The notes under the pieces: generated by a model
Databases searched by the model: none
What the model was told of the DNA's origin: nothing
The model's input: the letters and a program-made list of their open reading frames with translations, nothing else
In this document: positions 1-64,000 of the stretch, in pieces
How the letters are laid out: each line of letters opens with the position of its first letter
How positions within the stretch are numbered: position 1 is the stretch's first letter
Source of the DNA: Candidatus Hydrogenedentota bacterium
GTDB lineage: Bacteria > Hydrogenedentota > Hydrogenedentia > Hydrogenedentales > JAGMZX01
Reading direction: 5' to 3'
DNA length: 64,000 bases
Assembly (NCBI GenBank): GCA_029556545.1
Contig: JAKQEQ010000074.1
Coordinates: 1 to 64,000, forward strand
Program-made: the position numbers and the translations under genes

Positions 1-2
1 GT

Positions 3-74
3 ATGGGTGGCTACGGCGGTATGGGTGGCTACGGCGGTATGGGTGGCTACGGCGGTATGGGTGGTTATGGCGGA
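3..74 (+). repeat. 18-bp tandem repeat coding for MGGYGG, about four units
   Basis: Unit ATGGGTGGCTACGGCGGT repeats three times perfectly and a fourth time with silent changes (ggttatggcgga). It encodes a flexible Gly-rich linker of the secretin. More units probably lie to the left of the window. Near-identity of the DNA units suggests recent expansion by slippage. Confidence 0.9.
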
Positions 75-1430
75 GGTGGCGGATCCGATGTCACGCAGAT
101 TAGCAATATCTCGGATTTGTTCAGCACGATCAGCGACCTGCAGGTCGGCGAACCGCAGGCCAACCCCGGAATAGTCGGCCTGCGCGATACCGGCACCGGC
201 GCGACCGCGACCACCGGCGCACCCGCGGGCGCGTACGGCGCGCAAACAGGCGCCACGTTAGGCGCAACCACGGAAGGCGCATCGACGTTTGAGAACGAGG
301 CGCCCATTATCGCTTTGCTGAGCCGGCTCGTGGATGACGTGTATGAGCCGGTCACGGAAGAGCGCCTTTCCGAGATGATCTACAACCCGGCGACGAACAT
401 GCTCATCGTAAAAAATACCGCGACCAATCTGGCGAAACTCGAAAAGTACATCGCGGAAATCGACGTCACGCCGCGGCAGGTGAGCATCGAGGCTAAGTTC
501 CTGACGGTCCGCGTGTCGGACCTGGACAAGGTGGGCTTCAAGTGGGACCTGAGCCTGAGCGATCAGAACATGCGCCCGCAGAAGGTGCCCGGACTTGAGG
601 AACAGGGCGCTTTCTACGACTATGACATCAACGGCGACGGTGTGGATGAGCAGATTCCCTTCTACAGCCGGCCGGACGGGACGAACGTTATCACCAACAC
701 GATTACCGATGGGCTGCTGTCCGCCGTGGTCAACCCGGCGCCGTCGCAATCGACGTTCAACTTTGTCGGCTCCATCCTCAATCATGAAGACGGCGACAAG
801 CTCAGCGTCACGTTTGATTTCCTGGACCGCCTCGAAGAGAGCGAACTACTCAGTGCGCCGCGAGTGACCACCATGAATCTCAAGCCTGCGGTGATCGCGG
901 ATTTCACCACCGAGTACTTCGTATACTCCGTCAATTCCCAGGTATACACAACGGACGCGGGATTCGGCGGCACGCCCACGACCGCATTTACCCAGAGCGT
1001 GATCCCGCAGCCATACAACTTCGGCATTTCCCTTTCGGTCACGCCCCAGATCGGCGACAACGACCAAGTGCGCCTGTGGCTGAATCCCGAAGTGCGGACG
1101 CGCATCGGCGAGAAGTCCTTCCCGACAAAGAACATTGTGGGCGACAACGAGTTTGAAAACACCGTCGTGGTGCCAACCACCTCGATGCAGGCGGTGTGGA
1201 CAAACGTCATCGTGCATGACGGCGACACGCTGGTGCTCGGCGGTTTGGTCAAGGACCAGAGCGCGCGGAACGAAGACCGCATGCCCTACCTCGCCAACAT
1301 CCCGCTCGTGGGCTTCTTCTTCCGCGGTAAGGGCAAATCAATTCAGCAACAGAGCCTGCTGATCTTCGTTACGCCGGACATCATCGACCCGTCGGGCGCG
1401 AAGTATTTCGAGTCGGCTTCCAGCTCGTAA
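3..1430 (+). CDS. Secretin domain protein (GspD/PilQ type), 5' end cut off by window
   Basis: Outer-membrane secretin that would form the gated ring of a type II secretion or type IV pilus machine. The reading frame is already open at the left edge, so the ATG at 3 is internal and the true start is outside the window. Visible order: a Gly/Tyr/Met-rich linker (residues 1-25 of the visible part), a short-domain region with SRLVDDVYEPVTEERL and an N-domain-like stretch (about 95-190), then the C-terminal secretin beta-domain. The beta-domain is shown by VTFDFLDRLEESELLSAPRV, by VHDGDTLVLGGLVKDQ, and by the closing IPLVGFFFRGKG...LLIFVTPDII, which is characteristic of the family. It ends with a TAA and a strong hairpin. 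Pseudopilin-like genes of this lineage, such as the one at 8.7-11.7 kb, could use such a machine, but no linkage is visible here. Confidence 0.88.
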   Translation: MGGYGGMGGYGGMGGYGGMGGYGGGGGSDVTQISNISDLFSTISDLQVGEPQANPGIVGLRDTGTGATATTGAPAGAYGAQTGATLGATTEGASTFENEAPIIALLSRLVDDVYEPVTEERLSEMIYNPATNMLIVKNTATNLAKLEKYIAEIDVTPRQVSIEAKFLTVRVSDLDKVGFKWDLSLSDQNMRPQKVPGLEEQGAFYDYDINGDGVDEQIPFYSRPDGTNVITNTITDGLLSAVVNPAPSQSTFNFVGSILNHEDGDKLSVTFDFLDRLEESELLSAPRVTTMNLKPAVIADFTTEYFVYSVNSQVYTTDAGFGGTPTTAFTQSVIPQPYNFGISLSVTPQIGDNDQVRLWLNPEVRTRIGEKSFPTKNIVGDNEFENTVVVPTTSMQAVWTNVIVHDGDTLVLGGLVKDQSARNEDRMPYLANIPLVGFFFRGKGKSIQQQSLLIFVTPDIIDPSGAKYFESASSS

Positions 1431-1458
1431 TCGGTGACACATGACGACGCGCAATACG

Positions 1459-1487
1459 CCGGGCGGCCTGAACTCAGGGCCGCCCGG
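1459..1487 (+). terminator. Hairpin between the secretin gene and waaA
   Basis: Perfect 10-bp inverted repeat: left arm CCGGGCGGCC (1459-1468), 9-nt loop, right arm 1478-1487. The tail that follows (CTTCAATTCC) is only weakly U-rich, so this is either an intrinsic terminator of the secretin gene or a transcript-stabilising hairpin. It argues that the waaA start is after the hairpin rather than at the GTG at 1434. Confidence 0.6.
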
Positions 1488-1499
1488 CTTCAATTCCAT

Positions 1500-2768
1500 A
1501 TGACCTACCTGCTCTACAACGCTGTGGTCCGCTCGTTGGCGCCCGCCCTTGCTCTGTGGCTGCGCGCGGGCCGGCGCCATCGCGCGTTGGCCGCGCGGTT
1601 TGCGCCGCCCGTCCCACAGCTCCAGGCGCGGCCGCTCTGGGTCCACGCCTGCAGCGTCGGTGAGGTCAACACGGCCCGACCCCTGGTCCGCGCCTTGCAC
1701 GAGCGCTTTCCTGACTCGCCGGTCTTGCTGACAGTCTCGACAAGCGCGGGCCGCGCGCTCGCCGAGGGGATGCGCGGCGAGTGCGCCACAACCTGGTTTC
1801 CGTTCGATGCGCCTGCCACGGTGCGCCGGTTTGTCGCGGAAGCGCGGCCGCGCGTACTGATTCTCGTCGAAACCGAAATATGGCCCAATGTCGTGCGCGA
1901 GTGCCGCCGCGCAGGCGTGCCCGTCGTGGTGGTCAATGGCCGCATCAGCGACAAGCACTTCGCGCGCTACGCCCGCTTTCGCCGATTCTTCCGAGAAGTC
2001 TTCGCATATGTTTCCGCCGCCGGCGTGCAGGACGACGAATACGCGCGGCGCATCATCGCGCTTGGCGCGCCCGCCAAGGCTGTGACCGTCACTGGCAGCA
2101 CGAAATTCGACGGCGCGGCGACGCACATTGACCCGCGCGCCCGTGCGCGGGTGCGCCGGGAAAACGGGTTTCAGCAGGACGACCTAGTCGTCGTCTTCGG
2201 AAGCACGCGGCCCGGCGACGAGGCGCTCGCCGCTGCCACTTGGCAAGCCCTCAGGGACGAGTCTCCGCGGCTGCGCCTGGTGGTGGCGCCGCGCCACCTT
2301 GATCGCCTCGACGAGGCCCTCGCACCGTTCGCCGAGGAGCCCGTCTTGCGCCGGTCCGCGGTCCTGCGCGGCGAACGGCCCTCCGGCGAACGCGTATTCT
2401 TTCTGGACACCGTCGGCGAACTCGTGCAATTCTACGCTATAGGGGACGTGGCGGTCGTCGGCGGAAGCTTCCACCCCGGCGTCGAGGGGCACAATCCCAT
2501 CGAGCCCGCCGCGCTCGGCGTGCCCACGGTCTTCGGGCCCTATATGCGTAATTTCGCGGAACCGGCGCGGATTCTGGTGACGGCCAACGCCGCGCGCCGC
2601 GTGCATCAGCCGGACGAACTGCCCGACACGCTGCGCGCGCTGCTGCGCGACGGGACGGCGCGGCGGACACTTGGCACGCGCGGTCGCCGCGCGGTACTCG
2701 AGAACCAGGGCGCTATCGCGCGAAACGTGGACCTAATCGCGGAGGCGCTGAAGGCCGCGGAAACATGA
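1500..2768 (+). CDS. waaA: 3-deoxy-D-manno-octulosonic acid transferase
   Basis: GT30-family enzyme that moves Kdo from CMP-Kdo onto lipid A precursor at the inner face of the cytoplasmic membrane. The 422-residue length is normal for the family. Visible motifs: an N-terminal membrane-anchor helix (residues 1-20), then WVHACSVGEVNTARPLV with the conserved Glu near residue 55, then WPNVVRECRRAGVPVVVVNG followed by RISDKH, and the nucleotide-sugar site VVGGSFHPGVEGHNPIEPAA near the C-terminus. I chose ATG 1500 because the upstream in-frame GTG at 1434 would read through the hairpin at 1459-1487. The gene is proof that this organism makes Kdo-lipid A type LPS. Its right neighbour is an unrelated sugar ABC transporter 63 bp downstream. 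Confidence 0.9.
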   Translation: MTYLLYNAVVRSLAPALALWLRAGRRHRALAARFAPPVPQLQARPLWVHACSVGEVNTARPLVRALHERFPDSPVLLTVSTSAGRALAEGMRGECATTWFPFDAPATVRRFVAEARPRVLILVETEIWPNVVRECRRAGVPVVVVNGRISDKHFARYARFRRFFREVFAYVSAAGVQDDEYARRIIALGAPAKAVTVTGSTKFDGAATHIDPRARARVRRENGFQQDDLVVVFGSTRPGDEALAAATWQALRDESPRLRLVVAPRHLDRLDEALAPFAEEPVLRRSAVLRGERPSGERVFFLDTVGELVQFYAIGDVAVVGGSFHPGVEGHNPIEPAALGVPTVFGPYMRNFAEPARILVTANAARRVHQPDELPDTLRALLRDGTARRTLGTRGRRAVLENQGAIARNVDLIAEALKAAET

Positions 2769-2831
2769 TCGCCGACGGGCGGCGTCGCCGGCGGTGGCGC
2801 GGTCCGACGTCGCTGTGAGAAACGCCGAACC

Positions 2832-3854
2832 ATGCGAGGTATTGCGCATATTGCACTGCGGGCGCGCCACGCGCCCGACGCCCTGCTCCGCGGCCTCGAC
2901 GAGTTGTTCGACCGCGCGCACGCGCGGCTTTGCGGCGACGGGGCGCTCGCCGCATTGTTGCTGGCGCCCGCGCTGACGGTGCTGGTCGTTTTCGGGCTCG
3001 TTCCGCTGTTGGGCGCGCTTTACATGAGCCTGTTCGACTACGAATTGCTCTCCGCGCCCTTTGCCGGGCTCGGGAAGTACGCGCAGGCCGTTCGCGACCC
3101 GGATTTCTGGAGCAGCGTCCGAGTAACGCTCTACTATGTAATCGGAACCGTCCCCGCGACCCTGTTATTCAGCTTCCTGGCCGCCTATGCCCTCCGCCGC
3201 ATTGCCTGGGGGCGCGGCGTCCTCCGCACGCTCTTCTTCCTGCCCTATATCACCTCCGTCGTGGCCGCCGCCATGGTCTGGCGCGCGCTCCTCAACCACC
3301 CCGAGGGCGTGGCCAACCTGATAATGCGCTACGCTGGGCTGCCGCCGCAGCAGTGGCTCATCGAGGCGCGCGGCGTCCTGCACCTGATCAGCGGCGGCTG
3401 GATAGGGCCGGAGATCGGGCCGAGTCTCGCGCTCTGCTGCGTCATCCTTTTTGACATCTGGCACGGCAGCGGATTCATGATTGTCGTCTTTCTGGCGGGA
3501 CTGGCCGCGGTGCCGCGCGAACTCGAGGAGGCGGCGCGGATAGACGGCGCGGGACCGGTCCAGGTCGTGCGCAAGATCACGCTGCCGCTGCTGTCGCCGA
3601 CCATCTTCTTCTTGGCCGTCGTGGGCACGATTCGTGCCTTCCAGGCGTTCAACAGCTTCTATGCGCTGACACAGCGCCCGGACAAGGCGCTCTTTCGACC
3701 CACCACGAACATGATCTTGTTCATCTATGAGAAACTGTATCAGGACCACGACCTCGGCTACGGCGCCGCCGTGGCAGCGCTCTTTACCTTGGCGATAGTG
3801 CTTCTGACGGTAATCCAATGGCGGGTCGTCGGCAAGCGGGTGCACTACTCATGA
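2832..3854 (+). CDS. Sugar ABC transporter permease (MalF/UgpA type)
   Basis: Membrane subunit of a carbohydrate importer of the CUT1 class. It is 340 residues, with an N-terminal cytoplasmic extension of about 45 residues, then six predicted membrane helices beginning at ALLLAPALTVLVVFGLVPLL. The permease-ATPase coupling motif is visible as EEAARIDGAGPVQVVRKITL. Its stop codon overlaps the start of the second permease (ATGA at 3851-3854), so the two are translationally coupled. No ATPase gene is in this cluster, so the subunit must borrow a shared MsmX/UgpC-like ATPase encoded elsewhere. The transported substrate cannot be read from the sequence. Confidence 0.88.
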   Translation: MRGIAHIALRARHAPDALLRGLDELFDRAHARLCGDGALAALLLAPALTVLVVFGLVPLLGALYMSLFDYELLSAPFAGLGKYAQAVRDPDFWSSVRVTLYYVIGTVPATLLFSFLAAYALRRIAWGRGVLRTLFFLPYITSVVAAAMVWRALLNHPEGVANLIMRYAGLPPQQWLIEARGVLHLISGGWIGPEIGPSLALCCVILFDIWHGSGFMIVVFLAGLAAVPRELEEAARIDGAGPVQVVRKITLPLLSPTIFFLAVVGTIRAFQAFNSFYALTQRPDKALFRPTTNMILFIYEKLYQDHDLGYGAAVAALFTLAIVLLTVIQWRVVGKRVHYS

Positions 3855-4678
3855 GCGGCCGGCGCGTCATAAGGCACATGGTCCTTTACGCCCTACTGGG
3901 CGGCGGCGGCTTGATCATGGCGTGGCCCTTTCTGTGGATGTTGGGCACCGCGTTCAAGGACCTCGCGGAGGCGCTGCGGCCGACGCTGTGGCCGTGGCCG
4001 CGGCAATGGCACTGGGACAACGTCCGGGCCACCTTCGCCGCCGCGCCTTTCGGGCGGTACTTCTTCAATTCCTTTCTCGTGGCGGGCGCGGTGACGCTCG
4101 GCGTCGCTTCTACCGCCCTGACCGCCGGATATGCCTTCGCCCGGCTCCATTTTCGCGGTCGCAACGTGCTCTTCGGTTGTGTACTCGCCACGATGATGGT
4201 GCCGTTCGAACTGACGCTGATCCCGAACTACGTGCTTATCTCGAAACTCGGCTGGTACAACACCCACGCAGCCCTGATCGTCCCGTGGTGCGCCAACGCC
4301 TTCTCCGTCTTCCTCATGAGGCAAGCCTTTCTCGGCCTTCCCGACGACTTCTTCGACGCCGCCAAGGTGGACGGCTGCGGTCACTTGCGCTTTCTGGCGC
4401 GGATCGCCGCGCCGCTGGTGAAGCCCGCTCTGGCCACCGTGGCGCTCTTCGCGTTTCTGGGCAGCTACAACGCCCTGCTATGGCCGCTGATCGTCACCGC
4501 CGAGGAATCGATGCGCGTGGTGCAGGTAGGCTTGACCTATTTCCAGGGGGACGCCGGCGCCCAGGTGCACCTGCTCATGTGCGCCACCGCCTTTGTCATC
4601 CTGCCGACCGTGGCGCTATACTTTGTCGCGCAGCGGTATTTCGTGGATGCGGCCCTTGGGGCGGGGCTCAAAGGATAG
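3851..4678 (+). CDS. Sugar ABC transporter permease (MalG/UgpE type)
   Basis: Second CUT1 permease, 275 residues. The ATG at 3851 overlaps the TGA of the upstream permease and is preferred over an upstream in-frame start at 3818. Six helices are visible, starting at MVLYALLGGGGLIMAWPFLW. The EAA loop reads DFFDAAKVDGCGHLRFLARI, followed by the family-typical FLGSYNALLWPLIV. It sits 7 bp before the binding-protein gene, giving the order permease, permease, binding protein. Confidence 0.88.
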   Translation: MSGRRVIRHMVLYALLGGGGLIMAWPFLWMLGTAFKDLAEALRPTLWPWPRQWHWDNVRATFAAAPFGRYFFNSFLVAGAVTLGVASTALTAGYAFARLHFRGRNVLFGCVLATMMVPFELTLIPNYVLISKLGWYNTHAALIVPWCANAFSVFLMRQAFLGLPDDFFDAAKVDGCGHLRFLARIAAPLVKPALATVALFAFLGSYNALLWPLIVTAEESMRVVQVGLTYFQGDAGAQVHLLMCATAFVILPTVALYFVAQRYFVDAALGAGLKG

Positions 4679-4685
4679 AAACACC

Positions 4686-5978
4686 ATGCGCAACGGCGCG
4701 CTTCTGGCGGCATTGGCGATCGGCGCGGCGGCAATCGCGGGTTGCGGCGGCGGGGGCGGCGCGTCCGGCTACCGCCCGGTCAATCCCGACGCGGCCGTGT
4801 TCTGGGACCGGCAGACCACCGAAACCGCCGCGCTGCTTCAGGACATCGTGACCGCGTTCAACGCGCAATACGACGGCATGCCGATCCGGGTCGAGCGCGC
4901 GGGCGGCTACGAAGACATTCACCGCAAAGTGCTTGCCAGCCTTCGCGCCGGTGTGGTTCCGGCGCTCGCCGTCGGGTATCCGAACACCACCATGGAATAC
5001 GTGCGCGCGGACGCCGTCGTCGCGCTGGACGAGTTCATCCACGACCCGGCGCACGGGTTCACCGAGGCCGACCTCGCCGATTTCTACCCCGCTACCCTCG
5101 AGATGAACCGCTATCCGCAATTCGGCGGGCGTATGTACTCGTTTCCCTTCGCGAAAAGCGTGCTGATGCTCTATTTCAATCGCGCCATACTGCGCGCGGC
5201 GGGCATCGAAGCGCCGCCGGCCACGTGGGACGAGTTTCTCGCCCAGTGCCGGCAGGTAAAGGAGAAAACCGGCAAGTACGCCTACGCCATTGACGTGGAT
5301 TGCAGCACCTTCAACGGCATGATGCTTAGCATGGGCGGCGAAGTCTACGCCGACGGACAAACCCTCTACGACAGCCCCGCCGCAGTGCGCGCCTTCCGCT
5401 TGTACCAGACGCTCGCCCGCGAAGGCGTGGCCTATCAGATTGCCGGCGGCTACGACGACGACATCGCGCTCACGCAGGGCGCCGTGGCGTTCACCATGCG
5501 TTCGAGCGCCGCCAGCAGCGGCATCGCGGACGTAATGAAGGACCGCATGGACGAGTGGGGCATGGCCCGCATCCCCCAGGACGACCCGGCGCGCCCGGCC
5601 ACCGTGCTCTACGGGCCGAACTTCGTCCTCTTCAAGACCACGCCCGAGCAGCAGCGCGCGGCCTGGGCGTTCATCAAGTACTTCACCAGCGTCGAGAACA
5701 GCGCGCGCTGGACCCTTGACACAGGGTACCTGCCCGTGCGCAAAGCGGCGGCGGCACACCCGGAGGTGCAGCGGTTGTGGGCCGAGAAGCCCTATCGCAA
5801 GGTCACTTTCGAGTGCCTGCCCTTCGCGCGGCCCGAACCCAACGCGCCCGGGTGGCACGAAGTGCGCGACCTTGTCGAGCGCGCCCTCGCGGATGTGATC
5901 GCGGGCCGTCTGGACGCGGAAGCCGCCGCCGCCCGCTTGAAACGGGACGCGGACACGGCGCTGCAAGAGCGAAAGTAG
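4686..5978 (+). CDS. Extracellular sugar-binding lipoprotein of the ABC importer
   Basis: Family 1 extracellular solute-binding protein, 430 residues. Start at ATG 4686 gives a signal peptide MRNGALLAALAIGAAAIAGC with a lipobox ending in Cys-20, so the mature protein is a lipoprotein. The next residues are a short Gly linker. The body shows the usual two-lobe sugar-binding pattern, with WDRQTTETAALLQDIVTAFN near the N-terminus and FTMRSSAASSGI and YGPNFVLFKTTPEQQRAAW in the second half. It follows both permeases and precedes the ceramidase-like enzyme by 25 bp. The substrate may therefore be a glycan or glycolipid fragment, but that is inference. Confidence 0.87.
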   Translation: MRNGALLAALAIGAAAIAGCGGGGGASGYRPVNPDAAVFWDRQTTETAALLQDIVTAFNAQYDGMPIRVERAGGYEDIHRKVLASLRAGVVPALAVGYPNTTMEYVRADAVVALDEFIHDPAHGFTEADLADFYPATLEMNRYPQFGGRMYSFPFAKSVLMLYFNRAILRAAGIEAPPATWDEFLAQCRQVKEKTGKYAYAIDVDCSTFNGMMLSMGGEVYADGQTLYDSPAAVRAFRLYQTLAREGVAYQIAGGYDDDIALTQGAVAFTMRSSAASSGIADVMKDRMDEWGMARIPQDDPARPATVLYGPNFVLFKTTPEQQRAAWAFIKYFTSVENSARWTLDTGYLPVRKAAAAHPEVQRLWAEKPYRKVTFECLPFARPEPNAPGWHEVRDLVERALADVIAGRLDAEAAAARLKRDADTALQERK

Positions 5979-6003
5979 GGCCGCGTGCGGACGCGGAAAG
6001 GAA

Positions 6004-7389
6004 ATGCGAATGCGAAGTCTATCCTTGGTTCTGGCGATGATTTGCGTGACATGGTGCGGCGCGCAGACCCCGGCGCATGCCGACGAAACGGAGGGGCTGC
6101 GCGTCGCCACCTTCGACATTGACGCAACGCCGCCGGTAGGCAGCGCACTCGCCTATGACCCCATGGTGCGCTCCTGGGACCTCGGCCTGCGCGCGCGCGG
6201 CATCGTGTTGCTCGGCGCGGGCGCGCCGATGGTGCTGTGCGCCATCGATTGGATCGGCGTCGCCAACGAAAGCCATGACGCCTTTCGCCAAGCCCTGGCC
6301 GAGGCCGCCGCGACCACCCCGGACCGCGTCGCCGTTCATGCCTTGCACCAGCATGACGCACCCGGCAGCGACTTCTCGGCGGAGCGGCTTCTCCAGGAGC
6401 ACAATATCCCATCGCGCCGCTACGAGGGCGGCTTCGCGCGCGAACTGCTCCGCCGCCTGCAAGACGCGGTTCGCGACGCCCTCGGCAACACGCAGCCGGT
6501 CACGCATGTCGGCGTGGGCGAGGCGCAGGTGTACGAAGTGGCCTCGAACCGGCGCATCTACGGTCCTGACGGTAAAGTGCGCGCCGTGCGCTACACCACC
6601 TGCGCGGATGTCGCGCTGCGCGCGGAACCCGAAGGGGTCATCGACCCGATGGTCTCGCTCGTAAGCCTCTGGAACGGCGACGCGCCGCTCGTCGTGCTCA
6701 GCTATTACGCCACCCATCCCCAGAGCTACTACCGCACCGGCGTCGCCAACCCCGACTTCCCCGGCGTCGCGCGGTTCCTGCGCCAGCTTGCCGTGCCCGA
6801 CGCGCTCCACGTCCATTTCACCGGCGCGGGCGGGAACATCGGCGCGGGCAAGTACAACGACGGCGCCCACGAGAACCGGCTTGCGCTGGCGGGACGGCTT
6901 GCTGACGGCATGCGTCGCGCCTGGGAGAATACGCGGCGGACGCCGTTGGCCGCCGAGGATGTCGCGTGGCGGGTCGCGCCGGTGGCGCTGCCGCCGGCGG
7001 CCCATCTCTCCGAGGAGGCGCTCGAGGCGGCGTTGCGGGACAAGGACGCGCCGGAGCAGTTCCACGGAGCCGCCGCCAGGCTGGCCTGGCTGCGCCGCTG
7101 CAAGGCGGGGCATCGGATCGACGTGGCCTGCCTGGCGCTCGGACCCGCGCGCATCCTGCACTGCCCCGGCGAACTGTTCGTCGAATACCAGCTCGCGGCG
7201 AAAGCCGCACGGCCCGATTGCTTCGTGGCGATGGCGGCCTACGGCGATTACGGTACGGCCTACATCGGCACGGCCCGCGCCTACGAGGAAGGCGGATACG
7301 AAACGAGCGAACGGGTAAGCAACGTCGCCCCCGAGGCCGAAGAAGTGCTCATGGCCGCAATCCGGGAACTGTTACAGGACCGAGACTAG
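6004..7389 (+). CDS. Secreted neutral/alkaline ceramidase-like protein
   Basis: 461 residues with a clear signal peptide (residues 1-26, ending AQTPAHA). It resembles the N-terminal catalytic domain of neutral/alkaline non-lysosomal ceramidases. Family-like features: an N-terminal beta region RVATFDIDATPPVGSALAYD, a metal-site-like HALHQHDAPGSD (about residue 115), YYATHPQSYYRTG (about 238) and TGAGGNIGAGKYNDG (about 275). Proteins of this family are numerous in planctomycete-like genomes and their real substrates are mostly unknown, so ceramide hydrolysis should not be assumed. The gene is co-directional with the sugar importer, 25 bp downstream of the binding protein, and probably in the same operon. 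Confidence 0.75.
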   Translation: MRMRSLSLVLAMICVTWCGAQTPAHADETEGLRVATFDIDATPPVGSALAYDPMVRSWDLGLRARGIVLLGAGAPMVLCAIDWIGVANESHDAFRQALAEAAATTPDRVAVHALHQHDAPGSDFSAERLLQEHNIPSRRYEGGFARELLRRLQDAVRDALGNTQPVTHVGVGEAQVYEVASNRRIYGPDGKVRAVRYTTCADVALRAEPEGVIDPMVSLVSLWNGDAPLVVLSYYATHPQSYYRTGVANPDFPGVARFLRQLAVPDALHVHFTGAGGNIGAGKYNDGAHENRLALAGRLADGMRRAWENTRRTPLAAEDVAWRVAPVALPPAAHLSEEALEAALRDKDAPEQFHGAAARLAWLRRCKAGHRIDVACLALGPARILHCPGELFVEYQLAAKAARPDCFVAMAAYGDYGTAYIGTARAYEEGGYETSERVSNVAPEAEEVLMAAIRELLQDRD

Positions 7390-7694
7390 GAAGCCCGGTG
7401 GTCGATGCAAGGGGCGCTCAGACGACCGGCCACCAAGAGGTTCTGGTGCTGGTGCGACTGGAATGCGGTCTTCACTTGGACAGGTTTGAATCGACCAAGA
7501 AAAGGGCCCGCATCGCCTGCCTTCCGCATCTCATTTCTGACGTTGCACGATAAACCGCACACGCGCCGCACATTGGTTGCGTCGGAACTCCTTTTCCGCA
7601 GTCTATGCCTGTGTCAAGATATGACGGGGTGCGCGATTCCGCGTGCCGCGGGCGTTCATGATATACTTGGACGATTGACGAGGAGACCGCAGAC
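7390..7694. other. Intergenic stretch, no gene seen
   Basis: About 305 bp without a convincing reading frame or RNA gene. A TATACT box at 7662-7667 could serve as the -10 of the toxin-antitoxin pair, but no good -35 is present. AGGAG-like bases at 7679-7684 are the ribosome-binding site for the gene at 7695. Confidence 0.5.
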
Positions 7695-7928
7695 ATGCCC
7701 TATAAGGGACACGTGAAGGATGGCGTCATCGTTTTTGATGAGCCGGTTGATCTGTGTGACGGCGCGGAAGTCCTCGTCGATATCAGACCCGTGCAGTCCA
7801 ACACGGACGTTGAACGCGGCCCATCGTTTCGGGAGCGATACGCCGCAGTCATCGGCAAGGCTCAGGACCTCCCCGAGGACGCATCCTACAACCACGACCA
7901 CTACCTGTATGGTTCGCCCAAGAGATGA
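7695..7928 (+). CDS. VapB-like antitoxin (DUF104/AF2212-like)
   Basis: 77-residue protein beginning MPYKGHVKDGVIVFDEP and VDLCDGAEVLVDI. That is the short beta-strand pattern (xxVxxGxIVLDxPxxLxEGxxVxV) of AF2212/DUF104 antitoxins. The C-terminal part IGKAQDLPEDASYNHDHY is a conserved tail, seen again in the homologue at 27984-28217, which is also exactly 77 residues. The stop overlaps the start of the PIN gene (ATGA at 7925-7928), the usual arrangement for a co-translated toxin-antitoxin pair. It should bind and neutralise the PIN toxin and probably repress its own promoter. Confidence 0.72.
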   Translation: MPYKGHVKDGVIVFDEPVDLCDGAEVLVDIRPVQSNTDVERGPSFRERYAAVIGKAQDLPEDASYNHDHYLYGSPKR

Positions 7929-8326
7929 CGCGGGCATTCGCGGACACCGCATTCTACATCGCAAGCGCCAATTCCGACGATGCGCTCCACGAAACGGCCC
8001 TCGAAGCGAGTGATGCCTGTGACGGCGGTTTCTTGACGACGGAATATGTCCTCCTGGAACTGGGGAACTATTTCTGCGCAGGCAACCGAAGCCTATTCCT
8101 GAAGCTGCTCCAAATCATCGAGGTGGACCCTGACACGGACGTCGTTCCCGCGTCCTCGAACCTTCACAAGGAAGGAATACGCCTGTATGCCTCTCGGCCC
8201 GATAAGTCCTGGTCATTGACCGACTGTATCTCCTTCGTCGTGATGCGGCAGTACGGACTCACGAACGTACTGACGTCAGACCGGCATTTCGAGCAGGCTG
8301 GTTTCCGCGTGCTGCTGTATCGGTAA
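7925..8326 (+). CDS. PIN-domain ribonuclease toxin (VapC-like)
   Basis: 133 residues, PIN fold. The acidic residues expected for metal binding are visible: the first Asp in RAFADTAFYIAS, a Glu in TTEYVLLELGNYF, an Asp in LTDCISFVVM, and the final Asp in LTSDRHFEQAGF. Proteins of this class cleave RNA, often tRNA or rRNA. It is co-translated with the antitoxin upstream. The frame is complete and every acidic motif is present, so this copy looks active, in contrast to the degraded homologue at 27221-27987. Confidence 0.82.
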   Translation: MTRAFADTAFYIASANSDDALHETALEASDACDGGFLTTEYVLLELGNYFCAGNRSLFLKLLQIIEVDPDTDVVPASSNLHKEGIRLYASRPDKSWSLTDCISFVVMRQYGLTNVLTSDRHFEQAGFRVLLYR

Positions 8327-8394
8327 GCGCGTGGCCGTATAGTCCCGTCGCAAGGTCCTCCTTTCGTCGCCTGGAAATTTCCGCGGCGCGCGCG

Positions 8395-8630
8395 TATACT
8401 CATCCTTGTCGGTCGCCCAGGCCCGTCGGCGCACGGGCCGGCGCCAAGAGGGAACCCGGTGTGAATCCGGGGCTGCCCCGCAGCGGTAAGCAGGAACGAA
8501 CGGCGCGTTCTGACGCACTGGCTCCCGCCACAGGGAGTTGGGAAGCGGCGCCCAGTAGGACCCGCCGGCGCAAGCCGGTCCCGCCTGTAAGCCCGAAGAC
8601 CTGCCGGCAAGAAACAACCTGAGTTGTTGG
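8395..8630 (+). ncRNA. Cobalamin riboswitch with its promoter -10 box
   Basis: A leader of about 220 nt carries the cobalamin-aptamer landmarks in order: GCCAAGAGGGAACCCGGTG, GAATCCGGGGCTGCCCCGC, AGCGGTAAGCAGGAACGA, and the 3' B12-box region GTAAGCCCGAAGACCTGCC (8587-8605). TATACT at 8395-8400 is a plausible -10. A perfect 6-bp hairpin AACAAC-CTGA-GTTGTT (8613-8628) follows the aptamer and lies just before the ribosome-binding site GAGGGAGGG (8641-8649). It is placed to act as the regulatory hairpin, suggesting control of translation start. High adenosylcobalamin should shut off the gene at 8659. Confidence 0.93.
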
Positions 8631-8658
8631 CCAATCCTTCGAGGGAGGGTAGCCGAAC

Positions 8659-11600
8659 ATGTATCGTACTTGCCGACCGGCGTCTTACCATTCCGGGAAG
8701 AACGCATGTCTCCTGCTCGCGTTACTGACATGTCTCGCGGGTAACGCATTCACGGCGTCGGCCGATGATCCCTGGGCCGACGCGGTCGTCGATTATCACG
8801 CCATCAATCCGAACGCCGGTTTCAACGCCCCGGACCGGGCGCTCGGCGCGCCCCTCGGCGCGGGGCCGTACAGCCCGAGCAACGCAAGCATCCACTCGAT
8901 TGGCGAAGCAGGCAGCTACGTCACGCTCAAGTTCAACACGCCGGTCGAGGACGACCCCGACAATTTCATGGGCCTCGACTGCATCGTCTACGGCAATGCG
9001 TTCTGGGTCGCGGGCGACCCGAACCGGAAATGGGCCGAGCCGGGGCTCATCGAGATCAGCGAAGACGTAAACGGCAACGGCCTGCCGGACGACCCCTGGT
9101 ACGTGATCCCCGGCAGCCGCAACATCCCGCAATCCGCCGCCTCCGCGGGCATCCCGAACCCGTCGCCGCCACTTGTCGGCCCCTCGGGCGTCGTAAACCC
9201 GAACAGCACGGATGGAAACCCCGACAACAACACCGAGGAGTACGACTGGGGCTATGCCGACATGAGCCCGACGCAGCAGCCGTACCTCGATAACTACGTC
9301 CGCCCGGATAATCCGTTCGAGGTCGGGTTGACGCCGCGCAGCGGCGGCGGCGACGCCTTCGATATTGCCTGGGCCGTCGATGCAAACGGCCAGCCGGCGG
9401 GACTGCGGCGCTTTCACTTCGTCCGTATCTGGACCTTGGTCCGCGACGGCGGCATCGGCGGCGTCACCACCGAGATCGACGCGGTCGCCGATGTCGCGCC
9501 GATGATCGACACCGATGGCGACGGCATCCTCGACGACTATGAGACTCGCGTGGCGGGCACGGACCCGCTCCGGCCAGAGAGCACCGTGCTCGCCCTCGAA
9601 GTCCCCGCGACCGAAGGCGGCAGCCCCGCCGGGACCCAACTGGGCCGCGCGTCCGACGCACAGGGCAACGCCATCACGCTCTATTCGAGCGGTCCGCGCA
9701 CCGGCGCGCGCCCTTACAACTGCACCGTCGATATCCTCACGTTGCCCCTTCCCGGCGGTGTCATTCCCGGCCTCGAAAAGAGCGATGCGGCGCGCGAGTT
9801 CGTGTGCAGCGTGGCGGATTTCGCGGCGGCCCAGGTGCGGGACGCGGAATTTACCATCGCCTATACCGCGGCGGAAATCGCCGGTCTCGACGAATGGGGC
9901 CTGACGCCCTACCGCTACGCCGATGGCGCCTATACACAGGAAGGCATCTCGGAAATCCTCCGCAACGTGGACCTTAACACGGTCGCCTTCCGCGCCGCGC
10001 CGCCGGGCACGTTCGTGCTCGCGTCCATCCCCGGGCCGGGCGATATCGGCGGCCAGACCGCCTCCTTTGCGCTGTTCGCGACCCCCGAAACGGGCGTCGT
10101 GGCGGACCCCGCCAACGTCCTTACCGTCAGTAGCGCGCCCCTCTTGTTCGCGGATGACTCGCCTGTTCCCGAAGGCGCCCCGTTCACGGTCAGCGCCACC
10201 CTCGGGAGCATCCTCACGACCGATGTGGACCCCGCGACGGGAGGCGTCCAGGTCGCGGTTACCGGCCAGACCGTGAGCTTCGCCGTCGCCGCGCCGACCA
10301 CTGCGGGCCGCGCCGTGTTTCGCGCCGTGTCGCTTGACGGCGCGGTGCGCGGCGACATGAACTACGATTTCCTGCCCGGTCCGCCCGCCGGCCCCGTCAG
10401 TATCTTCCTGTATACCGCTGAAGGTCTCATATTCGGGCCGGTCTCGCTGGCGACCGACCTGATTTACGATCAATACGGCAACACGGCTGCGGAGGGGACA
10501 CTGCTCACCGTTGTGGTTGAGGGTGGCCAAGTGACCTCCGCGGATGCCGCGCCTGGACTGCCGGGCCATCAAGTCGCCGTGCGCGGCGGACTCGCCTCGT
10601 TTGTCGTATTGCCCGCCACCGGCGCGAAGGCGATGGTCTCCTTGTCCGTGACGCTCTATGCCGATGTCGCGCTGACGCAGCCTATCGGCTTCGAAATCTT
10701 CTCCTTCGACTACGTGGACCCGGAGGAACTCCCCGTCGCCGGGCCAGCGTCGCTCCTGATCCTCGTGCTGATCCTCGGCTTGTGGCACGGGCGTCCCGCC
10801 CGTGATCGCCGCGTTGTGGCTGGTCTCCCTCGGGTTGTGGCCGGTTTCGCGGCCGCCCGCGCCAAGCGGTCGCCGCGGGGCGGCTTCACGCTCATCGAAC
10901 TTCTGATCGTGATTGGGATCATCGGCATTCTTGCCGCGTTGTTGCTGCCGGCACTGGGCCGCGCGCGCGCGCAGGCGCGCTCAGTGACGTGCGTGAACAA
11001 TCTGCGCCAGCTCTATCTCGCCAACACGATGTACGCCCTCGAACACGACGGCCACTACGTGCCCGCCGCGCCCGACCTCTACGACTTCCTGCTGCCTGGC
11101 GCGGAGCCGGACCATTTCGGCGGGCGCAAGCGTTGGCACGGCGAGCGCGAGACGCCGAACGCAAACAGCGAGTTCGATTTTCGCAAGGGTCCCCTCTTCG
11201 AATACCTGCCCGATGGTCGCGTCGCCGAATGCCCCGAGTTTTTCGAATTGCGTCGGCGCGGCCAGGTCGATAACGCCTTCGAGTCCGGCACCGGCGGTTA
11301 CGGTTACAACATGGCCTACCTCGGCTCGACCTTGTACCAGACCGATGACGCGGTCCGTGCGGTCCGCGTGACGACGCGCGACGTCAATGTCGCCGATCCG
11401 TCGCAGGTCGTCATGTTCGCCGACGCGGCCATGCCGCAGCAAGGCTACATCGTTGAATACGGTTTCCTCGAACCGCCCCGTTTCGTCTCGAAGGACCACC
11501 CCCACGGCCAACCGGGTAACGATCTGTTCGCTTCGCCGTCGCTGCATTTCCGCCACTACGGGCGCGTCAACGTCTGCTGGGCCGACGGTCACATATCCAG

Positions 11601-11733
11601 TGAAAAGTGGGAATGGGCCCCGGAATTCAACGTCTACGGCGCATACAATGCCCGCTGGCCAGTCGGCTGGTTCGGCCCCGACGACAACCGCTTCTTCGAC
11701 GTGCTGCCCTCGGAAATCCTTGTCGCCAAGTAG
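8659..11733 (+). CDS. Cobalamin-controlled surface protein fused in frame to an H-X9-DG pseudopilin
   Basis: 1024 codons holding two proteins. Residues 1-36 are a signal peptide. Residues 37-280 form a conserved module ([39 protein letters not shown]) that I associate with surface proteins near cobalamin riboswitches. A calcium-type [20 protein letters not shown] repeat lies near 286, and the half ends in a membrane-like tail, [14 protein letters not shown] (about 695-708). Residues 709-735 come from a hairpin repeat. A complete prepilin follows: basic leader ending RSPRGG, then [16 protein letters not shown] (about 741), and a C-terminal [12 protein letters not shown], an H-X9-DG match. A prepilin signal cannot work 740 residues inside a protein. 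Either a stop was lost or the pilin half starts separately, for example at in-frame GTG 10837, which gives a 15-residue leader. Inferred role: corrinoid capture at the cell surface. Confidence 0.75.
10786..10858 (+). repeat. Hairpin repeat at the surface-protein/pilin junction
   Basis: Starts with the hairpin CACGGGCG-TCC-CGCCCGTG (10786-10804), identical to one in the array at 15687-15705. It continues with two degenerate copies of the GTTGTGGCCGGT unit that also appears at 30337 and 32626. The repeat is read in frame and joins the two halves of the gene at 8659. Confidence 0.85.
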
Positions 11734-11748
11734 CCGCGCGCGCGGACG

Positions 11749-13332
11749 TCAACGCTGACGGCGGCGGAAGGCGGCGATCAGTTCGCGCATCTCGGCTACG
11801 CCAAGGGCGCGGCAAAGCGCCGCGTAGACGATGGTCGCGACCGCGATGGGCACAACCACCACGATGAGGCGCGCGCCGAAGCCCTCCGTGCCCAAGTGGT
11901 ATTCGAGACGGTAGTTCAGCCCATACGCGACGCCGCACATCATGATCGTCGCCATCGCCATGCGGAAGAAGGCCCCGGTGGCCGCGCGGTCCCAGAGCGT
12001 GCCGTAACGCCCGTTCAGGAAGGCGTAGAGCAGAATGAAGTTGATCGTGAACGAGATGGTGGTCGCGATCGCGAGGCCGCGATAGCCCAGCGGACCGACC
12101 AGCGCGCAGTTGAGCAGAATATTCAGGAACATGCTCGATGTGGCAATGATCACCGGCGTCTTCGTGTCGTGCATCGCATAAAAGCCCTGTACCGATACCT
12201 TCACCCACGCGAAAGACAACAGGCCCAACCCGTAGTACATGAGTGCCGTCGCGGCGCGCGCCGTTTCGTCCGCCGTGAACGCACCGCGCTCGAAGAGCAG
12301 CCGCATGATTGGCTCGCGCAGGAACACCAGCCCGATCATGGCGGGAAACACGAGAAAGAAGGTCTGGCGGTAACTGTGGAGCAGCGTGTCGCGGACTTCG
12401 CCGTGCGCCCCGCGCGCCGCCGCCCGCGAAATGGACGGCAGAATCGCCACGGACACCGCCACGCCGAAAATGGACAGCGGCAGTTGCACGAGGTGATTCG
12501 CGTAGAAGAGCGCGGTCACGACGCCCTCTTCGAGCGAGTAGGCGAAGAAGTTGTCCACGAGTTTATTCACTTCGCCCGTCGCCTGCCCGAGAATCACCGG
12601 TAGCAGGAGCAGGAACGCCTTACCGACTCCCGGATGCCGCGGCGGGAACGCAGGCCACAGTACCCCCGCATGGCGGCGCATCGCCCATGCCAGCACAACA
12701 AGCTGCGCCGCACCGCCCAGCCATACGCCGACAACGAGCGACCACGCCGGGTTCTCGAAGCGGTTGTAGAGCGCCGCGCACCCCGCGATGAACGCCACGT
12801 TCAGCAGCGCGGGCGCCCATGAGGGCGCGCCATAGCGCCGCACGCTGAAAAGAGGCGCCATCGCGAACGCGGCGAGGCCGATGAACAGGAGATACGGGAA
12901 GGTCCACTGCATGATGCGGACCGTCTCGCGCATTTCCTGCGCGTCCTTGGGTTCGGCGTTGGTGAGGGGCCGCAGAAGTTCCAGCACGGAGGGCACAAGC
13001 GGCATTGCCAGCACACCGAGAACCGTGAGCAACACCAGCACCACCATCATGACGCCCAGCAATTGCGCCACGAGTTCGCGGAACGCCGCGGGCGGTTCCT
13101 TCTCCTGCGTCGCCGCGAGGACCGGCACGAACGCGGCGTTGGTCGCGCCCTCGCCGAGCATGTCGCGCAGCATGTTCGGCAGCCGGAACGCGAAGAAGAA
13201 AGCGTCTCGCGCGGCGGTCGGGATCAGCCCCGCGATCACGATGTCGCGCGCGAGGCCGAGCACGCGGCTCAGCAGCGTTCCGCCCGCGAATACCGCCGCG
13301 AAGCGCGCCAGTTGTCCCTTGGATTCCGCCAT
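11749..13332 (-). CDS. murJ: Lipid II flippase MurJ
   Basis: 527 residues, the usual length, with about 14 hydrophobic segments. It flips undecaprenyl-linked peptidoglycan precursor across the cytoplasmic membrane (MOP superfamily). Diagnostic pieces include the N-terminal GGTLLSRVLGLARDIVIA, FFFAFRLPNMLRDMLGEGA (residues about 44-62), FVPVLAATQEKEP, and SVAILPSISRAAARGAHGEV in the second half. It starts 6 bp after lnt ends, so lnt and murJ form an operon. The gene converges on the riboswitch-controlled gene, 15 bp from its stop. Confidence 0.93.
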   Translation of the reverse strand: MAESKGQLARFAAVFAGGTLLSRVLGLARDIVIAGLIPTAARDAFFFAFRLPNMLRDMLGEGATNAAFVPVLAATQEKEPPAAFRELVAQLLGVMMVVLVLLTVLGVLAMPLVPSVLELLRPLTNAEPKDAQEMRETVRIMQWTFPYLLFIGLAAFAMAPLFSVRRYGAPSWAPALLNVAFIAGCAALYNRFENPAWSLVVGVWLGGAAQLVVLAWAMRRHAGVLWPAFPPRHPGVGKAFLLLLPVILGQATGEVNKLVDNFFAYSLEEGVVTALFYANHLVQLPLSIFGVAVSVAILPSISRAAARGAHGEVRDTLLHSYRQTFFLVFPAMIGLVFLREPIMRLLFERGAFTADETARAATALMYYGLGLLSFAWVKVSVQGFYAMHDTKTPVIIATSSMFLNILLNCALVGPLGYRGLAIATTISFTINFILLYAFLNGRYGTLWDRAATGAFFRMAMATIMMCGVAYGLNYRLEYHLGTEGFGARLIVVVVPIAVATIVYAALCRALGVAEMRELIAAFRRRQR

Positions 13333-13338
13333 GCCGGG

Positions 13339-14877
13339 TTAATCCCCCGCCGCGGGCGCGGTGGGCCCGCGCCGCCACAAGAGACCGACGACGCACCAGG
13401 CCATCGCCGCCGCCGCGAAGGCCCACGGCGTGACCGCCGGTCCCCAACGGAGCGGCCGTTCTGCGGAGAGCGCCAGCGGAAACGCCTGGATGCAGCGGTG
13501 GCACAGCGTCTGAAGCGCCGTATATTGCGGGTACATCGGCGTGAAACGGCCGTAGGGATCGAAGACCCCCGAGAGGCCCGTATTCGCCGCGTGGATAAGC
13601 GGGAGGCGCGTCTCGATGGCGCGCAGCCGCGCGATATCGAGTTCCTGCGCCGCGGCGCAACTGCGGCCGAACCAACCGAGATTCGTCACGACCACCAGCG
13701 TGTCCGCGCCCATGCGCCGCAACGACTCCGCCATCGGCGCGAACAGGACCTCGAAGCAAATGAGCGGACCAAGTGTCCGCTGCCCCATGTCTAGCGTCTT
13801 CTGCACGCTGCCCGCGTCCATGTCCCCCGGCACAATCCGGCGCAGGAAAGGCAGCAACTCCGAGAACGGCATGTACTCGCCGAACGGCGCCAGATGCACC
13901 TTGTCGTAGTAGCCGAGCATCTCGCCGTCCGGGGCCACGAGCACGCTCGAGTTGTAGCTCTTCCCGTCCGCGTCGCGCACGGCCCCCGTGAAAAGGTATG
14001 CGCCTGTGTCGCCCGCCGCTACCCCTAACGCGGAGCGGAACGGCTCCCTGTCGAAAGACTCCATGACCGTCGCTTCTGGCCAGACGACCAGATCGAGCGG
14101 TCCGCGCGCCGCGAGCAGCCGCGACATCCGCGCCGCCTCGTGCACCATCTGCTCGTCGTATAAGCCGCTCCACTTCATGTCCTGCGGGAACGCCGGCTGC
14201 ACGATGCCGACCTCGAAGCGGTCCTCGGGATAGACCGCGTCACGCAGCAACAATCGCCCGCCGCCGTGCGCGACGATCACGACCGCCGCCGCCGCCGCCA
14301 GCCGCGGATAGCGCCAAGGTCGTTCCGCCGCCGCGAGGGCGAGAAGCCCGTTCACAAGCGCCACGACGAACGACACCAGCCCGACCCCGCCGACCGCGGC
14401 CAGTTGCAGCAGCCAGAGATTCGGGCCCTGGCTGTGCGCCAGCGCGCTCCAGCCGAAGCCCGTGAACAGCCGCGCCTCGAGGAATTCCATGAAAGCCCAA
14501 AGCAGCGCCAGCCCGAACGCGCCCCCGAAGCGCGGCGCGCGTTGACGCAGGAGCGCCCACGCCGTGCCGGTCACGGCCCAGAACAACGCCAGCAATAGAC
14601 AGATCAACTGGTAGCCGATTACCGCAACGCCGCCGACCCATTGGATATTGGCCATGAGCCATTGCAGCAGGACCGTGTGGAACAGCCACCCCGCGGCGAA
14701 GAACTGGACCGCCGTCTCGAACACGCCCGCGCGACGCACCCGCCAAAACAGGAGGGCCGGTGCGCACCAAGCGAGCAGATACAGATTCCACGAGGGAAAA
14801 CTGATCGCGAGAAACGCTCCTGAAAGCAAAGCGACCCCGTATGTGCGAAGCAACGCGGCCATGATGCGTCGCATCAT
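13339..14877 (-). CDS. lnt: Apolipoprotein N-acyltransferase
   Basis: 512 residues: an N-terminal block of membrane helices followed by a periplasmic nitrilase-fold domain. It adds the third acyl chain to the N-terminal Cys of lipoproteins. The catalytic triad is readable as Glu in LVVWPEATVMES (about 263), Lys in YDKVHLAPFGEYMPF (about 330) and Cys in GPLICFEVLFAPM (about 378). FLEARLFTGFGWSALAHSQ is a family signature of the membrane part. Two adjacent Met codons at the start make the exact first residue uncertain by one. The presence of lnt fits the lipoproteins predicted elsewhere in the window. Confidence 0.93.
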   Translation of the reverse strand: MMRRIMAALLRTYGVALLSGAFLAISFPSWNLYLLAWCAPALLFWRVRRAGVFETAVQFFAAGWLFHTVLLQWLMANIQWVGGVAVIGYQLICLLLALFWAVTGTAWALLRQRAPRFGGAFGLALLWAFMEFLEARLFTGFGWSALAHSQGPNLWLLQLAAVGGVGLVSFVVALVNGLLALAAAERPWRYPRLAAAAAVVIVAHGGGRLLLRDAVYPEDRFEVGIVQPAFPQDMKWSGLYDEQMVHEAARMSRLLAARGPLDLVVWPEATVMESFDREPFRSALGVAAGDTGAYLFTGAVRDADGKSYNSSVLVAPDGEMLGYYDKVHLAPFGEYMPFSELLPFLRRIVPGDMDAGSVQKTLDMGQRTLGPLICFEVLFAPMAESLRRMGADTLVVVTNLGWFGRSCAAAQELDIARLRAIETRLPLIHAANTGLSGVFDPYGRFTPMYPQYTALQTLCHRCIQAFPLALSAERPLRWGPAVTPWAFAAAAMAWCVVGLLWRRGPTAPAAGD

Positions 14878-15062
14878 GCGGCAGCCCTCGGCGGCGCGTC
14901 AAGCCGGCCGCGGCGTCCTCGGGCCGCCATGTCCCCGAGCGCCTGAGCCATGCCGCGCTCTTGCCTCCCGTCCATCTCGTCCATCCGGCGCGCCGCGAAA
15001 AACGTGACTCGGCACGCAGAACCCCTTATGCTACGCCCTTGCCAACGACGCACACAGGAGGC

Positions 15063-16760
15063 ATGACGGAAGTGGGCTCGCGTTCGAGCATCGGATACGC
15101 CGTCGCAATGGTCTTGCTGGCGGCGGCGGCGCTCGCTATCAGGCTGCCGCGCCTGGCCGAGCGTCCTTTTCACGGCGACGAGGCCAACCAGGCGGTGCGC
15201 ACCGGCATCCTGCTCGAAGAGGGTGAATATCGCTACGACCCGCACGAACACCACGGGCCAACCCTGTACTACCTCGCGCTTATCCCGATCCGCCTCAGTG
15301 GCGCGAAAACGCTGGCCGATACGACCGAAGCCGTCTTTCGTATCCTGCCTGTTCTCTTCGGCGTCGGCGTGGTGTTGCTGCTTTGGCCCTTGGGCGCGGC
15401 GCTCGGGCGCGGCGCGGTCTTGGCGGCGGGGCTGCTCACGGTCCTCTCGCCCGCGATGGTCTATTACAGCCGCTACTACATCCAGGAAATGCTCCTCGTC
15501 TTCTTCGCGTTGCTGCTGATACTCGCCGGTTGGCGCTGGTTCCGGCGGCCCCACGGGGGATGGGCCGCGCTCGCCGGATTCGCCGCGGGCGCCATGTTTG
15601 CCACGAAAGAGACATGCGTGGTCCTGTTCTTCGCCATGGCCGTCGCACTGGCCGGCACGATGTTCTGGGCGCGGCTCCACTCGTGGCACGGGCGTCCCGC
15701 CCGTGAAGAATCATGGGCAAGATGCCCATGCCACAGTAGCGCGGGCGTCTTGCCCGTAAAGGAAGTGGGGCGTCCCGCCCCACACGGGGGCAAGATGCCC
15801 CCGCCCCTCGATGCCCATGCCACGTGGAGCCACGCCGCCCTGTTTGTCGGGGTCGCCATCGCCGTCTCGGTCGTCTTGTTTTCGTCCTTCTTCACCCATC
15901 CGCGCGGCATGCTCGATTCGGTCCTCGCATTCACCACCTACTCTCAACGCGCTGAGGGGACGGGCAGCGCCGGCATCCACGACAAGCCTTGGTACTACTA
16001 CCTCCATCTGCTGGCCTACACCTACCGGACCGCCGGCCCGCGCTGGAGCGAAGGACTGGTCCTGCTGCTTGCCGCGGCGGGCGCGGTATCGATTCTCCTC
16101 GTACGGCCCGCCTGCGCCGCGGCATCCTCCGGCCCCGACGCACGCCTTCTCCGATTCCTTCTCCTGTACTGCGTAGTGACCACGGCTATTTACAGCCTCA
16201 TCCCGTACAAGACGCCCTGGAACCTCCTCCCCTTCTATCAGCCCATGATTCTGCTGGCGGGCGTCGGCGTCGCGGCGCTCTTCCGCCGTCTGCGTCCCAT
16301 CCCCCTACGCATCGTGCTCGCCCTGCTGCTCGCCATCGGCGTCGCACATCTCGGCCGGCAGTGCCGCCTCGCCAATTTCGTCTATCCCGCCGACGTGCGC
16401 AACCCCTACGTCTACGCCCACACGAGCACGGCGGTCCGGCGGCTCGTCGAAAGTATCGACCATATCGCCGCCGTGCATCCCGAAGGTAAGGACATGCTCG
16501 TGCGTGTCCTCCAGCCGGACGCCGACTACTGGCCGCTTCCGTGGCTCCTGCGGCAATACAGCCGCGTCGGCTATTGGGGCGACATCCCCGATGCGCCCGA
16601 TGCGCCCGTAATCATCGCCGACCCAAGCCTTGGTCCGGTGCTCCAGGAACGCCTTGCCGGCGAGTACATGGTCGAGATGCACGGCTTGCGCCCCAGCGTG
16701 CTGCGCCTGCTCTTCATCCGCCGCGACCTCTGGGATGCCTTCATGGCCCCGCGACGGTAA
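15063..16760 (+). CDS. Membrane glycosyltransferase-like protein, Agl23/TIGR03663 family
   Basis: 565 residues from ATG 15063, which has AGGAGG immediately upstream. GT-C-type membrane protein. The N-terminal RLPRLAERPFHGDEANQAV, with an Asp/Glu pair in the first periplasmic loop, and the following EGEYRYDPHEHHGPTLYY match the TIGR03663 family (named flippase activity-associated protein Agl23). About ten membrane helices follow. Family members are thought to move sugars from a polyprenyl carrier; donor and acceptor are unknown here. Odd feature: codons from about 15683 to 15823 are a hairpin-repeat array that adds 47 residues rich in Pro, Arg, Gly, Cys and His between two hydrophobic segments without shifting the frame. 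Confidence 0.8.
   Translation: MTEVGSRSSIGYAVAMVLLAAAALAIRLPRLAERPFHGDEANQAVRTGILLEEGEYRYDPHEHHGPTLYYLALIPIRLSGAKTLADTTEAVFRILPVLFGVGVVLLLWPLGAALGRGAVLAAGLLTVLSPAMVYYSRYYIQEMLLVFFALLLILAGWRWFRRPHGGWAALAGFAAGAMFATKETCVVLFFAMAVALAGTMFWARLHSWHGRPAREESWARCPCHSSAGVLPVKEVGRPAPHGGKMPPPLDAHATWSHAALFVGVAIAVSVVLFSSFFTHPRGMLDSVLAFTTYSQRAEGTGSAGIHDKPWYYYLHLLAYTYRTAGPRWSEGLVLLLAAAGAVSILLVRPACAAASSGPDARLLRFLLLYCVVTTAIYSLIPYKTPWNLLPFYQPMILLAGVGVAALFRRLRPIPLRIVLALLLAIGVAHLGRQCRLANFVYPADVRNPYVYAHTSTAVRRLVESIDHIAAVHPEGKDMLVRVLQPDADYWPLPWLLRQYSRVGYWGDIPDAPDAPVIIADPSLGPVLQERLAGEYMVEMHGLRPSVLRLLFIRRDLWDAFMAPRR
15673..15831 (+). repeat. Array of five hairpins inserted in frame in the Agl23-like gene
   Basis: Outer inverted repeat GGCTCCAC (15673-15680) / GTGGAGCC (15824-15831), then GTGGCA / TGCCAC. 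Inside are five perfect or near-perfect hairpins: 15687-15705 (loop TCC), 15713-15729 (loop AGA), 15742-15756 (loop TCT), 15765-15783 (loop TCC), 15786-15802 (loop AGA). The stems differ from one another yet stay complementary. The core 15683-15823 is 141 nt, exactly 47 codons. The organisation recalls REP/REPIN elements mobilised by RAYT transposases, though none is encoded here. Confidence 0.88.
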
Positions 16761-16785
16761 GCCGGAATTCTGTTTCTGCGGCCGC

Positions 16786-16815
16786 TTGACATCGGCGGTC
16801 CCGCCGTGCTATTAT
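16786..16815 (+). promoter_or_regulatory. Sigma-70 type promoter of the Rrf2 gene
   Basis: TTGACA (16786-16791), 18-bp spacer, TATTAT (16810-16815). Transcription would start near 16822, leaving a leader of about 22 nt before the GTG start at 16845. Confidence 0.72.
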
Positions 16816-16844
16816 CCGAAAGCCCTGTAGGGAATTAGAAGAAC

Positions 16845-17306
16845 GTGCTCACAAGTAAGACCAAATATGGCCTCAAAGCGCTGGTTGTCCTTGCTAGGCG
16901 ATACGCCAGTGGCGAGGTGGTGCCCATAAGCGAGATCGCGGAGCGGGAGAATATTCCGACCAAGTTTCTTGAGACGATTCTGGTGGAACTGAAGAACCGG
17001 GGTATTCTGCGCAGCAAACGCGGCCCGGGCGGGGGCTACGCGTTGGCCGACAATCCGGACACGATTTCGCTGGCGGCAGTTATTCGGTGGCTCAACGGGC
17101 CACTGGCGCTTGTGCCTTGTGTCAGTGAGTATGCGTACAGGCCGTGTGAAGAGTGCAATGACGTGGAAAGCTGCGGCATCCGAATAGTCCTGAAGGAGGT
17201 ACGGGACACGACGGTACAGGTGCTGCAGACGAAGACGCTCGGGGAATTGGTGCGCCGTAGTAACGAGGCCATGCGCCACGACGACGCGCCAATGTATTTC
17301 ATTTAG
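16845..17306 (+). CDS. Rrf2-family transcription regulator of the sulfur genes
   Basis: 153 residues with a GTG start. The N-terminal winged helix reads LTSKTKYGLKALVVLARRYA and FLETILVELKNRGILRSKRG followed by PGGGYAL, the Rrf2 signature. Cysteines 92, 101, 104 and 110 lie in the segment where IscR/NsrR-type members hold an iron-sulfur cluster, so a cluster is plausible. The CymR and CysR members of the family repress cysteine and sulfate genes. The position just ahead of a YezD-like gene and a complete sulfate importer makes that the likely role. It has its own promoter at 16786; the next promoter, with a palindrome, is a candidate target. Confidence 0.88.
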   Translation: MLTSKTKYGLKALVVLARRYASGEVVPISEIAERENIPTKFLETILVELKNRGILRSKRGPGGGYALADNPDTISLAAVIRWLNGPLALVPCVSEYAYRPCEECNDVESCGIRIVLKEVRDTTVQVLQTKTLGELVRRSNEAMRHDDAPMYFI

Positions 17307-17344
17307 TTACATCGGGGATACGCGCATTTGTGTTGTTAGGTTCG

Positions 17345-17370
17345 TATAATTGTACATAAAGTCTATAGAC
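17345..17370 (+). promoter_or_regulatory. -10 box and palindromic candidate operator before the yezD-like gene
   Basis: A perfect TATAAT (17345-17350) is followed 10 bp later by the perfect 10-bp palindrome GTCTATAGAC (17361-17370), close to the expected transcription start. No good -35 is visible, which fits a regulated promoter. The surrounding 17310-17380 is A+T-rich compared with its neighbours. The palindrome is a candidate Rrf2 operator. Confidence 0.5.
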
Positions 17371-17392
17371 AATAGGCACAAGAGGTGGAGAC

Positions 17393-17578
17393 GTGGAGAA
17401 AGAACTAGACAAACCAGCCAATAACGCGATGGTGACGCCGCTGGACGAGGAAACCGCGTCACGGATTCTCGGCGCAATTCAGTCCCTGCGATATGGTGCC
17501 GTCGAGGTGACCGTCCACGATGCGCGTGTCGTGCAGATTGACCGAAAGGAGCGGATTCGCGTCGATAAGAGACGTTGA
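17393..17578 (+). CDS. YezD-like small protein (DUF2292)
   Basis: 61 residues, GTG start with AGAGGTGGAG upstream. The core ILGAIQSLRYGAVEVTVHDA followed by RVVQIDRKERIRV matches the YezD/DUF2292 pattern (small protein with a HDGxVVQIexxEr segment). Members are recurrently found in sulfur-assimilation operons regulated by CymR-like Rrf2 proteins; the biochemical role is unknown. Here it is the first gene after the candidate Rrf2-controlled promoter and precedes the porin and sulfate importer. Confidence 0.75.
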   Translation: MEKELDKPANNAMVTPLDEETASRILGAIQSLRYGAVEVTVHDARVVQIDRKERIRVDKRR

Positions 17579-17605
17579 GGGAGGGCTGGCAGCGTTTTTG
17601 GGCTT

Positions 17606-17681
17606 ACCGGAACACCGGAGGCCATGAATAAGCGAGTGACCTGAGAAGAAGGAGCGGCAGTTCGACCGGATCACCGGAGAT
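17606..17681 (+). promoter_or_regulatory. Repeated ACCGGAWCACCGGAG element in the porin leader
   Basis: Two copies of a 15-nt element lie at 17606-17620 and 17665-17679 in the space between the yezD-like gene and the porin. Each is a CCGG-N4-CCGG mini-hairpin. Between them is a 6-codon reading frame (17624-17644) preceded by CCGGAGG, possibly a leader peptide. Function is unknown: either a protein-binding site or an RNA control element. Confidence 0.4.
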
Positions 17682-17708
17682 CTCCCTTGAATTCGAGGAG
17701 ATCGACGC

Positions 17709-19271
17709 ATGAAACGAAGCGTATGGCGGCTCGCCGCCGCAGTCGCGCTGGGCGCGGCATGTTGGTCGTCGCGCGCGCCCGCCCAGCAACAGCCCCCGCC
17801 CGCCACAAGCGACGCAACGTCCACGCGGGAGGAGGTTCGGGCCTTACGGGAACTGGTCAACGAACTCAATGAGCGCTTGGGCCGTATCGAGGCGCAGTCG
17901 GCGGGCTTGATCGGGTCCGGCGCTGCTCCGGCGGCCGCACCGTCAGAACTCGACGCGTTACGCGACCAGGTCTATGAGTTGAACAAGCGCCTGCGGCAAA
18001 TCGAGGTGCAGGCCGAGACGGACAAGGCCGCCGCGGAAGCGGCAGCTAAGAAGACGCCCGTGGTAAGCGCCGGTGCCGAGGGGTTCTCGATCACGTCGCC
18101 GGACAAGGCATTCCAGTTGAAAGTTGGCGCCCGCGTGGCCTACGACGTCGCATTCTTCAAGCAAGACCGGGAACTCGAGCGCGCGGTAGGGAACGAGCAG
18201 GACGGTGTAGGCTTTCGCTATGCTCGCATCCGCTTGTCGGGTCGGGTGTGGGAGAACATTTCCCACACGCTCGAGTTCGACTTCGCGGGAGAGTCGGGAG
18301 AAGACACGCCCGTCTTCCGCGACGTCTATGTCCAGTTGGAAAAGATACCCTACTTTGCAGGACAGGACTTCACGTTCCGCGTGGGGCATTACCGCGAGCC
18401 GTTCAGTCTCGAGGAATTGACGCCTGTTCCGTACCGCACCTTCAACGAACGTTCCTTGGCCAATGTGTTCGTCCCCAGCCGGAACGCGGGCATCCAACTC
18501 AGCGACGCTTTGCTCGGCGAATCCGGCCAGGAACGGATGACCTGGGCAATCGGAGCCTTCAAGGAAACGGACAACTGGCCGAGCAGCAACGATTCAGACG
18601 AGGACCAAGGGTATCAGATCACCGCGCGGGTGACGGGCCTCCCCTGGTATGCGGACGAAGGCCGCAAACTCCTGCACCTTGGGCTGGCCTACAGCCTGCG
18701 AAATCCCGACGGCGCGCGCCTGGCGTATGGCGCGCGGCCGGAGTCACGGCTGGCCCTGTTCCGTTACGCGGACGTGGACAAGCTGCCGGTGGGTTTTCGG
18801 CTCCGCGACGCCCGCGCGGACGACGCAAACCTGCTCGGCCTTGAACTGGCGGGCGTATACGGTCCGTTTTCGTTACAAGGCGAGTACATCCGGTCGGATG
18901 TGGACACCACGTTCGCCGGCGACGTTGCCTTCGACGGCTACTATGTCCAAGCCACGTACTTCCTCACGGGGGAGTCCCGGCCATACCGCAACGATCGCGG
19001 ACTCTTCGGGCGCGTTGTGCCGAAGCGCCCGTTTGGCTGGAAATCCGCGTCCGGCTGGGGCGCCTGGGAAGCGGCGGCGCGGTACTCCGCCGTAGACCTT
19101 AACGACGGGCCGATTCGCGGCGGCCGGCACGACGCCTTCACGCTCGGGTTGAACTGGTATCTCAACCCGAACGCGCGCGTCACCTGGAACTATACGCACA
19201 ACAATGTCGAGCACGACCTCTACGACGGCAGTTTCGATGTATTCCAGACACGATTCCAATTGGAGTTCTAG
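17709..19271 (+). CDS. OprO/OprP-type anion porin
   Basis: 520 residues. A signal peptide (1-25, ending APAQ) is followed by a heptad-like coiled coil (about 38-110) containing two copies of a DALRDQVYELNKRLRQIE-like unit, then a beta-barrel from about 125 to the C-terminal Phe (FQTRFQLEF). The barrel start KAFQLKVGARVAYDVAFFKQ and the segment FRDVYVQLEKIPYFAGQDF followed by TFRVGHYREPFSLEEL match the phosphate-selective porin family. The coiled coil probably trimerises the porin and links it to the cell wall. Its place in a sulfate operon suggests that it passes sulfate or sulfonates rather than phosphate. GAGGAG at 17695-17700 sets the start. Confidence 0.86.
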   Translation: MKRSVWRLAAAVALGAACWSSRAPAQQQPPPATSDATSTREEVRALRELVNELNERLGRIEAQSAGLIGSGAAPAAAPSELDALRDQVYELNKRLRQIEVQAETDKAAAEAAAKKTPVVSAGAEGFSITSPDKAFQLKVGARVAYDVAFFKQDRELERAVGNEQDGVGFRYARIRLSGRVWENISHTLEFDFAGESGEDTPVFRDVYVQLEKIPYFAGQDFTFRVGHYREPFSLEELTPVPYRTFNERSLANVFVPSRNAGIQLSDALLGESGQERMTWAIGAFKETDNWPSSNDSDEDQGYQITARVTGLPWYADEGRKLLHLGLAYSLRNPDGARLAYGARPESRLALFRYADVDKLPVGFRLRDARADDANLLGLELAGVYGPFSLQGEYIRSDVDTTFAGDVAFDGYYVQATYFLTGESRPYRNDRGLFGRVVPKRPFGWKSASGWGAWEAAARYSAVDLNDGPIRGGRHDAFTLGLNWYLNPNARVTWNYTHNNVEHDLYDGSFDVFQTRFQLEF

Positions 19272-19335
19272 AACCTTGCACTGACATGCAAGATAAACAC
19301 GGCGCGCCAGAGCGCCTGAGAAGGAACAAGAAACC

Positions 19336-19491
19336 ATGACACACCTGAGACAAATTTCAAAGCGTACGCCCGCCAAGGCGGAGTCCCTGTTGGTGCTTCA
19401 TCAGAAAGTCGCCCTGTTCGCGGCCTTCGCGGAGGCGCTTGGAACGTTGGCGGAGTCGGTGAGCGCGTGGCTCGGACTCCGGGAGAGTTAG
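19336..19491 (+). CDS. Small protein of unknown function in the sulfate operon
   Basis: 51 residues ([20 protein letters not shown] at the start, WLGLRES at the end). AAGGAA 10 bp upstream is a usable ribosome-binding site. The sequence is basic at the N-terminus and then predicted helical with alternating hydrophobic residues ([20 protein letters not shown]). It has no signal peptide. It lies 64 bp after the porin and 53 bp before the sulfate-binding protein, in the same direction. I do not recognise the family. A short amphipathic protein could assist the transporter or be regulatory. Confidence 0.5.
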
Positions 19492-19544
19492 ATCTCCCGC
19501 TCCGCTCGAATTGTCAGGCAAGAAAACGGAGAAGGAGTCGCACT

Positions 19545-20603
19545 ATGAGATCAAGAGTGATTTCGACCGTAGTCACACTACTGCTCGCAGCGGCTGGCGG
19601 CGAGGCCGCCGCGCAAGTCCAATTACTGAATGTGTCCTACGACCCGACTCGCGAGTTGTACGTCGAGTTCAACGCGGCGTTCGCGAAACATTGGAAGGAC
19701 ACCACCGGCCAGACCGTGACCGTCCAGCAGTCGCACGGCGGCGCGGGCAAGCAGGCCAGGGCCGTCATCGACGGCCTCGAAGCGGACGTCGTCACCCTCG
19801 CGTTGGCGTATGACATCGACGCCATCGCGGAGCATGCCCGGTTGCTTCCCGCGGATTGGCAATCGCGCCTGCCGCACAACAGCGCGCCTTACACGTCAAC
19901 CATCGTGTTTCTGGTGCGGAAGGGAAATCCCAAGGGCATCAAGGATTGGGACGACCTGGTGCGGCCCGGCATCGAGGTCATTACGCCGAACCCGAAGACG
20001 TCGGGCGGAGCGCGCTGGAATCATCTCGCCGCGTGGGGCTTCTCGTTGAAGCGCTCCCTCGGCGACCTCGCGCGCCTGAACGAACCCGCGGCGGCGGCGG
20101 ACGTAGCCAAGGCGCAGGAGGAAGCGCGCGCGTTTATCCAAGCGCTATACAAGAACGTACCGGTGCTCGATTCCGGCGCGCGAGGCTCGACGACGACATT
20201 CGTACAGCGCGGCATCGGCGACGTATTCCTCTCGTGGGAGAACGAGGCCTTCCTGGCGATTCACGAACTCGGGCGGGACCAGTTCGAGATCGTCCTGCCC
20301 TCGCTGAGCATTCTCGCCGAGCCGCCGGTCGCGCTGGTGGACAAGTACGCCGCCGAGCATGGCACGACCGCGGTCGCGAAGGCGTATCTCGAGTATCTGT
20401 ACGCGCCCGAGGGACAGCGCATTGCGGCGAAACACTACTACCGTCCGCGCGCGCCGGAGCACGCCGATCCGGCGGACATCGCCCGCTTTCCGCACGTCGA
20501 ACTGTTCACAATCGACGATGTATTCGGCGGTTGGCGGAAAGCGCAAGAGGAGCACTTCGCCGATGGCGGCATCTTCGACCAAATCTACCGGCCGGGAAGA
20601 TGA
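19545..20603 (+). CDS. sbp: Periplasmic sulfate-binding protein
   Basis: 352 residues from ATG 19545 (GAAGGAG 7 bp upstream), with a signal peptide [20 protein letters not shown] and cleavage near AAA-QVQ. It delivers sulfate or thiosulfate to CysTW. Family motifs: [20 protein letters not shown] at the mature N-terminus, [20 protein letters not shown] with the oxyanion-contacting Ser-Gly-Gly stretch, [19 protein letters not shown], and [11 protein letters not shown]. It precedes cysT by 39 bp. Confidence 0.94.
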
Positions 20604-20642
20604 CGTGCGAAAGTCGAGGTCTGCTAAGGAGGTAAGACGCGT

Positions 20643-21476
20643 ATGAGATGGCGCGAATTCAGCGTGCTGCCAGGCTTCGGCCTCACGCTTGGCTATACCA
20701 TGCTGTATCTCAGCCTCATCGTATTGATTCCGTTGTCTGGGCTGTTCATCAAGACCAGTACGATGACGTGGGCCGATTTCTGGAGCGCCGTGACCGACCC
20801 GCGCGTCGTCGCCTCCTACAAGTTGACCTTCGGCGCGGCGCTGGTCGCGGCGTTGATCAACGCGATCTTCGGCTTCATCGTGGCATGGTCGCTGGTGCGA
20901 TACCGATTTCCGGGCAAGCGGATCGTGGACGCGATGGTCGACCTGCCGTTCGCCCTGCCGACCGCCGTCTCCGGCATCGCGCTGACGGCCATCTACGCCC
21001 GCAACGGCTGGATCGGAAAACCCCTCGAAGCGCTCGGTATACAGGCGGCGTTCTCGCCGTTGGGCGTGATCATTGCGCTGACCTTCATCGGCCTGCCGTT
21101 CGTCGTGCGCACGCTGCAGCCCGCCCTCGAGGACCTCGACCCCGAATACGAAGAAGCGGCCGCGAGCCTCGGCGCGACGCGCTTCCAGACCTTCTACAAG
21201 GTGATCGTGCCCACGATTATGCCCGCGCTGTTGACCGGCTTCGCGTTGGCGTTCGCGCGCGCCATCGGCGAATACGGCTCCGTCGTGTTCATCTCCGGCA
21301 ACATGCCGATGCGAACGGAAATCACGAGCCTGCTGATCATCGCGAAGCTCGAACAGTACGACTACGCGGGCGCCACCGCCATCGCCGTGGTGATGCTGCT
21401 CGCCTCATTCGTGCTGTTGTTCGGGATCAACGTGCTCCAATGGTGGAGCACACACCGCTACACGAAGGTGACGTGA
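20643..21476 (+). CDS. cysT: Sulfate ABC transporter permease CysT
   Basis: 277 residues, six helices. The conserved ATPase-coupling loop reads LDPEYEEAAASLGATRFQTF followed by YKVIVPTIMPALL, and DLPFALPTAVSGIALTAIYA is typical of CysT/CysU. An unusually strong ribosome-binding site, AAGGAGGT (20627-20634), lies 8 bp before the ATG. It ends one base before the cysW start, so the two permeases are translated together and form the membrane channel of the sulfate importer. Confidence 0.94.
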   Translation: MRWREFSVLPGFGLTLGYTMLYLSLIVLIPLSGLFIKTSTMTWADFWSAVTDPRVVASYKLTFGAALVAALINAIFGFIVAWSLVRYRFPGKRIVDAMVDLPFALPTAVSGIALTAIYARNGWIGKPLEALGIQAAFSPLGVIIALTFIGLPFVVRTLQPALEDLDPEYEEAAASLGATRFQTFYKVIVPTIMPALLTGFALAFARAIGEYGSVVFISGNMPMRTEITSLLIIAKLEQYDYAGATAIAVVMLLASFVLLFGINVLQWWSTHRYTKVT

Positions 21477-21477
21477 T

Positions 21478-22371
21478 ATGGCCGCGATTTCCATACCCCA
21501 AAGCGCCGCGCGCGTGACGTGGCGCAATCCGACGGGCGAGTCCTGGTGGGTGAAGACGCTGCTTATCGGGACCAGCATCGCGTTCCTCAGCCTGTTCCTG
21601 CTGATCCCGCTCGTGGCCGTGTTCACGGAGGCGCTCCGCAGGGGCATCGAGGCGTATTTCGCCAGCTTCCGGGACCCCGCCGCGCTTGCCGCCATCAAAC
21701 TGACCTTGATTACGGCGGGCATCGCCGTTCCGGCGAATCTCGTGTTCGGCCTGGCGGCGGCGTGGGCAGTCACCAAGTTTCAGTTTCGCGGGCGCAACGT
21801 ACTGGTCACGCTGATCGACCTGCCTTTCGCCGTATCGCCGGTGGTGTCCGGATTGATCTACGTGTTGCTCTTCGGCAGGCAGGGCCTGCTCGGTCCCTGG
21901 CTCGCGGCGAATGACATCAAGATCATCTTCGCCGTGCCCGGCATCGTGCTGGCCACCATCTTCGTTACCTTTCCCTTCGTGGCGCGCGAGTTGATCCCGC
22001 TGATGCAGGAGCAGGGCACGGACGAAGAGCAGGCGGCGCTCCTGCTCGGCGCGAACGGGCGCCAGACCTTCTGGCGCGTGACCCTGCCCAACATCAAGTG
22101 GGCGCTGCTCTACGGCGTCATCTTGTGCAACGCGCGCGCCATGGGCGAATTCGGCGCGGTGTCCGTCGTCTCCGGGCACATCCGCGGCAAGACCAACACC
22201 ATGCCGCTGCACGTCGAGATTCTCTACAACGAGTACAACTTCGTGGCGGCTTTCGCCGTGGCTTCGCTCCTCGCCCTGCTCGCCCTGGTAACCCTCGTCG
22301 CCAAGAGCGTGGTCGAGTGGCGCAGCCGCCGAGCCGTGAATGGAACAATTTCGGAGCAGGCTGAAGCCTGA
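21478..22371 (+). CDS. cysW: Sulfate ABC transporter permease CysW
   Basis: 297 residues, partner of CysT. Segments typical of CysW: LIDLPFAVSPVVSGLIYVLL, FVTFPFVARELIPLMQEQGT, EEQAALLLGANGRQTFWRVT (coupling loop), and NARAMGEFGAVSVVSGHIRG near the C-terminus. The C-terminal tail after VVEWRSRRAV is short and variable. It begins 1 bp after cysT stops and is followed by cysA after 41 bp. Confidence 0.94.
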   Translation: MAAISIPQSAARVTWRNPTGESWWVKTLLIGTSIAFLSLFLLIPLVAVFTEALRRGIEAYFASFRDPAALAAIKLTLITAGIAVPANLVFGLAAAWAVTKFQFRGRNVLVTLIDLPFAVSPVVSGLIYVLLFGRQGLLGPWLAANDIKIIFAVPGIVLATIFVTFPFVARELIPLMQEQGTDEEQAALLLGANGRQTFWRVTLPNIKWALLYGVILCNARAMGEFGAVSVVSGHIRGKTNTMPLHVEILYNEYNFVAAFAVASLLALLALVTLVAKSVVEWRSRRAVNGTISEQAEA

Positions 22372-22412
22372 ACTACGAACGAATAACGACCCCGCGCGGG
22401 GAGGAATGACGT

Positions 22413-23489
22413 ATGAGCATCGAAGTGCGACATATCACGAAGACTTTCGGGCGATTCAAGGCGTTAGACGACGTGAGCCTCGAAGCGCCCGACGGCGAAC
22501 TGATGGCCCTGTTGGGCCCGTCCGGCTCCGGCAAGACGACGCTCCTGCGCATCATCGCCGGGCTCGACCGGCCGGACCCCCGGCCCGAGAGCGAAATTCT
22601 GTTTCACCAGGAAAACGTGGCGCGGCGCGGCGCGGGACAGCGCCATGTGGGCTTTGTATTTCAGCACTACGCCTTGTTCCGCCACATGACCGTGTTCGAG
22701 AACATCGCCTTCGGCATGCGCGTGCGACCGCGGAGCGCGCGCCCGGCCGAGAACGCGCTGCGCGCCCGAGTGCGCGAACTGCTCCGCCTCATTCAACTCG
22801 AGAACCTCGAGAACCGCTACCCGAACCAACTCTCTGGCGGGCAGCGCCAGCGCGTCGCGCTTGCCCGCGCGCTGGCCATCGAGCCGAAGGTCCTCCTGCT
22901 GGACGAACCCTTCGGCGCGCTGGACGCCAAGGTGCGCCAGGAACTCCGGCGCTGGCTGCGTCGCCTTCACGACGAAATCCACGTAACCAGCATCTTCGTA
23001 ACCCACGACCAGGAAGAGGCGCTCGAGGTGGCCGACCGCGTCGTCGTGATGAACGAGGGCCGCATCGAACAGGTCGGTGCGCCGGAGGAAGTTTTTCACC
23101 GACCCGCGACGGAATTCGTCATGAGATTCCTTGGAAACGTGAATCTGTTCCATGGCCGCGTCGAGTCCGGCGATATCACCTTCGGGCCCTTCGTGCTCGG
23201 TCGCGCCGCGCAGCCGGTGCCCGACGGCAAGGAGGCGCACGCCTTCGTGCGCCCTTACGATCTCGAAATCCGTCGCGACCGCGCCGGCGGTCCCGCCCTC
23301 GATGCGCGCGTCGCGCGCGTCCTTTCCGCCGGACCCGTTGTGAAGGTCGAACTCAAGACCGACAACGACAAGTCGCTATTTGTCGAGGTGCCCCATGACC
23401 GCTACCGCGCCCTCAACCTCGCGCGCGACGAGCGCGTGTTTGTCAGCGTGCGCGACGCCCGCGTATTTGTCGAGGACTATGTCATATAG
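22413..23489 (+). CDS. cysA: Sulfate ABC transporter ATPase CysA
   Basis: 358 residues. It powers CysTW. Walker A is [16 protein letters not shown] (residues about 32-47), the signature is [15 protein letters not shown], and Walker B is [19 protein letters not shown] followed by the switch His in [14 protein letters not shown]-terminal TOBE-like regulatory domain (about 240-350) contains [17 protein letters not shown] and [15 protein letters not shown]. Last gene of the sulfur operon; a strong hairpin terminator follows at 23498. Confidence 0.95.
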
Positions 23490-23497
23490 GGAGGGGT

Positions 23498-23537
23498 GGG
23501 GAAGGGCGGCGAGAGATGGAGAGGGCCGCCCTTCCCC
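23498..23537 (+). terminator. Terminator hairpin between cysA and a convergent gene
   Basis: Perfect 13-bp stem, left arm GGGGAAGGGCGGC (23498-23510), right arm 23525-23537, 14-nt loop. It has no U-run but sits between two convergent stops, so it may serve both genes. Confidence 0.7.
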
Positions 23538-23561
23538 GGGTCCGATAGCGTGTGGGGTGTC

Positions 23562-24800
23562 CTAAACGGTGTAATTCAGGAGCGCGTCTGCGGCGCGCCC
23601 GACGCGGCCGTCCGTGAAGGTGAACGCCGCGATTTGCGCGATGCGGTTGCCGCCGGACGCGGCCTGATCCACGTTCTGGTAGCCAAGACTGATGGACGCG
23701 ATGCCCGCCTGCCCCAAGGTCAACAGTTCGCCCGGTTCCGAGATGCCGTTCCCGTTATCGCGCCACAACAGGAGCTTGTCGAAGTCCCGGTCAAGGCGGT
23801 CGATGACGCCGTCGCCGTTCGAGTCGAGCTTGCGCAGCTCCTCGAAGCCGTTCGTTGCGCCGTTCTGCTCCCCGAAAAGTTCGCGCCCGTTCGTAATGCG
23901 ACCGTCGCCGTCGCGATCAATAGCCAGGAAAGCGTCGCCGCCGGTGACAAGCGCCGTACGCACGGACTGGGCGTTTCCCATCAAGTCGAACCGCGCGCCG
24001 GCCGTGTATCGGGTCAGTTCGATGCCGTCGCCATCGAGGTCGAGCACGAGTGGATCGCCTTGCTGCACCTCGCCCTGCGTCACCGAGACCTCGAGGCTCA
24101 TCTCGAAGCTGAATCGAAATTCGAGCTGGACCTGCCCGCCGGTCGCCGGCGCGCCGCCTCCTTGACCGCCGAACAAGTCCGCAAGCAGGTTGTCGAGCAA
24201 CTGCCGGGCCATGTCGTTGAAATCGCGGCTCTCGGGTCCGCCCCGGAAGAACGCGCCGAGGTACTCGAAGACCTCGCTGAACATCTCCCCGGCCAGTTCC
24301 ATGAGCCGCTGCGTCAGGTCCGAAAAACGTTGAAGCAGGTCGCTGTGGTTGCCTGCGGCCTCCGTGGTCGAGGCGAATCCCCCAAGCGCCGACACCGAAA
24401 CGGACATCGAGACCTGGAACCGCGCAGCCACTTCGCGGCTCAGTTCGACGAGCGTCGCCTGCTCAGCGTCGGGGAGTCCTTGCGCCGTCGCGGCCATGCG
24501 CTGCTGAAAGAGTACGAGCGCCTCGGCCCGCGCGTCGAAGACGAAATCGAATTCGAGTTGCTGCGCCGCGCCGGGAGACGGGCCGGTCTTTTGGCCGAGC
24601 GGGCGATAGACCATGGCGTCAAAGGCGCGCGCAATCGCCGCTTCCCGGTTGCGGCCGAGACTCGGAGCGGGCGGAGGCGCGGTTCTTGCGGGATTTGCGT
24701 GCCGACTGAGGCCCGGTGCATATGTGGTTGCGGTGCGGCCGCCCGCGCCAAGAACCCCCGAATGCGCCTGCGCGTGCGCCGAAAGCGGAGAAATGCCCAT
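23562..24800 (-). CDS. EF-hand-like calcium-binding protein of unknown role
   Basis: 412 residues from ATG 24800 (GGAGG upstream on the minus strand; an earlier in-frame Met at 24857 looks spurious). The N-terminal third is Ala/Gln-rich and helical, with no classical signal peptide. Residues about 255-400 carry Asp-rich loops in series: DPLVLDLDGDGIELTRY, AIDRDGDGRITNGRELFGE, KLDSNGDGVIDRLDRDF and LWRDNGNGISEPGELLTL. These are EF-hand-style calcium sites of the kind found in large secreted RTX-associated and flagellar-type proteins. With no signal, export might need a type I or type III route, or the protein stays in the cytosol. It converges with cysA. Confidence 0.65.
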   Translation of the reverse strand: MGISPLSAHAQAHSGVLGAGGRTATTYAPGLSRHANPARTAPPPAPSLGRNREAAIARAFDAMVYRPLGQKTGPSPGAAQQLEFDFVFDARAEALVLFQQRMAATAQGLPDAEQATLVELSREVAARFQVSMSVSVSALGGFASTTEAAGNHSDLLQRFSDLTQRLMELAGEMFSEVFEYLGAFFRGGPESRDFNDMARQLLDNLLADLFGGQGGGAPATGGQVQLEFRFSFEMSLEVSVTQGEVQQGDPLVLDLDGDGIELTRYTAGARFDLMGNAQSVRTALVTGGDAFLAIDRDGDGRITNGRELFGEQNGATNGFEELRKLDSNGDGVIDRLDRDFDKLLLWRDNGNGISEPGELLTLGQAGIASISLGYQNVDQAASGGNRIAQIAAFTFTDGRVGRAADALLNYTV

Positions 24801-25032
24801 CGTTGCCCCTCCGGGCCATTTAAGGCCCACAGACCTAATCCGTCGTATCCCTCTCATCGGCAGGTTCCGGGCAAATCTTTAGCGTCGCCCGTCGCGCTAG
24901 TCAGACGGGTCAGACCGTTGGAAGCGGCCGCGGGCGGTGCCCGCGCGACGTTGCATCACGCGCTTCGGCTTGGCTACAATAACGCACGAGGTTAGGCCTC
25001 GTGCAGAAGCAGCGACGGGGAAGAACGGCGCC

Positions 25033-25461
25033 ATGAATTCGGTTGTGTGTCCGCATTGCAGAGCCCACCGGATCGTTACTACCAATGTGCCGCGCGACGT
25101 CGTTGTGATTATGCCTTGCCCCGCCTGCGGCGAACTCACGGTCCTCTTCCGAAACAAGGCCATCCCGCTCGACCGACGCGTCCTCGAGCGCGGCTCCCGC
25201 AAGGAGCGCATCGAACACTGCGCGCGCGTCATCACCGAGTTCCTCGAAGCGGGCATGTTCCCGCCCGACTTCTCCGGCGGCCCCCGGCCGCGTCGCAGGC
25301 GGCGCCGTCCGTCCCCCGAGGCGGCGATGCGGGAAGACGCGCCCGGGCCCTGCGATGTCCGGCCCGACCCCGGCATTACGGACGCCGACCTCAATCACTT
25401 CGTCAACGTCGAGTTGGGCCAACTCGACGATCCCGAGTGCTTCCGCAAACTCTTCGGCTGA
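25033..25461 (+). CDS. Zinc-ribbon protein of unknown function
   Basis: 142 residues from ATG 25033. The N-terminus holds two CxxC pairs, VCPHCRAH and MPCPACGEL, spaced 23 residues apart, which should form one zinc ribbon. The rest is a basic middle part (RPRRRRRRPS) and an acidic C-terminus (DADLNHFVNVELGQLDDPEC). The type of protein is often seen in nucleic-acid or RNA-polymerase-associated roles, but nothing here proves it. A long palindrome 10 bp after the stop probably ends transcription. Confidence 0.6.
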   Translation: MNSVVCPHCRAHRIVTTNVPRDVVVIMPCPACGELTVLFRNKAIPLDRRVLERGSRKERIEHCARVITEFLEAGMFPPDFSGGPRPRRRRRRPSPEAAMREDAPGPCDVRPDPGITDADLNHFVNVELGQLDDPECFRKLFG

Positions 25462-25471
25462 CCCGCGATGA

Positions 25472-25493
25472 AACGCCCGGCGCGCCGGGCGTT
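25472..25493. terminator. 22-bp perfect palindrome between convergent genes
   Basis: Half-site AACGCCCGGCG, perfectly symmetric about 25482/25483. It lies between the stop of the zinc-ribbon gene and the stop of the first HSP20 gene, so it is well placed to terminate both transcripts. Confidence 0.65.
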
Positions 25494-25521
25494 CGGCCCG
25501 AGGCGCCGGGCGACATAAACA

Positions 25522-25995
25522 TCAGTTTACTGTAATACGCTTGCGCCGCGCCTTCGCCGCATCCGACTTGGGCAGGCGCACGCGAAGGACGCCGTGCCGG
25601 TAACGCGCGTTCGCCTTATCCGGTTCAATCTCGCAGGGCAGCGGACCCGCGCGGTAGAAACCGCCGTAGCTGCGCTCGCTGTAATACCGGCCGTCGCGTC
25701 GCTCTTCGCGCTCCGCTTTCTTTTCGCCCCGCAATACGAGACGCCGCTCCTCGACCTCGACCTTGAAATCCTTCTCGTCGAGACCCGGCAGTTCCGCCGT
25801 GACCAGCACCTCGTCGTCCGTCTCCGCGAGGTCCACCGCCGGTCCGCCGAGGTCCAGAACCGAGACCGGCCAATAGTCGCCGTTCCCGCCGTTCGGCCTG
25901 GTCCGGCGCGGCTGCCACCGGTCGAAGACGCGCAATACACGGTCGCGCAACCCTTCGAGCGAGTCTTTCCACGTCATGGGAACCAGGCTGCTCAT
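25522..25995 (-). CDS. Small heat shock protein HSP20 (third in operon)
   Basis: 157 residues. ATP-independent holdase with an alpha-crystallin domain (about 50-150), shown by PAVDLAETDDEVLVTAELPG, LDEKDFKVEVEERRLVLRGE and GVLRVRLPKSD. The C-terminal RKRITVN carries a variant of the I-x-I tail that links dimers. The N-terminal arm is basic and Arg/Trp-rich, unlike those of the two neighbouring copies. Last of three co-directional hsp20 genes. Confidence 0.92.
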   Translation of the reverse strand: MSSLVPMTWKDSLEGLRDRVLRVFDRWQPRRTRPNGGNGDYWPVSVLDLGGPAVDLAETDDEVLVTAELPGLDEKDFKVEVEERRLVLRGEKKAEREERRDGRYYSERSYGGFYRAGPLPCEIEPDKANARYRHGVLRVRLPKSDAAKARRKRITVN

Positions 25996-26038
25996 GGTCC
26001 GTCACCTCCTTTGTCGTCATCAGACGCGGCCCCGTCGA

Positions 26039-26440
26039 TTACGAGGCCACGTCCACCTTGATCTTCTTCGGCTGCTTCGCGGCCACTTTCGGCAAGTGGA
26101 CCGTCAACACGCCGTACTTCATCTCGGCGCGAATCTTCTCCTGGTCCACCGCGTCGCTGAGTTGGAACTGCCGGAAATACGGTCGCAGCTCAAACTCGCG
26201 AAGCAGCGCGTCGCCGTTCGCGCCCGCCTCCGGCGTGGCCTTGATCGTCAGCACGTCGTCGTGGACGTCAATGGCGACGCCCTCTTTGTCCACGCCGGGC
26301 AGGTCCACCACGACGGCGAGGCCTTCCTTCATCTCGAAGATGTCCACCGCCGGAATCAGCGTGCGCGCTTCCTCGCGCGTATCCGGCGCCGTCTGCTGTT
26401 CCGCCTTCATCGGTACGGTCTTCTCTTTCATGGGTAGCAC
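26039..26440 (-). CDS. Small heat shock protein HSP20 (second in operon)
   Basis: 133 residues, the shortest of the three. The alpha-crystallin domain runs from about 30 to 130: TLIPAVDIFEMKEGLAVVVD, LPGVDKEGVAIDVHDDVLTI, then YGVLTVHLPKVAAKQPKKI. The N-terminal arm is short and polar (about 25 residues), which usually means small oligomers. The gap to each neighbouring hsp20 gene is 33-43 bp. Confidence 0.92.
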   Translation of the reverse strand: MLPMKEKTVPMKAEQQTAPDTREEARTLIPAVDIFEMKEGLAVVVDLPGVDKEGVAIDVHDDVLTIKATPEAGANGDALLREFELRPYFRQFQLSDAVDQEKIRAEMKYGVLTVHLPKVAAKQPKKIKVDVAS

Positions 26441-26473
26441 CTCCTTCGTTCGTTCTCGTTTGACCGCCGCCGC

Positions 26474-26938
26474 TTATTGCACCGCCACCGCGATCTGCTT
26501 CGGTTTCGCCTTCTCATGCTTCGGCAGCGTGAGCCGCAAGACGCCGTTCTTATACGCCGCCTGGACTTTGTCGCCGTCCACCTCGACCGGCAGCGTCAGC
26601 GTCCGCACGAACCGGCCCGCGCCCCGCTCGTTCCGGTGATACGCCTCCGGCTTCACGTCCGCGTTGATCGGCGACTTTTCGCCCGATACCCGCAGCGTGT
26701 CCCGGAGCACCGAAATGTCCAGCGACTCGGGATCAAGCCCCGGCGCCAGCGCCTCGACGTATACGTTGTCTTTGTCCTCCCTGACGTTCATCAGGGGATA
26801 GGCCCGCGCCGCCGCGCCCGGCAGGAACGCGCTCCGCCACGTCGGCCAGCGGTTGCCGCCGAAGTCCTCGAAGGCGCGCTCCACCTCGCGACGCAAGGCG
26901 TCCAACTCGCGAAATGGGTCCCACGTCCTCAGTGTCAT
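26474..26938 (-). CDS. Small heat shock protein HSP20 (first in operon)
   Basis: 154 residues from ATG 26938, which has AAAGGAGGA upstream; an open frame continues to 27169 but that extension has no ribosome site and looks accidental. The N-terminus MTLRTWDPFRELDALRREVE is the typical opening of this family. The crystallin domain contains YPLMNVREDKDNVYVEALAP and NGVLRLTLPKHEKAKPKQIA. It is the promoter-proximal gene of the triplet and lies about 70 nt after a candidate sigma-54 promoter. Confidence 0.93.
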   Translation of the reverse strand: MTLRTWDPFRELDALRREVERAFEDFGGNRWPTWRSAFLPGAAARAYPLMNVREDKDNVYVEALAPGLDPESLDISVLRDTLRVSGEKSPINADVKPEAYHRNERGAGRFVRTLTLPVEVDGDKVQAAYKNGVLRLTLPKHEKAKPKQIAVAVQ

Positions 26939-27017
26939 AGCCCAGTCCTCCTTTCTCTTCGCGCCGGGCCTCGCACGCGCCCGGCGGTTGATCCATTGGT
27001 TGCCACGCTTGGGAAAA

Positions 27018-27033
27018 GCAAGCGCAATGCCAG
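27018..27033 (-). promoter_or_regulatory. Candidate sigma-54 promoter of the hsp20 operon
   Basis: Minus-strand TGGCATTGCGCTTGCT gives GG and GC dinucleotides with the exact 10-bp spacing of -24/-12 promoters (consensus TGGCACG-N4-TTGCW). Transcription would begin near 27008, about 70 nt before the first hsp20 start. No enhancer-binding-protein site was recognised. The rest of 26939-27220 shows no gene on either strand. Confidence 0.5.
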
Positions 27034-27220
27034 GGAAGAAGTGGGAGCATGGCTTGCAGCGCAACCCCTTGCGAATAAAGGATTTATGGGCATTGATGGG
27101 CGAACCGCCGCCCCCGATGGCATCCTCGACCTCAAACCAGAGCCGTTTCGTCTTAGAACAGCAGGACAAAAGCGCTCTACTTTGAAGCGTTAGATGTTGA
27201 TTGTGGGAGGGCTCACCCTC

Positions 27221-27987
27221 TTATTTGAAAAGGGGCAGTTGGAATCCCGCCTGCTCGAAGTGGCGGTCCGTCCCGAGGGCGTCGGTAACCCCCTGTTGCT
27301 CCATGACAACAAAGGAGATACAGTCCGTGAGGGACCATTCCTTGTCGTTGCGCCCGGCGAATAGCGCAAAGCCCGCGTCGAAGAGTTCGGACGAAGCCGG
27401 GATGATCTCTGTGTCAGGGTCGGAACGAAGCTGGCGTATGAGTTCGACAAAGAGAGGGTGCTGTTCTGCAATTACCGCTGGAATGCCGGACTCTTGGCGG
27501 AGTCGCGGTCGAATCGTGACCTATGTTGCGGATAGCGCGGACGACTTGTTAGCGCGCTTTAGCGCGCTCCTCTTTGCACCCTGCTTTAGCAGGGGTGTAG
27601 GGGAATAGCCTTTCTCGCCGATAGGGCGCTTCAGCGTCGCTTTCCAGATGGCTTCAGCGCTGAAGCACTTGAAAAGCCGCGCTGAAGCGGGCTTTGGCGC
27701 AGGAGAGTCCTCGTTTCACCCCGCATGAATGCGGGTGCAAAGAGGAGCCCGCCGAGGCGGGCTAATCAGCCCCTGAGACGCCGCAGTCGGTAATAGCGGA
27801 CCTGCACCCTAAAGAGAGGTCGCATCCTCGCGCGCGCCAGAAGTGCGCCGAGTTCCACCAGAACATATTCCGTTGTGACAATCTCTTCGTCGTAGAGCCG
27901 GCCGAAATCCAACGCGCGCCCATGTCACCTATCCCGCGGATTGAGCATTGCCTGATAGAAGGACGTGTCCGCGAAAACGCCGCTCAT
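27221..27987 (-). pseudogene. PIN-domain toxin gene, broken by a stop and an insertion
   Basis: The frame opens at 27987, overlapping the antitoxin stop, and reads MSGVFADTSFYQAMLNPRDR. It then meets an in-frame TGA (probably CGA originally) and continues in the same frame with HGRALDFGRLYDEEIVTTEY and VLVELGALLARAR. After a segment of about 350 bp that includes the palindromic element at 27551-27763, the C-terminal half resumes, HPLFVELIRQLRSDPDTEII through SLTDCISFVVME and TDRHFEQAGFQLPLFK, stopping at 27221. The pieces match the intact toxin at 7925-8326 end to end. The gene cannot make an active toxin. Confidence 0.82.
27551..27763. mobile_element. MITE-like palindromic element with 16-bp terminal inverted repeats
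   Basis: About 213 bp. Perfect inverted repeats GCTCCTCTTTGCACCC (27566-27581) and its complement (27733-27748) are capped outside by hairpins at 27551-27568 (AGCGCGCT arms) and 27746-27763 (AGCCCGCC/GGCGGGCT). Inside are further hairpins: CCTGC-TTTA-GCAGG (27580-27593), the palindrome GCTTCAGCGCTGAAGC (27651-27666) and CCGCAT-GA-ATGCGG (27722-27735). It codes for nothing and interrupts the PIN pseudogene. No target-site duplication was found by eye. Confidence 0.75.
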
Positions 27988-28217
27988 TTCCCGTGCTCTT
28001 CCCGGAGATAGGCGTCATGGTTTTCCGACCAGTCCTCGGGCAGGTCTTCGGCCTTCCCGATGACGGAGGCGAGCCGATCGGCGAGGGGGATGCGCTTCCT
28101 TGCGGAGTCTGTCTTGGGGCTTGCGACGATCTCGACCCGGACCCGCGTCCCGTCCTCCAGGGGCGCTGGCTGGCCCAGAACGACAACCCCGTTCACCACG
28201 TGTCCTTCGTAGGGCAT
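27984..28217 (-). CDS. VapB-like antitoxin (DUF104/AF2212-like), orphaned
   Basis: 77 residues from ATG 28217 (MPYEGHVVNGVVVLGQPAPL), chosen by alignment with the 77-residue antitoxin at 7695. The conserved tail ASVIGKAEDLPEDWSENHDA is clearer here than in the other copy. The frame is intact although its toxin partner is dead. It may still repress its own promoter or cross-neutralise the toxin at 7925. The -10 box is embedded in an inverted repeat (28241-28257). Confidence 0.72.
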   Translation of the reverse strand: MPYEGHVVNGVVVLGQPAPLEDGTRVRVEIVASPKTDSARKRIPLADRLASVIGKAEDLPEDWSENHDAYLREEHGK

Positions 28218-28240
28218 TCGTCTATACTCCACGATTTATA

Positions 28241-28257
28241 GCGTGATTATAACACGC
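28241..28257 (-). promoter_or_regulatory. Promoter -10 inside an inverted repeat, candidate autoregulatory operator
   Basis: Minus-strand GCGTG-TTATAAT-CACGC: the arms GCGTG/CACGC flank a TATAAT box located about 30 bp before the antitoxin start. A repressor bound there would cover the -10, as is usual for antitoxin autoregulation. Confidence 0.55.
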
Positions 28258-28556
28258 TTGGAACCCCTACGCGGCGACGTCCGCGGCAGAAGGGAAGCCA
28301 TCGAGGCGGAACGATGATACGCCCCAGGCGATTGACGCACTGAGGCGGTATTCCTCGTTATGTCGCTCCCGCGGTGCAACGCATAATCAGGCGCTCCGCG
28401 CCGGTGAAGTTTCGGGCCGGGCTTACGGTAGTGAAAATTCACCGCCAGGCAGCGCGTAATGCGCTTTCCGCCGATGGTGGACGGACCCCGCGTAATAAGA
28501 CCTGTTTCCCAACAATGGTACTTGAAGTCCGGTTCGCCTCGACGTAAGAAGGCCCT
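28258..28556. other. Intergenic stretch rich in small hairpins
   Basis: No gene is seen. The stretch carries several short inverted repeats, for example GGCGC-TCC-GCGCC (28390-28402) and GTGAA-AA-TTCAC (28431-28442). It looks like decayed palindromic repeat DNA. Confidence 0.5.
28376..28399 (+). repeat. 24-bp repeat, left copy, before the DUF4160/DUF2442 pair
   Basis: GCAACGCATAATCAGGCGCT plus CCGC. It matches the copy at 29137-29160 at 21 of 24 positions in the same orientation, so the two copies bracket the gene pair. Confidence 0.65.
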
Positions 28557-28766
28557 ATGCCAATTGTGAGTAGGTTTTTCGGGATCGCGATAGCGTTTTA
28601 TTGGGAAGACCACCTTCCGCCGCCCTTTCACGCGAAATACAGCGGCGAGGAGGCGATGATCGATGTCTGTACCGGAACCGTGCTTCGCGGGAATCTGCCG
28701 CGTCGAGCACTCGGGCTGGTGAACGAGTGGCGCGTCTTGCACGAGGACCAGCTTCTCGATAACTAG
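28557..28766 (+). CDS. DUF4160 family small protein
   Basis: 69 residues. The sequence MPIVSRFFGIAIAFYWEDHL, then PPPFHAKYSGEEA and LPRRALGLVNEWRVLHEDQL, follows the DUF4160 pattern (short start, HxPPH/FHxxY core, LPxRALxLVxEWxxLH near the end). Such proteins are commonly paired with DUF2442 proteins and are suspected, not proven, to be toxin-antitoxin-like. The DUF2442 partner starts 55 bp downstream. Complete by length. Confidence 0.75.
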   Translation: MPIVSRFFGIAIAFYWEDHLPPPFHAKYSGEEAMIDVCTGTVLRGNLPRRALGLVNEWRVLHEDQLLDN

Positions 28767-28821
28767 GAGTGCGCACGGCGGCGAGCGCCCTTGGTCTATA
28801 TCGACCCGCTGGAGTAGACCC

Positions 28822-29094
28822 ATGATACTGCACGTAGTCGAGGCGAGTTACGAACGCGATTACATCATCCGGCTCCGGTTCAACGATGGCGCGGAAGGGT
28901 ATGTGGACCTCGCTGATGAATTGTACGGCGAAATGTTCGAACCCCTGAAGGACCCGGAGAAGTTCCGCGTCTTCCGGGTTGATCCCGAACTCAACACGAT
29001 TGTCTGGCACAACGGCGCGGACCTCGCCCCCGAGTTCCTGCATGATCGCCTGCTGGTCCCGTTCCATACGTCCATACCGCCGGAACGGGCGTAG
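28822..29094 (+). CDS. DUF2442 family protein
   Basis: 90 residues. LHVVEASYERDYIIRLRFND, GAEGYVDLADELYGEMFEPL, and FRVFRVDPELNTIVWHNGAD match DUF2442 (a small beta-rich domain ending in W-x-NGAD-x-xPE). It follows the DUF4160 gene in the same direction. DUF2442 proteins often act as partners or DNA-binding components of small two-gene modules; no activity is established. Confidence 0.82.
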   Translation: MILHVVEASYERDYIIRLRFNDGAEGYVDLADELYGEMFEPLKDPEKFRVFRVDPELNTIVWHNGADLAPEFLHDRLLVPFHTSIPPERA

Positions 29095-29136
29095 GCGGTC
29101 CTTCCCCTTCGCCTCGTTGCGCCGCACCCGCTACGC

Positions 29137-29160
29137 AACGCACCATCAGGCGCTTCGCGC
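29137..29160 (+). repeat. 24-bp repeat, right copy, after the DUF4160/DUF2442 pair
   Basis: Direct copy of 28376-28399 with three substitutions. It starts 42 bp after the DUF2442 stop and lies just before the stop of the convergent glycosyltransferase gene. Confidence 0.65.
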
Positions 29161-29181
29161 CGGGCCGGTCGTGCATTCTCC

Positions 29182-30315
29182 CTACAGCGCCGTGAAGACG
29201 TCGCGGAGGCGCGCTTCCTCGCGCTCCCAGTTGTATTTGGTCTCGACGATGCGGCGGCCGTTGCCGCCGAGGCGCGCGGCCTCGGCGGGGTCGCGCAGGA
29301 GGCGCAGGACGGCGTCGGCGATGGCCTCGGGGCGGGTGACGTCGACGAGGAGGCCGGCATCGGCCTCGCGGACGATGCGCGCAACCTCGACGGCGAAGTC
29401 GGGCGCGACGACGGGCTTGCCTTCGCGCAGGTAGTCGAAGAGTTTGTGCGGCATGGCGAGGGTGTGGTTGACGAGGCCCGGTTGAAAGAGGATAAGCCCG
29501 ACGCGGGACACGGCGATGTGCGCGGGCACGGCCTCGTAGGGCACAACGCCGAGGATGTCAAAGTGCGCGTCGAGTCCGGCCTCGCGGATGGCCCCGCGGT
29601 AGTCGTCGAGGCTGCCGTAGACGTAGCCGCCGAGGAGGACGCACTTGATGTCCGGGACTTCGCGCGCGATACGCTTCATAGCGTCAAGAAGTTGGTACGC
29701 GCCGCGCACGTCGCCGAACACGCCCTGGTGGATGATGGTGGGGCGGTCGGCGTAGCGCGCGCGCAGTTCCTCGGGGATATCGGCGCACGGGGGCTGCAAG
29801 TGATTCGTGTTGATGATGGTCGTGCGCGGCACCGTCAGCCCCGCCCACTCGGCCTCGAAGCTGTCGCGCGTCAGGATCACGTGGTCGGTGCACCGCGCGA
29901 AGAGGCGCATGAACCGGATGGTCAGCCATGTCACGAACGGTTGCAGGAAACGCGGGAAGAACTTCGCGAACTCAGTGGGCACGTGTTCGTGCATGTCGAA
30001 GACGACCTTGCCGCCCGCGACGCCCTTGAGGATCAGCGCGGCCACCCACGACTCCGGCTCGACGGCGAGGTAGGCGTCGGCCCGTTCGCGGCGGCCAAGC
30101 CGCACAAGCCGCGCGAGCGCGATGAGCCGCCGCCGCTTCGACGGCGGCGTTGGAATGCGCACGAAGCGGATGCCGCCGGCTTCGTCCGGCAAGGGCGCGT
30201 CGCTCGGGCAAATCGAAACGACCTCGTGGCCCGCGGCGTGCAGGCTGCGTGCGACCTTCTGGTAGACACGCTTGTCGTAAGGCTCGTGCAGGACGCTGAG
30301 AATGCAGATTTTCAC
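29182..30315 (-). CDS. Glycosyltransferase family 4
   Basis: 377 residues, GT-B fold. The N-terminal MKICILSVLHEPYDKRVYQK and ARSLHAAGHEVVSICPSD form the acceptor half. The donor half has HQGVFGDVRGAYQLLDAMKR, AHIAVSRVGLILFQPGLVNH and MPHKLFDYLREGKPVVAPDF, the E-x7-E-like nucleotide-sugar site. It probably adds a sugar to a cell-surface polysaccharide from the cytoplasmic side. Its ATG overlaps the stop of the upstream dehydrogenase gene (30312-30315), so the two are translationally coupled. Confidence 0.88.
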   Translation of the reverse strand: MKICILSVLHEPYDKRVYQKVARSLHAAGHEVVSICPSDAPLPDEAGGIRFVRIPTPPSKRRRLIALARLVRLGRRERADAYLAVEPESWVAALILKGVAGGKVVFDMHEHVPTEFAKFFPRFLQPFVTWLTIRFMRLFARCTDHVILTRDSFEAEWAGLTVPRTTIINTNHLQPPCADIPEELRARYADRPTIIHQGVFGDVRGAYQLLDAMKRIAREVPDIKCVLLGGYVYGSLDDYRGAIREAGLDAHFDILGVVPYEAVPAHIAVSRVGLILFQPGLVNHTLAMPHKLFDYLREGKPVVAPDFAVEVARIVREADAGLLVDVTRPEAIADAVLRLLRDPAEAARLGGNGRRIVETKYNWEREEARLRDVFTAL

Positions 30316-32513
30316 GGCTGCGCGTCCGCAGATTTCGTTGTGGCCGGTCTCCCGACCGTGCCACCTCCCGACCGAAGGTCTCCACTCGATTCACCCCGCG
30401 CGTCCGCCAGCGCCTCGTGGGCGATGCGTGTCGCGCGCAGGCCGTCCGACGCGGTCACCTCGAGCGCCGCCTCGCCCCGCACCGCGCGGATGAAGTTTTC
30501 GAGCAGGCCGTACATGCCCTTGTCCGCCCGACCCGGCTTAACGCTCCTGCCCGGCGCGCCCGCGCAGGTGATGTCCCGAAAGTCGTCGATAATGATCCCC
30601 GCGCCGGCCCCGTAGATTTCGATGCGCTCCTTCGGCAGGCCCTCGCTTCCCACGCCGCAATAGACGACCGTGGCTACCGATCCGTCCGGAAACCGCAACA
30701 GGACCGAGAGATTATCTTCACCCGCGCCCGCGCCGCCGCGCAGGCTCTCCGCGCGCACGGAAGCCGGGTCCCCATCGACAAGCCAGCAAACGAAGTCGAA
30801 AAAGTGCACCGCCTCGCCCAGGATGCGCCCGCCGCCCTGCACGGGGTCGAGCGCCCAATGCCCCGGCGGCAACGGCCCCGCGTTGCAGCGGTAGAGGACC
30901 GTCTTCGGCCCCGGCATCCCGCGCAACGCCGCCTTGGCCTCTTGCGCGAACCGCGAGAAACGGCGATTGAAGCCCACGGTCAGCAGCAGGCCCGTCTCGG
31001 CCACTGCGTCGCGCACCGCCTCCGCGTCCGCGACCGTAAGCGCCAGCGGCTTCTCGACAAAAACGTGCTTGCCCGCGCGCAGCGCCTCGATAGCCATCGC
31101 CGCGTGCGTGTCGTGCCGCGTGGCAACCAGGACGGCCTGCACGGCTGGGTCCGCCAGCGCCTCGCGGTAGTCCGTGCCGCACGACCGCGCGCCGAAACGT
31201 TGCGCCGTCTCCTTTGCGACGTGCCCCTGCAGATCGATGACGCTCTCGACGCCACAGCCGGGAATCTTCGCGAGGTTTGGCAGATGATTCGCCCGCGCCA
31301 TGCTGCCCGCGCCGATTACCGCGACGCCGACGCTGCCCGAGACAGGCTGCGCCGCCTTCAGTTCGAGGCGCGTAGCAGCGGGCGCGGCCATGTCGGGCGC
31401 GGCGCCGTGGTCGATGAGCGCGGCGATCACCTCGGCGGGCCGATCGCGCAGCGCGGCGTAAGCTTCGGCGGCCAGATCGACGGGCTGCACGAGGCTGATG
31501 AGCGGCCGCACGCGCACCCGACCCTCGGCCAGCATGCGCAGGAACGCGCTCATGTTTCGCCCTTCTGTCCACCGCACGTAGCCTATCGGGTAATCGACGC
31601 CCGATTCCTCGTATTGCGGGTCGTAGCGGCCCGGCCCGTACGATCGCGACAAGCGGAACTCGACCTCTTTCGCGTAGAGGCCCTCCCGCTTCAGGTCCAT
31701 GCCCACGTCGCCGACCACCACCACGCGCCCGCGCGGGCGGCACAGGTCTATGGCGACGTTCGCGAGGGCGCTCTCGCGCGAGGCCGCGCACACAAGAACG
31801 CCGTCCACGCCGTGCCCCGCGCTCGCTTCGCGCGCCGCCGCATCGAGTTCCTCCGGCGCGCAGGCCGCGTCCGCGCCCAGTTCCCGCGCGAGGTCGCGCC
31901 GCGCGGCTATCGGATCGGAACCCAGGACGTGGCAGCCCGCCGCGCGCAACAATTGCACCGCGAGCAACCCGACCAAGCCAAGCCCCATAACGACGAAGGT
32001 CTCGCCCAGCGCCGCCTCGGCGCGGCGTACCCCGTGCAACGCGACCGCGCCCAACGCGACAAATGCCGCCTCCTCGAAGGCCACGCCGTCGGGAATCGGC
32101 GTGAGCAGGTATTGCGGCACAACGACGTACTCGGCGTGGCTCGCATGGCCGACGCCCGCGCACGCAACGCGGTCGCCGACCGCGTACCCGTGCAAGTCCG
32201 CGCCGCACGCGGTCACCACGCCCGCCGCGCTGTATCCTGGGGCCGTGGCCGCGCCGAGCTTGTCCCGCACCGCCTCGAATGCGCTGCGCACGCCGACCGT
32301 GGCCAGCTTGCGCTTGAGTTTCTCGATGTTCAGCGGGTCCCGCGCCTTCCGCAGGAGGTACGCCGCCGTCCCGCCCTCGGACACCGCCGCCGCCTCCGTG
32401 CCCGTGCTGATCAGGGAGCGGCTCAGCCGCACCAGCGCCGTCTTCGGTCCCGCGCACGGGCGCGGCACGTCCTCGACAAGCACCTGTCCGCCTCGCAGCA
32501 ATACTTGTTTCAT
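30312..32513 (-). CDS. Two-domain oxidoreductase: zinc-type alcohol dehydrogenase fused to Gfo/Idh/MocA
   Basis: 733 residues. Residues 1-365 are a medium-chain dehydrogenase-like domain (PGYSAAGVVTACGADLHGYA, GDRVACAGVGHASHAEYVVV, VVMGLGLVGLLAVQLLRAAG, a Rossmann site). Residues about 385-700 are a Gfo/Idh/MocA domain (VAVIGAGSMARANHLPNLAK, AGKHVFVEKPLALTVADAEA with the catalytic-type EKP). Such fusions are frequent in polysaccharide gene clusters and are thought to modify nucleotide-sugars. The last 20 or so residues (GGGTVGRPATTKSADAQ) are encoded by a hairpin repeat, and a direct copy of that repeat lies 113 bp upstream of the start. Coupled to the GT4 gene downstream. Confidence 0.88.
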   Translation of the reverse strand: MKQVLLRGGQVLVEDVPRPCAGPKTALVRLSRSLISTGTEAAAVSEGGTAAYLLRKARDPLNIEKLKRKLATVGVRSAFEAVRDKLGAATAPGYSAAGVVTACGADLHGYAVGDRVACAGVGHASHAEYVVVPQYLLTPIPDGVAFEEAAFVALGAVALHGVRRAEAALGETFVVMGLGLVGLLAVQLLRAAGCHVLGSDPIAARRDLARELGADAACAPEELDAAAREASAGHGVDGVLVCAASRESALANVAIDLCRPRGRVVVVGDVGMDLKREGLYAKEVEFRLSRSYGPGRYDPQYEESGVDYPIGYVRWTEGRNMSAFLRMLAEGRVRVRPLISLVQPVDLAAEAYAALRDRPAEVIAALIDHGAAPDMAAPAATRLELKAAQPVSGSVGVAVIGAGSMARANHLPNLAKIPGCGVESVIDLQGHVAKETAQRFGARSCGTDYREALADPAVQAVLVATRHDTHAAMAIEALRAGKHVFVEKPLALTVADAEAVRDAVAETGLLLTVGFNRRFSRFAQEAKAALRGMPGPKTVLYRCNAGPLPPGHWALDPVQGGGRILGEAVHFFDFVCWLVDGDPASVRAESLRGGAGAGEDNLSVLLRFPDGSVATVVYCGVGSEGLPKERIEIYGAGAGIIIDDFRDITCAGAPGRSVKPGRADKGMYGLLENFIRAVRGEAALEVTASDGLRATRIAHEALADARGESSGDLRSGGGTVGRPATTKSADAQP
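30337..30383 (+). repeat. GTTGTGGCCGGTCTCCC hairpin repeat, copy inside the oxidoreductase C-terminus
   Basis: Two hairpins: CGGTC-TCCC-GACCG near 30346 and GACC-GAA-GGTC (30370-30380). It matches 32626-32673 closely in the same orientation. It lies in the coding end of the gene at 30312 and supplies its tail residues. Confidence 0.82.
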
Positions 32514-32625
32514 TGCCTATCTCGCTATGTAATCGTGGCGCATAGTTCTGGCGTTTCGCGTTCCTGCCCCGCGCCGCCCCGTCCCTCGTGCGGGCAAGCG
32601 ATACTCTAGCACAAACAAACGCCTT

Positions 32626-32673
32626 GTTGTGGCCGGTCTCCCGACCGCGCCACCGGCTCGACCGAAGGTCTCC
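32626..32673 (+). repeat. GTTGTGGCCGGTCTCCC hairpin repeat, copy upstream of the oxidoreductase
   Basis: Second, intergenic copy of the repeat at 30337. The two copies are 2.3 kb apart, in direct orientation, and bracket the oxidoreductase gene. Confidence 0.82.
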
Positions 32674-32680
32674 CTATTCA

Positions 32681-32713
32681 ACTCTCACCCCGACCCTCTC
32701 CTCGGGGAGAGGG
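32681..32713 (+). repeat. Generic CCCTCTCC/GGAGAGGG hairpin
   Basis: CTCTCACCCCGACCCTCTCC followed by TCGG and GGAGAGGG: an 8-bp stem (32694-32701 with 32706-32713). Very similar hairpins are scattered through many unrelated bacterial genomes, so it is probably repeat DNA. It could end minus-strand or plus-strand transcripts here. Confidence 0.6.
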
Positions 32714-32799
32714 AGAACGAATATGACGGGCTTGGGGCACCTGAAACGCTTCTTCGCCGCTTCTGGTCCAATGGGGCATAGCAGCCGGGAGGAAAGGCC

Positions 32800-35337
32800 A
32801 TGAAACCGAGTCCCTTCGAGTCTATTGCCGTTGTGTGTGTTGCATTGTGCTTGACGGGCGGCGCGGCGGAAGGAAACGACGCGTTCCTCTTCGACGGAGG
32901 CGGGAGTCGCTACAGCATCGTAATCGGCGCGGCCGCAAGCCCCTCCGAGGAATACGCGGCCCAGGAACTGCAAACCCACTTCCATGCGTGTACCGGCGCG
33001 CAATTGCCCATCCTTCGCGAAGCGCCGCCCGCCGACGCGCCCATGATCGTGCTGGGTTGTGGCCGGGTCGCCGAGGCGCTCGGCGTTGACCCGCAACCCG
33101 AAGCGCTCGGCGAACAAGGCTACGTGATACGCACGGTCGCGTCGCATCTGGTGATCGCCGGCACGCCCGCCGCGGGAACGCTCTACGGCGTCTACGACTT
33201 CCTCGAAGACCATCTGGGCGTGCGCTGGCACGCGCCCGGCATCGTCAAGACGCCGCGCATCGATCGGCTGCCGCTGCCCGCGGAGGACCGGCTGGTCCGG
33301 CCCGCGTTTGCGTGGCGGCACGCGAGCTACGCCTGGCCCGGCGGCGACGCGGCGTTCCGCGCGCGCCAGCGCGATAATGCCGGCGGGGGCGGCGCGGACC
33401 ACGTCTACGGCGTACAATACGCCTTCGACGGCACCTGCCACAGCTATTTCCGCTTTGTTTCGCCCGGCGAATTCTTCGAGACGCACCCCGAGTATTTCTC
33501 CGAGATCGGCGGCGTGCGCCGCAGCCACGAGACGCAACTGTGTCTCACAAACCCGGACGTGCTCGAAGTCGTCACGGAGCGCATGCTCGCGCGGATGGCC
33601 GACATGCCCGGCGTGCGCCAGCACAATTTCTCGCAGATGGACTACTACAATTATTGCGAATGCGCCCGCTGCGCGGAAATCAATGAGCGCTACGGTACGA
33701 TGGGCGGCACGCAGTATTGGTTTCTGAACCAACTGGCGGCACGCACCGCGGAAGTCCACCCGGACAAACTCATCGGTACGCTCGCCTACATGTATACCGA
33801 AGAGCCGCCCAAGGGCCTGGAAATGCATCCGAACATCGCCGTCTGGCTCTGTCACATGTTTCCCTCGTGCGACAGCCATCCCATCGCGACGTGCCCCCTG
33901 AACGCGGACTATATGCGCCGCGCGCTGGCGTGGTCGAAGCTGGTCAAGCACCTTTACATCTGGCACTACATCGTCGATTTTGCCCATTACTACAACCCCT
34001 TCCCGAACCTGCGCGCCATGGCCGCCGACCTGCGGTTCTACCGCGACATCAGCGTCGAGGGCATTTACCTTCAGGGCATGGGACACGGCGGCGGCGGCGG
34101 CGAATTCAGCCTGCTACGGCCTTACTATGGCGTGAAGCTGCTCTGGAATCCCGACCAGGACGCTGAGGCGTTGATCGCCGATTTCGTCGAGGGGTACTAC
34201 GCCGCGGCGGCCCGGCCCATCCTCGAATACATCGCGCTCCTGCACGACAAGGTCGAGCGCGAGAACATCCACATGCACCTGTACACGAACCCCGCGCAGG
34301 GGTATCTGCCGGACGATGTTATCGCGCGGGCCATGACCCTGTTCGACGAGGCGGAGCAGGCAGTCGCGGAGGACCCCGAACTACTCGAACGGGTGAGGGT
34401 CGCGCGGATGCCGCTGACGTATGCGCGCGTGTTCCCGCGCAACGGGTATGTCATCGAGGGCAACCGGCTGAATTTCCAGGGGCCCTTCGCGCAACTGCCC
34501 GAGGTCACCGAGTTCGTCGACCGCATGCAGCGGCATGGCTTTCAGAGTCTTCGGGAAATGGAAGGCGACCCGCGGCAGATGCCCATGCTTTGCCTCGCCC
34601 TGAACGCGCCGATGGAAGTCGTTTCCATCGCGAACGAGCATCTCGCGATCGACGTCGTGCCCTTCCTCGGCGGGCGCGCGCTGCGTATCATCCACCGCGA
34701 GTCCGGCCAATGCATTACCTCCCACAACACGACGCGCAGCCTGTTCTTCCCGTTCTGCGGCGGCGAGGAGACCCGCGTCGGCGGCATCTTCTTCCCGATC
34801 AACGGCATGTTTGAGCTCTTCTCGGTCAAGGAACGCTCCGAAGATGCCGTGGCGCTGCATTCCAAACTGGGCGAGATTGACGTGACCCGCGAAATCCGCC
34901 TGCGACCCGGCAAACCCATCGCGGAGTTCGTGGTTACCGCGCTGAACGGCACGGACCAGCCCCGAGAGACGACCTTGCGCAGTCATCTGGAACTTGATCT
35001 AGGTGTGTTGCGCGACACGCGCGTCCGCTTCACTGATCGAACCGGCGCGGAAATCGCGCGCAACATGGAACCCATCATCGCCGGACTGCGTGAAGGCGAA
35101 CACTACCTCGATCAACGCGCGCCCAAGGGCGCCTGGACCTTTACGGGAAGCAAAGGCCTCGAAGTTACCCAGACCTTTGACGACGAACCGCTCGATTTCG
35201 CGTGGCTTTACGCTTACCCCGACTACCTGAACAACCTCGAGGCGGAAATCTGGCTCAAGCGGCTTACCCTCGCCCCCGGCGAAAGCATCATCCTGCGCCA
35301 CACGCTCGAAGTGCGCCCCGCTCAGGTCACGCGATAG
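32800..35337 (+). CDS. Secreted DUF4838 protein with glucuronidase-like N-terminal domain
   Basis: 845 residues with a signal peptide (1-26). Residues about 38-155 resemble the non-catalytic N-terminal domain of alpha-glucuronidases (IVIGAAASPSEEYAAQELQT, APMIVLGCGRVAEALGV, LYGVYDFLEDHLGVRWHAPG). Residues about 190-420 are the DUF4838 region (FFETHPEYFSEIGGVRRSHE, FSQMDYYNYCECARCAEINE, IWHYIVDFAHYYNPFPNLRA). The last 230 residues form a beta-rich domain that looks like a carbohydrate-binding or galactose-mutarotase-like fold. DUF4838 proteins are putative TIM-barrel polysaccharide-active enzymes common in Lentisphaerota-like bacteria, with unproven substrates. It diverges from the fused oxidoreductase gene. 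Confidence 0.82.
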   Translation: MKPSPFESIAVVCVALCLTGGAAEGNDAFLFDGGGSRYSIVIGAAASPSEEYAAQELQTHFHACTGAQLPILREAPPADAPMIVLGCGRVAEALGVDPQPEALGEQGYVIRTVASHLVIAGTPAAGTLYGVYDFLEDHLGVRWHAPGIVKTPRIDRLPLPAEDRLVRPAFAWRHASYAWPGGDAAFRARQRDNAGGGGADHVYGVQYAFDGTCHSYFRFVSPGEFFETHPEYFSEIGGVRRSHETQLCLTNPDVLEVVTERMLARMADMPGVRQHNFSQMDYYNYCECARCAEINERYGTMGGTQYWFLNQLAARTAEVHPDKLIGTLAYMYTEEPPKGLEMHPNIAVWLCHMFPSCDSHPIATCPLNADYMRRALAWSKLVKHLYIWHYIVDFAHYYNPFPNLRAMAADLRFYRDISVEGIYLQGMGHGGGGGEFSLLRPYYGVKLLWNPDQDAEALIADFVEGYYAAAARPILEYIALLHDKVERENIHMHLYTNPAQGYLPDDVIARAMTLFDEAEQAVAEDPELLERVRVARMPLTYARVFPRNGYVIEGNRLNFQGPFAQLPEVTEFVDRMQRHGFQSLREMEGDPRQMPMLCLALNAPMEVVSIANEHLAIDVVPFLGGRALRIIHRESGQCITSHNTTRSLFFPFCGGEETRVGGIFFPINGMFELFSVKERSEDAVALHSKLGEIDVTREIRLRPGKPIAEFVVTALNGTDQPRETTLRSHLELDLGVLRDTRVRFTDRTGAEIARNMEPIIAGLREGEHYLDQRAPKGAWTFTGSKGLEVTQTFDDEPLDFAWLYAYPDYLNNLEAEIWLKRLTLAPGESIILRHTLEVRPAQVTR

Positions 35338-35437
35338 ACGCCGGTTGACAAAAGCCCTCTGTCCCTTGGGTCGTTCTCGTCTCTTATGTCCTTCTCGCTT
35401 GGCTGTTGAAGGGCCGATTACGAGCGCGAGACGACGC

Positions 35438-36769
35438 CTACTTTCCCTGGAGGCTCACGAGGAATGTGTTTGTTCCAGGCGTGAGGTCGTAGCGGAGGAA
35501 GAGGAGCTCGCGAGGGAGTATCTTGCCTTCGATCAGCCCCGGCGCTTCGGCGATCTGGTACAGGCTGTAGTCGCCCCAAAGCGTGACGCCGTAGGGCATG
35601 GCGGCGGGGCTTTCGACCGTGATCTCGATCTCGCGACGCCAGGCGTATTGTGTGTTCCGCATCAGGCGCGCGCGGGGAATGATCGGCTCGGCGTAATAGG
35701 TCCGCGCGTCCCACGGACGTCGGTAATTGCGGATGCAGACGGGCTCGACCTTGCCGTCCACGAACATCATCTGCGCACCCCGGTCGTAATGCAGGAACGT
35801 GCGGGGCCACGGCCCGGGACAGGTGCTCCAGGCGTAGTCGGGGTTGGGCCGGGGATGGGGCGTGTCTTCCCAGAGCATATACGATGACGCCGTGTGCGGA
35901 TTGCGCTCCCGATAGGCGCGAACGGCTTCGGCCAGGGTCATGACGCGGGCGCGGGGCGTCACGTAGCGCGCGAACGCATCGAGCATGACGGCGGCCTCAC
36001 GGATATCCTCCTCGGTGTAACAGAGCCAGCCCTCGCCCCGCTCCATCTCGTGCGCTTCCTGGTGCTGCAAGAGAAAGACCTGGTCGTTCCAGCGCGTATT
36101 TCGGAAATAGTTATCGGCCAGTCCCTTCCAATAGTCGATGTTTTCCCAGGAACAAAGCCCGCCGCGCGCGACATCATTCGGGTCCGTCGAATACAGGCAC
36201 GGATTACCGCTGTGAAACGACTTGAGCAGGTCGCGGGCGGTCCATTCCATTGCGACGACGCCCCGGTCTTTCGCCGGGCGCAGCCGGTCGTCCGGGTCCA
36301 TGTAGTAGAAGTCCCAGGGACAACCCCGATCCGTGATCGCGTCCACCTCGATCTGTTCCCAGCAGAAGCCCCAGAGTCCCTCGAACCCGAGCGCCTCCAG
36401 CAGCCGCACAATCTCGGGGTCTTGATGATTGCCCGCCGCGACAACCAGCTCCGCCCACGGCAACACGCGCTGCACGGCGTCCCGCGCGGCGGCCAATTGC
36501 GTCTTCTTCGCGTCAAACGCGCCGCTCAACCGCGCCTGAGCGCCCAGGGTGAGGTCCGGCGTTGCCAACGCCACGTCGTCCCCGAAGCGCTCATGCCAAG
36601 CCGTCAGTTGCGGCGCGGCTATGCTCGCGGATTCCGGGCTGACGAGCCACGTGACGCGCACGCCGTACGGGTGGAGCGTATCGGCGAGCAGCCGCATCCC
36701 GTCGAGGCAGGTCGCGCCGTCGCGATGCCGCGCCGCCGTCGCGGCGAAGGTGTAGACGAGCTCGCCCAT
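35438..36769 (-). CDS. Uncharacterised protein, possibly deacetylase- or GH57-like
   Basis: 443 residues from ATG 36769, which overlaps the stop of the upstream lipoprotein by one base (TGATG), so translation is coupled. There is no signal peptide. The N-terminal half (LYGVRVTWLV-like strand HPYGVRVTWLVSPESASIAA, FEGLWGFCWEQIEVDAITDR, GCPWDFYYMDPDD) has the look of a seven-stranded barrel of the NodB/GH57 type, with QVFLLQHQEAHEMERGE as a possible metal-site strand. The C-terminal 100 residues are a beta-sandwich. The assignment is weak; I would call it hypothetical if no structural match is found. Confidence 0.55.
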   Translation of the reverse strand: MGELVYTFAATAARHRDGATCLDGMRLLADTLHPYGVRVTWLVSPESASIAAPQLTAWHERFGDDVALATPDLTLGAQARLSGAFDAKKTQLAAARDAVQRVLPWAELVVAAGNHQDPEIVRLLEALGFEGLWGFCWEQIEVDAITDRGCPWDFYYMDPDDRLRPAKDRGVVAMEWTARDLLKSFHSGNPCLYSTDPNDVARGGLCSWENIDYWKGLADNYFRNTRWNDQVFLLQHQEAHEMERGEGWLCYTEEDIREAAVMLDAFARYVTPRARVMTLAEAVRAYRERNPHTASSYMLWEDTPHPRPNPDYAWSTCPGPWPRTFLHYDRGAQMMFVDGKVEPVCIRNYRRPWDARTYYAEPIIPRARLMRNTQYAWRREIEITVESPAAMPYGVTLWGDYSLYQIAEAPGLIEGKILPRELLFLRYDLTPGTNTFLVSLQGK

Positions 36770-37437
36770 CAGGAGGCCGTCGGAATCGCGACGCCCGCCA
36801 GGATGCGCGCCGCGTCCTCCGCGATGCGGGCGACAGCGTCGCTCATGGCGGCGGCCAACGCGCCGGGCGTCGCCTCGTGCACCGGCCCAGATGCGCGGAG
36901 CAGGCCCGACCAGACCAGGCGCACACCGCGCGCCTCGCGCACCTCGATATGCACGGCGACTTCGGCCATCGGCGGCGTGACCGTGCGGTTCTCGAGGAAC
37001 CGGCGCACCTCGCCTGTGAGGATGAGGTCCGGTCGGGCCATATCGGCGGCGTCGCCCACGTCCTGAAACCGGCCCATGCCGGCGAGGGCGTCGCGGACGG
37101 CCCGGGTGATTACGTCGGCGGGCGGTTCCGCCCATTCGAGGCGGTCGCGAAACACGAGTTCCTGATCCTCGCCGAGATACGTGATCGGCTGCGTATAGGG
37201 TTTCGCCGTCATGAACGGGCGGACGCCGAGGGTGAACGGCAGCGGTTCGGGAGAAGGCATGTCTGTCGATGTGGTCTCCGGTTGCGCGGCGTCCGTATCC
37301 GTGCGAATGACGCTGGGAATAGCCGACGCAGGAGGCGCGGTGGCGGGCTCGACCAGGAAGTAGCGCGTCGGCGCGACCTTGTGCGTGAGGCATCCTGCCA
37401 TCGCCGCACAACTAAGGGCCAACAACCAATATCGCAT
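36769..37437 (-). CDS. ABC-type transport auxiliary lipoprotein (PqiC-like)
   Basis: 222 residues from ATG 37437. The lipoprotein signal MRYWLLALSCAAMAGC has a good lipobox. The mature part has a variable Pro/Thr linker and then the fold typical of this family: FTLGVRPFMTAKPYTQPITY, LEWAEPPADVITRAVRDALA, and ARPDLILTGEVRRFLENRTV. Members sit on the outer membrane side of MCE/Mla or Pqi lipid-transport systems. It starts 4 bp after mlaD ends and is the last Mla-type component of the operon. Confidence 0.8.
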   Translation of the reverse strand: MRYWLLALSCAAMAGCLTHKVAPTRYFLVEPATAPPASAIPSVIRTDTDAAQPETTSTDMPSPEPLPFTLGVRPFMTAKPYTQPITYLGEDQELVFRDRLEWAEPPADVITRAVRDALAGMGRFQDVGDAADMARPDLILTGEVRRFLENRTVTPPMAEVAVHIEVREARGVRLVWSGLLRASGPVHEATPGALAAAMSDAVARIAEDAARILAGVAIPTAS

Positions 37438-37441
37438 ACTA

Positions 37442-38407
37442 TTACCTCTCCTCAACGGGGGCATGTCCGCGCACCAGCGACGCCGGGTCATCGCGCAGTT
37501 GATTGCTTAAGCGGCGCAACGACGCCAGCGTGTCGTTCAGTTCACGCAGGCTCGCGCGCAAGGCAAACTCGACGTTATCCGCCTCGTGCGTCACATTCGC
37601 GAACACATTGTCCAGACCCGAGGCGGTGTGTTCGAGCTGGGCCGTGAGTCTGGCGGCGTTATCCAGCACCCGCTCGAGGCCGGCCTCGATTTCCTTGAGA
37701 TCTACTGGCTCGATCTTGGCCTGAAGCGTGCCGGCAAGGTCCTTCGCGCTGTCCGCAAACGTCTTTATGCTATCGGCAACCTCGAGAATCCGCTCCACCG
37801 CGCCGCTCGTCTCCTCGCGCACGTACTTGAGGGTCTCGGTAGCCTCCTGGACCATCACCCGCGCGTCCTCCACCAACCTGCCGGATTCCTCGACGACCTT
37901 GGTCAAGCCGCCTTCCTCGAGTCCCTCGAGTCCGGTCGCCACACGGTCCGAAATGTCCGCGAACGTGTCCATCAACTCCTCGAGCTGTCCGCCGATAGCC
38001 GTTAACGCCGAGACTTTCGAGGGGATGATGCTGTTCGGGGGCAGTTCGCCGGCGGCATGATTGCCGCCGCTCAGCGACACCGCCAGCGTGCCCGCGGCGA
38101 AGCTCGAAATGACGAGCTGGGCCTCGACACCGTTATAGAGGGTCGCTTTCCTTGAGTCCACCACTATCTCGACGCTGACCAGGTTCAGGCGGGTGACCGA
38201 AATGTTGCGCACCTTCCCGATGGGCACGCCCAGGTACTCGACGATGCCGCCCTCGTAGAGCCCGAGGACGGATTCCTCGAAAATAATCCAGTGGTGGATG
38301 CCGCGGTCCTCGATCAGGCCGGCCACGAGCGTGATCCCGATCGCCGTGAGGGCGAAACAGACAAAGAGGAATACGCCCACTCTGACCTTCTGTTTGCGTG
38401 TCGCCAA
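37442..38407 (-). CDS. mlaD: MlaD-type MCE-domain lipid transport protein
   Basis: 321 residues: one N-terminal membrane helix (VRVGVFLFVCFALTAIGITL), an MCE domain (about 40-125, FEESVLGLYEGGIVEYLGVP and IGKVRNISV), then a long amphipathic helical region (140-310) with many hydrophobic heptads that should build a periplasmic tube or needle. It binds phospholipids for transport between the membranes. It is longer than E. coli MlaD (about 180 residues), nearer to the extended PqiB/YrbD-like types. Operon order: STAS-MlaE, MlaF, MlaD, lipoprotein. Confidence 0.87.
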   Translation of the reverse strand: MATRKQKVRVGVFLFVCFALTAIGITLVAGLIEDRGIHHWIIFEESVLGLYEGGIVEYLGVPIGKVRNISVTRLNLVSVEIVVDSRKATLYNGVEAQLVISSFAAGTLAVSLSGGNHAAGELPPNSIIPSKVSALTAIGGQLEELMDTFADISDRVATGLEGLEEGGLTKVVEESGRLVEDARVMVQEATETLKYVREETSGAVERILEVADSIKTFADSAKDLAGTLQAKIEPVDLKEIEAGLERVLDNAARLTAQLEHTASGLDNVFANVTHEADNVEFALRASLRELNDTLASLRRLSNQLRDDPASLVRGHAPVEER

Positions 38408-38425
38408 CCCGTGTTCCTTCCGCTC

Positions 38426-39190
38426 CTAAACGTTGCGTTGCGTGATGTAGGCGTCGGGCCGCCGCTCGAAGAACTGCCGCACGCGCTCCACGTCCGTCCG
38501 CTCCACATCCTCGAGGGTCCCGGAAAACACCGCGCGGCCTTCATCGAGCATAAGTATACGGTCCGCAATCTTACGAATCGACTGGAGCTCATGCGTAACA
38601 ATTACGAACGTGATCCCGAGCACCCGTTTCAATTTCAGGATAACTTCGTCGAGGCCAGAGGCCATTATCGGATCGAGGCCCGCCGACGGCTCGTCGAAGT
38701 AGACCAGAGGCGGGTCGAGCGCGATGGCCCGGGCGAGCCCGGCGCGCTTGCGCATACCGCCGGACAACTCGTCCGGCATCAGGTCCTCGGCGCCGGCCAG
38801 TCCCACAAGACTCAGCTTCATCCGCACAATGGCGTTAATGAGACGCTTGTCGCAGGTCCCGTACTCACGAAGGGGCAGCGCCACGTTGTCGCCGACCGTC
38901 ATCGAGTTGAGGAGCCCGCTCGATTGAAACGCAATGCCGATATCCCGTTGCATCCGGGCCATTTCGTCCTCGTCCAGGACGGCAATGTCGCGGCCGTCGT
39001 GGATAATCCTCCCGGCAGTCGGTTTGAGCAGGCCGCACATGTGCTTCAACAGCGTGGTCTTGCCGCAGCCGCTGCCCCCGATGACGAGCGAAATCTCGCC
39101 CGCCGGCACGGCGAACGAGACCCCGTCGAGAATCTTCTTCTCGCCGTAATGCGTCACCAGGTTCTCGACCTCGATAATAGCTCCAGCCAT
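38426..39190 (-). CDS. mlaF: MlaF-type ABC ATPase
   Basis: 254 residues. ATG 39190 is preferred over the one at 39199 because GAGGAAC then serves as ribosome site. Walker A is VIGGSGCGKTTLLKHMCGLL, the signature LSGGMRKRAGLARAIALDP is the LSGGM variant typical of Mla ATPases, and Walker B is PPLVYFDEPSAGLDPIMASG. It energises MlaE. It ends 18 bp before mlaD starts. Confidence 0.92.
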   Translation of the reverse strand: MAGAIIEVENLVTHYGEKKILDGVSFAVPAGEISLVIGGSGCGKTTLLKHMCGLLKPTAGRIIHDGRDIAVLDEDEMARMQRDIGIAFQSSGLLNSMTVGDNVALPLREYGTCDKRLINAIVRMKLSLVGLAGAEDLMPDELSGGMRKRAGLARAIALDPPLVYFDEPSAGLDPIMASGLDEVILKLKRVLGITFVIVTHELQSIRKIADRILMLDEGRAVFSGTLEDVERTDVERVRQFFERRPDAYITQRNV

Positions 39191-39233
39191 GTTCCTCATA
39201 GTCCGCGCCGAATACGCGGCGGTTTCCCACGTC

Positions 39234-42352
<3,119 letters not shown>

Positions 42353-42508
42353 TTATAAGAGATTTGGGCCGCCCCCCGCACAAGCCGGTCCTCCTGCTCG
42401 TTTTGGGGGATGGGAAGCATCACCGGCAATCCGAGGCCGTGGCAAAGCACTGCCGACGTCTCCTTGCGGCATGGTGTCTGGAACTCCCCGCGGCCGGCGC
42501 GGAGTAGA

Positions 42509-43486
42509 TTACTTCGCCGACTCTGCCTGGTCGCGTCGCTGCTTCAACTCGCGCCACGTGGTGAGGATAACGCCCCGCTCGACGATGAAGCGGCGCAGGC
42601 GCGGGTCGGTCATGGCGTTCAGGTCGCCCGTGCGGGTGACGGCGCTGCCGGAGAACACGGGGAATTCCTCGGTGACCTGCGTGGGGTGGATGACGATCTC
42701 GAGGAGACCGGGCGGCATTTCCTCGAGGACCGCGATGAAGCGGTCGGTCTTGTCCTCGGTCTTCCAATCGTAGCTGGACGCGTGGATATCGTCCAACGCG
42801 GGAAGGCCGCCGGACCAGGCCCTCTCGGCCATCTCGCGCAGCCCATCCAGCGGGACCGGCGAGTTCTGGTTCAGAAAATGCAGGTGGCCGCCCGCGACCA
42901 GCACCGGGATTCGCTTCTCGATGCCGAGGTCAATGTAGCGCTCGAAGTAGGCCCTCGAGAAGAACAGCGTGGCCATGTGCGAATCGAGGTGGGTGGCTTT
43001 GATGCCCATCCGCTCGGCTTTCTCGACCTGCACGCGAAGTTCCGTATCGACTTCCTGGGGTGTCGCGTGCGTGACTACCTGCATCACGTCGCCCCAGAGG
43101 TAGCCGTCGGGATCAACCAAACCGGGAACCGCTGGGGCTCCCGCTACCGGCCCCCAGCGATAACGGTCCCATTCGGAGGTTAGAGTCAAGTGCAGACCCG
43201 CATCACAGTCGGGATGCGTCTTGAGATAGTCCCGGAATTCGGGAACCCACGAACACGGCATCATGATGCTGGTTGACGTGGCTACACCGTCCTCGATCGC
43301 TTTGATAGTCCCCAGATTCGAGGCGTGGGACATGCCCGCATCGTCGATGTGAAAGACAACAACTTTGTCCTCGGGACCCCACCCCAACCGCTCGGCATAA
43401 GAAGGCGACTCCGCGCCTCGGGCCGCCGCCGCCGCAAAAAGCCACACCGTGACCAAGAACGTCTGCACGAGAGAATGCCGTTCCAT
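42509..43486 (-). CDS. Secreted YdjC/ChbG-like carbohydrate deacetylase family protein
   Basis: 325 residues with a signal peptide (1-25, ending AARG). KVVVFHIDDAGMSHASNLGT has the metal-binding Asp pair of the YdjC family, GLHLTLTSEWD the first His, and IKATHLDSHMATLFFSRAYF the second. IHPTQVTEEFPVFSG supplies the late His. Family members remove acetyl groups from chito-oligosaccharides in the cytoplasm; a signal peptide is less usual and points to work on extracellular or envelope glycans. The enzyme substrate is not determined. Confidence 0.8.
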   Translation of the reverse strand: MERHSLVQTFLVTVWLFAAAAARGAESPSYAERLGWGPEDKVVVFHIDDAGMSHASNLGTIKAIEDGVATSTSIMMPCSWVPEFRDYLKTHPDCDAGLHLTLTSEWDRYRWGPVAGAPAVPGLVDPDGYLWGDVMQVVTHATPQEVDTELRVQVEKAERMGIKATHLDSHMATLFFSRAYFERYIDLGIEKRIPVLVAGGHLHFLNQNSPVPLDGLREMAERAWSGGLPALDDIHASSYDWKTEDKTDRFIAVLEEMPPGLLEIVIHPTQVTEEFPVFSGSAVTRTGDLNAMTDPRLRRFIVERGVILTTWRELKQRRDQAESAK

Positions 43487-43757
43487 GTATTGGACTCCTA
43501 CTATCCTGGAAACAGTTCATGCGGCGGTCGGTTCTGTTGCTGCCGACACAGCGGCGCCCAACTCTCGCGACGCACCGGACGCCGCATACCGGGTGCCCCG
43601 AATTATTTTTCTTGACGCCTCGTGGAACATATGATAGAAGAAAGGGCGCAGGGAAGACGAGTAATCCAGTTGCGCTTTGTCATGCCCGCGGTATATTCTG
43701 GACACGCGGGGCGCAAAGTGCTAAGGATGCGCCGTAAGGTAAAGTCAGGTTTGTATT

Positions 43758-44516
43758 ATGGGTATGCGACCCCCAACAGTGCGCGTGGACGCGGACGCGG
43801 TGTGTGCGCAATGCGGCACGGTAAACCCGGAAGATACGCTGATCTGCAAGGTGTGCGGGAATAACCTGCGCGACCAGCGGGCCGCTCGATTGGTTGGCGG
43901 CGGGGTGGTCGAGGCCCCGCCCGAGGTGACGGAGCGGCGGCGTTGGCTTGGGGGCGTTCTGGCGGTCATCGGGCTGATCCTTGTCGCAGTGGTGCTGATG
44001 AACCTGCGAACCATTGAAGAGGGGTTGGTCGAGATCTTGGCGGGACCCACCGGTCCCGACTTGGGGCTGTGGAGCGGCGCGCCGGGGGCGGTGCTCGATG
44101 ACTTGGCGGAGGAACTGGCCTCGTCGCCCTTGGCCGAGGATGAGCGGCACGATGCGGTAATGCAACCGATCGGTTCGACCGGATATGTGGGGCGCTTTGT
44201 ACTGGCCATTGAAGACCCGGAAGTGGGCTTGCACCCAATCGGGGAAGCCGTGGTCCGGCTTGAGGACGGCGTCTACTATTTCGTGGGGCGTGCGGGGGCG
44301 ACAGAGGTGCGCGGCACGGCATACGAGAACAACAACGGTTTTCTCGTCGCTGACTGGGGCTGCGCGGGATTCCGCATCGGGGCCCAAGAGCATGAGGTGC
44401 GCGGGGCGGCGGGTCCGCGTGATGGCGGCGGCTTCGCGTGCTACGGCGAAAGCGACGAATTCGAACACGGCTTCAATTTCCTTGCATTCTCCGTATTGCG
44501 TTCGCCTGTTTCCTGA
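43758..44516 (+). CDS. Zinc-ribbon membrane protein of unknown function
   Basis: 252 residues. An N-terminal zinc ribbon, CAQCGTVNPEDTLICKVCG (two CxxC pairs, residues 15-33), is followed by one membrane helix (WLGGVLAVIGLILVAVVLMN, about 62-81) and an extracytoplasmic domain of about 170 residues with GLHPIGEAVVRLEDGVYYFV and GTAYENNNGFLVADWGCAGF. The ribbon is cytoplasmic and the rest exposed. I do not recognise a function. It lies 90 bp before ftsY in the same direction. Confidence 0.65.
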   Translation: MGMRPPTVRVDADAVCAQCGTVNPEDTLICKVCGNNLRDQRAARLVGGGVVEAPPEVTERRRWLGGVLAVIGLILVAVVLMNLRTIEEGLVEILAGPTGPDLGLWSGAPGAVLDDLAEELASSPLAEDERHDAVMQPIGSTGYVGRFVLAIEDPEVGLHPIGEAVVRLEDGVYYFVGRAGATEVRGTAYENNNGFLVADWGCAGFRIGAQEHEVRGAAGPRDGGGFACYGESDEFEHGFNFLAFSVLRSPVS

Positions 44517-44606
44517 ACGAGGCGCTTAATCGGTGCATGGCTTGGCTCCGGGGGGGCTTTGTCGCGCCGCATAATGAGGTCCGGGACAAGTCAAGGAAGC
44601 AAGAAC

Positions 44607-45530
44607 ATGGCAAGGACGGGTTTCTTCGGGCGGTTGCGCGAAGGACTGACGAAAGCGCGTGGCGGTCTCGTCGACCGGGTAAAGGACGTATTTCGCGGCA
44701 GGCTGCGCATTGATACGGCAGTGTTCGCGGACCTCGAGGAGGTGCTTATCGAGGCGGACCTCGGCGTCGAGACGACGCTGCGCATCCTCGAACAGATGCG
44801 CGCAACGGCGACGGAGCAGCGGCTTGAGAATCCCGAGGACCTGTACCGCCTGCTGGAAGACGAACTGGGGCGGCTGCTCGAGCAGGGCGACCACGCCGCC
44901 GCGTTCGCTGCCCCGTCCGGGCCGCATGTCACGCTGATCGCCGGCGTGAACGGGACGGGCAAGACGACAACGGCTGGCAAGCTTGCCGCGCGGCTTATCG
45001 GCGAGGGCAAAAAGGTTATTCTCGGCGCGGCGGACACGTTTCGCGCGGCCGCGACCGAACAACTCACGGTCTGGAGCGAACGCACGGGCGCGGCAATCGT
45101 CAAGCACGCCGAGGGCGCGGACCCCGCCGCGGTGGCCTATGACGCCGTGGACGCGGCCCTGGCGCGCGGCGTGGACTGTGTGCTCATCGACACGGCGGGG
45201 CGCTTGCACACGAAGGTCAACCTCATGGAGGAGCTGCGGAAAATCCAGCGCGTGGTCAAGAAGCGCATTCCGGAGGCGCCGCACGAGGTGTTGCTGGTGC
45301 TGGACGCCACCACGGGGCAGAACGGGCTGCAGCAGGCGCGCATCTTCACCGAGGCGCTGCAGGTCACGGGCATCGTGTTGACGAAGCTCGACGGCACGGC
45401 CAAGGGCGGTATCGTGGTCGCCATTCAAAAGGAACTGGGGATTCCCATCAAGTTCATCGGTGTCGGCGAGCAAGTGGACGACCTGCAGCCCTTCGATGCG
45501 AAGGAGTTCGTCGAGGCCCTCTTCGAGTAG
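44607..45530 (+). CDS. ftsY: Signal recognition particle receptor FtsY
   Basis: 307 residues from ATG 44607. It guides ribosomes making membrane proteins to SecYEG by docking with SRP. The NG domain shows G1 GVNGTGKTTTAGKLAARLI, then ILGAADTFRAAATEQL, DCVLIDTAGRLHTKVNLMEE (G3) and TKLDGTAKGGIVVAI (G4/G5). The acidic N-terminal A domain of E. coli FtsY is missing, as in many phyla, and replaced by a short helix FFGRLREGLTKARGGLVDRV that can bind lipid. Confidence 0.95.
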   Translation: MARTGFFGRLREGLTKARGGLVDRVKDVFRGRLRIDTAVFADLEEVLIEADLGVETTLRILEQMRATATEQRLENPEDLYRLLEDELGRLLEQGDHAAAFAAPSGPHVTLIAGVNGTGKTTTAGKLAARLIGEGKKVILGAADTFRAAATEQLTVWSERTGAAIVKHAEGADPAAVAYDAVDAALARGVDCVLIDTAGRLHTKVNLMEELRKIQRVVKKRIPEAPHEVLLVLDATTGQNGLQQARIFTEALQVTGIVLTKLDGTAKGGIVVAIQKELGIPIKFIGVGEQVDDLQPFDAKEFVEALFE

Positions 45531-45574
45531 CGCCGCGAGCCGCTGTGCCGTCCGGCGGGACCGTGGCCGATCGG

Positions 45575-47272
45575 TCAGAATTCCATGCGTTCGAGGTTGC
45601 GCAGGCCCATGCGCATCGGGGCGAACGTGCAGAAGGCGCTCAGGCACGTGATGAATACGACCGCGACGGCCAAAGCGACCCAGAACACGCCCGGGCTCGT
45701 GAACCGTTCGAGGACACGCCATTGCAGAATGACCGTTTGCGCGGCCACGACCAACGCGATGTAGCCGACGCTGAGCAGGAGGTTGAGCGTGCCACCGAGG
45801 CCGGAGACGATGCGCGCCGGGTTGTCTTCGGTGAAGGTCGGATACAGCGCGCCGAGCCCGACGGCAAGGCCCGAGAGGCCGAAGTTCGTGATGACGACGC
45901 TGTAGACAGTCAGCCAGAAATAGATGGGTTCGAGCTTCAGCATCAGGCCGGAGAGCACGGCAAGCAACACGGTAAACGACGACGTGGTGGCGACGCTGAG
46001 CCAGAACTTCTGCCAGAGAAGCCGCCTGAGAGACAACGGCGCGAGGCCGAGAATCCAGAAACGGCGGCCCTCGAGGCTGATGAGCGGAAACACGAAACGG
46101 CTCGTCAAGGTGGCGAGGATCAGGGTTACGGCCCCGACGTTCAAGCACGCAATCCAGCTCCGCCAGAATTCCTGCTCATAATACCGCGAGGTATTGCGCA
46201 GGTTCGCGAAGTAGATGGCCATAATCCCGAAAAAGATCACGAACTGCGACCATTGCGTCGGGTCGCGCCAGAAGAGCTTCACGTCTTTGATGGTCAGCGC
46301 CCGCTCCGGATTGCACACGAAGCGAAGCGCCGTGTCAAGCTGTCCGAGGACGCCGCGGCCCTCGGGCTTGATGCGCTGGCGGTCCTGGCCGTGTAGCGCG
46401 GACCAACCGGGATAGAAGACGCGCTGGGCGACCTCGCCCGCGAGCCACAGGAGCATCATCGCGTTCGCGAGCAGGAGCAGAAAGTAGTAGCTGCCGCGCG
46501 CCACGTTGGCCTTCGCGAGGGCAAGCACGCCCTGCGCGGCCCAGTGGCTAGGAAGAAAGGGCGACTGCACCCGGGCGGTCGCATCGAGGAAGAACGCCGG
46601 GAGCAAGGCGTCGTCCCGGATTTCCGTGCGCGCCAGGACCGACCGCACGTACAGGAACAGGAGCGTGACGGCGACGGCGCCCAATAGGAACATGGTCCGG
46701 GTCTTCAGGCGTGGGAAGATGCGCGTGAGGAACAGGGTAATCAGGGAGCCGAGCGCCGCGGGCACGATAATGAAGGGGAGGTAGAACACGAGGAGGGCCA
46801 CGTAGAACAGGGGGGAGGCGCCCGTGTGCAGGCCGTATGCCAGCAGCAGCGGCGAGCCCAGAAACGCCAGGGCCCACGAACTGAAGACGAGACACTCGAT
46901 GTAGCGCGCGTGGAAGAACTGGCGGAACGAGATCGGCGCTTGCAGCAGATACGCGACTTCATGGGATCGATACAGCGTCGAGAAGGACACCAGCACGTTC
47001 GAGAAGATCAGGAGCAGGAACACGGACAACGCGAACAGGCCCAGCAACCGCACCATGAGGATGTCGGCGAAGCCGTATTCGGCCCCGAGGGTGCGGTCGA
47101 AGTTGGATATCCACCGGAAGCCCTCCGCGAAGAAGACGTAAGCGCCCACCCACAAGCCGAGGGCGGACACGGTGATCACGCCGATCTTCAGCTTGGATTC
47201 GTGGCGCACGGACGCGACCTGGTGGCGCGCGATGCGCAGTTTGGCGCGGAGGATGCTTCGGAACTGGCTCAT
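45575..47272 (-). CDS. ABC-2 type exporter permease (large)
   Basis: 565 residues with about 12 hydrophobic segments. It is coupled to the ATPase upstream by an ATGA overlap (47269-47272). The N-terminus RSILRAKLRIARHQV, membrane helices such as LLGLFALSVFLLLIFSNVLV, and SLEGRRFWILGLAPLSLRRL (a cytoplasmic loop with the coupling Glu) suggest the large two-bundle permease type that exports unknown substrates. It converges with ftsY, 44 bp apart. No accessory gene specifies the cargo. Confidence 0.75.
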   Translation of the reverse strand: MSQFRSILRAKLRIARHQVASVRHESKLKIGVITVSALGLWVGAYVFFAEGFRWISNFDRTLGAEYGFADILMVRLLGLFALSVFLLLIFSNVLVSFSTLYRSHEVAYLLQAPISFRQFFHARYIECLVFSSWALAFLGSPLLLAYGLHTGASPLFYVALLVFYLPFIIVPAALGSLITLFLTRIFPRLKTRTMFLLGAVAVTLLFLYVRSVLARTEIRDDALLPAFFLDATARVQSPFLPSHWAAQGVLALAKANVARGSYYFLLLLANAMMLLWLAGEVAQRVFYPGWSALHGQDRQRIKPEGRGVLGQLDTALRFVCNPERALTIKDVKLFWRDPTQWSQFVIFFGIMAIYFANLRNTSRYYEQEFWRSWIACLNVGAVTLILATLTSRFVFPLISLEGRRFWILGLAPLSLRRLLWQKFWLSVATTSSFTVLLAVLSGLMLKLEPIYFWLTVYSVVITNFGLSGLAVGLGALYPTFTEDNPARIVSGLGGTLNLLLSVGYIALVVAAQTVILQWRVLERFTSPGVFWVALAVAVVFITCLSAFCTFAPMRMGLRNLERMEF

Positions 47273-48012
47273 ACCGCGGCCGCTTCGTCCGTGGCTTGGG
47301 TCAGTTCAAGGAACACATCTTCGAGCGTGCCCGGGCGGTCCTGCAGGGCCTTGATCTCGGCAATCGTTCCCAAGTGCAGGAGCCTGCCGTTGTGGATGAT
47401 GCCGATCCGGTCCGCGATCTCCTCGGCGATGCTCAGCGTGTGCGTGGACATGAACACGGTCAGCCCTTCGTTTCGCGTCTTCTCCTTCAGGAAATTCTTG
47501 ACGAAACGGATGTTCTTCGGGTCGAGGCCGACCCACGGCTCGTCCACGATGACGATGCGCGGCTCGTGCAGGAAGCACGCGGCGAACGAGAGCTTCTGCC
47601 GCATGCCGTGGCTGTAGTCCTCGATGAGCTGGTCCGCGACCTTGTCCACCTCGAACAACGCGAGCAGGGAGTCGCAGCGCGCGCGGTATTCGCCCTCGGG
47701 CATCTGGTACAGCCCCGCGACAAAACGCATGAACTCGCGGCCGGTCAACTTGTCGTAGAGGAAGGGCGCGTCCGGCACGTAACCCAGCAGCCGCTTCGCG
47801 GCGACGGGGTCCCGCTGGATATCGATGCCGCCGAGCACCGCGCGCCCGGCGGTCGGCTTGAGCAGCCCCGTGAGCATCTTGATGGTCGTGGTCTTGCCCG
47901 CGCCGTTCGGGCCGAGAAAGCAAAAGAACGTGCCGGGCTCGATGCGCAGATCGAGCGCGTCGACGGCGGTCTTTTCGCCGAATCGCTTGGTCAATGCCTC
48001 GGTAACGATCAT
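47269..48012 (-). CDS. ABC-2 type exporter ATPase
   Basis: 247 residues from ATG 48012 (GAGGTG upstream on the minus strand). Walker A FLGPNGAGKTTTIKMLTGLL, a signature DYSHGMRQKLSFAACFL in place of the more common LSGGQ, Walker B IVIVDEPWVGLDPKNIRFVK, and switch His MSTHTLSIAEEIADRI. It belongs to the subgroup of ABC-2 ATPases that drive drug, lipid or peptide exporters. It pairs with the permease at 45575. Confidence 0.9.
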   Translation of the reverse strand: MIVTEALTKRFGEKTAVDALDLRIEPGTFFCFLGPNGAGKTTTIKMLTGLLKPTAGRAVLGGIDIQRDPVAAKRLLGYVPDAPFLYDKLTGREFMRFVAGLYQMPEGEYRARCDSLLALFEVDKVADQLIEDYSHGMRQKLSFAACFLHEPRIVIVDEPWVGLDPKNIRFVKNFLKEKTRNEGLTVFMSTHTLSIAEEIADRIGIIHNGRLLHLGTIAEIKALQDRPGTLEDVFLELTQATDEAAAV

Positions 48013-48079
48013 GCCCTGCACCTCGGGCCGCGCCACATGCGTGGACAGGGCGCGCAGTGCCGGGTTCGGTCGCGCCTCG

Positions 48080-48718
48080 TCATTTGCCCTCGGCGAGGCG
48101 CCAGTCGTACCAGACCACGTCCGCCGCGCTTTCGGCGCGGGACAGGACCAGCGCGCGCCCGCCGCGCGCCGGGGTGAAGGTCCGCTCGTAGCGCTTGCAG
48201 ACGCCCTCCGACGGCAATAGCGTGATGCGGGCCGCGTCCTCGGCGGCGGGCGCGCCGTCCGCGCCCAGTTCCCGCACGCCGACCGACACGCCGCGGCCGG
48301 CCCGGAGTTCGGCGGTCACGCTCAGCGCGTAGGCGGTGTCCGGTTCGAGGACGACTTCCGCGCTGAAATGCCGGTCGGGCGTGGCGGCGGCGTCGCCCTC
48401 GTTCCAGACCTGGCGCGCGGCGAAGTTCGAGCCGCTCAGCCCGACCATGCGCGCGAGGCGCGAGGACCGGGGATCGGGAGGCTGGAACTCTTCGGGCGTG
48501 GCGGCGCCGGCCCACCACGTCTTGAAGTCGCCGTTTGGCACGAGGTTATGGCGTGGCGAACGCACGTCAATCGGGGTGACGGCCACGACTTTCATAGCGC
48601 CGGGGGGCGGCGCGTCGTCTTGGGCGGGGCGCTGGCCGCACGACAAACCGACACAAACACACAATAGCGCGATCGCGATCGGGGCGCGGTTTATGGTTAT
48701 TTCAGTCAGTTTGCACAA
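48080..48718 (-). CDS. Lipoprotein with jelly-roll carbohydrate-binding-like domain
   Basis: 212 residues. The signal ends in LSCG (lipobox, Cys about 27). The mature part begins with RHNLVPNGDFKTWWAGAATP, the typical opening NLVPNGDF-x-x-W of CBM4/9-type jelly-roll modules, then a beta-rich body ending TPARGGRALVLSRAESAADV and YDWRLAEG. It probably binds a glycan at the outer membrane. A second protein of this style lies at 54546-55142 within the glycan cluster. Confidence 0.65.
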   Translation of the reverse strand: MCKLTEITINRAPIAIALLCVCVGLSCGQRPAQDDAPPPGAMKVVAVTPIDVRSPRHNLVPNGDFKTWWAGAATPEEFQPPDPRSSRLARMVGLSGSNFAARQVWNEGDAAATPDRHFSAEVVLEPDTAYALSVTAELRAGRGVSVGVRELGADGAPAAEDAARITLLPSEGVCKRYERTFTPARGGRALVLSRAESAADVVWYDWRLAEGK

Positions 48719-48812
48719 GGGGATTGGTGTTTTTCGTATGTTTTCGATGGCAAGGATCGAGGTTCTTCATGACTTTATGAAGTATTGTATGTGGAGCGGG
48801 ATGTTTTCAAGT

Positions 48813-48882
48813 CGTGGCACAGTCGTGGCACGGGCGTCTCGCTTGTGGTGTTGAGGAACATGGGCAGGATGCCTATGCCACG
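48813..48882 (+). repeat. Degenerate hairpin repeat before the glycan cluster
   Basis: Contains GTGGCACGGGCGTC and GGGCAGGATGCCTATGCCAC, decayed versions of the hairpins seen intact at 15683-15823. It lies upstream of the terminator and promoter that separate the lipoprotein gene from the exporter genes. Confidence 0.7.
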
Positions 48883-48896
48883 CGAGGCCGCACCTT

Positions 48897-48925
48897 GAAA
48901 ATCCCGCATTGAGCGCGGGATTTTC
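48897..48925. terminator. Strong bidirectional hairpin terminator
   Basis: Perfect 11-bp stem GAAAATCCCGC (48897-48907) / 48915-48925, 7-nt loop. The stem is flanked by A-runs and T-runs on both strands, the pattern of an intrinsic terminator in both directions. It insulates the genes to the left from the exporter operon. Confidence 0.75.
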
Positions 48926-48937
48926 ATGGTATATAAT
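48909..48937 (+). promoter_or_regulatory. Promoter of the Wzm/Wzt exporter genes
   Basis: TTGAGC (48909-48914), 17-bp spacer, perfect TATAAT (48932-48937). The -35 box starts in the loop of the terminator hairpin and the spacer covers its right arm, so DNA folding could influence promoter use. Confidence 0.6.
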
Positions 48938-49058
48938 CGCGGCGCATTCGTTCGCCCGACTGGGTATGCGTCAGGTCTGAGGCCGGGGCTTCGGCGCTTG
49001 GGAGTACGAGGAACGCGTGTGGAGCGCGGGCGTCCCGCGCGGGGTAACGACATCGAAC

Positions 49059-49838
49059 ATGCAGGCATCGTTTGACATCTGGCCGTACCGGCATCTGATC
49101 GCGCATAAGGCGTGGGCCGATTTCCGGGCCGACAGCCAGCGGAATTACCTGGGCGTGGCGTGGTGGCTGCTGGATCCGATCATCAACACGTTCATTTACT
49201 ATCTGGTTTTCGGGGTGTTCATGCGGCGGGGGGAGCCGGATTTCGTGCCGTATCTGGTGACGGGGATCATCGGGTGGTTCTGGTTTTTTCAGGGGGTGGT
49301 GGGCGGTTCGGGCGCCATCTACAGCAGCGTGAACCTGCTGCGGCAGGTGGCGATCAACCGGGCGGTGTTCCCGTTGAGCCGGGTAATCACGGCGACGTAC
49401 AAGTTCGGGTTCTCGCTGATCGTGCTGTTCGGCGCGCTGCTCATCTACGGCTATCACCCGACGGTGTGGTGGCTGCTGCTGCCGGTGATCATGGTTGTCG
49501 AGTTCATGCTTATCGCGGCGGTGAGCCTGCTGCTGGCGTCGGTGGTGCCGTTTGTGCCGGACCTGTCGAGCTTCATTCCGTACGCGCTGCGGCTCGGGTT
49601 CTTCCTCTCGTGCGTGATGTACAAGCTCGAATGGCTCTCGCCGAGGTCCCAGTTCTACCTGAAGCTGAACCCGATGGTGCACGTGCTGAACAGCTACCGC
49701 AACGTGCTGATGTACGAACAGGCCCCGCACTGGGGCGTACTGGCGGGGCTGGCGGCGGCGGCGGTCGTCGTCGGCGCGGCGGGCATGGGGCTTATCATCC
49801 GGCTGTCGGGCCTGTACGCGAAACGGATCATGCAATGA
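49059..49838 (+). CDS. Polysaccharide ABC exporter permease (Wzm type)
   Basis: 259 residues from ATG 49059; a GTG 42 bp upstream would start inside a hairpin repeat (49024-49040). Six membrane helices with the O-antigen exporter pattern: DSQRNYLGVAWWLLDPIINT at the N-terminus, YLVTGIIGWFWFFQGVVGGS, INRAVFPLSRVITATYKFGF, and KLNPMVHVLNSYRNVLMYEQ near the end. It moves finished lipid-linked glycans across the inner membrane with the ATPase downstream, which begins within its last codons (ATGA at 49835-49838). Confidence 0.9.
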   Translation: MQASFDIWPYRHLIAHKAWADFRADSQRNYLGVAWWLLDPIINTFIYYLVFGVFMRRGEPDFVPYLVTGIIGWFWFFQGVVGGSGAIYSSVNLLRQVAINRAVFPLSRVITATYKFGFSLIVLFGALLIYGYHPTVWWLLLPVIMVVEFMLIAAVSLLLASVVPFVPDLSSFIPYALRLGFFLSCVMYKLEWLSPRSQFYLKLNPMVHVLNSYRNVLMYEQAPHWGVLAGLAAAAVVVGAAGMGLIIRLSGLYAKRIMQ

Positions 49839-50815
49839 TCGACGCGGTCCGCGAGCAGCCCGGCATGCGCGACGCCGCCCAGGACGGCGACGGGGGCGAA
49901 GCGCTGTTGTCCCTGCGGGGCGTGTCGCTGGCGTACTGGCTGAAGAAGGGCTTCCTCCGGCGGAAGAAGCTGTATGCGCTCCGCGACGTGTCGTTCGACC
50001 TGCGCCGGGGCGACTCGCTCGGCGTGATTGGCCGGAACGGCAGCGGGAAAAGCACGCTGCTGCGGCTGATCGCGGGGGTCATGACGCCGGACGGCGGCGA
50101 GATCGTCAAGCGGCCTGGGCTCCGCGTCTCGCTGCTTTCCCTGCAACTCGGGTTCATCGACTACCTGACCGGGCGCGAGAACGCCATCCTCAGCGGCATG
50201 TTCCTCGGCATGTCCAAGCGAGAGATACTCGACCGGATCGACCCCATCATCGAATTCGCCGAACTCGGCGAATTCATCGATCAGCCCCTCGCCTCGTACT
50301 CGTCCGGCATGCGCGCGCGCCTCGGCTTCGCCGTCGCGTTCCAACTCGACCCCGATATCCTGCTCATCGACGAGGTGCTCGGCGTCGGGGACGCGGAGTT
50401 TCAGGAGCGGTCCTTCAGCGTGCTCAAGGAGCGGGTCCGGTCCGCCGACAGCACCGTCGTCTTCGTCTCCCACTCCGCGAACAACGTGCGCGGGCTCTGC
50501 AACCGCGCCGTATGGCTCGACGAGGGCCAAGTCCGCGCCGCGGGGGATAGCGGCGACGTCCTCCGCGCCTACGAAGACAGCATCACGACCAAGCACTTCG
50601 AGGACGTCAAGAGCCGCGTGGAGGGCCAACTGCGCACCTTCGTCCGCGTCGCTGGGGAGCAAACCGTGTACGTGGTCGAGCAGGGGCGATTTCAGCCCCT
50701 GAAGTCGTGGAACGAATTCGTTTCCGTGCGAGGGCGTCCAGAGGACATCCGTGTGCTGGAGCGGGAACAGTTCGAAAAACTCAGGAAGGCCGTCGAACGT
50801 AACACCGCATCCTGA
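49835..50815 (+). CDS. Polysaccharide ABC exporter ATPase (Wzt type)
   Basis: 326 residues. Walker A GVIGRNGSGKSTLLRLIAG (residues about 68-86), signature LASYSSGMRARLGFAVAF, Walker B DILLIDEVLGVGDAEFQE, the classic set for Wzt/TagH-like ATPases. After residue 245 there is only an extension of about 80 residues (EQTVYVVEQGRFQPLKSWNE) instead of the larger C-terminal carbohydrate-binding domain known from O9a-type Wzt. Glycan recognition may therefore be of the length-independent kind. It converges with the GT-C-like gene at 50892. Confidence 0.9.
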   Translation: MIDAVREQPGMRDAAQDGDGGEALLSLRGVSLAYWLKKGFLRRKKLYALRDVSFDLRRGDSLGVIGRNGSGKSTLLRLIAGVMTPDGGEIVKRPGLRVSLLSLQLGFIDYLTGRENAILSGMFLGMSKREILDRIDPIIEFAELGEFIDQPLASYSSGMRARLGFAVAFQLDPDILLIDEVLGVGDAEFQERSFSVLKERVRSADSTVVFVSHSANNVRGLCNRAVWLDEGQVRAAGDSGDVLRAYEDSITTKHFEDVKSRVEGQLRTFVRVAGEQTVYVVEQGRFQPLKSWNEFVSVRGRPEDIRVLEREQFEKLRKAVERNTAS

Positions 50816-50891
50816 CGCCACAGTTGTGCAGTCTCGCGCTATGCCCTTGCCTGCGGAATTCCGACAGCGGACACATTACGCTGTCACACGA

Positions 50892-52772
50892 TTACGGCAT
50901 CGAGAGCGCCAATTCCGGTGGCAGTTCACCGTTGAGTATCTGCGCGCGAAGTTCCGCAAGCCGCCCACCATACGATGCCGCGAGGCGCGAACGCGCTCTT
51001 GAAATATCAATCACGAAATACTCTCTTGACGGAGAATAATACGCGACAGCATCCGGCACGCCAGCGAACACTTCCCCAACTTCGGTTCTCTGTTGTTGCT
51101 CATAAGCACGAAGATCAATCCATACAGCGTCAAATCCAACTGCCATGATTACGGCAGGCAGTACATGCATTGGAAGAGTCCTAATCCACTTGAACCATAC
51201 CTCTGCCTCGTCCACCCGCATCAATGGCGCGTAGCTCCAGCGCAGAGAACGTGATATTGTCCATGGACGCAAGTGGTCATACTTAATAGAATCTACCGGC
51301 ATTTGCCAGACAGAAGCCCCAGGCTCCAGCCTCTGCTCTAAGAATGTCACTGCCTGCGCGACCTCATCGTATTGCCTCATGTTTTCGCGATTCACCCATA
51401 CGCGTGAAGGGAATTGCCCCTTCTGGTCGTAGACTGTGCCGACGAACATGACCGCGATAGCAGGGAGCACCAGCAGATACGCTACAGCGGCATTACGGGC
51501 GATACTGCGACGCCACAACTCATCAAGGAGAACTGCGGATGCTGCAAAGGAGAAGAACGTAATGAATGCCGTCACTCTCGAGTAATTTCGAAGTTGGGCA
51601 GTGATAAAGGTGCCCACGTAATTGCTTAATCCATGCGGAACAGCAAGAAGTATAAGACACACCGTTGGGAAAGCAAGAGGGAGAACTCGCCTCACCCAGG
51701 AGGGTGTTCTCTCTCTTGCTGCATATCCTCCTGAGGCAAGTGCCAAGAATATTGCTATAAGACCACATAATCCAAGAATGCCCAGTGGCGTTGATTCCGT
51801 GCGTGGCCCCCAGTGCTTGTCCTCCGTCGCCCGGTCCATACTTTGTGTTAGGAATCCAAGAGGTTGAATAGGATGAAACTCAGTGAAGCCAACCAATCTA
51901 CGAATACGCAAGCCATTCTCGTTAAGGACGGGTACCCGATTCCGCATCGCTTCGTACGAGGCCGCCGCTCTCGGATTATGCGCTCTCGCAATCACACCGG
52001 GAAGACAAGCGGCTAAAGCTGAGGCAATAATCAGGAGTGTAGCCAGGCCTATGGCCGCCACGTTACGCATGGGCTGACGCCGAGCCAGCATGGCAACGCC
52101 TCCGACGGCAAATAGGAAGCAGGTAAAGAAGGCCTCGTAGGGGCCGTTCAGGCCAATGGCAAGACAAAAGAGAAAAGCCGCCGCTTTCTGTGTTCTAGAC
52201 CAAGATAGGAAGTCGCTTTGTACAAAGCCCAGGTACAGAAGACAAGCAGGCGGTATGAAATATAGAGACAAGTTGTAGTGAAAGACATTCCTGAAAAGAG
52301 CATAGGGTGAAAGGCTGAACAGGATTCCAGTTACTAGTGCCGGCAGCGGCGTGACCCGCATACGCCGTAAGACCCATGTCATGCTAAGACCCGTTATCGC
52401 GGTCTTCAGTAACCAACCAACATTGATTGCGGTGCCATTGTCGCCCAAGAAGAGTCCGGGGATGATAGCGAGCAAGAAATCCAGATAAGAGTTTTGACCA
52501 TAAATATATGCATTATGATGGAATGGTGCAGACAAAGAAGTGATATTAGCGGGGGTGTAACCTTCAAGAAACGGCTTGATAAACATTTGCTGAAAGCTTG
52601 TGTCGGAGCCGAAGATGAAGGGGACCTCGATGCGAAATAGTTCCGTGGGAAACCCCAAGAAGCACATCAGGATCAGAGGGGACAAGAACGTGGCCAGAAT
52701 AAGCGCTATGCCCTCTTGAACGCGCCACCAGGACACGGCATTACCATCCCCATTGTCTGCTAGGTTACGCAT
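50892..52772 (-). CDS. Large membrane protein, probable GT-C glycosyltransferase (YfhO-like)
   Basis: 626 residues with about 11 membrane helices and a C-terminal domain of about 150 residues outside the membrane. The first loop (FRIEVPFIFGSDTSFQQMFI) and the second (PFHHNAYIYGQNSYLDFLLA) are where GT-C enzymes hold their acidic catalytic residues; a definite DxD is not seen. Such proteins use polyprenyl-phosphate sugars to decorate cell-surface polymers. The gene is visibly poorer in G+C (about half) than its neighbours (about two thirds) and has fewer GC-rich codons, which suggests recent transfer. It overlaps the end of the methyltransferase gene by 8 bp. Confidence 0.72.
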   Translation of the reverse strand: MRNLADNGDGNAVSWWRVQEGIALILATFLSPLILMCFLGFPTELFRIEVPFIFGSDTSFQQMFIKPFLEGYTPANITSLSAPFHHNAYIYGQNSYLDFLLAIIPGLFLGDNGTAINVGWLLKTAITGLSMTWVLRRMRVTPLPALVTGILFSLSPYALFRNVFHYNLSLYFIPPACLLYLGFVQSDFLSWSRTQKAAAFLFCLAIGLNGPYEAFFTCFLFAVGGVAMLARRQPMRNVAAIGLATLLIIASALAACLPGVIARAHNPRAAASYEAMRNRVPVLNENGLRIRRLVGFTEFHPIQPLGFLTQSMDRATEDKHWGPRTESTPLGILGLCGLIAIFLALASGGYAARERTPSWVRRVLPLAFPTVCLILLAVPHGLSNYVGTFITAQLRNYSRVTAFITFFSFAASAVLLDELWRRSIARNAAVAYLLVLPAIAVMFVGTVYDQKGQFPSRVWVNRENMRQYDEVAQAVTFLEQRLEPGASVWQMPVDSIKYDHLRPWTISRSLRWSYAPLMRVDEAEVWFKWIRTLPMHVLPAVIMAVGFDAVWIDLRAYEQQQRTEVGEVFAGVPDAVAYYSPSREYFVIDISRARSRLAASYGGRLAELRAQILNGELPPELALSMP

Positions 52773-53556
52773 TGTTTCTCCTCAACACGGCTACGATAAT
52801 CGAGCCCGGGATGAGCGTTGTCTTGGCTTCTATAGAATACAACTGCCGCGCAGTATTCCAGCTTAACGGAGCGATCCAGGGGGATAGGAAGAGGATAGTT
52901 CGGATGTCCTGAATCTCCCAGCCGCCCTCGATGGCAAGCTTGGCAAGTCGCGTCCGGGTATAGTGGAAGACATGTTGATGGGCGTCCAGCGTCGGGGCGT
53001 CGGTGCAGTGGTCCATGAACCACTCGATGAGTGGCCAGAGGCTGCGGTAGTTGGGCGTGGTAAGGAGCAGTTTGGCATCCTGGGCGGCGATTCTTCGCAG
53101 GTTTTTCAGGAGGGCGACAGCCTGTTCGAAATAGACATGCTCGACGAGTTCGAGACAGTAAAGCTTTTGGGGCGGCGCCTCGATGTCGAATGCGTCGTCA
53201 ACCAAGGTGTGTTGAAAGGCGACATTGTGGGTTGTGAAGTGCTCGCGGGCGTAGGCGATTGCGTCGGGGTTGCCGTCGATGCCTCGTGCGTGGGCGGCGT
53301 GTTCGCCGAGGAAACTGGTGATGACACCGGAGCCGCAACCGATGTCGAGTACGGCGTCGTCGGCTGTGGGCGGAAGCATATCGGCAATTACAAACTTCTT
53401 GGCATGGTGCCAGAAGCGCTGTACGGCGTTGGGGGAGTGCATGGCGCGGTGCTGATAGCCGCCGTCAATGGTCACAGTGTCGCCGGTTCGTCTACGGTTT
53501 TCCGGCAGTTCGGAAAGGTGCTGTTCCGCCGGAGGGGTTGCTTTTCTTTCGGTCAT
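52765..53556 (-). CDS. SAM-dependent methyltransferase
   Basis: 263 residues. ATG 53556 overlaps the stop of the GT2 gene (ATGA). Motif I is VLDIGCGSGVITSFLGEHAA, with an acidic residue at the end of the next strand (HARGIDGNPDAIAYAREHF), then YCLELVEHVYFEQAVALLKN and LLLTTPNYRSLWPLIEWFMD. It is of the type that methylates O-methyl groups on sugars or small molecules (Methyltransf_23/11-like). The position between a GT2 and a GT-C gene suggests glycan or lipid-carrier methylation. Confidence 0.85.
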   Translation of the reverse strand: MTERKATPPAEQHLSELPENRRRTGDTVTIDGGYQHRAMHSPNAVQRFWHHAKKFVIADMLPPTADDAVLDIGCGSGVITSFLGEHAAHARGIDGNPDAIAYAREHFTTHNVAFQHTLVDDAFDIEAPPQKLYCLELVEHVYFEQAVALLKNLRRIAAQDAKLLLTTPNYRSLWPLIEWFMDHCTDAPTLDAHQHVFHYTRTRLAKLAIEGGWEIQDIRTILFLSPWIAPLSWNTARQLYSIEAKTTLIPGSIIVAVLRRNNA

Positions 53557-54521
53557 TCCGTTTGGTCTCGAATGATGTACCTTGGGCGCCGCTTCACTTC
53601 CTGAAAGATGGTGGCGATGTACTCTCCGACAATTCCCAAGGCGACCATTATACAGCCGCCTATGATGAGTTGGAGCAGAATGACGGTTGCGAAGCCCTCC
53701 AGAGAGTAGCCCCGGAGCCATTGACCCAGCGTATAGAGGCCGAATAGGAAGGCTGAAAGGACGAAAAGCGCGCCCAGTGCGGTCGTCAGGTGGAGGGCGC
53801 TGGTGCTGAAGGCGGTCATTGCCGTGGTGGCGAGGCGTACGAGCCGCGCGAGATTCCATCGCGACATACCGGCGGCCCGGGGCGCCACGCTCATTGGGAG
53901 TTGCATATGGCGAAAGCCGAGCCACTCCGTCATGGCCCGGTAGAAGGTAACCCGTTCCTTCATGGCCAACCACGCGGTGACAACATTTCTATCGAGAAGC
54001 TTGAAGTCGCTCGACCCGCGCATATCAAAGCCGGAAACACTGCAAAGCGCGGCAGTGAAAAGGGCCACCGAGAGCCTGTAGAGCATGGTCTCTTTCCCTC
54101 GATCTTGCTTGACGGCATCGACGATATCAAAGGCTTCCTCGCGCCAGAGCCGCACCATTTCGGGAATGAGGTGCGGGGGATGTTGCAGGTCGGCATCCAT
54201 CACGATAACAGCGTCTCCCTCGGCGTGCTCGAGGCCTGCGGCAATGGCGGCTTCCTTGCCGAAATTACGACTGAATCGCAGTGCTCGGACCCGGCTATCC
54301 GCTGCGGCAATAGACTGGATTTCCTCCCAGGACTGATCAGTGGACCCGTCGTCAACGAGCAGGAATGCATAATTGATTCCATCGATGATCTGTAGGGACT
54401 TATCGATCACGGCGAGATTGGATCGAATGCTTGCCGCCTCGCAGTATACGGGAATAACAACAGCGATGAGCGGGCGCTCGGGCCGCGCGACGGTATCCCG
54501 GTATTTTTCTGCCGTGATCAA
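53553..54521 (-). CDS. Polyprenyl-phosphate glycosyltransferase, GT2 (GtrB/DPM1-like)
   Basis: 322 residues. The GT2 catalytic domain (1-225) shows IAVVIPVYCEAASIRSNLAV, FLLVDDGSTDQSWEEIQSIA and the DxD-type VIVMDADLQHPPHLIPEMVR. Two C-terminal membrane helices (LTTALGALFVLSAFLFGLYT and VILLQLIIGGCIMVALGIVG) anchor it, as in GtrB. It charges a polyprenyl phosphate with one sugar that a GT-C enzyme, likely the one at 50892, then uses outside. The order GtrB-like, methyltransferase, GT-C supports that. Confidence 0.92.
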   Translation of the reverse strand: MITAEKYRDTVARPERPLIAVVIPVYCEAASIRSNLAVIDKSLQIIDGINYAFLLVDDGSTDQSWEEIQSIAAADSRVRALRFSRNFGKEAAIAAGLEHAEGDAVIVMDADLQHPPHLIPEMVRLWREEAFDIVDAVKQDRGKETMLYRLSVALFTAALCSVSGFDMRGSSDFKLLDRNVVTAWLAMKERVTFYRAMTEWLGFRHMQLPMSVAPRAAGMSRWNLARLVRLATTAMTAFSTSALHLTTALGALFVLSAFLFGLYTLGQWLRGYSLEGFATVILLQLIIGGCIMVALGIVGEYIATIFQEVKRRPRYIIRDQTE

Positions 54522-54545
54522 TTCTGCAAAACCGTGTTGTCCTGT

Positions 54546-55142
54546 CTAGGGCACACTGGGAATGACCCACGCTTGAATGTTGCGGACTTCGACGGGCGCG
54601 GCAGCCTCGGGTCCCACCCGAACCCCGACGACAAGCCGTGCGACGCCGGAGTCGGGGACAGGCGCCAAGAGGGTTACGGTCTCCCATTCTCCGGCGCGCG
54701 CGTTGGGTTGGTTTCCACCTGCGTCCTTGCCTTCCTGACGGGCGTACAATCGCAGCAAAACGAGCACGTCACGGGGCGCCATGCAGCGCACCTCGGCTCG
54801 TACAAGGACACTTTCGCCCTGTCGGAGGTCCGGTTCGTTAATGGCTTGTGCGAGATCGACGAATTGATCGTCCGGGCGCGTTATGCGCAGCCTGGCGGGT
54901 TGCCCCGGCTCGGCGCGGGTCAAGGAACTGCCCGGCAACGGCTTCCAGCTCCAGGCGAGGGGCCATTCGTTGCGCCAGTCGGCGAAGTCCGCATTCGTAA
55001 GGAGTTGCCCGGTGGGCGAGTGCCCCTGGGGCGACTCGCCGTCGTGGGGTTGGGCGAGCGCTGGACATATAATGACGCCCACGGCGACGACTGCCGCCGT
55101 TACCATCGCCATGGTCAGTGCGGATATTCTGCGTTTCTTCAT
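54546..55142 (-). CDS. Secreted jelly-roll (CBM-like) protein
   Basis: 198 residues with a signal peptide (1-31, ending CPALAQ). The mature start GQLLTNADFADWRNEWPLAW resembles the NADF/NGDF-x-x-W opening of CBM4/9-type modules, and ARLVVGVRVGPEAAAPVEVR with VRNIQAWVIP closes it. It is similar in plan to the lipoprotein at 48080. It begins the minus-strand operon of this glycan region (54546, 53553, 52765, 50892), 24 bp before the GtrB-like gene. A TATACT box on the minus strand (55185-55190) is a possible -10. Confidence 0.6.
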   Translation of the reverse strand: MKKRRISALTMAMVTAAVVAVGVIICPALAQPHDGESPQGHSPTGQLLTNADFADWRNEWPLAWSWKPLPGSSLTRAEPGQPARLRITRPDDQFVDLAQAINEPDLRQGESVLVRAEVRCMAPRDVLVLLRLYARQEGKDAGGNQPNARAGEWETVTLLAPVPDSGVARLVVGVRVGPEAAAPVEVRNIQAWVIPSVP

Positions 55143-55239
55143 TGGCCGTTACGATCGCCCGATTGGTCTATCTCGCTTTGGAGAAGTATAGCCTTCGCTT
55201 AGCGAGCGGGGCAAGAGGGCGATGCCCTAATTGCGTTGG

Positions 55240-56103
55240 CTATGCGACACCGACGCGTTGTTCGAGGGTTTCGATGCGTTCGAGGAGTTCGAGGATGGCG
55301 GCGGAATTGACGACGATCTGTTTGCCGAGGTCGCGGCCACGTTCGGTGCGGGCTTGGCCGGTTTCCTGGTCGCGGACTTGGCGTTGTACTGCGATGGGGC
55401 CGAGGGATTCGTGATCGACTTGGTCGAATTCGGACTGATCGCCCTGGCCTTCGCGGGGCGGTTGGGATTGGGCGGGTCGGATTGCGCGGAGGATTTCGAG
55501 GGCGCGCGCGCCGCGGTAGATGGGGCTGCGGTCGGTGAAGCTGTCGGCGGAACAGTTATTGGATATCCATACGTCGCCGGCCTTGGCGTTGATGTGAAAA
55601 GCCTGGGCGCTGGAGCCGGGGGAGTAGACAATGAGGTAGGTATCGCCCGCAGATGCGTTGGAATTGCGGAAGATGCGGGCTGTCTGCGCGTCGCTGCCGT
55701 TGGGCATGTTGACGTCGAGGTCCACGAAGTTGCCGCCGTTGTTGTTGAGGCGAAGGGTTCCGCCGCCGGTGTATTCGATCTTCGCGACGCTGGCGCCCGC
55801 GGCGGTGAGGGTAAGGCGGCCCATGGAATAGACGGCGGCGCTGTCGAGTTTGGACGGCGCTACGGTTGCGGGTTGTATGCGTGCGCCGTCGAGTTGTCCG
55901 TCGGCGTTGGTGATTGCGGTGGGGGTGGCCCCGGCGAAGAGTTGGCCTTTGACGGTGACGTCGCCGTTGGTGGCGAGGTTTCCGGCGGGGTCGATGTCGA
56001 GGCCGCCGGCGGGGGATGCGCCCTGTTCGGGGGCGTCGTAGCCGCCGCCGATGCGGAGGGCTTCTCGGGTGGTTGGTTTGGCGGGCATGGACGGTGTGCT
56101 CAT
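55240..56103 (-). CDS. Tail-fibre-like protein with possible S74 C-terminal part
   Basis: 287 residues, no signal peptide. Residues 1-180 are a beta-helix or beta-sandwich-like stretch rich in Gly, Asn and Thr (DPAGNLATNGDVTVKGQLFA, YTGGGTLRLNNNGGNFVDLD). Residues 195-287 (FTDRSPIYRGARALEILRAI, then EFDQVDHESLGPIAVQRQ, ending in coiled-coil SAAILELLERIETLEQRV) resemble the intramolecular chaperone region of phage tail fibres and other S74 proteins. The self-cleaving Ser-Asp is not evident, so processing is uncertain. It stands alone between the CBM-like gene and the sulfotransferase, without other phage genes. Confidence 0.55.
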   Translation of the reverse strand: MSTPSMPAKPTTREALRIGGGYDAPEQGASPAGGLDIDPAGNLATNGDVTVKGQLFAGATPTAITNADGQLDGARIQPATVAPSKLDSAAVYSMGRLTLTAAGASVAKIEYTGGGTLRLNNNGGNFVDLDVNMPNGSDAQTARIFRNSNASAGDTYLIVYSPGSSAQAFHINAKAGDVWISNNCSADSFTDRSPIYRGARALEILRAIRPAQSQPPREGQGDQSEFDQVDHESLGPIAVQRQVRDQETGQARTERGRDLGKQIVVNSAAILELLERIETLEQRVGVA

Positions 56104-56211
56104 GGTTCGGGTCTCCGTGGCGCGGCGGTGTCTTGCGCCGGTTGCGTTGCATAGGGGTCCCCTATTGGATCATGGCATTTGTTGCATCGGGGCGCGGAAA
56201 CGCGCCGTTCC

Positions 56212-56268
56212 GGCAAGCGCGGCTTGCCGGTGAAGAGCGCAAGCAAGCTTGCGTAGTCCACAGGGGGC
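56212..56268 (+). repeat. 57-bp double-hairpin repeat, left of the sulfotransferase
   Basis: GGCAAGC-GCG-GCTTGCC followed by GCGCAAGC-AA-GCTTGCGT. It is identical at 55 of 57 positions to 57272-57328, in the same orientation. The flanking CCCCTGTTCGCCGAA (56268-56282) is also shared, at 57365-57379. Confidence 0.9.
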
Positions 56269-56338
56269 CCCTGTTCGCCGAAGGGGGCGCGGTGGCGGCA
56301 ATTGCTATACTGGGGGACATCGTAATAGCGGAGGCGAG

Positions 56339-57271
56339 ATGGCGATGCAACTTGTGGTGCTGGGGATGCGGTCGGGCAGTTCCGTACTGACACGTCTCGT
56401 GAACATGTCGGGCGCGTCGGTGGGGCCGCGCGAAGAGCTGATGAAAGCAAACGCACAGAACCCGAAGGGGTTCTGGGAGGACGAGCGGGTCGTCGCGCTG
56501 AATAACGCGCTGCTGAAGGCGCAGGGGTGCGGCTGGAACCAGGTCGGCAAGTTGACGCCGGAAGCGATTACGCCGGAAGCGTTCCCGGCGGAAGCCGAGC
56601 GGGCGCGGGGCATTATCCGCGATCTGGACGTGTCGCGTCCGTGGGTGCTGAAGGACCCGCGGATGTGCCTGTTGCTGCCGTTCTGGAAGCCGCTGCTGGC
56701 GGCGCCGGTGTTCGTGATTATCCATCGGGCGCCGCTCGAGGTTGCCCATTCGCTGCGCACGCACCATGAGATGCCGCTGGCGTGCGGGTTGGCGTTGTGG
56801 GACTATTACATGCGCACGATATTGCGGCACACGAGCGGGCAACGCCGGGCGCTGGTGTCTTACGGCGGCTTGATGGCCGATCCGGTGGGCGTGATGGCGG
56901 GGCTGCTCGAAAGATTGCGGGGATGGGGCGTGCAGGGCCTGGGCATGCCCGAGACCGGGGCGATCACGGAGTTTGTGGATCCGGCGCTTTACCGGGAGAA
57001 GGTCGCCGACCCGACTGAGATGTCGCTCGTGACCGGGGATCAACGGGACCTGCACCAAGCGATCGAAGACGGCGGCGTGCTTGGCTGGAGCGATGTGCCG
57101 CCGCCGTCATTCCATACCCTCGAACTGCTGCGGGTCAATGACGAATTACAGTTCCGCCGTTGGAATGAGAAGGTATTGCGCCGGCGCGTCGAGGAGACGA
57201 AGCGGGCGTGTGAAGCGAAGATCGCCGAGTTGGAGGCAAGCCTCGCCCGGCTTAGCGGAGCGGGGCAGTAA
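56339..57271 (+). CDS. Sulfotransferase family protein
   Basis: 310 residues from ATG 56339 (GCGGAGG upstream). The P-loop-like PAPS-binding start VVLGMRSGSSVLTRLVNMSG (residues 5-24) is followed by WEDERVVALNNALLKAQGCG, WVLKDPRMCLLLPFWKPLLA and VFVIIHRAPLEVAHSLRTHH, the order seen in bacterial carbohydrate sulfotransferases. A short coiled coil (RRWNEKVLRRRVEETKRACE) ends it. It would transfer sulfate from PAPS to a sugar or protein. The gene is bracketed by almost identical 57-bp repeats, and its stop codon is directly followed by the right copy. Confidence 0.82.
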   Translation: MAMQLVVLGMRSGSSVLTRLVNMSGASVGPREELMKANAQNPKGFWEDERVVALNNALLKAQGCGWNQVGKLTPEAITPEAFPAEAERARGIIRDLDVSRPWVLKDPRMCLLLPFWKPLLAAPVFVIIHRAPLEVAHSLRTHHEMPLACGLALWDYYMRTILRHTSGQRRALVSYGGLMADPVGVMAGLLERLRGWGVQGLGMPETGAITEFVDPALYREKVADPTEMSLVTGDQRDLHQAIEDGGVLGWSDVPPPSFHTLELLRVNDELQFRRWNEKVLRRRVEETKRACEAKIAELEASLARLSGAGQ

Positions 57272-57328
57272 GGCAAGCGCGGCTTGTCGGTGAAGAGCGC
57301 AAGCAAGCTTGCGCAGTCCACAGGGGGC
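57272..57328 (+). repeat. 57-bp double-hairpin repeat, right of the sulfotransferase
   Basis: Direct copy of 56212-56268 (two substitutions). It is separated from the shared CCCCTGTTCGCCGAA by an extra 36 bp (57329-57364). This tail region encodes the last residues of the giant glycosyltransferase on the minus strand. Confidence 0.9.
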
Positions 57329-57346
57329 GGCATACGAAGCCCGCGA

Positions 57347-60300
57347 CTACGCGCGGCCTGGGAGCCCCTGTTCGCCGAAAGCTGCGCGGCGTCGCTGTTC
57401 GAATTGCAGCACGGGATCGGGGATGTAGCGGAGGTCGTCCGGGGGGCGGTATCCGGGTTCGGTGAGGAAGCGGATGAGTTGTTCGCGGAAGACGTCGGGC
57501 TGCCAGGTCCAGAGCCAGAGGTCGCGGTCGCGACGGACGTTTTCCTTGAACCGGGCGATTTGGCGGGGGTCTTCGCAGAGCGCGCGGATGGCGGCGGCGA
57601 GTTGGTCCTCGTCGACGTAGACTTCGGGCAGGAACATGCGGCCGGATTCGGGGCGGGCGGGTACGACGAGGCCGTGTTCGCCGGGGATTATCCATTGCTT
57701 CATCATGTATCCGTCGCTGATGAGCGCGGGGAGGCCGCAGGCGAGGGCTTCGGTGATGGGGAGGCCGAGTCCTTCGCGTTTGGAGGGCCATAGGAGCATG
57801 TCCTTGTCGCGGTAGGCGTCGAAGATGTCGGGTATGGTGCCTTGGTGGACGCGGAAGCGTTGGGTGTCGCGGAGGAGGGCGGCGCAATCGTTGCCGTATT
57901 GGTCGATGGGGGCCTGGGTGTGGAAATGGAGGACGGCGTTGTTCGGGGCGGCTTTCGCGAAGGCGCGCACGAGGGTGTCGGTGTTTTTTCGGTTGTTGTA
58001 GCCGCCCCATCCGGCGACGTGGATGAAGTGGAGGCGGTCGTCTTCGCGGTTGACGGGTGCGGGGACCGCCTCGGGCGGAATTCCCCAGGGTATGAGGAGG
58101 AACGGCATGTTCGGGAAGTGTTCTCGAAAGACGTCGCGGGTGTGGAAGGTGACGCCGAGGGCGGCGTCGAAGCGGGCGTACTTGTCGATGTGTTCCCAGC
58201 GCATGACGTCGAGGTGCTCGTAGACCATGACGCGAATGCCCGCCGCCTGGAGGGCGTCGACGCGTTTCCAGTCCTTGGGGTGGGCCTCGAAGAAGATGAC
58301 GAGGTCGAGGGCGTTTGCGCGTGCCCATGCGACGGTTTCTTTTGGGGTGGGGTCGTCGCCGCCGTTGGTGACTCGCGGGTGGGCGATGGGCCCGGAGTTG
58401 TCGAAGCGGTGGCTCTCCCATCGGGCGAGCACGTGGGTGCGGATGGCGTCGCTTTCGAGGGCGCGGGCCAATTGGCCAGCGACGAAGGTCACGCCGCGGA
58501 CGTACCAGATGGAGACGATGCCGACGTTGAGGGTGCGGGCGGGGTCCAGTGGGGGCGGCGGTGCCGCCGTGGGACCGGCCTCGGCGCGGGCACGGAGTTC
58601 GGGCACATAGGCGGCGGTCTCGCCGTCGGGTTCGCGGCCCGGCTTGAAGTATTCGGCGACCTCGAAGCCGTCTTCGGCGTAGAGGCGCGCGTCGTCGGGA
58701 TCGACCTGGGGGCCCCAGCGTCCGACGAAGGTGGCGCGGTTGTAGAGGATGGCGCGGTTGCGGCCTTCGGTCTTGCCTTCGTGGTGGTATACGACGGATG
58801 CGGGGGCGTAGAGGAGGCGTTTGCCGCGATTGAAGCGGAGTGCGAAACAGAAGTCGAGGTCTTCGCAGCCGTTGGCGTAGACGGGGTCGAGGCCGCGCAG
58901 GGCGATGAAGTCGGCGGCGCGTACGGCGAGGCAGGCGCCGGTCAGGGCCTGGAAACCGCGGGGCTTGTTGACGTAGGGGGCGTCCGCCGGGGCGTTTCGG
59001 TAGACGTGGTAGGGGATTTTGCTGCGGTCGGAGAAGACGAAGCCGGCGGCCTGGACCGTGCCGTCGGCGTAGAGGAGCTTCGGTCCGACGGCGCCGACGT
59101 CGGGGTCGGATTCGAGGGGCGCGATGAGGGGTTCGAGCCAGCGCGGCGTGACCTCGGTGTCGTTGTTGAGGAGGACGATGTATTCGCCGGTGGTGTTTGC
59201 GACGCCGATGTTGTTGCCGAGTGCGAACCAGTAGTTCTCGTAGTTGGTGACGATGCGGAGTTGGGGGTAGTCGCGCGCGAGGGCGTCGAGGCCGCGCTTG
59301 GTGTCGTCGTCGCTGCCGTTGTCGACGAGGACGGCCTCGAAGGGCCGTCCGGCGTCGGTGTTGAAGAGGGAGCGCATGCAGGCGCGGGTGAGATCGAGTT
59401 GGTTGAATACGGGGATGACGACGGAGACGAGTCGCGGGGTGCGGTTCGGGAGTTCGGCTTCGAGGCGGGGCCAGTCGATGAGGTGCTTGTTGAGGACCTT
59501 GAACTTGTAGGCCTGGGGCTCGTCGAGGGTGATCTGGTTGAGTTTCTTCTGGCGGTTGTATACGGCGCCGACGAGCGGTACGGCGACGGGGTCGTAGTGG
59601 GAGACGTAGCGGAGTATGAGGTCCCAGTCGACCCAGCGGCGGAGATCGCGGTCGAAGCCGCCGAGTTCGTCGAAGAGGCGGCGGTGGTGCATGAAGATGT
59701 TGATGTCGATGAAGTTGTTGCGTTGCAGGGCTTCGAGGTTGAAGTTGCGGCGGCGGAGATAGGCTTTGCCGGCGTCGTCGTGGTCGATGATCCGGAGGGC
59801 GGCATAGGCGCAGGGGGCGGCGGTGGTCTTGAGCGCGTGGACCATGAAGAGGAGGTAGTCGTCGAGCCAGTGGTTGTCCGAATCGAGATAGGCGATGAGA
59901 TCGCCCTTCGCGGCGTGGAGTGCGGTGTCGCGGGCGGCGGATACGCCCTCGTGCTCGATGCGGTGGTAGTGGATGTTGGGGTGCTTTTCCTGGTACGCGG
60001 CGACGACCTCGCGCGTGTTGTCCGTGCCGCCGTCGTCTACGATGAGGAGTTCCCAGTTCTTGTAGTCCTGGCGCAGGACGCTTTCGATGGGCTCGTTGAT
60101 CTTCGCGCCGCGGTTGTAGGTGGGCATGATGACGCTGACGAGCGTGTCCTGGGGCCGGCGGCGTAGTTCGTCGCGCAGGCGCGCGCGCGCCGTGTCGGGC
60201 AAGAGGGCCATGCTCTTGGCGCGGGCGCGGTTGGCGCGGGTGCGATCGAGGACCTGCTCGAAGGAGAGTCGGTCCGCGTCGTCGAGGGTATCGGTGCGGG

Positions 60301-61465
60301 TCTCATCCTCGCCGTCGGCGGCGGACGGGGCGGCGGAACGCGCGCGGCGCTTGCGGCGGCCATGGCCGAGGCCGAAGAGGCCGAGCAGCTTGAGGCCGAG
60401 GGTGTTGAAGCGCATGAGGCGGCGGACCGCGGGGTCGTTGCGAAGCGCCTCGATTTCGCGGCGCAGGTCGACGCGCGCGCGGCGGTGTTCCTGGTGGAGG
60501 TCATGGACTTGCTTCTCGAAATAGCGCTGCTGGCGCTGTAATTCGGCGACCGCGTCCTGTTGCTGGGCGCGCGCCTGCTCCAATTGCCCCCGCAGGCGGG
60601 CGGTCTCCTGGCGCTCGATGGTCAGCGCGTCCTGCGAGTCTTTGATGCGCTGGTTCATGGTGTCGAGTTGTTTGCGCAGGGCGTCGATACGCTCGGCCTT
60701 GGCGGCCTGGTCCGCGCGGAGTTCCTGGAGCTTGGACTGGGCGACCTTGAGGTGGGCGTCGCCGGTGATGAGGCTGCTTGCGAGAACCGGCAGGGGCGCT
60801 TCGCGGTTCGAGCAGAGGGCCAGGAAGTACTTGGTCGTTTCCGGGCCGTGCATGCGCCAGGGGAGGGGCGTCATGGGCGCGCCGGGCTCGTAACCGACGG
60901 TGCTGCACAGGTGCACCTGTTGCCCCGCGACTTGCACGTGGCGGAACCGGGCTTCGAGCAGTTGGCGGAAATCGTCCAGGGTGTACTCGATGACGTGATG
61001 GGGATTGACCTTGTCGGCGTCATAGGGGAAATCGATGTTCGGGGTGCTCACCAGCAGGACGCCGTCGGGTTCGAGGAGTTCGCGGACGGCATCGAGCATC
61101 TTGAGGGGTTCGGCGATGTGTTCGAGGACCTCGAAACAGGTTACGCAGCCGAATGGGGCGGGGTGCGCGGCCCGGACGCGGTCGACGAGGTCGTCGGCGC
61201 AGAGGTCGCCCACGACAAACTGGAGATTGGCGGGCCCGTAGGCGCTTTGGGCGAAGGCGACGGCCTCCTCCGACACGTCCACGCCTACGACTGTGGCCGC
61301 GACCTCGGCCAGAAGCGCGGCGCCGTAGCCCGCGCCTGAGCCGAGATCGAGGGCGGCGCGGCCTTGGGCGAACTCGCGCGCGAGCATGTATCGCGTGCGG
61401 TGCTCGAGTTCGAGCAGTTCGAGCCCCTTTTTCCCCGGTATGAGGCGCTCACCCGTGTATTCCAT
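57347..61465 (-). CDS. Giant methyltransferase-GT2-GT2-GT4 fusion protein
   Basis: 1372 residues, no signal peptide. Order: class I methyltransferase (1-215; LDLGSGAGYGAALLAEVAAT, FEVLEHIAEPLKMLDAVREL); coiled coil (235-370; AERIDALRKQLDTMNQRIKD); GT2 domain A (about 440-660; LVSVIMPTYNRGAKINEPIE, LIAYLDSDNHWLDDYLLFMV); GT2 domain B (about 680-930; LVSVVIPVFNQLDLTRACMR, LLNNDTEVTPRWLEPLIAPL, rhamnosyl/WbbL-like); and a GT4 domain (about 977-1345; LNVGIVSIWYVRGVTFVAGQ, EGLGLPITEALACGLPALIS). It should build and methylate several linkages of a surface glycan, in the manner of capping or polymerising enzymes. Its last residues EQGLPGRA are read from repeat DNA, so the C-terminus is probably recent. 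Confidence 0.88.
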   Translation of the reverse strand: MEYTGERLIPGKKGLELLELEHRTRYMLAREFAQGRAALDLGSGAGYGAALLAEVAATVVGVDVSEEAVAFAQSAYGPANLQFVVGDLCADDLVDRVRAAHPAPFGCVTCFEVLEHIAEPLKMLDAVRELLEPDGVLLVSTPNIDFPYDADKVNPHHVIEYTLDDFRQLLEARFRHVQVAGQQVHLCSTVGYEPGAPMTPLPWRMHGPETTKYFLALCSNREAPLPVLASSLITGDAHLKVAQSKLQELRADQAAKAERIDALRKQLDTMNQRIKDSQDALTIERQETARLRGQLEQARAQQQDAVAELQRQQRYFEKQVHDLHQEHRRARVDLRREIEALRNDPAVRRLMRFNTLGLKLLGLFGLGHGRRKRRARSAAPSAADGEDETRTDTLDDADRLSFEQVLDRTRANRARAKSMALLPDTARARLRDELRRRPQDTLVSVIMPTYNRGAKINEPIESVLRQDYKNWELLIVDDGGTDNTREVVAAYQEKHPNIHYHRIEHEGVSAARDTALHAAKGDLIAYLDSDNHWLDDYLLFMVHALKTTAAPCAYAALRIIDHDDAGKAYLRRRNFNLEALQRNNFIDINIFMHHRRLFDELGGFDRDLRRWVDWDLILRYVSHYDPVAVPLVGAVYNRQKKLNQITLDEPQAYKFKVLNKHLIDWPRLEAELPNRTPRLVSVVIPVFNQLDLTRACMRSLFNTDAGRPFEAVLVDNGSDDDTKRGLDALARDYPQLRIVTNYENYWFALGNNIGVANTTGEYIVLLNNDTEVTPRWLEPLIAPLESDPDVGAVGPKLLYADGTVQAAGFVFSDRSKIPYHVYRNAPADAPYVNKPRGFQALTGACLAVRAADFIALRGLDPVYANGCEDLDFCFALRFNRGKRLLYAPASVVYHHEGKTEGRNRAILYNRATFVGRWGPQVDPDDARLYAEDGFEVAEYFKPGREPDGETAAYVPELRARAEAGPTAAPPPPLDPARTLNVGIVSIWYVRGVTFVAGQLARALESDAIRTHVLARWESHRFDNSGPIAHPRVTNGGDDPTPKETVAWARANALDLVIFFEAHPKDWKRVDALQAAGIRVMVYEHLDVMRWEHIDKYARFDAALGVTFHTRDVFREHFPNMPFLLIPWGIPPEAVPAPVNREDDRLHFIHVAGWGGYNNRKNTDTLVRAFAKAAPNNAVLHFHTQAPIDQYGNDCAALLRDTQRFRVHQGTIPDIFDAYRDKDMLLWPSKREGLGLPITEALACGLPALISDGYMMKQWIIPGEHGLVVPARPESGRMFLPEVYVDEDQLAAAIRALCEDPRQIARFKENVRRDRDLWLWTWQPDVFREQLIRFLTEPGYRPPDDLRYIPDPVLQFEQRRRAAFGEQGLPGRA

Positions 61466-61580
61466 CTTTCGGAGCTCCCTGCTTGTCGGCGGTAGCGGAA
61501 AAGCAACCCTGCGATTCGAGTACTCTATCGTATCGCGGCGCGGGCCCTCCAGTCACGGAACCGGGCCGTCTCGCGGGGTG

Positions 61581-63899
61581 TCAGCGGGTCTTGCCGCCCA
61601 GCAGCGCATGGTACGCGAGTTCGAGCCGATCGCACAGGGCCGCCGGACTGAAGCGGCGGAGGTAGAGGCGGCGCGCCGCCTCGCCGTGGACGGCGTCGGA
61701 TGCGCGGAGGCAGCCCAGCGCTCGGGCCACGGTCTCGGCGCGCGCCAGATCCACCGGCAGCACGGCGCGGTCGCGCGCGAATTCGGCGAATATGCCCTTT
61801 GGCGCCGCGAGCACCGGTACGCCCGCCGCGAGGAAATGCACGAGCGCCGGGGGGATGGCCGCGTATCGGGCGGTGTGGTCGTCGTTTCCGGCGTAAAGCA
61901 CGGCGTCCGCGATTGCCGCGGCCTCGATGGTGTCCCTGGGGGTCAGGACTTTCCATCCCGCGTTTGTCGTGGTTGAGAGCGGACCCGTAAGTGACGATGA
62001 ATCAGAGTCGTTCGTGAGTACCGCGAGGACGCGGTCGCGGCTGCGGAATCCCGCGCGCGCGCGAAGTGATGCGCGTTGCCGGAGCGTTTCGGAGACGGAC
62101 TCGGTATCCACCGGAAAGCCGCTGTCGAACGGCGCGACGCGGCGGTCCGCGCCGCCGGTCGTGTGGCGTGGGGAACACCTGTCGGGTGAGGGCGGGGATT
62201 GCTCCCATAGCACCGGCAGATCGGGCGACGCCTCGGTCGCGATCATGCAGGCGCGGTCACCGAGGGCAAGTGCGAAATCCGCGTCGTGAAGCGCCTCGGT
62301 GGCGGCGGGCCGCGCTTCTTCTTCGCCGCCCGGCAAGAGGACTGCTTGGCCGCTCTTGCCGTGGGCGGACCACGCGCGGACCACCGCGTACGCCTTTTGG
62401 GCCGCGTCCTTGTCCGAAGCGAAGGCGAGCACCGCGAGTGCGCGGTCTTCCCGGCGGTCGTGGCGCGCGACAGCTGCGTCATAACAGGCGCGCCGTCTCG
62501 CGCGGATGGATGCCGTGGTTCGCGCGTTGAGGCGGCGCTGTTGCGAGATTTGGGCCACGGCGGGGTTGCGGACATAGAGGGCGAGGGGCAAGTCCACGAA
62601 AATGGGCGATTCCCGGAAGAGGTAACGGAGCAGCAGGTCCCAATCCTGCAACTTCGGCAGGTCCGCCGTGAAGCTACCCAAGGTCTCGGTTAGTGCAAGG
62701 CGATGGAAGAACGTGTTGAGGTCAATGAAATTGTGGCGCGCCAGGCGCTCGTAACTGAAGGCGCGCGGGGGCCATGGCCGGAGGCGCGGTCCCGCCTCGC
62801 CGCCGAGGGTCACGTCCGTATAGTCCGCATAGGCGGCCATCGCGGCGGGGCGGTCCGCCATGACGTTGCACATGACTTCGAGATACGCCGGGTGCCACAG
62901 GTTGTCGGAATCGAGGTAGGCCACGTACTCGCCGTGCGCCCGCGCAAGACCCGCATTGCGCGCCGCGGCCGCGCCTTCGTGCCGTAACGAAATCCACCGC
63001 ACCCGTGGATCGCCGATGGCCGCCACGACCGCCGCGCTGTCATCCGTGCCGCCATCGTCGCAGACGAGCAGTTCCCAGTGGGGCCACGTCTGATCTCGCA
63101 CGGAGCGCACCGCGTCCGGCAGAAGGGCCGCTCTGTTGAACGTGGGCATAATGACGCTCACAAGGGGTTCGGCGCCGGGCGTCCACGTTCTCGCCATCAA
63201 GGGGGCCAGCACGCCGGGCGTCGCGTCCAGCCGTGCGCGCAGCGCCACGGAATTCGTGCGGGCGGCAATGTCCGAGAGACGTTCGGCGAAGAGCGTGTCG
63301 CGGCAGTGTGCTTGGAATCTGGTCAGCGCCGCCGCCGCGCCGTCTTGCCAACCGGCGGCTGCAAGGTCCTCCACGGCCACGCAGTCCCAGAGGGCGGCCT
63401 CGTCCAGCACGACCCGGGCATCCTCGGACGGCAGGTGGAATTCCGCCTTTGCGAGCCGCAGTCGCCCGGCGACGCGGCGCAACATTACCCCGAGCCGCCA
63501 CCAGGGGCCGCGATCCCAAGCGTCAAGGCACGCCCCGAACAGCGTCAGGCATTCCCGGGCTGAGGCGGTCACCGCCGCATCGCCGGCGTCCAAATCCGCG
63601 GCGTCTTGTGTGGGCTTCGCGAGGTCTTGCGCGAGGGCGGACTCGAAGCGCGCGAATGCCGCGCGGGCGTTGTTCAGCGCGTCGGTACGGGGCATCATGC
63701 GCAGGGAGAAGCCCAGTCGCGCCCAACGGTGTTGCTCGAAGGCGGTCATGGCCGCGGCCAGTGCTTCGAGCCAAGCCGCATAGCGGGCGCGGTCGAGGGC
63801 ATGCCGGACCGCCGCGGCGCGGTCCTGGTTTGTGGTGTGCGCCCTGCTCAAGAAATCGACTGTGGGCATGGTCGACCCGGCAACACCGCTTCCGATCAT
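61581..63899 (-). CDS. Large glycosyltransferase with GT2 centre and GT-B-like C-terminus
   Basis: 772 residues. The N-terminal 235 residues are helical and unusual. A GT2 domain covers about 243-470: LVSVIMPTFNRAALLPDAVR, LVCDDGGTDDSAAVVAAIGD and YVAYLDSDNLWHPAYLEVMC (the SDN motif, as in the giant protein). The C-terminal 140 residues (AAIPPALVHFLAAGVPVLAA; RLYLRRFSPAALCDRLELAY) look like the end of a GT-B or GT4 domain. GGAG at good distance supports ATG 63899. It lies directly upstream of the giant fusion, is similar to its GT2 domain A, and is probably its operon partner. Confidence 0.8.
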   Translation of the reverse strand: MIGSGVAGSTMPTVDFLSRAHTTNQDRAAAVRHALDRARYAAWLEALAAAMTAFEQHRWARLGFSLRMMPRTDALNNARAAFARFESALAQDLAKPTQDAADLDAGDAAVTASARECLTLFGACLDAWDRGPWWRLGVMLRRVAGRLRLAKAEFHLPSEDARVVLDEAALWDCVAVEDLAAAGWQDGAAAALTRFQAHCRDTLFAERLSDIAARTNSVALRARLDATPGVLAPLMARTWTPGAEPLVSVIMPTFNRAALLPDAVRSVRDQTWPHWELLVCDDGGTDDSAAVVAAIGDPRVRWISLRHEGAAAARNAGLARAHGEYVAYLDSDNLWHPAYLEVMCNVMADRPAAMAAYADYTDVTLGGEAGPRLRPWPPRAFSYERLARHNFIDLNTFFHRLALTETLGSFTADLPKLQDWDLLLRYLFRESPIFVDLPLALYVRNPAVAQISQQRRLNARTTASIRARRRACYDAAVARHDRREDRALAVLAFASDKDAAQKAYAVVRAWSAHGKSGQAVLLPGGEEEARPAATEALHDADFALALGDRACMIATEASPDLPVLWEQSPPSPDRCSPRHTTGGADRRVAPFDSGFPVDTESVSETLRQRASLRARAGFRSRDRVLAVLTNDSDSSSLTGPLSTTTNAGWKVLTPRDTIEAAAIADAVLYAGNDDHTARYAAIPPALVHFLAAGVPVLAAPKGIFAEFARDRAVLPVDLARAETVARALGCLRASDAVHGEAARRLYLRRFSPAALCDRLELAYHALLGGKTR

Positions 63900-63967
63900 T
63901 CTGGGGAACTCCGTACCGCGGCCCCGTTACGCATCATTGCCGCACATCACGCCTCCGGGCGGCGCGT

Positions 63968-64000
63968 CTAGGGTTCGCACACCACCCGAAAACCGACGCG
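63968..64000 (-). CDS. C-terminal end of a probable formylglycine-generating-enzyme-like (SUMF1) protein
   Basis: Only the last 10 codons are inside the window: RVGFRVVCEP then TAG. The ending GFR-V-x-x-EP is characteristic of SUMF1/formylglycine-generating-enzyme domain proteins. Such enzymes convert a Cys or Ser of sulfatases to formylglycine, although many bacterial members do other work. Ten residues are too few for certainty. A 68-bp gap separates it from the large glycosyltransferase downstream. Confidence 0.5.
   Translation of the reverse strand, partial: RVGFRVVCEP

Follow-up and report, generated by a model that had tools for sequence, protein, structure and literature searches.

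The Agl23-type (TIGR03663) GT-C membrane glycosyltransferase gene at positions 15063-16760 (forward strand; 565 amino acids plus stop) of the analysed DNA (the window, 64,000 nt in full) harbors an in-frame REP/REPIN array at 15683-15823. The array comprises 141 nt, or 47 codons, and encodes about residues 207-254 of the protein. The best explanation, to which we assign a probability of about 0.87, is the tolerated insertion of a non-autonomous REPIN cluster into a loop of the glycosyltransferase. Non-autonomous REP elements, arranged as REPIN dimers, would have entered a length-variable loop of the enzyme in the ancestor of the genus, later REPINs would have landed in or beside the first copy, and the survivors would be only those versions in which the total frame was kept open. 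A Y1/RAYT-type transposase would probably have acted in trans on the hairpin DNA as its substrate. In-frame REPs are already known (PMC3733652); what is added is a new host phylum, an array of mixed sub-families and a same-site comparison with a one-sided frame change. These data extend protein-decorating REP elements to Candidatus Hydrogenedentota, a little-studied phylum, and the comparison of the same site in two species separates a tolerated linker from a conserved peptide.

Composition of the array and its host protein

The array is bounded by GTGGCA (15683-15688) and TGCCAC (15818-15823), 141 nt from end to end, and only one of its three forward frames is open, namely the frame in use, in agreement with the length and open frame reported by the first-pass annotation. 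All of its parts are described on the forward strand. The first is an intact sub-family A REPIN of 52 nt (15683-15734), consisting of a GTGG tag, CACGGGCG-TCC-CGCCCGTG, an AAGAAT spacer, CATGGGCA-AGA-TGCCCATG and a CCAC tag, a pattern common to about 18 intact dimers genome-wide. It is followed by the left hairpin of a second A-type element (15736-15758; tag GTAG, loop TCT), which is a direct repeat (D2) of hairpin 1 with 81% identity, and by a sub-family B REPIN (15761-15808) composed of a GGAA tag (consensus GGAG), GTGGGGCG-TCC-CGCCCCAC and CGGGGGCA-AGA-TGCCCCCG, with the same layout as in other genomic copies, e.g. AGGAGGTGGGGCGTCCCGCCCCACA..CGGGGGCAAGATGCCCCCGCTCCT. The right end of an A-type element (15810-15823), a half stem with a CCAC tag, completes the array, its GATGCCCATGCCAC being identical to 15721-15734. 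On sequence grounds, the array reads as an intact REPIN, half of a second one, a sub-family B REPIN and then the missing end of the second. The segments 15736-15758 and 15810-15823 bracket the B REPIN, as would be expected of a nested insertion, and insertion of one REPIN into another, next to a third, would leave such an array; the order of events is deduced from this arrangement.

Five hairpins with differing, complementary stems and with loops TCC, AGA (TCT on the other strand) and TCT were found, as the first reading had described. Four of the stems are perfect over 8 bp (15687-15694/15698-15705, 15712-15719/15723-15730, 15765-15772/15776-15783 and 15785-15792/15796-15803), and the fifth (15742-15757) is weaker than these. 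The sequence GGGCRNNNYGCCC has six matches in the window, against 1.5 expected. Two outer inverted repeats had also been proposed to wrap the hairpins. While GTGGCA/TGCCAC does bound the element, the GGCTCCAC/GTGGAGCC repeat, although present, was rejected as a part of it: its left (15673-15680) and right (15824-15831) arms, both forward, are host coding sequence, other copies lack complementarity between their flanks, and the sister-species sequence differs there; the repeat is incidental.

Profile searches matched the host ORF to TIGR03663 (E=9.6e-62; 209 bits, cut-off 126) and its protein also to PMT_2. The AlphaFold2 model of the protein (mean pLDDT 83.6) has a GT-C fold that is mostly confident outside the insert, and Foldseek related it by fold to the GT-C enzymes ArnT, AglB, PMT and OST. 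Between helices 185-208 and 251-272, pLDDT drops to about 43-54 (residues 211-250); the insert is thus modelled as a low-confidence, unstructured loop joining two transmembrane helices. Assuming an N-in orientation, by analogy with GT-C enzymes, the loop would be cytosolic. The 47 encoded residues, which include the stretch SWHGRPAREESWAR, would then form an unstructured inter-helix loop with no fixed sequence requirement and would presumably be neutral, while a functional role of the loop is possible.

A repeat family with compensated stems

The core GGGCRTCYYGCCC occurs in 248 copies (125 and 123 on the two strands) in the 6.1-Mb source genome, a draft of 195 contigs, against five (2 and 3) in the reversed control. 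Intact A dimers are found at about 18 places genome-wide, as judged from a nearly self-complementary pattern that matched 18 times in the forward and 19 times in the reverse orientation. The prediction that the hairpins would recur elsewhere in the genome is therefore borne out. An unbiased search through 1.08 Mb for hairpins with a 4-nt tag (limited to G[TCG][AG]G), an 8-bp stem and any 3-nt loop returned 199, of which 67 had TCC and 52 TCT loops; the reversed control returned 91, among which TCC and TCT were outside the six commonest loops and the commonest loop had n=6. Chance hairpins in a GC-rich gene were ruled out by the core counts and by this loop bias. The 119 strict hairpins with TCC or TCT loops carried the tags GTGG (87), GGAG (17), GCGG (7) and GTAG (6). 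The family can be described by a GTRG tag (mostly GTGG), a covarying 8-bp stem, a TCC or TCT loop and an arrangement as inverted dimers (REPINs) about 52 nt long. The likeness to REP/REPIN elements seen at first reading holds for the tag, the 8-bp stem, the 3-nt loop, the inverted dimers and the high copy number.

The compensation in the family stems, also claimed by the first-pass annotation, is real. The loop-closing pair was Watson-Crick in 117 of 137 hairpins (G-C in 66, A-T in 51), while shuffled sets gave a mean of 63 and a maximum of 81, and the pair next out from the GGGC block was C-G, T-A or G-C in 119 of the 137, far exceeding the shuffles. Neighbouring hairpins were paired head-out in 34 of 42 cases, and no homodimer was found among 19 A-type dimers (5.3 expected, P about 0.002). 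In the sampled loci (L066-L085 and L166-L205), 18 of 19 A-type dimers have CAT at the stem base of one hairpin and CAC in the other, and all 19 have A next to the loop in one hairpin and G in the other.

Alternatively, the hairpins might be kept for a role in the mRNA, by slowing translation, protecting it from RNase or acting in intragenic regulation. The predicted fold of the array is very stable (MFE -116.5 kcal/mol across 175 nt), stems covary genome-wide, and REPs have been discussed as RNA elements elsewhere (PMC3733652). The covariation is, however, a property of the whole family and of mostly intergenic copies, and so points to the element rather than to a role in this gene. Moreover, the array of the sister species has a different predicted fold with fewer hairpins, and Rfam matches were all sub-threshold, with no family at the gathering score, so a known structured RNA was rejected. 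Maintenance for an mRNA role is accordingly considered very unlikely.

The site of the array in the sister species and other homologues

Named homologues of the host protein come from Candidatus Hydrogenedentota, Aminicenantes, Verrucomicrobia and others. Repeat cores were detected within the gene in only one of 109 homologues (L037), from G001, the sole same-genus genome, and the repeat was absent from the compared homologues outside the genus, as the first-pass annotation had expected of an insertion. The empty site is known from outside the genus alone, and the insertion itself was not caught. The distance between the ATKET and FSSFFTH anchors is 93 residues in the window protein and 75 in G001, against a median of 57 (5-95% range 51-75) over 110 sequences including the window protein. 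When the repeat is subtracted, about 46-47 residues remain between the anchors in both species.

The G001 protein is 78% identical to the host protein and has a related array in the same place, with continuous flanks. Its element is about 85 nt long, its left flank differs by 2 nt, and the gap in length relative to the window corresponds to 18 codons. At the left end the repeat is read as RGTGILPV in G001 and as WHGRPAR here, while the right-end DAHAT is common to both; with the left half in different frames and the lengths 18 codons apart, the encoded peptide is not conserved. From the sequences of the two arrays, the common ancestor of both species probably already carried an array at the site, the left part of which later changed frame, or else the site was hit twice, by two independent insertions.

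The G001 locus also bears on the suspicion that the array is a chimera produced by a repeat-induced misjoin, or that the gene is a decaying pseudogene. Repeats do cause misassembly, and the source is a 195-contig draft, but a separate genome of the same genus carries an array at this position too. In addition, the host ORF is open throughout, family-typical conserved residues are found both before and after the insert, and a codon-usage script gave positive coding scores on either side. An artefact or a pseudogene is thus extremely improbable.

Tolerance of the array in a membrane enzyme, as put forward in the first-pass annotation, remains the best explanation; its further suggestion of recruitment into a protein linker is a much less probable reading. 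Under recruitment, the element would have been domesticated and its loop would have a selected function, e.g. in partner binding or spacing. The frame has been kept at the same site in two species, and the loops of other homologues are likewise long, charged and variable, with up to 100 residues from anchor to anchor, both of which are compatible with this idea. Against it stand the change of frame and length described above, the lack of structure in the AlphaFold2 model and the presence of the same repeat in many unrelated genes, and we regard recruitment as unlikely.

Other host genes, transposases and known REP systems

Placement was evaluated in 1.08 Mb picked around elements, window included. 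Among 78 strict clusters in this sample, 47 were intergenic, 11 lay across a gene edge and 20 were within predicted genes, although genes outside the window were called by a home-made codon-usage script trained on the sample and single cases need care. Random positions in the sample fell within genes in 86% and between genes in 13%. Intergenic copies lay close behind the preceding gene, at a median of 19.5 nt from its 3' end. Within genes, inserts separate the E3-binding from the catalytic domain of an E2 acyltransferase (L068), two domains of an alginate lyase (L170) and, in a GT2-GT4 fusion (L183), the GT2 part from the GT4 part; in IcmF (L169) the insert immediately precedes the P-loop. Order-level homologues of IcmF and E2 have different, variable linkers at the insert position. 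In these proteomes, stretches like GTGVSPV, MGILPM and HGRDARAT can be translated repeats rather than domains. The IcmF of G001 (L211) has a longer stretch (RGVDVLPV...SDAHGAA) where that of the window genome has a REPIN, and this stretch resembles a decayed copy. Some single-core 'genic' matches, e.g. in a molybdopterin oxidoreductase (L078), look native, and a stricter hairpin definition was adopted for this reason.

Intact A-type REPINs were stop-free in two of the three frames (33/34 and 32/34), against about 68% for shuffled sequences, both orientations being counted. It is conceivable, though doubtful, that the repeat acts as a frame-permissive mobile linker which repeatedly rebuilds interdomain loops across the Hydrogenedentota proteome and has been selected partly for codability.

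The first-pass annotation had also suggested a search for a RAYT/TnpA_REP transposase. A profile search revealed five Y1_Tnp genes in the genome, one of which passed the cut-off of NCBIfam REP_Tyr_transpos (99 vs 80 bits), while two were below the cut-off but still had this as their best family, and the remaining two were closer to IS200 TnpA. RAYT-type transposases are thus present, but none of the five genes is flanked by the family stem: no A or B core was found within 1.5 kb of any of them. The RAYT at C9:25930-26208 is flanked by GTAG-ACGAGGCT-TCC-AGCCTCGT hairpins, which have four genomic copies, all at that locus, and which are similar to the large family in tag, stem length and loop but different in the stem. 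The surrounding RAYT-like gene region (L034 1417-2147; G000:C9:25846-26643) has direct ACGAGGCT hairpins on both sides. Over 60 genomes, repeat count and Y1 count were correlated with a Spearman coefficient of 0.55, of which little remained once genome size was taken into account (partial 0.24), and 28 cores occur in a genome without any Y1 match (G009). Excess cores were found in many Hydrogenedentota genomes and in three genomes (G061, G063 and G064) reached via loci titled Akkermansiaceae and Verrucomicrobia; none were found in the Aminicenantes, Neomarinimicrobiota, KSB1 and Acidobacteria genomes tried.

REPINs reportedly consist of a pair of inverted REPs separated by a short spacer and are associated with RAYT transposases, an account credited to Bertels and Rainey in 2011 and Nunvar et al. 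in 2010. As in such REPIN/RAYT systems, the unit here is an inverted pair with a short spacer and the genome contains genes for Y1-type REP transposases; the difference is that no RAYT flanked by the stem family of the array was found in the genome examined. No paper was found when the literature was searched with the sequence of the repeat or of its peptides.

GTAG-type REPs were described in the PVC group by Di Nocera et al. 2013 (PMC3733652), with a GTGG tag in most GTAG-20 copies of O. terrae; intragenic copies encode 20-30 residues and clusters 43-82, dimers are frequently heterodimers, and linkers or loops were suggested as tolerated places, an account that the present array fits. The tag, the compensated stem (8 bp, within the 6-9 bp of such REPs) with a 3-nt loop, and the copy number and placement of GTAG-type REPs were all found here. 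GTAG-20 of Opitutus terrae is likewise similar in its GTRG tag (mostly GTGG), short stem-loop, frequent heterodimers and placement, mostly intergenic near gene 3' ends with some copies within ORFs, a likeness drawn from the published description; the stem seen here is CAYGGGCR and the loop TCY. Its hosts belong to the PVC group, which counts among the similarities; here the host phylum is Hydrogenedentota, and two sub-families are mixed in the present array. Rickettsia palindromic elements (RPE) also occur in protein-coding genes, RPE-4 and RPE-6 being CGTC-tagged and RPE-1 longer (PMC3733652). They are alike in being palindromic repeats placed in frame within unrelated proteins (here IcmF, E2 acyltransferase, alginate lyase and GT2-GT4 fusion) but differ in sequence, since hairpins of the array and of intact dimers start with GTGG, GTAG or GGAG-like tags and not with CGTC.

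Further hairpins were observed in the window. A single A-type hairpin at 10782-10804 is located where an LPVAG-plus-hydrophobic C-terminal segment ends in ORF 8659-11733, which continues in frame beyond the hairpin into a pseudopilin-like N-methylation motif at residue 739. This ORF was at first counted as a genic insertion and then rejected, as it looks like two joined genes; the two may have been fused when the repeat eliminated a stop codon, or the second gene may start inside. A further A-type hairpin (48859-48881), which carries a CCAC tag, lies between predicted genes, one ending at 48595 and the next starting at 49059. A third hairpin type, GTGGCCGGTCTCCCGACCGTGCCAC, with a TCC loop, is found at 30340-30364, near the 3' end of gene 30312-32483, and the related GTGGCCGGTCT recurs in the sampled loci, with some copies adjoining A-type dimers.
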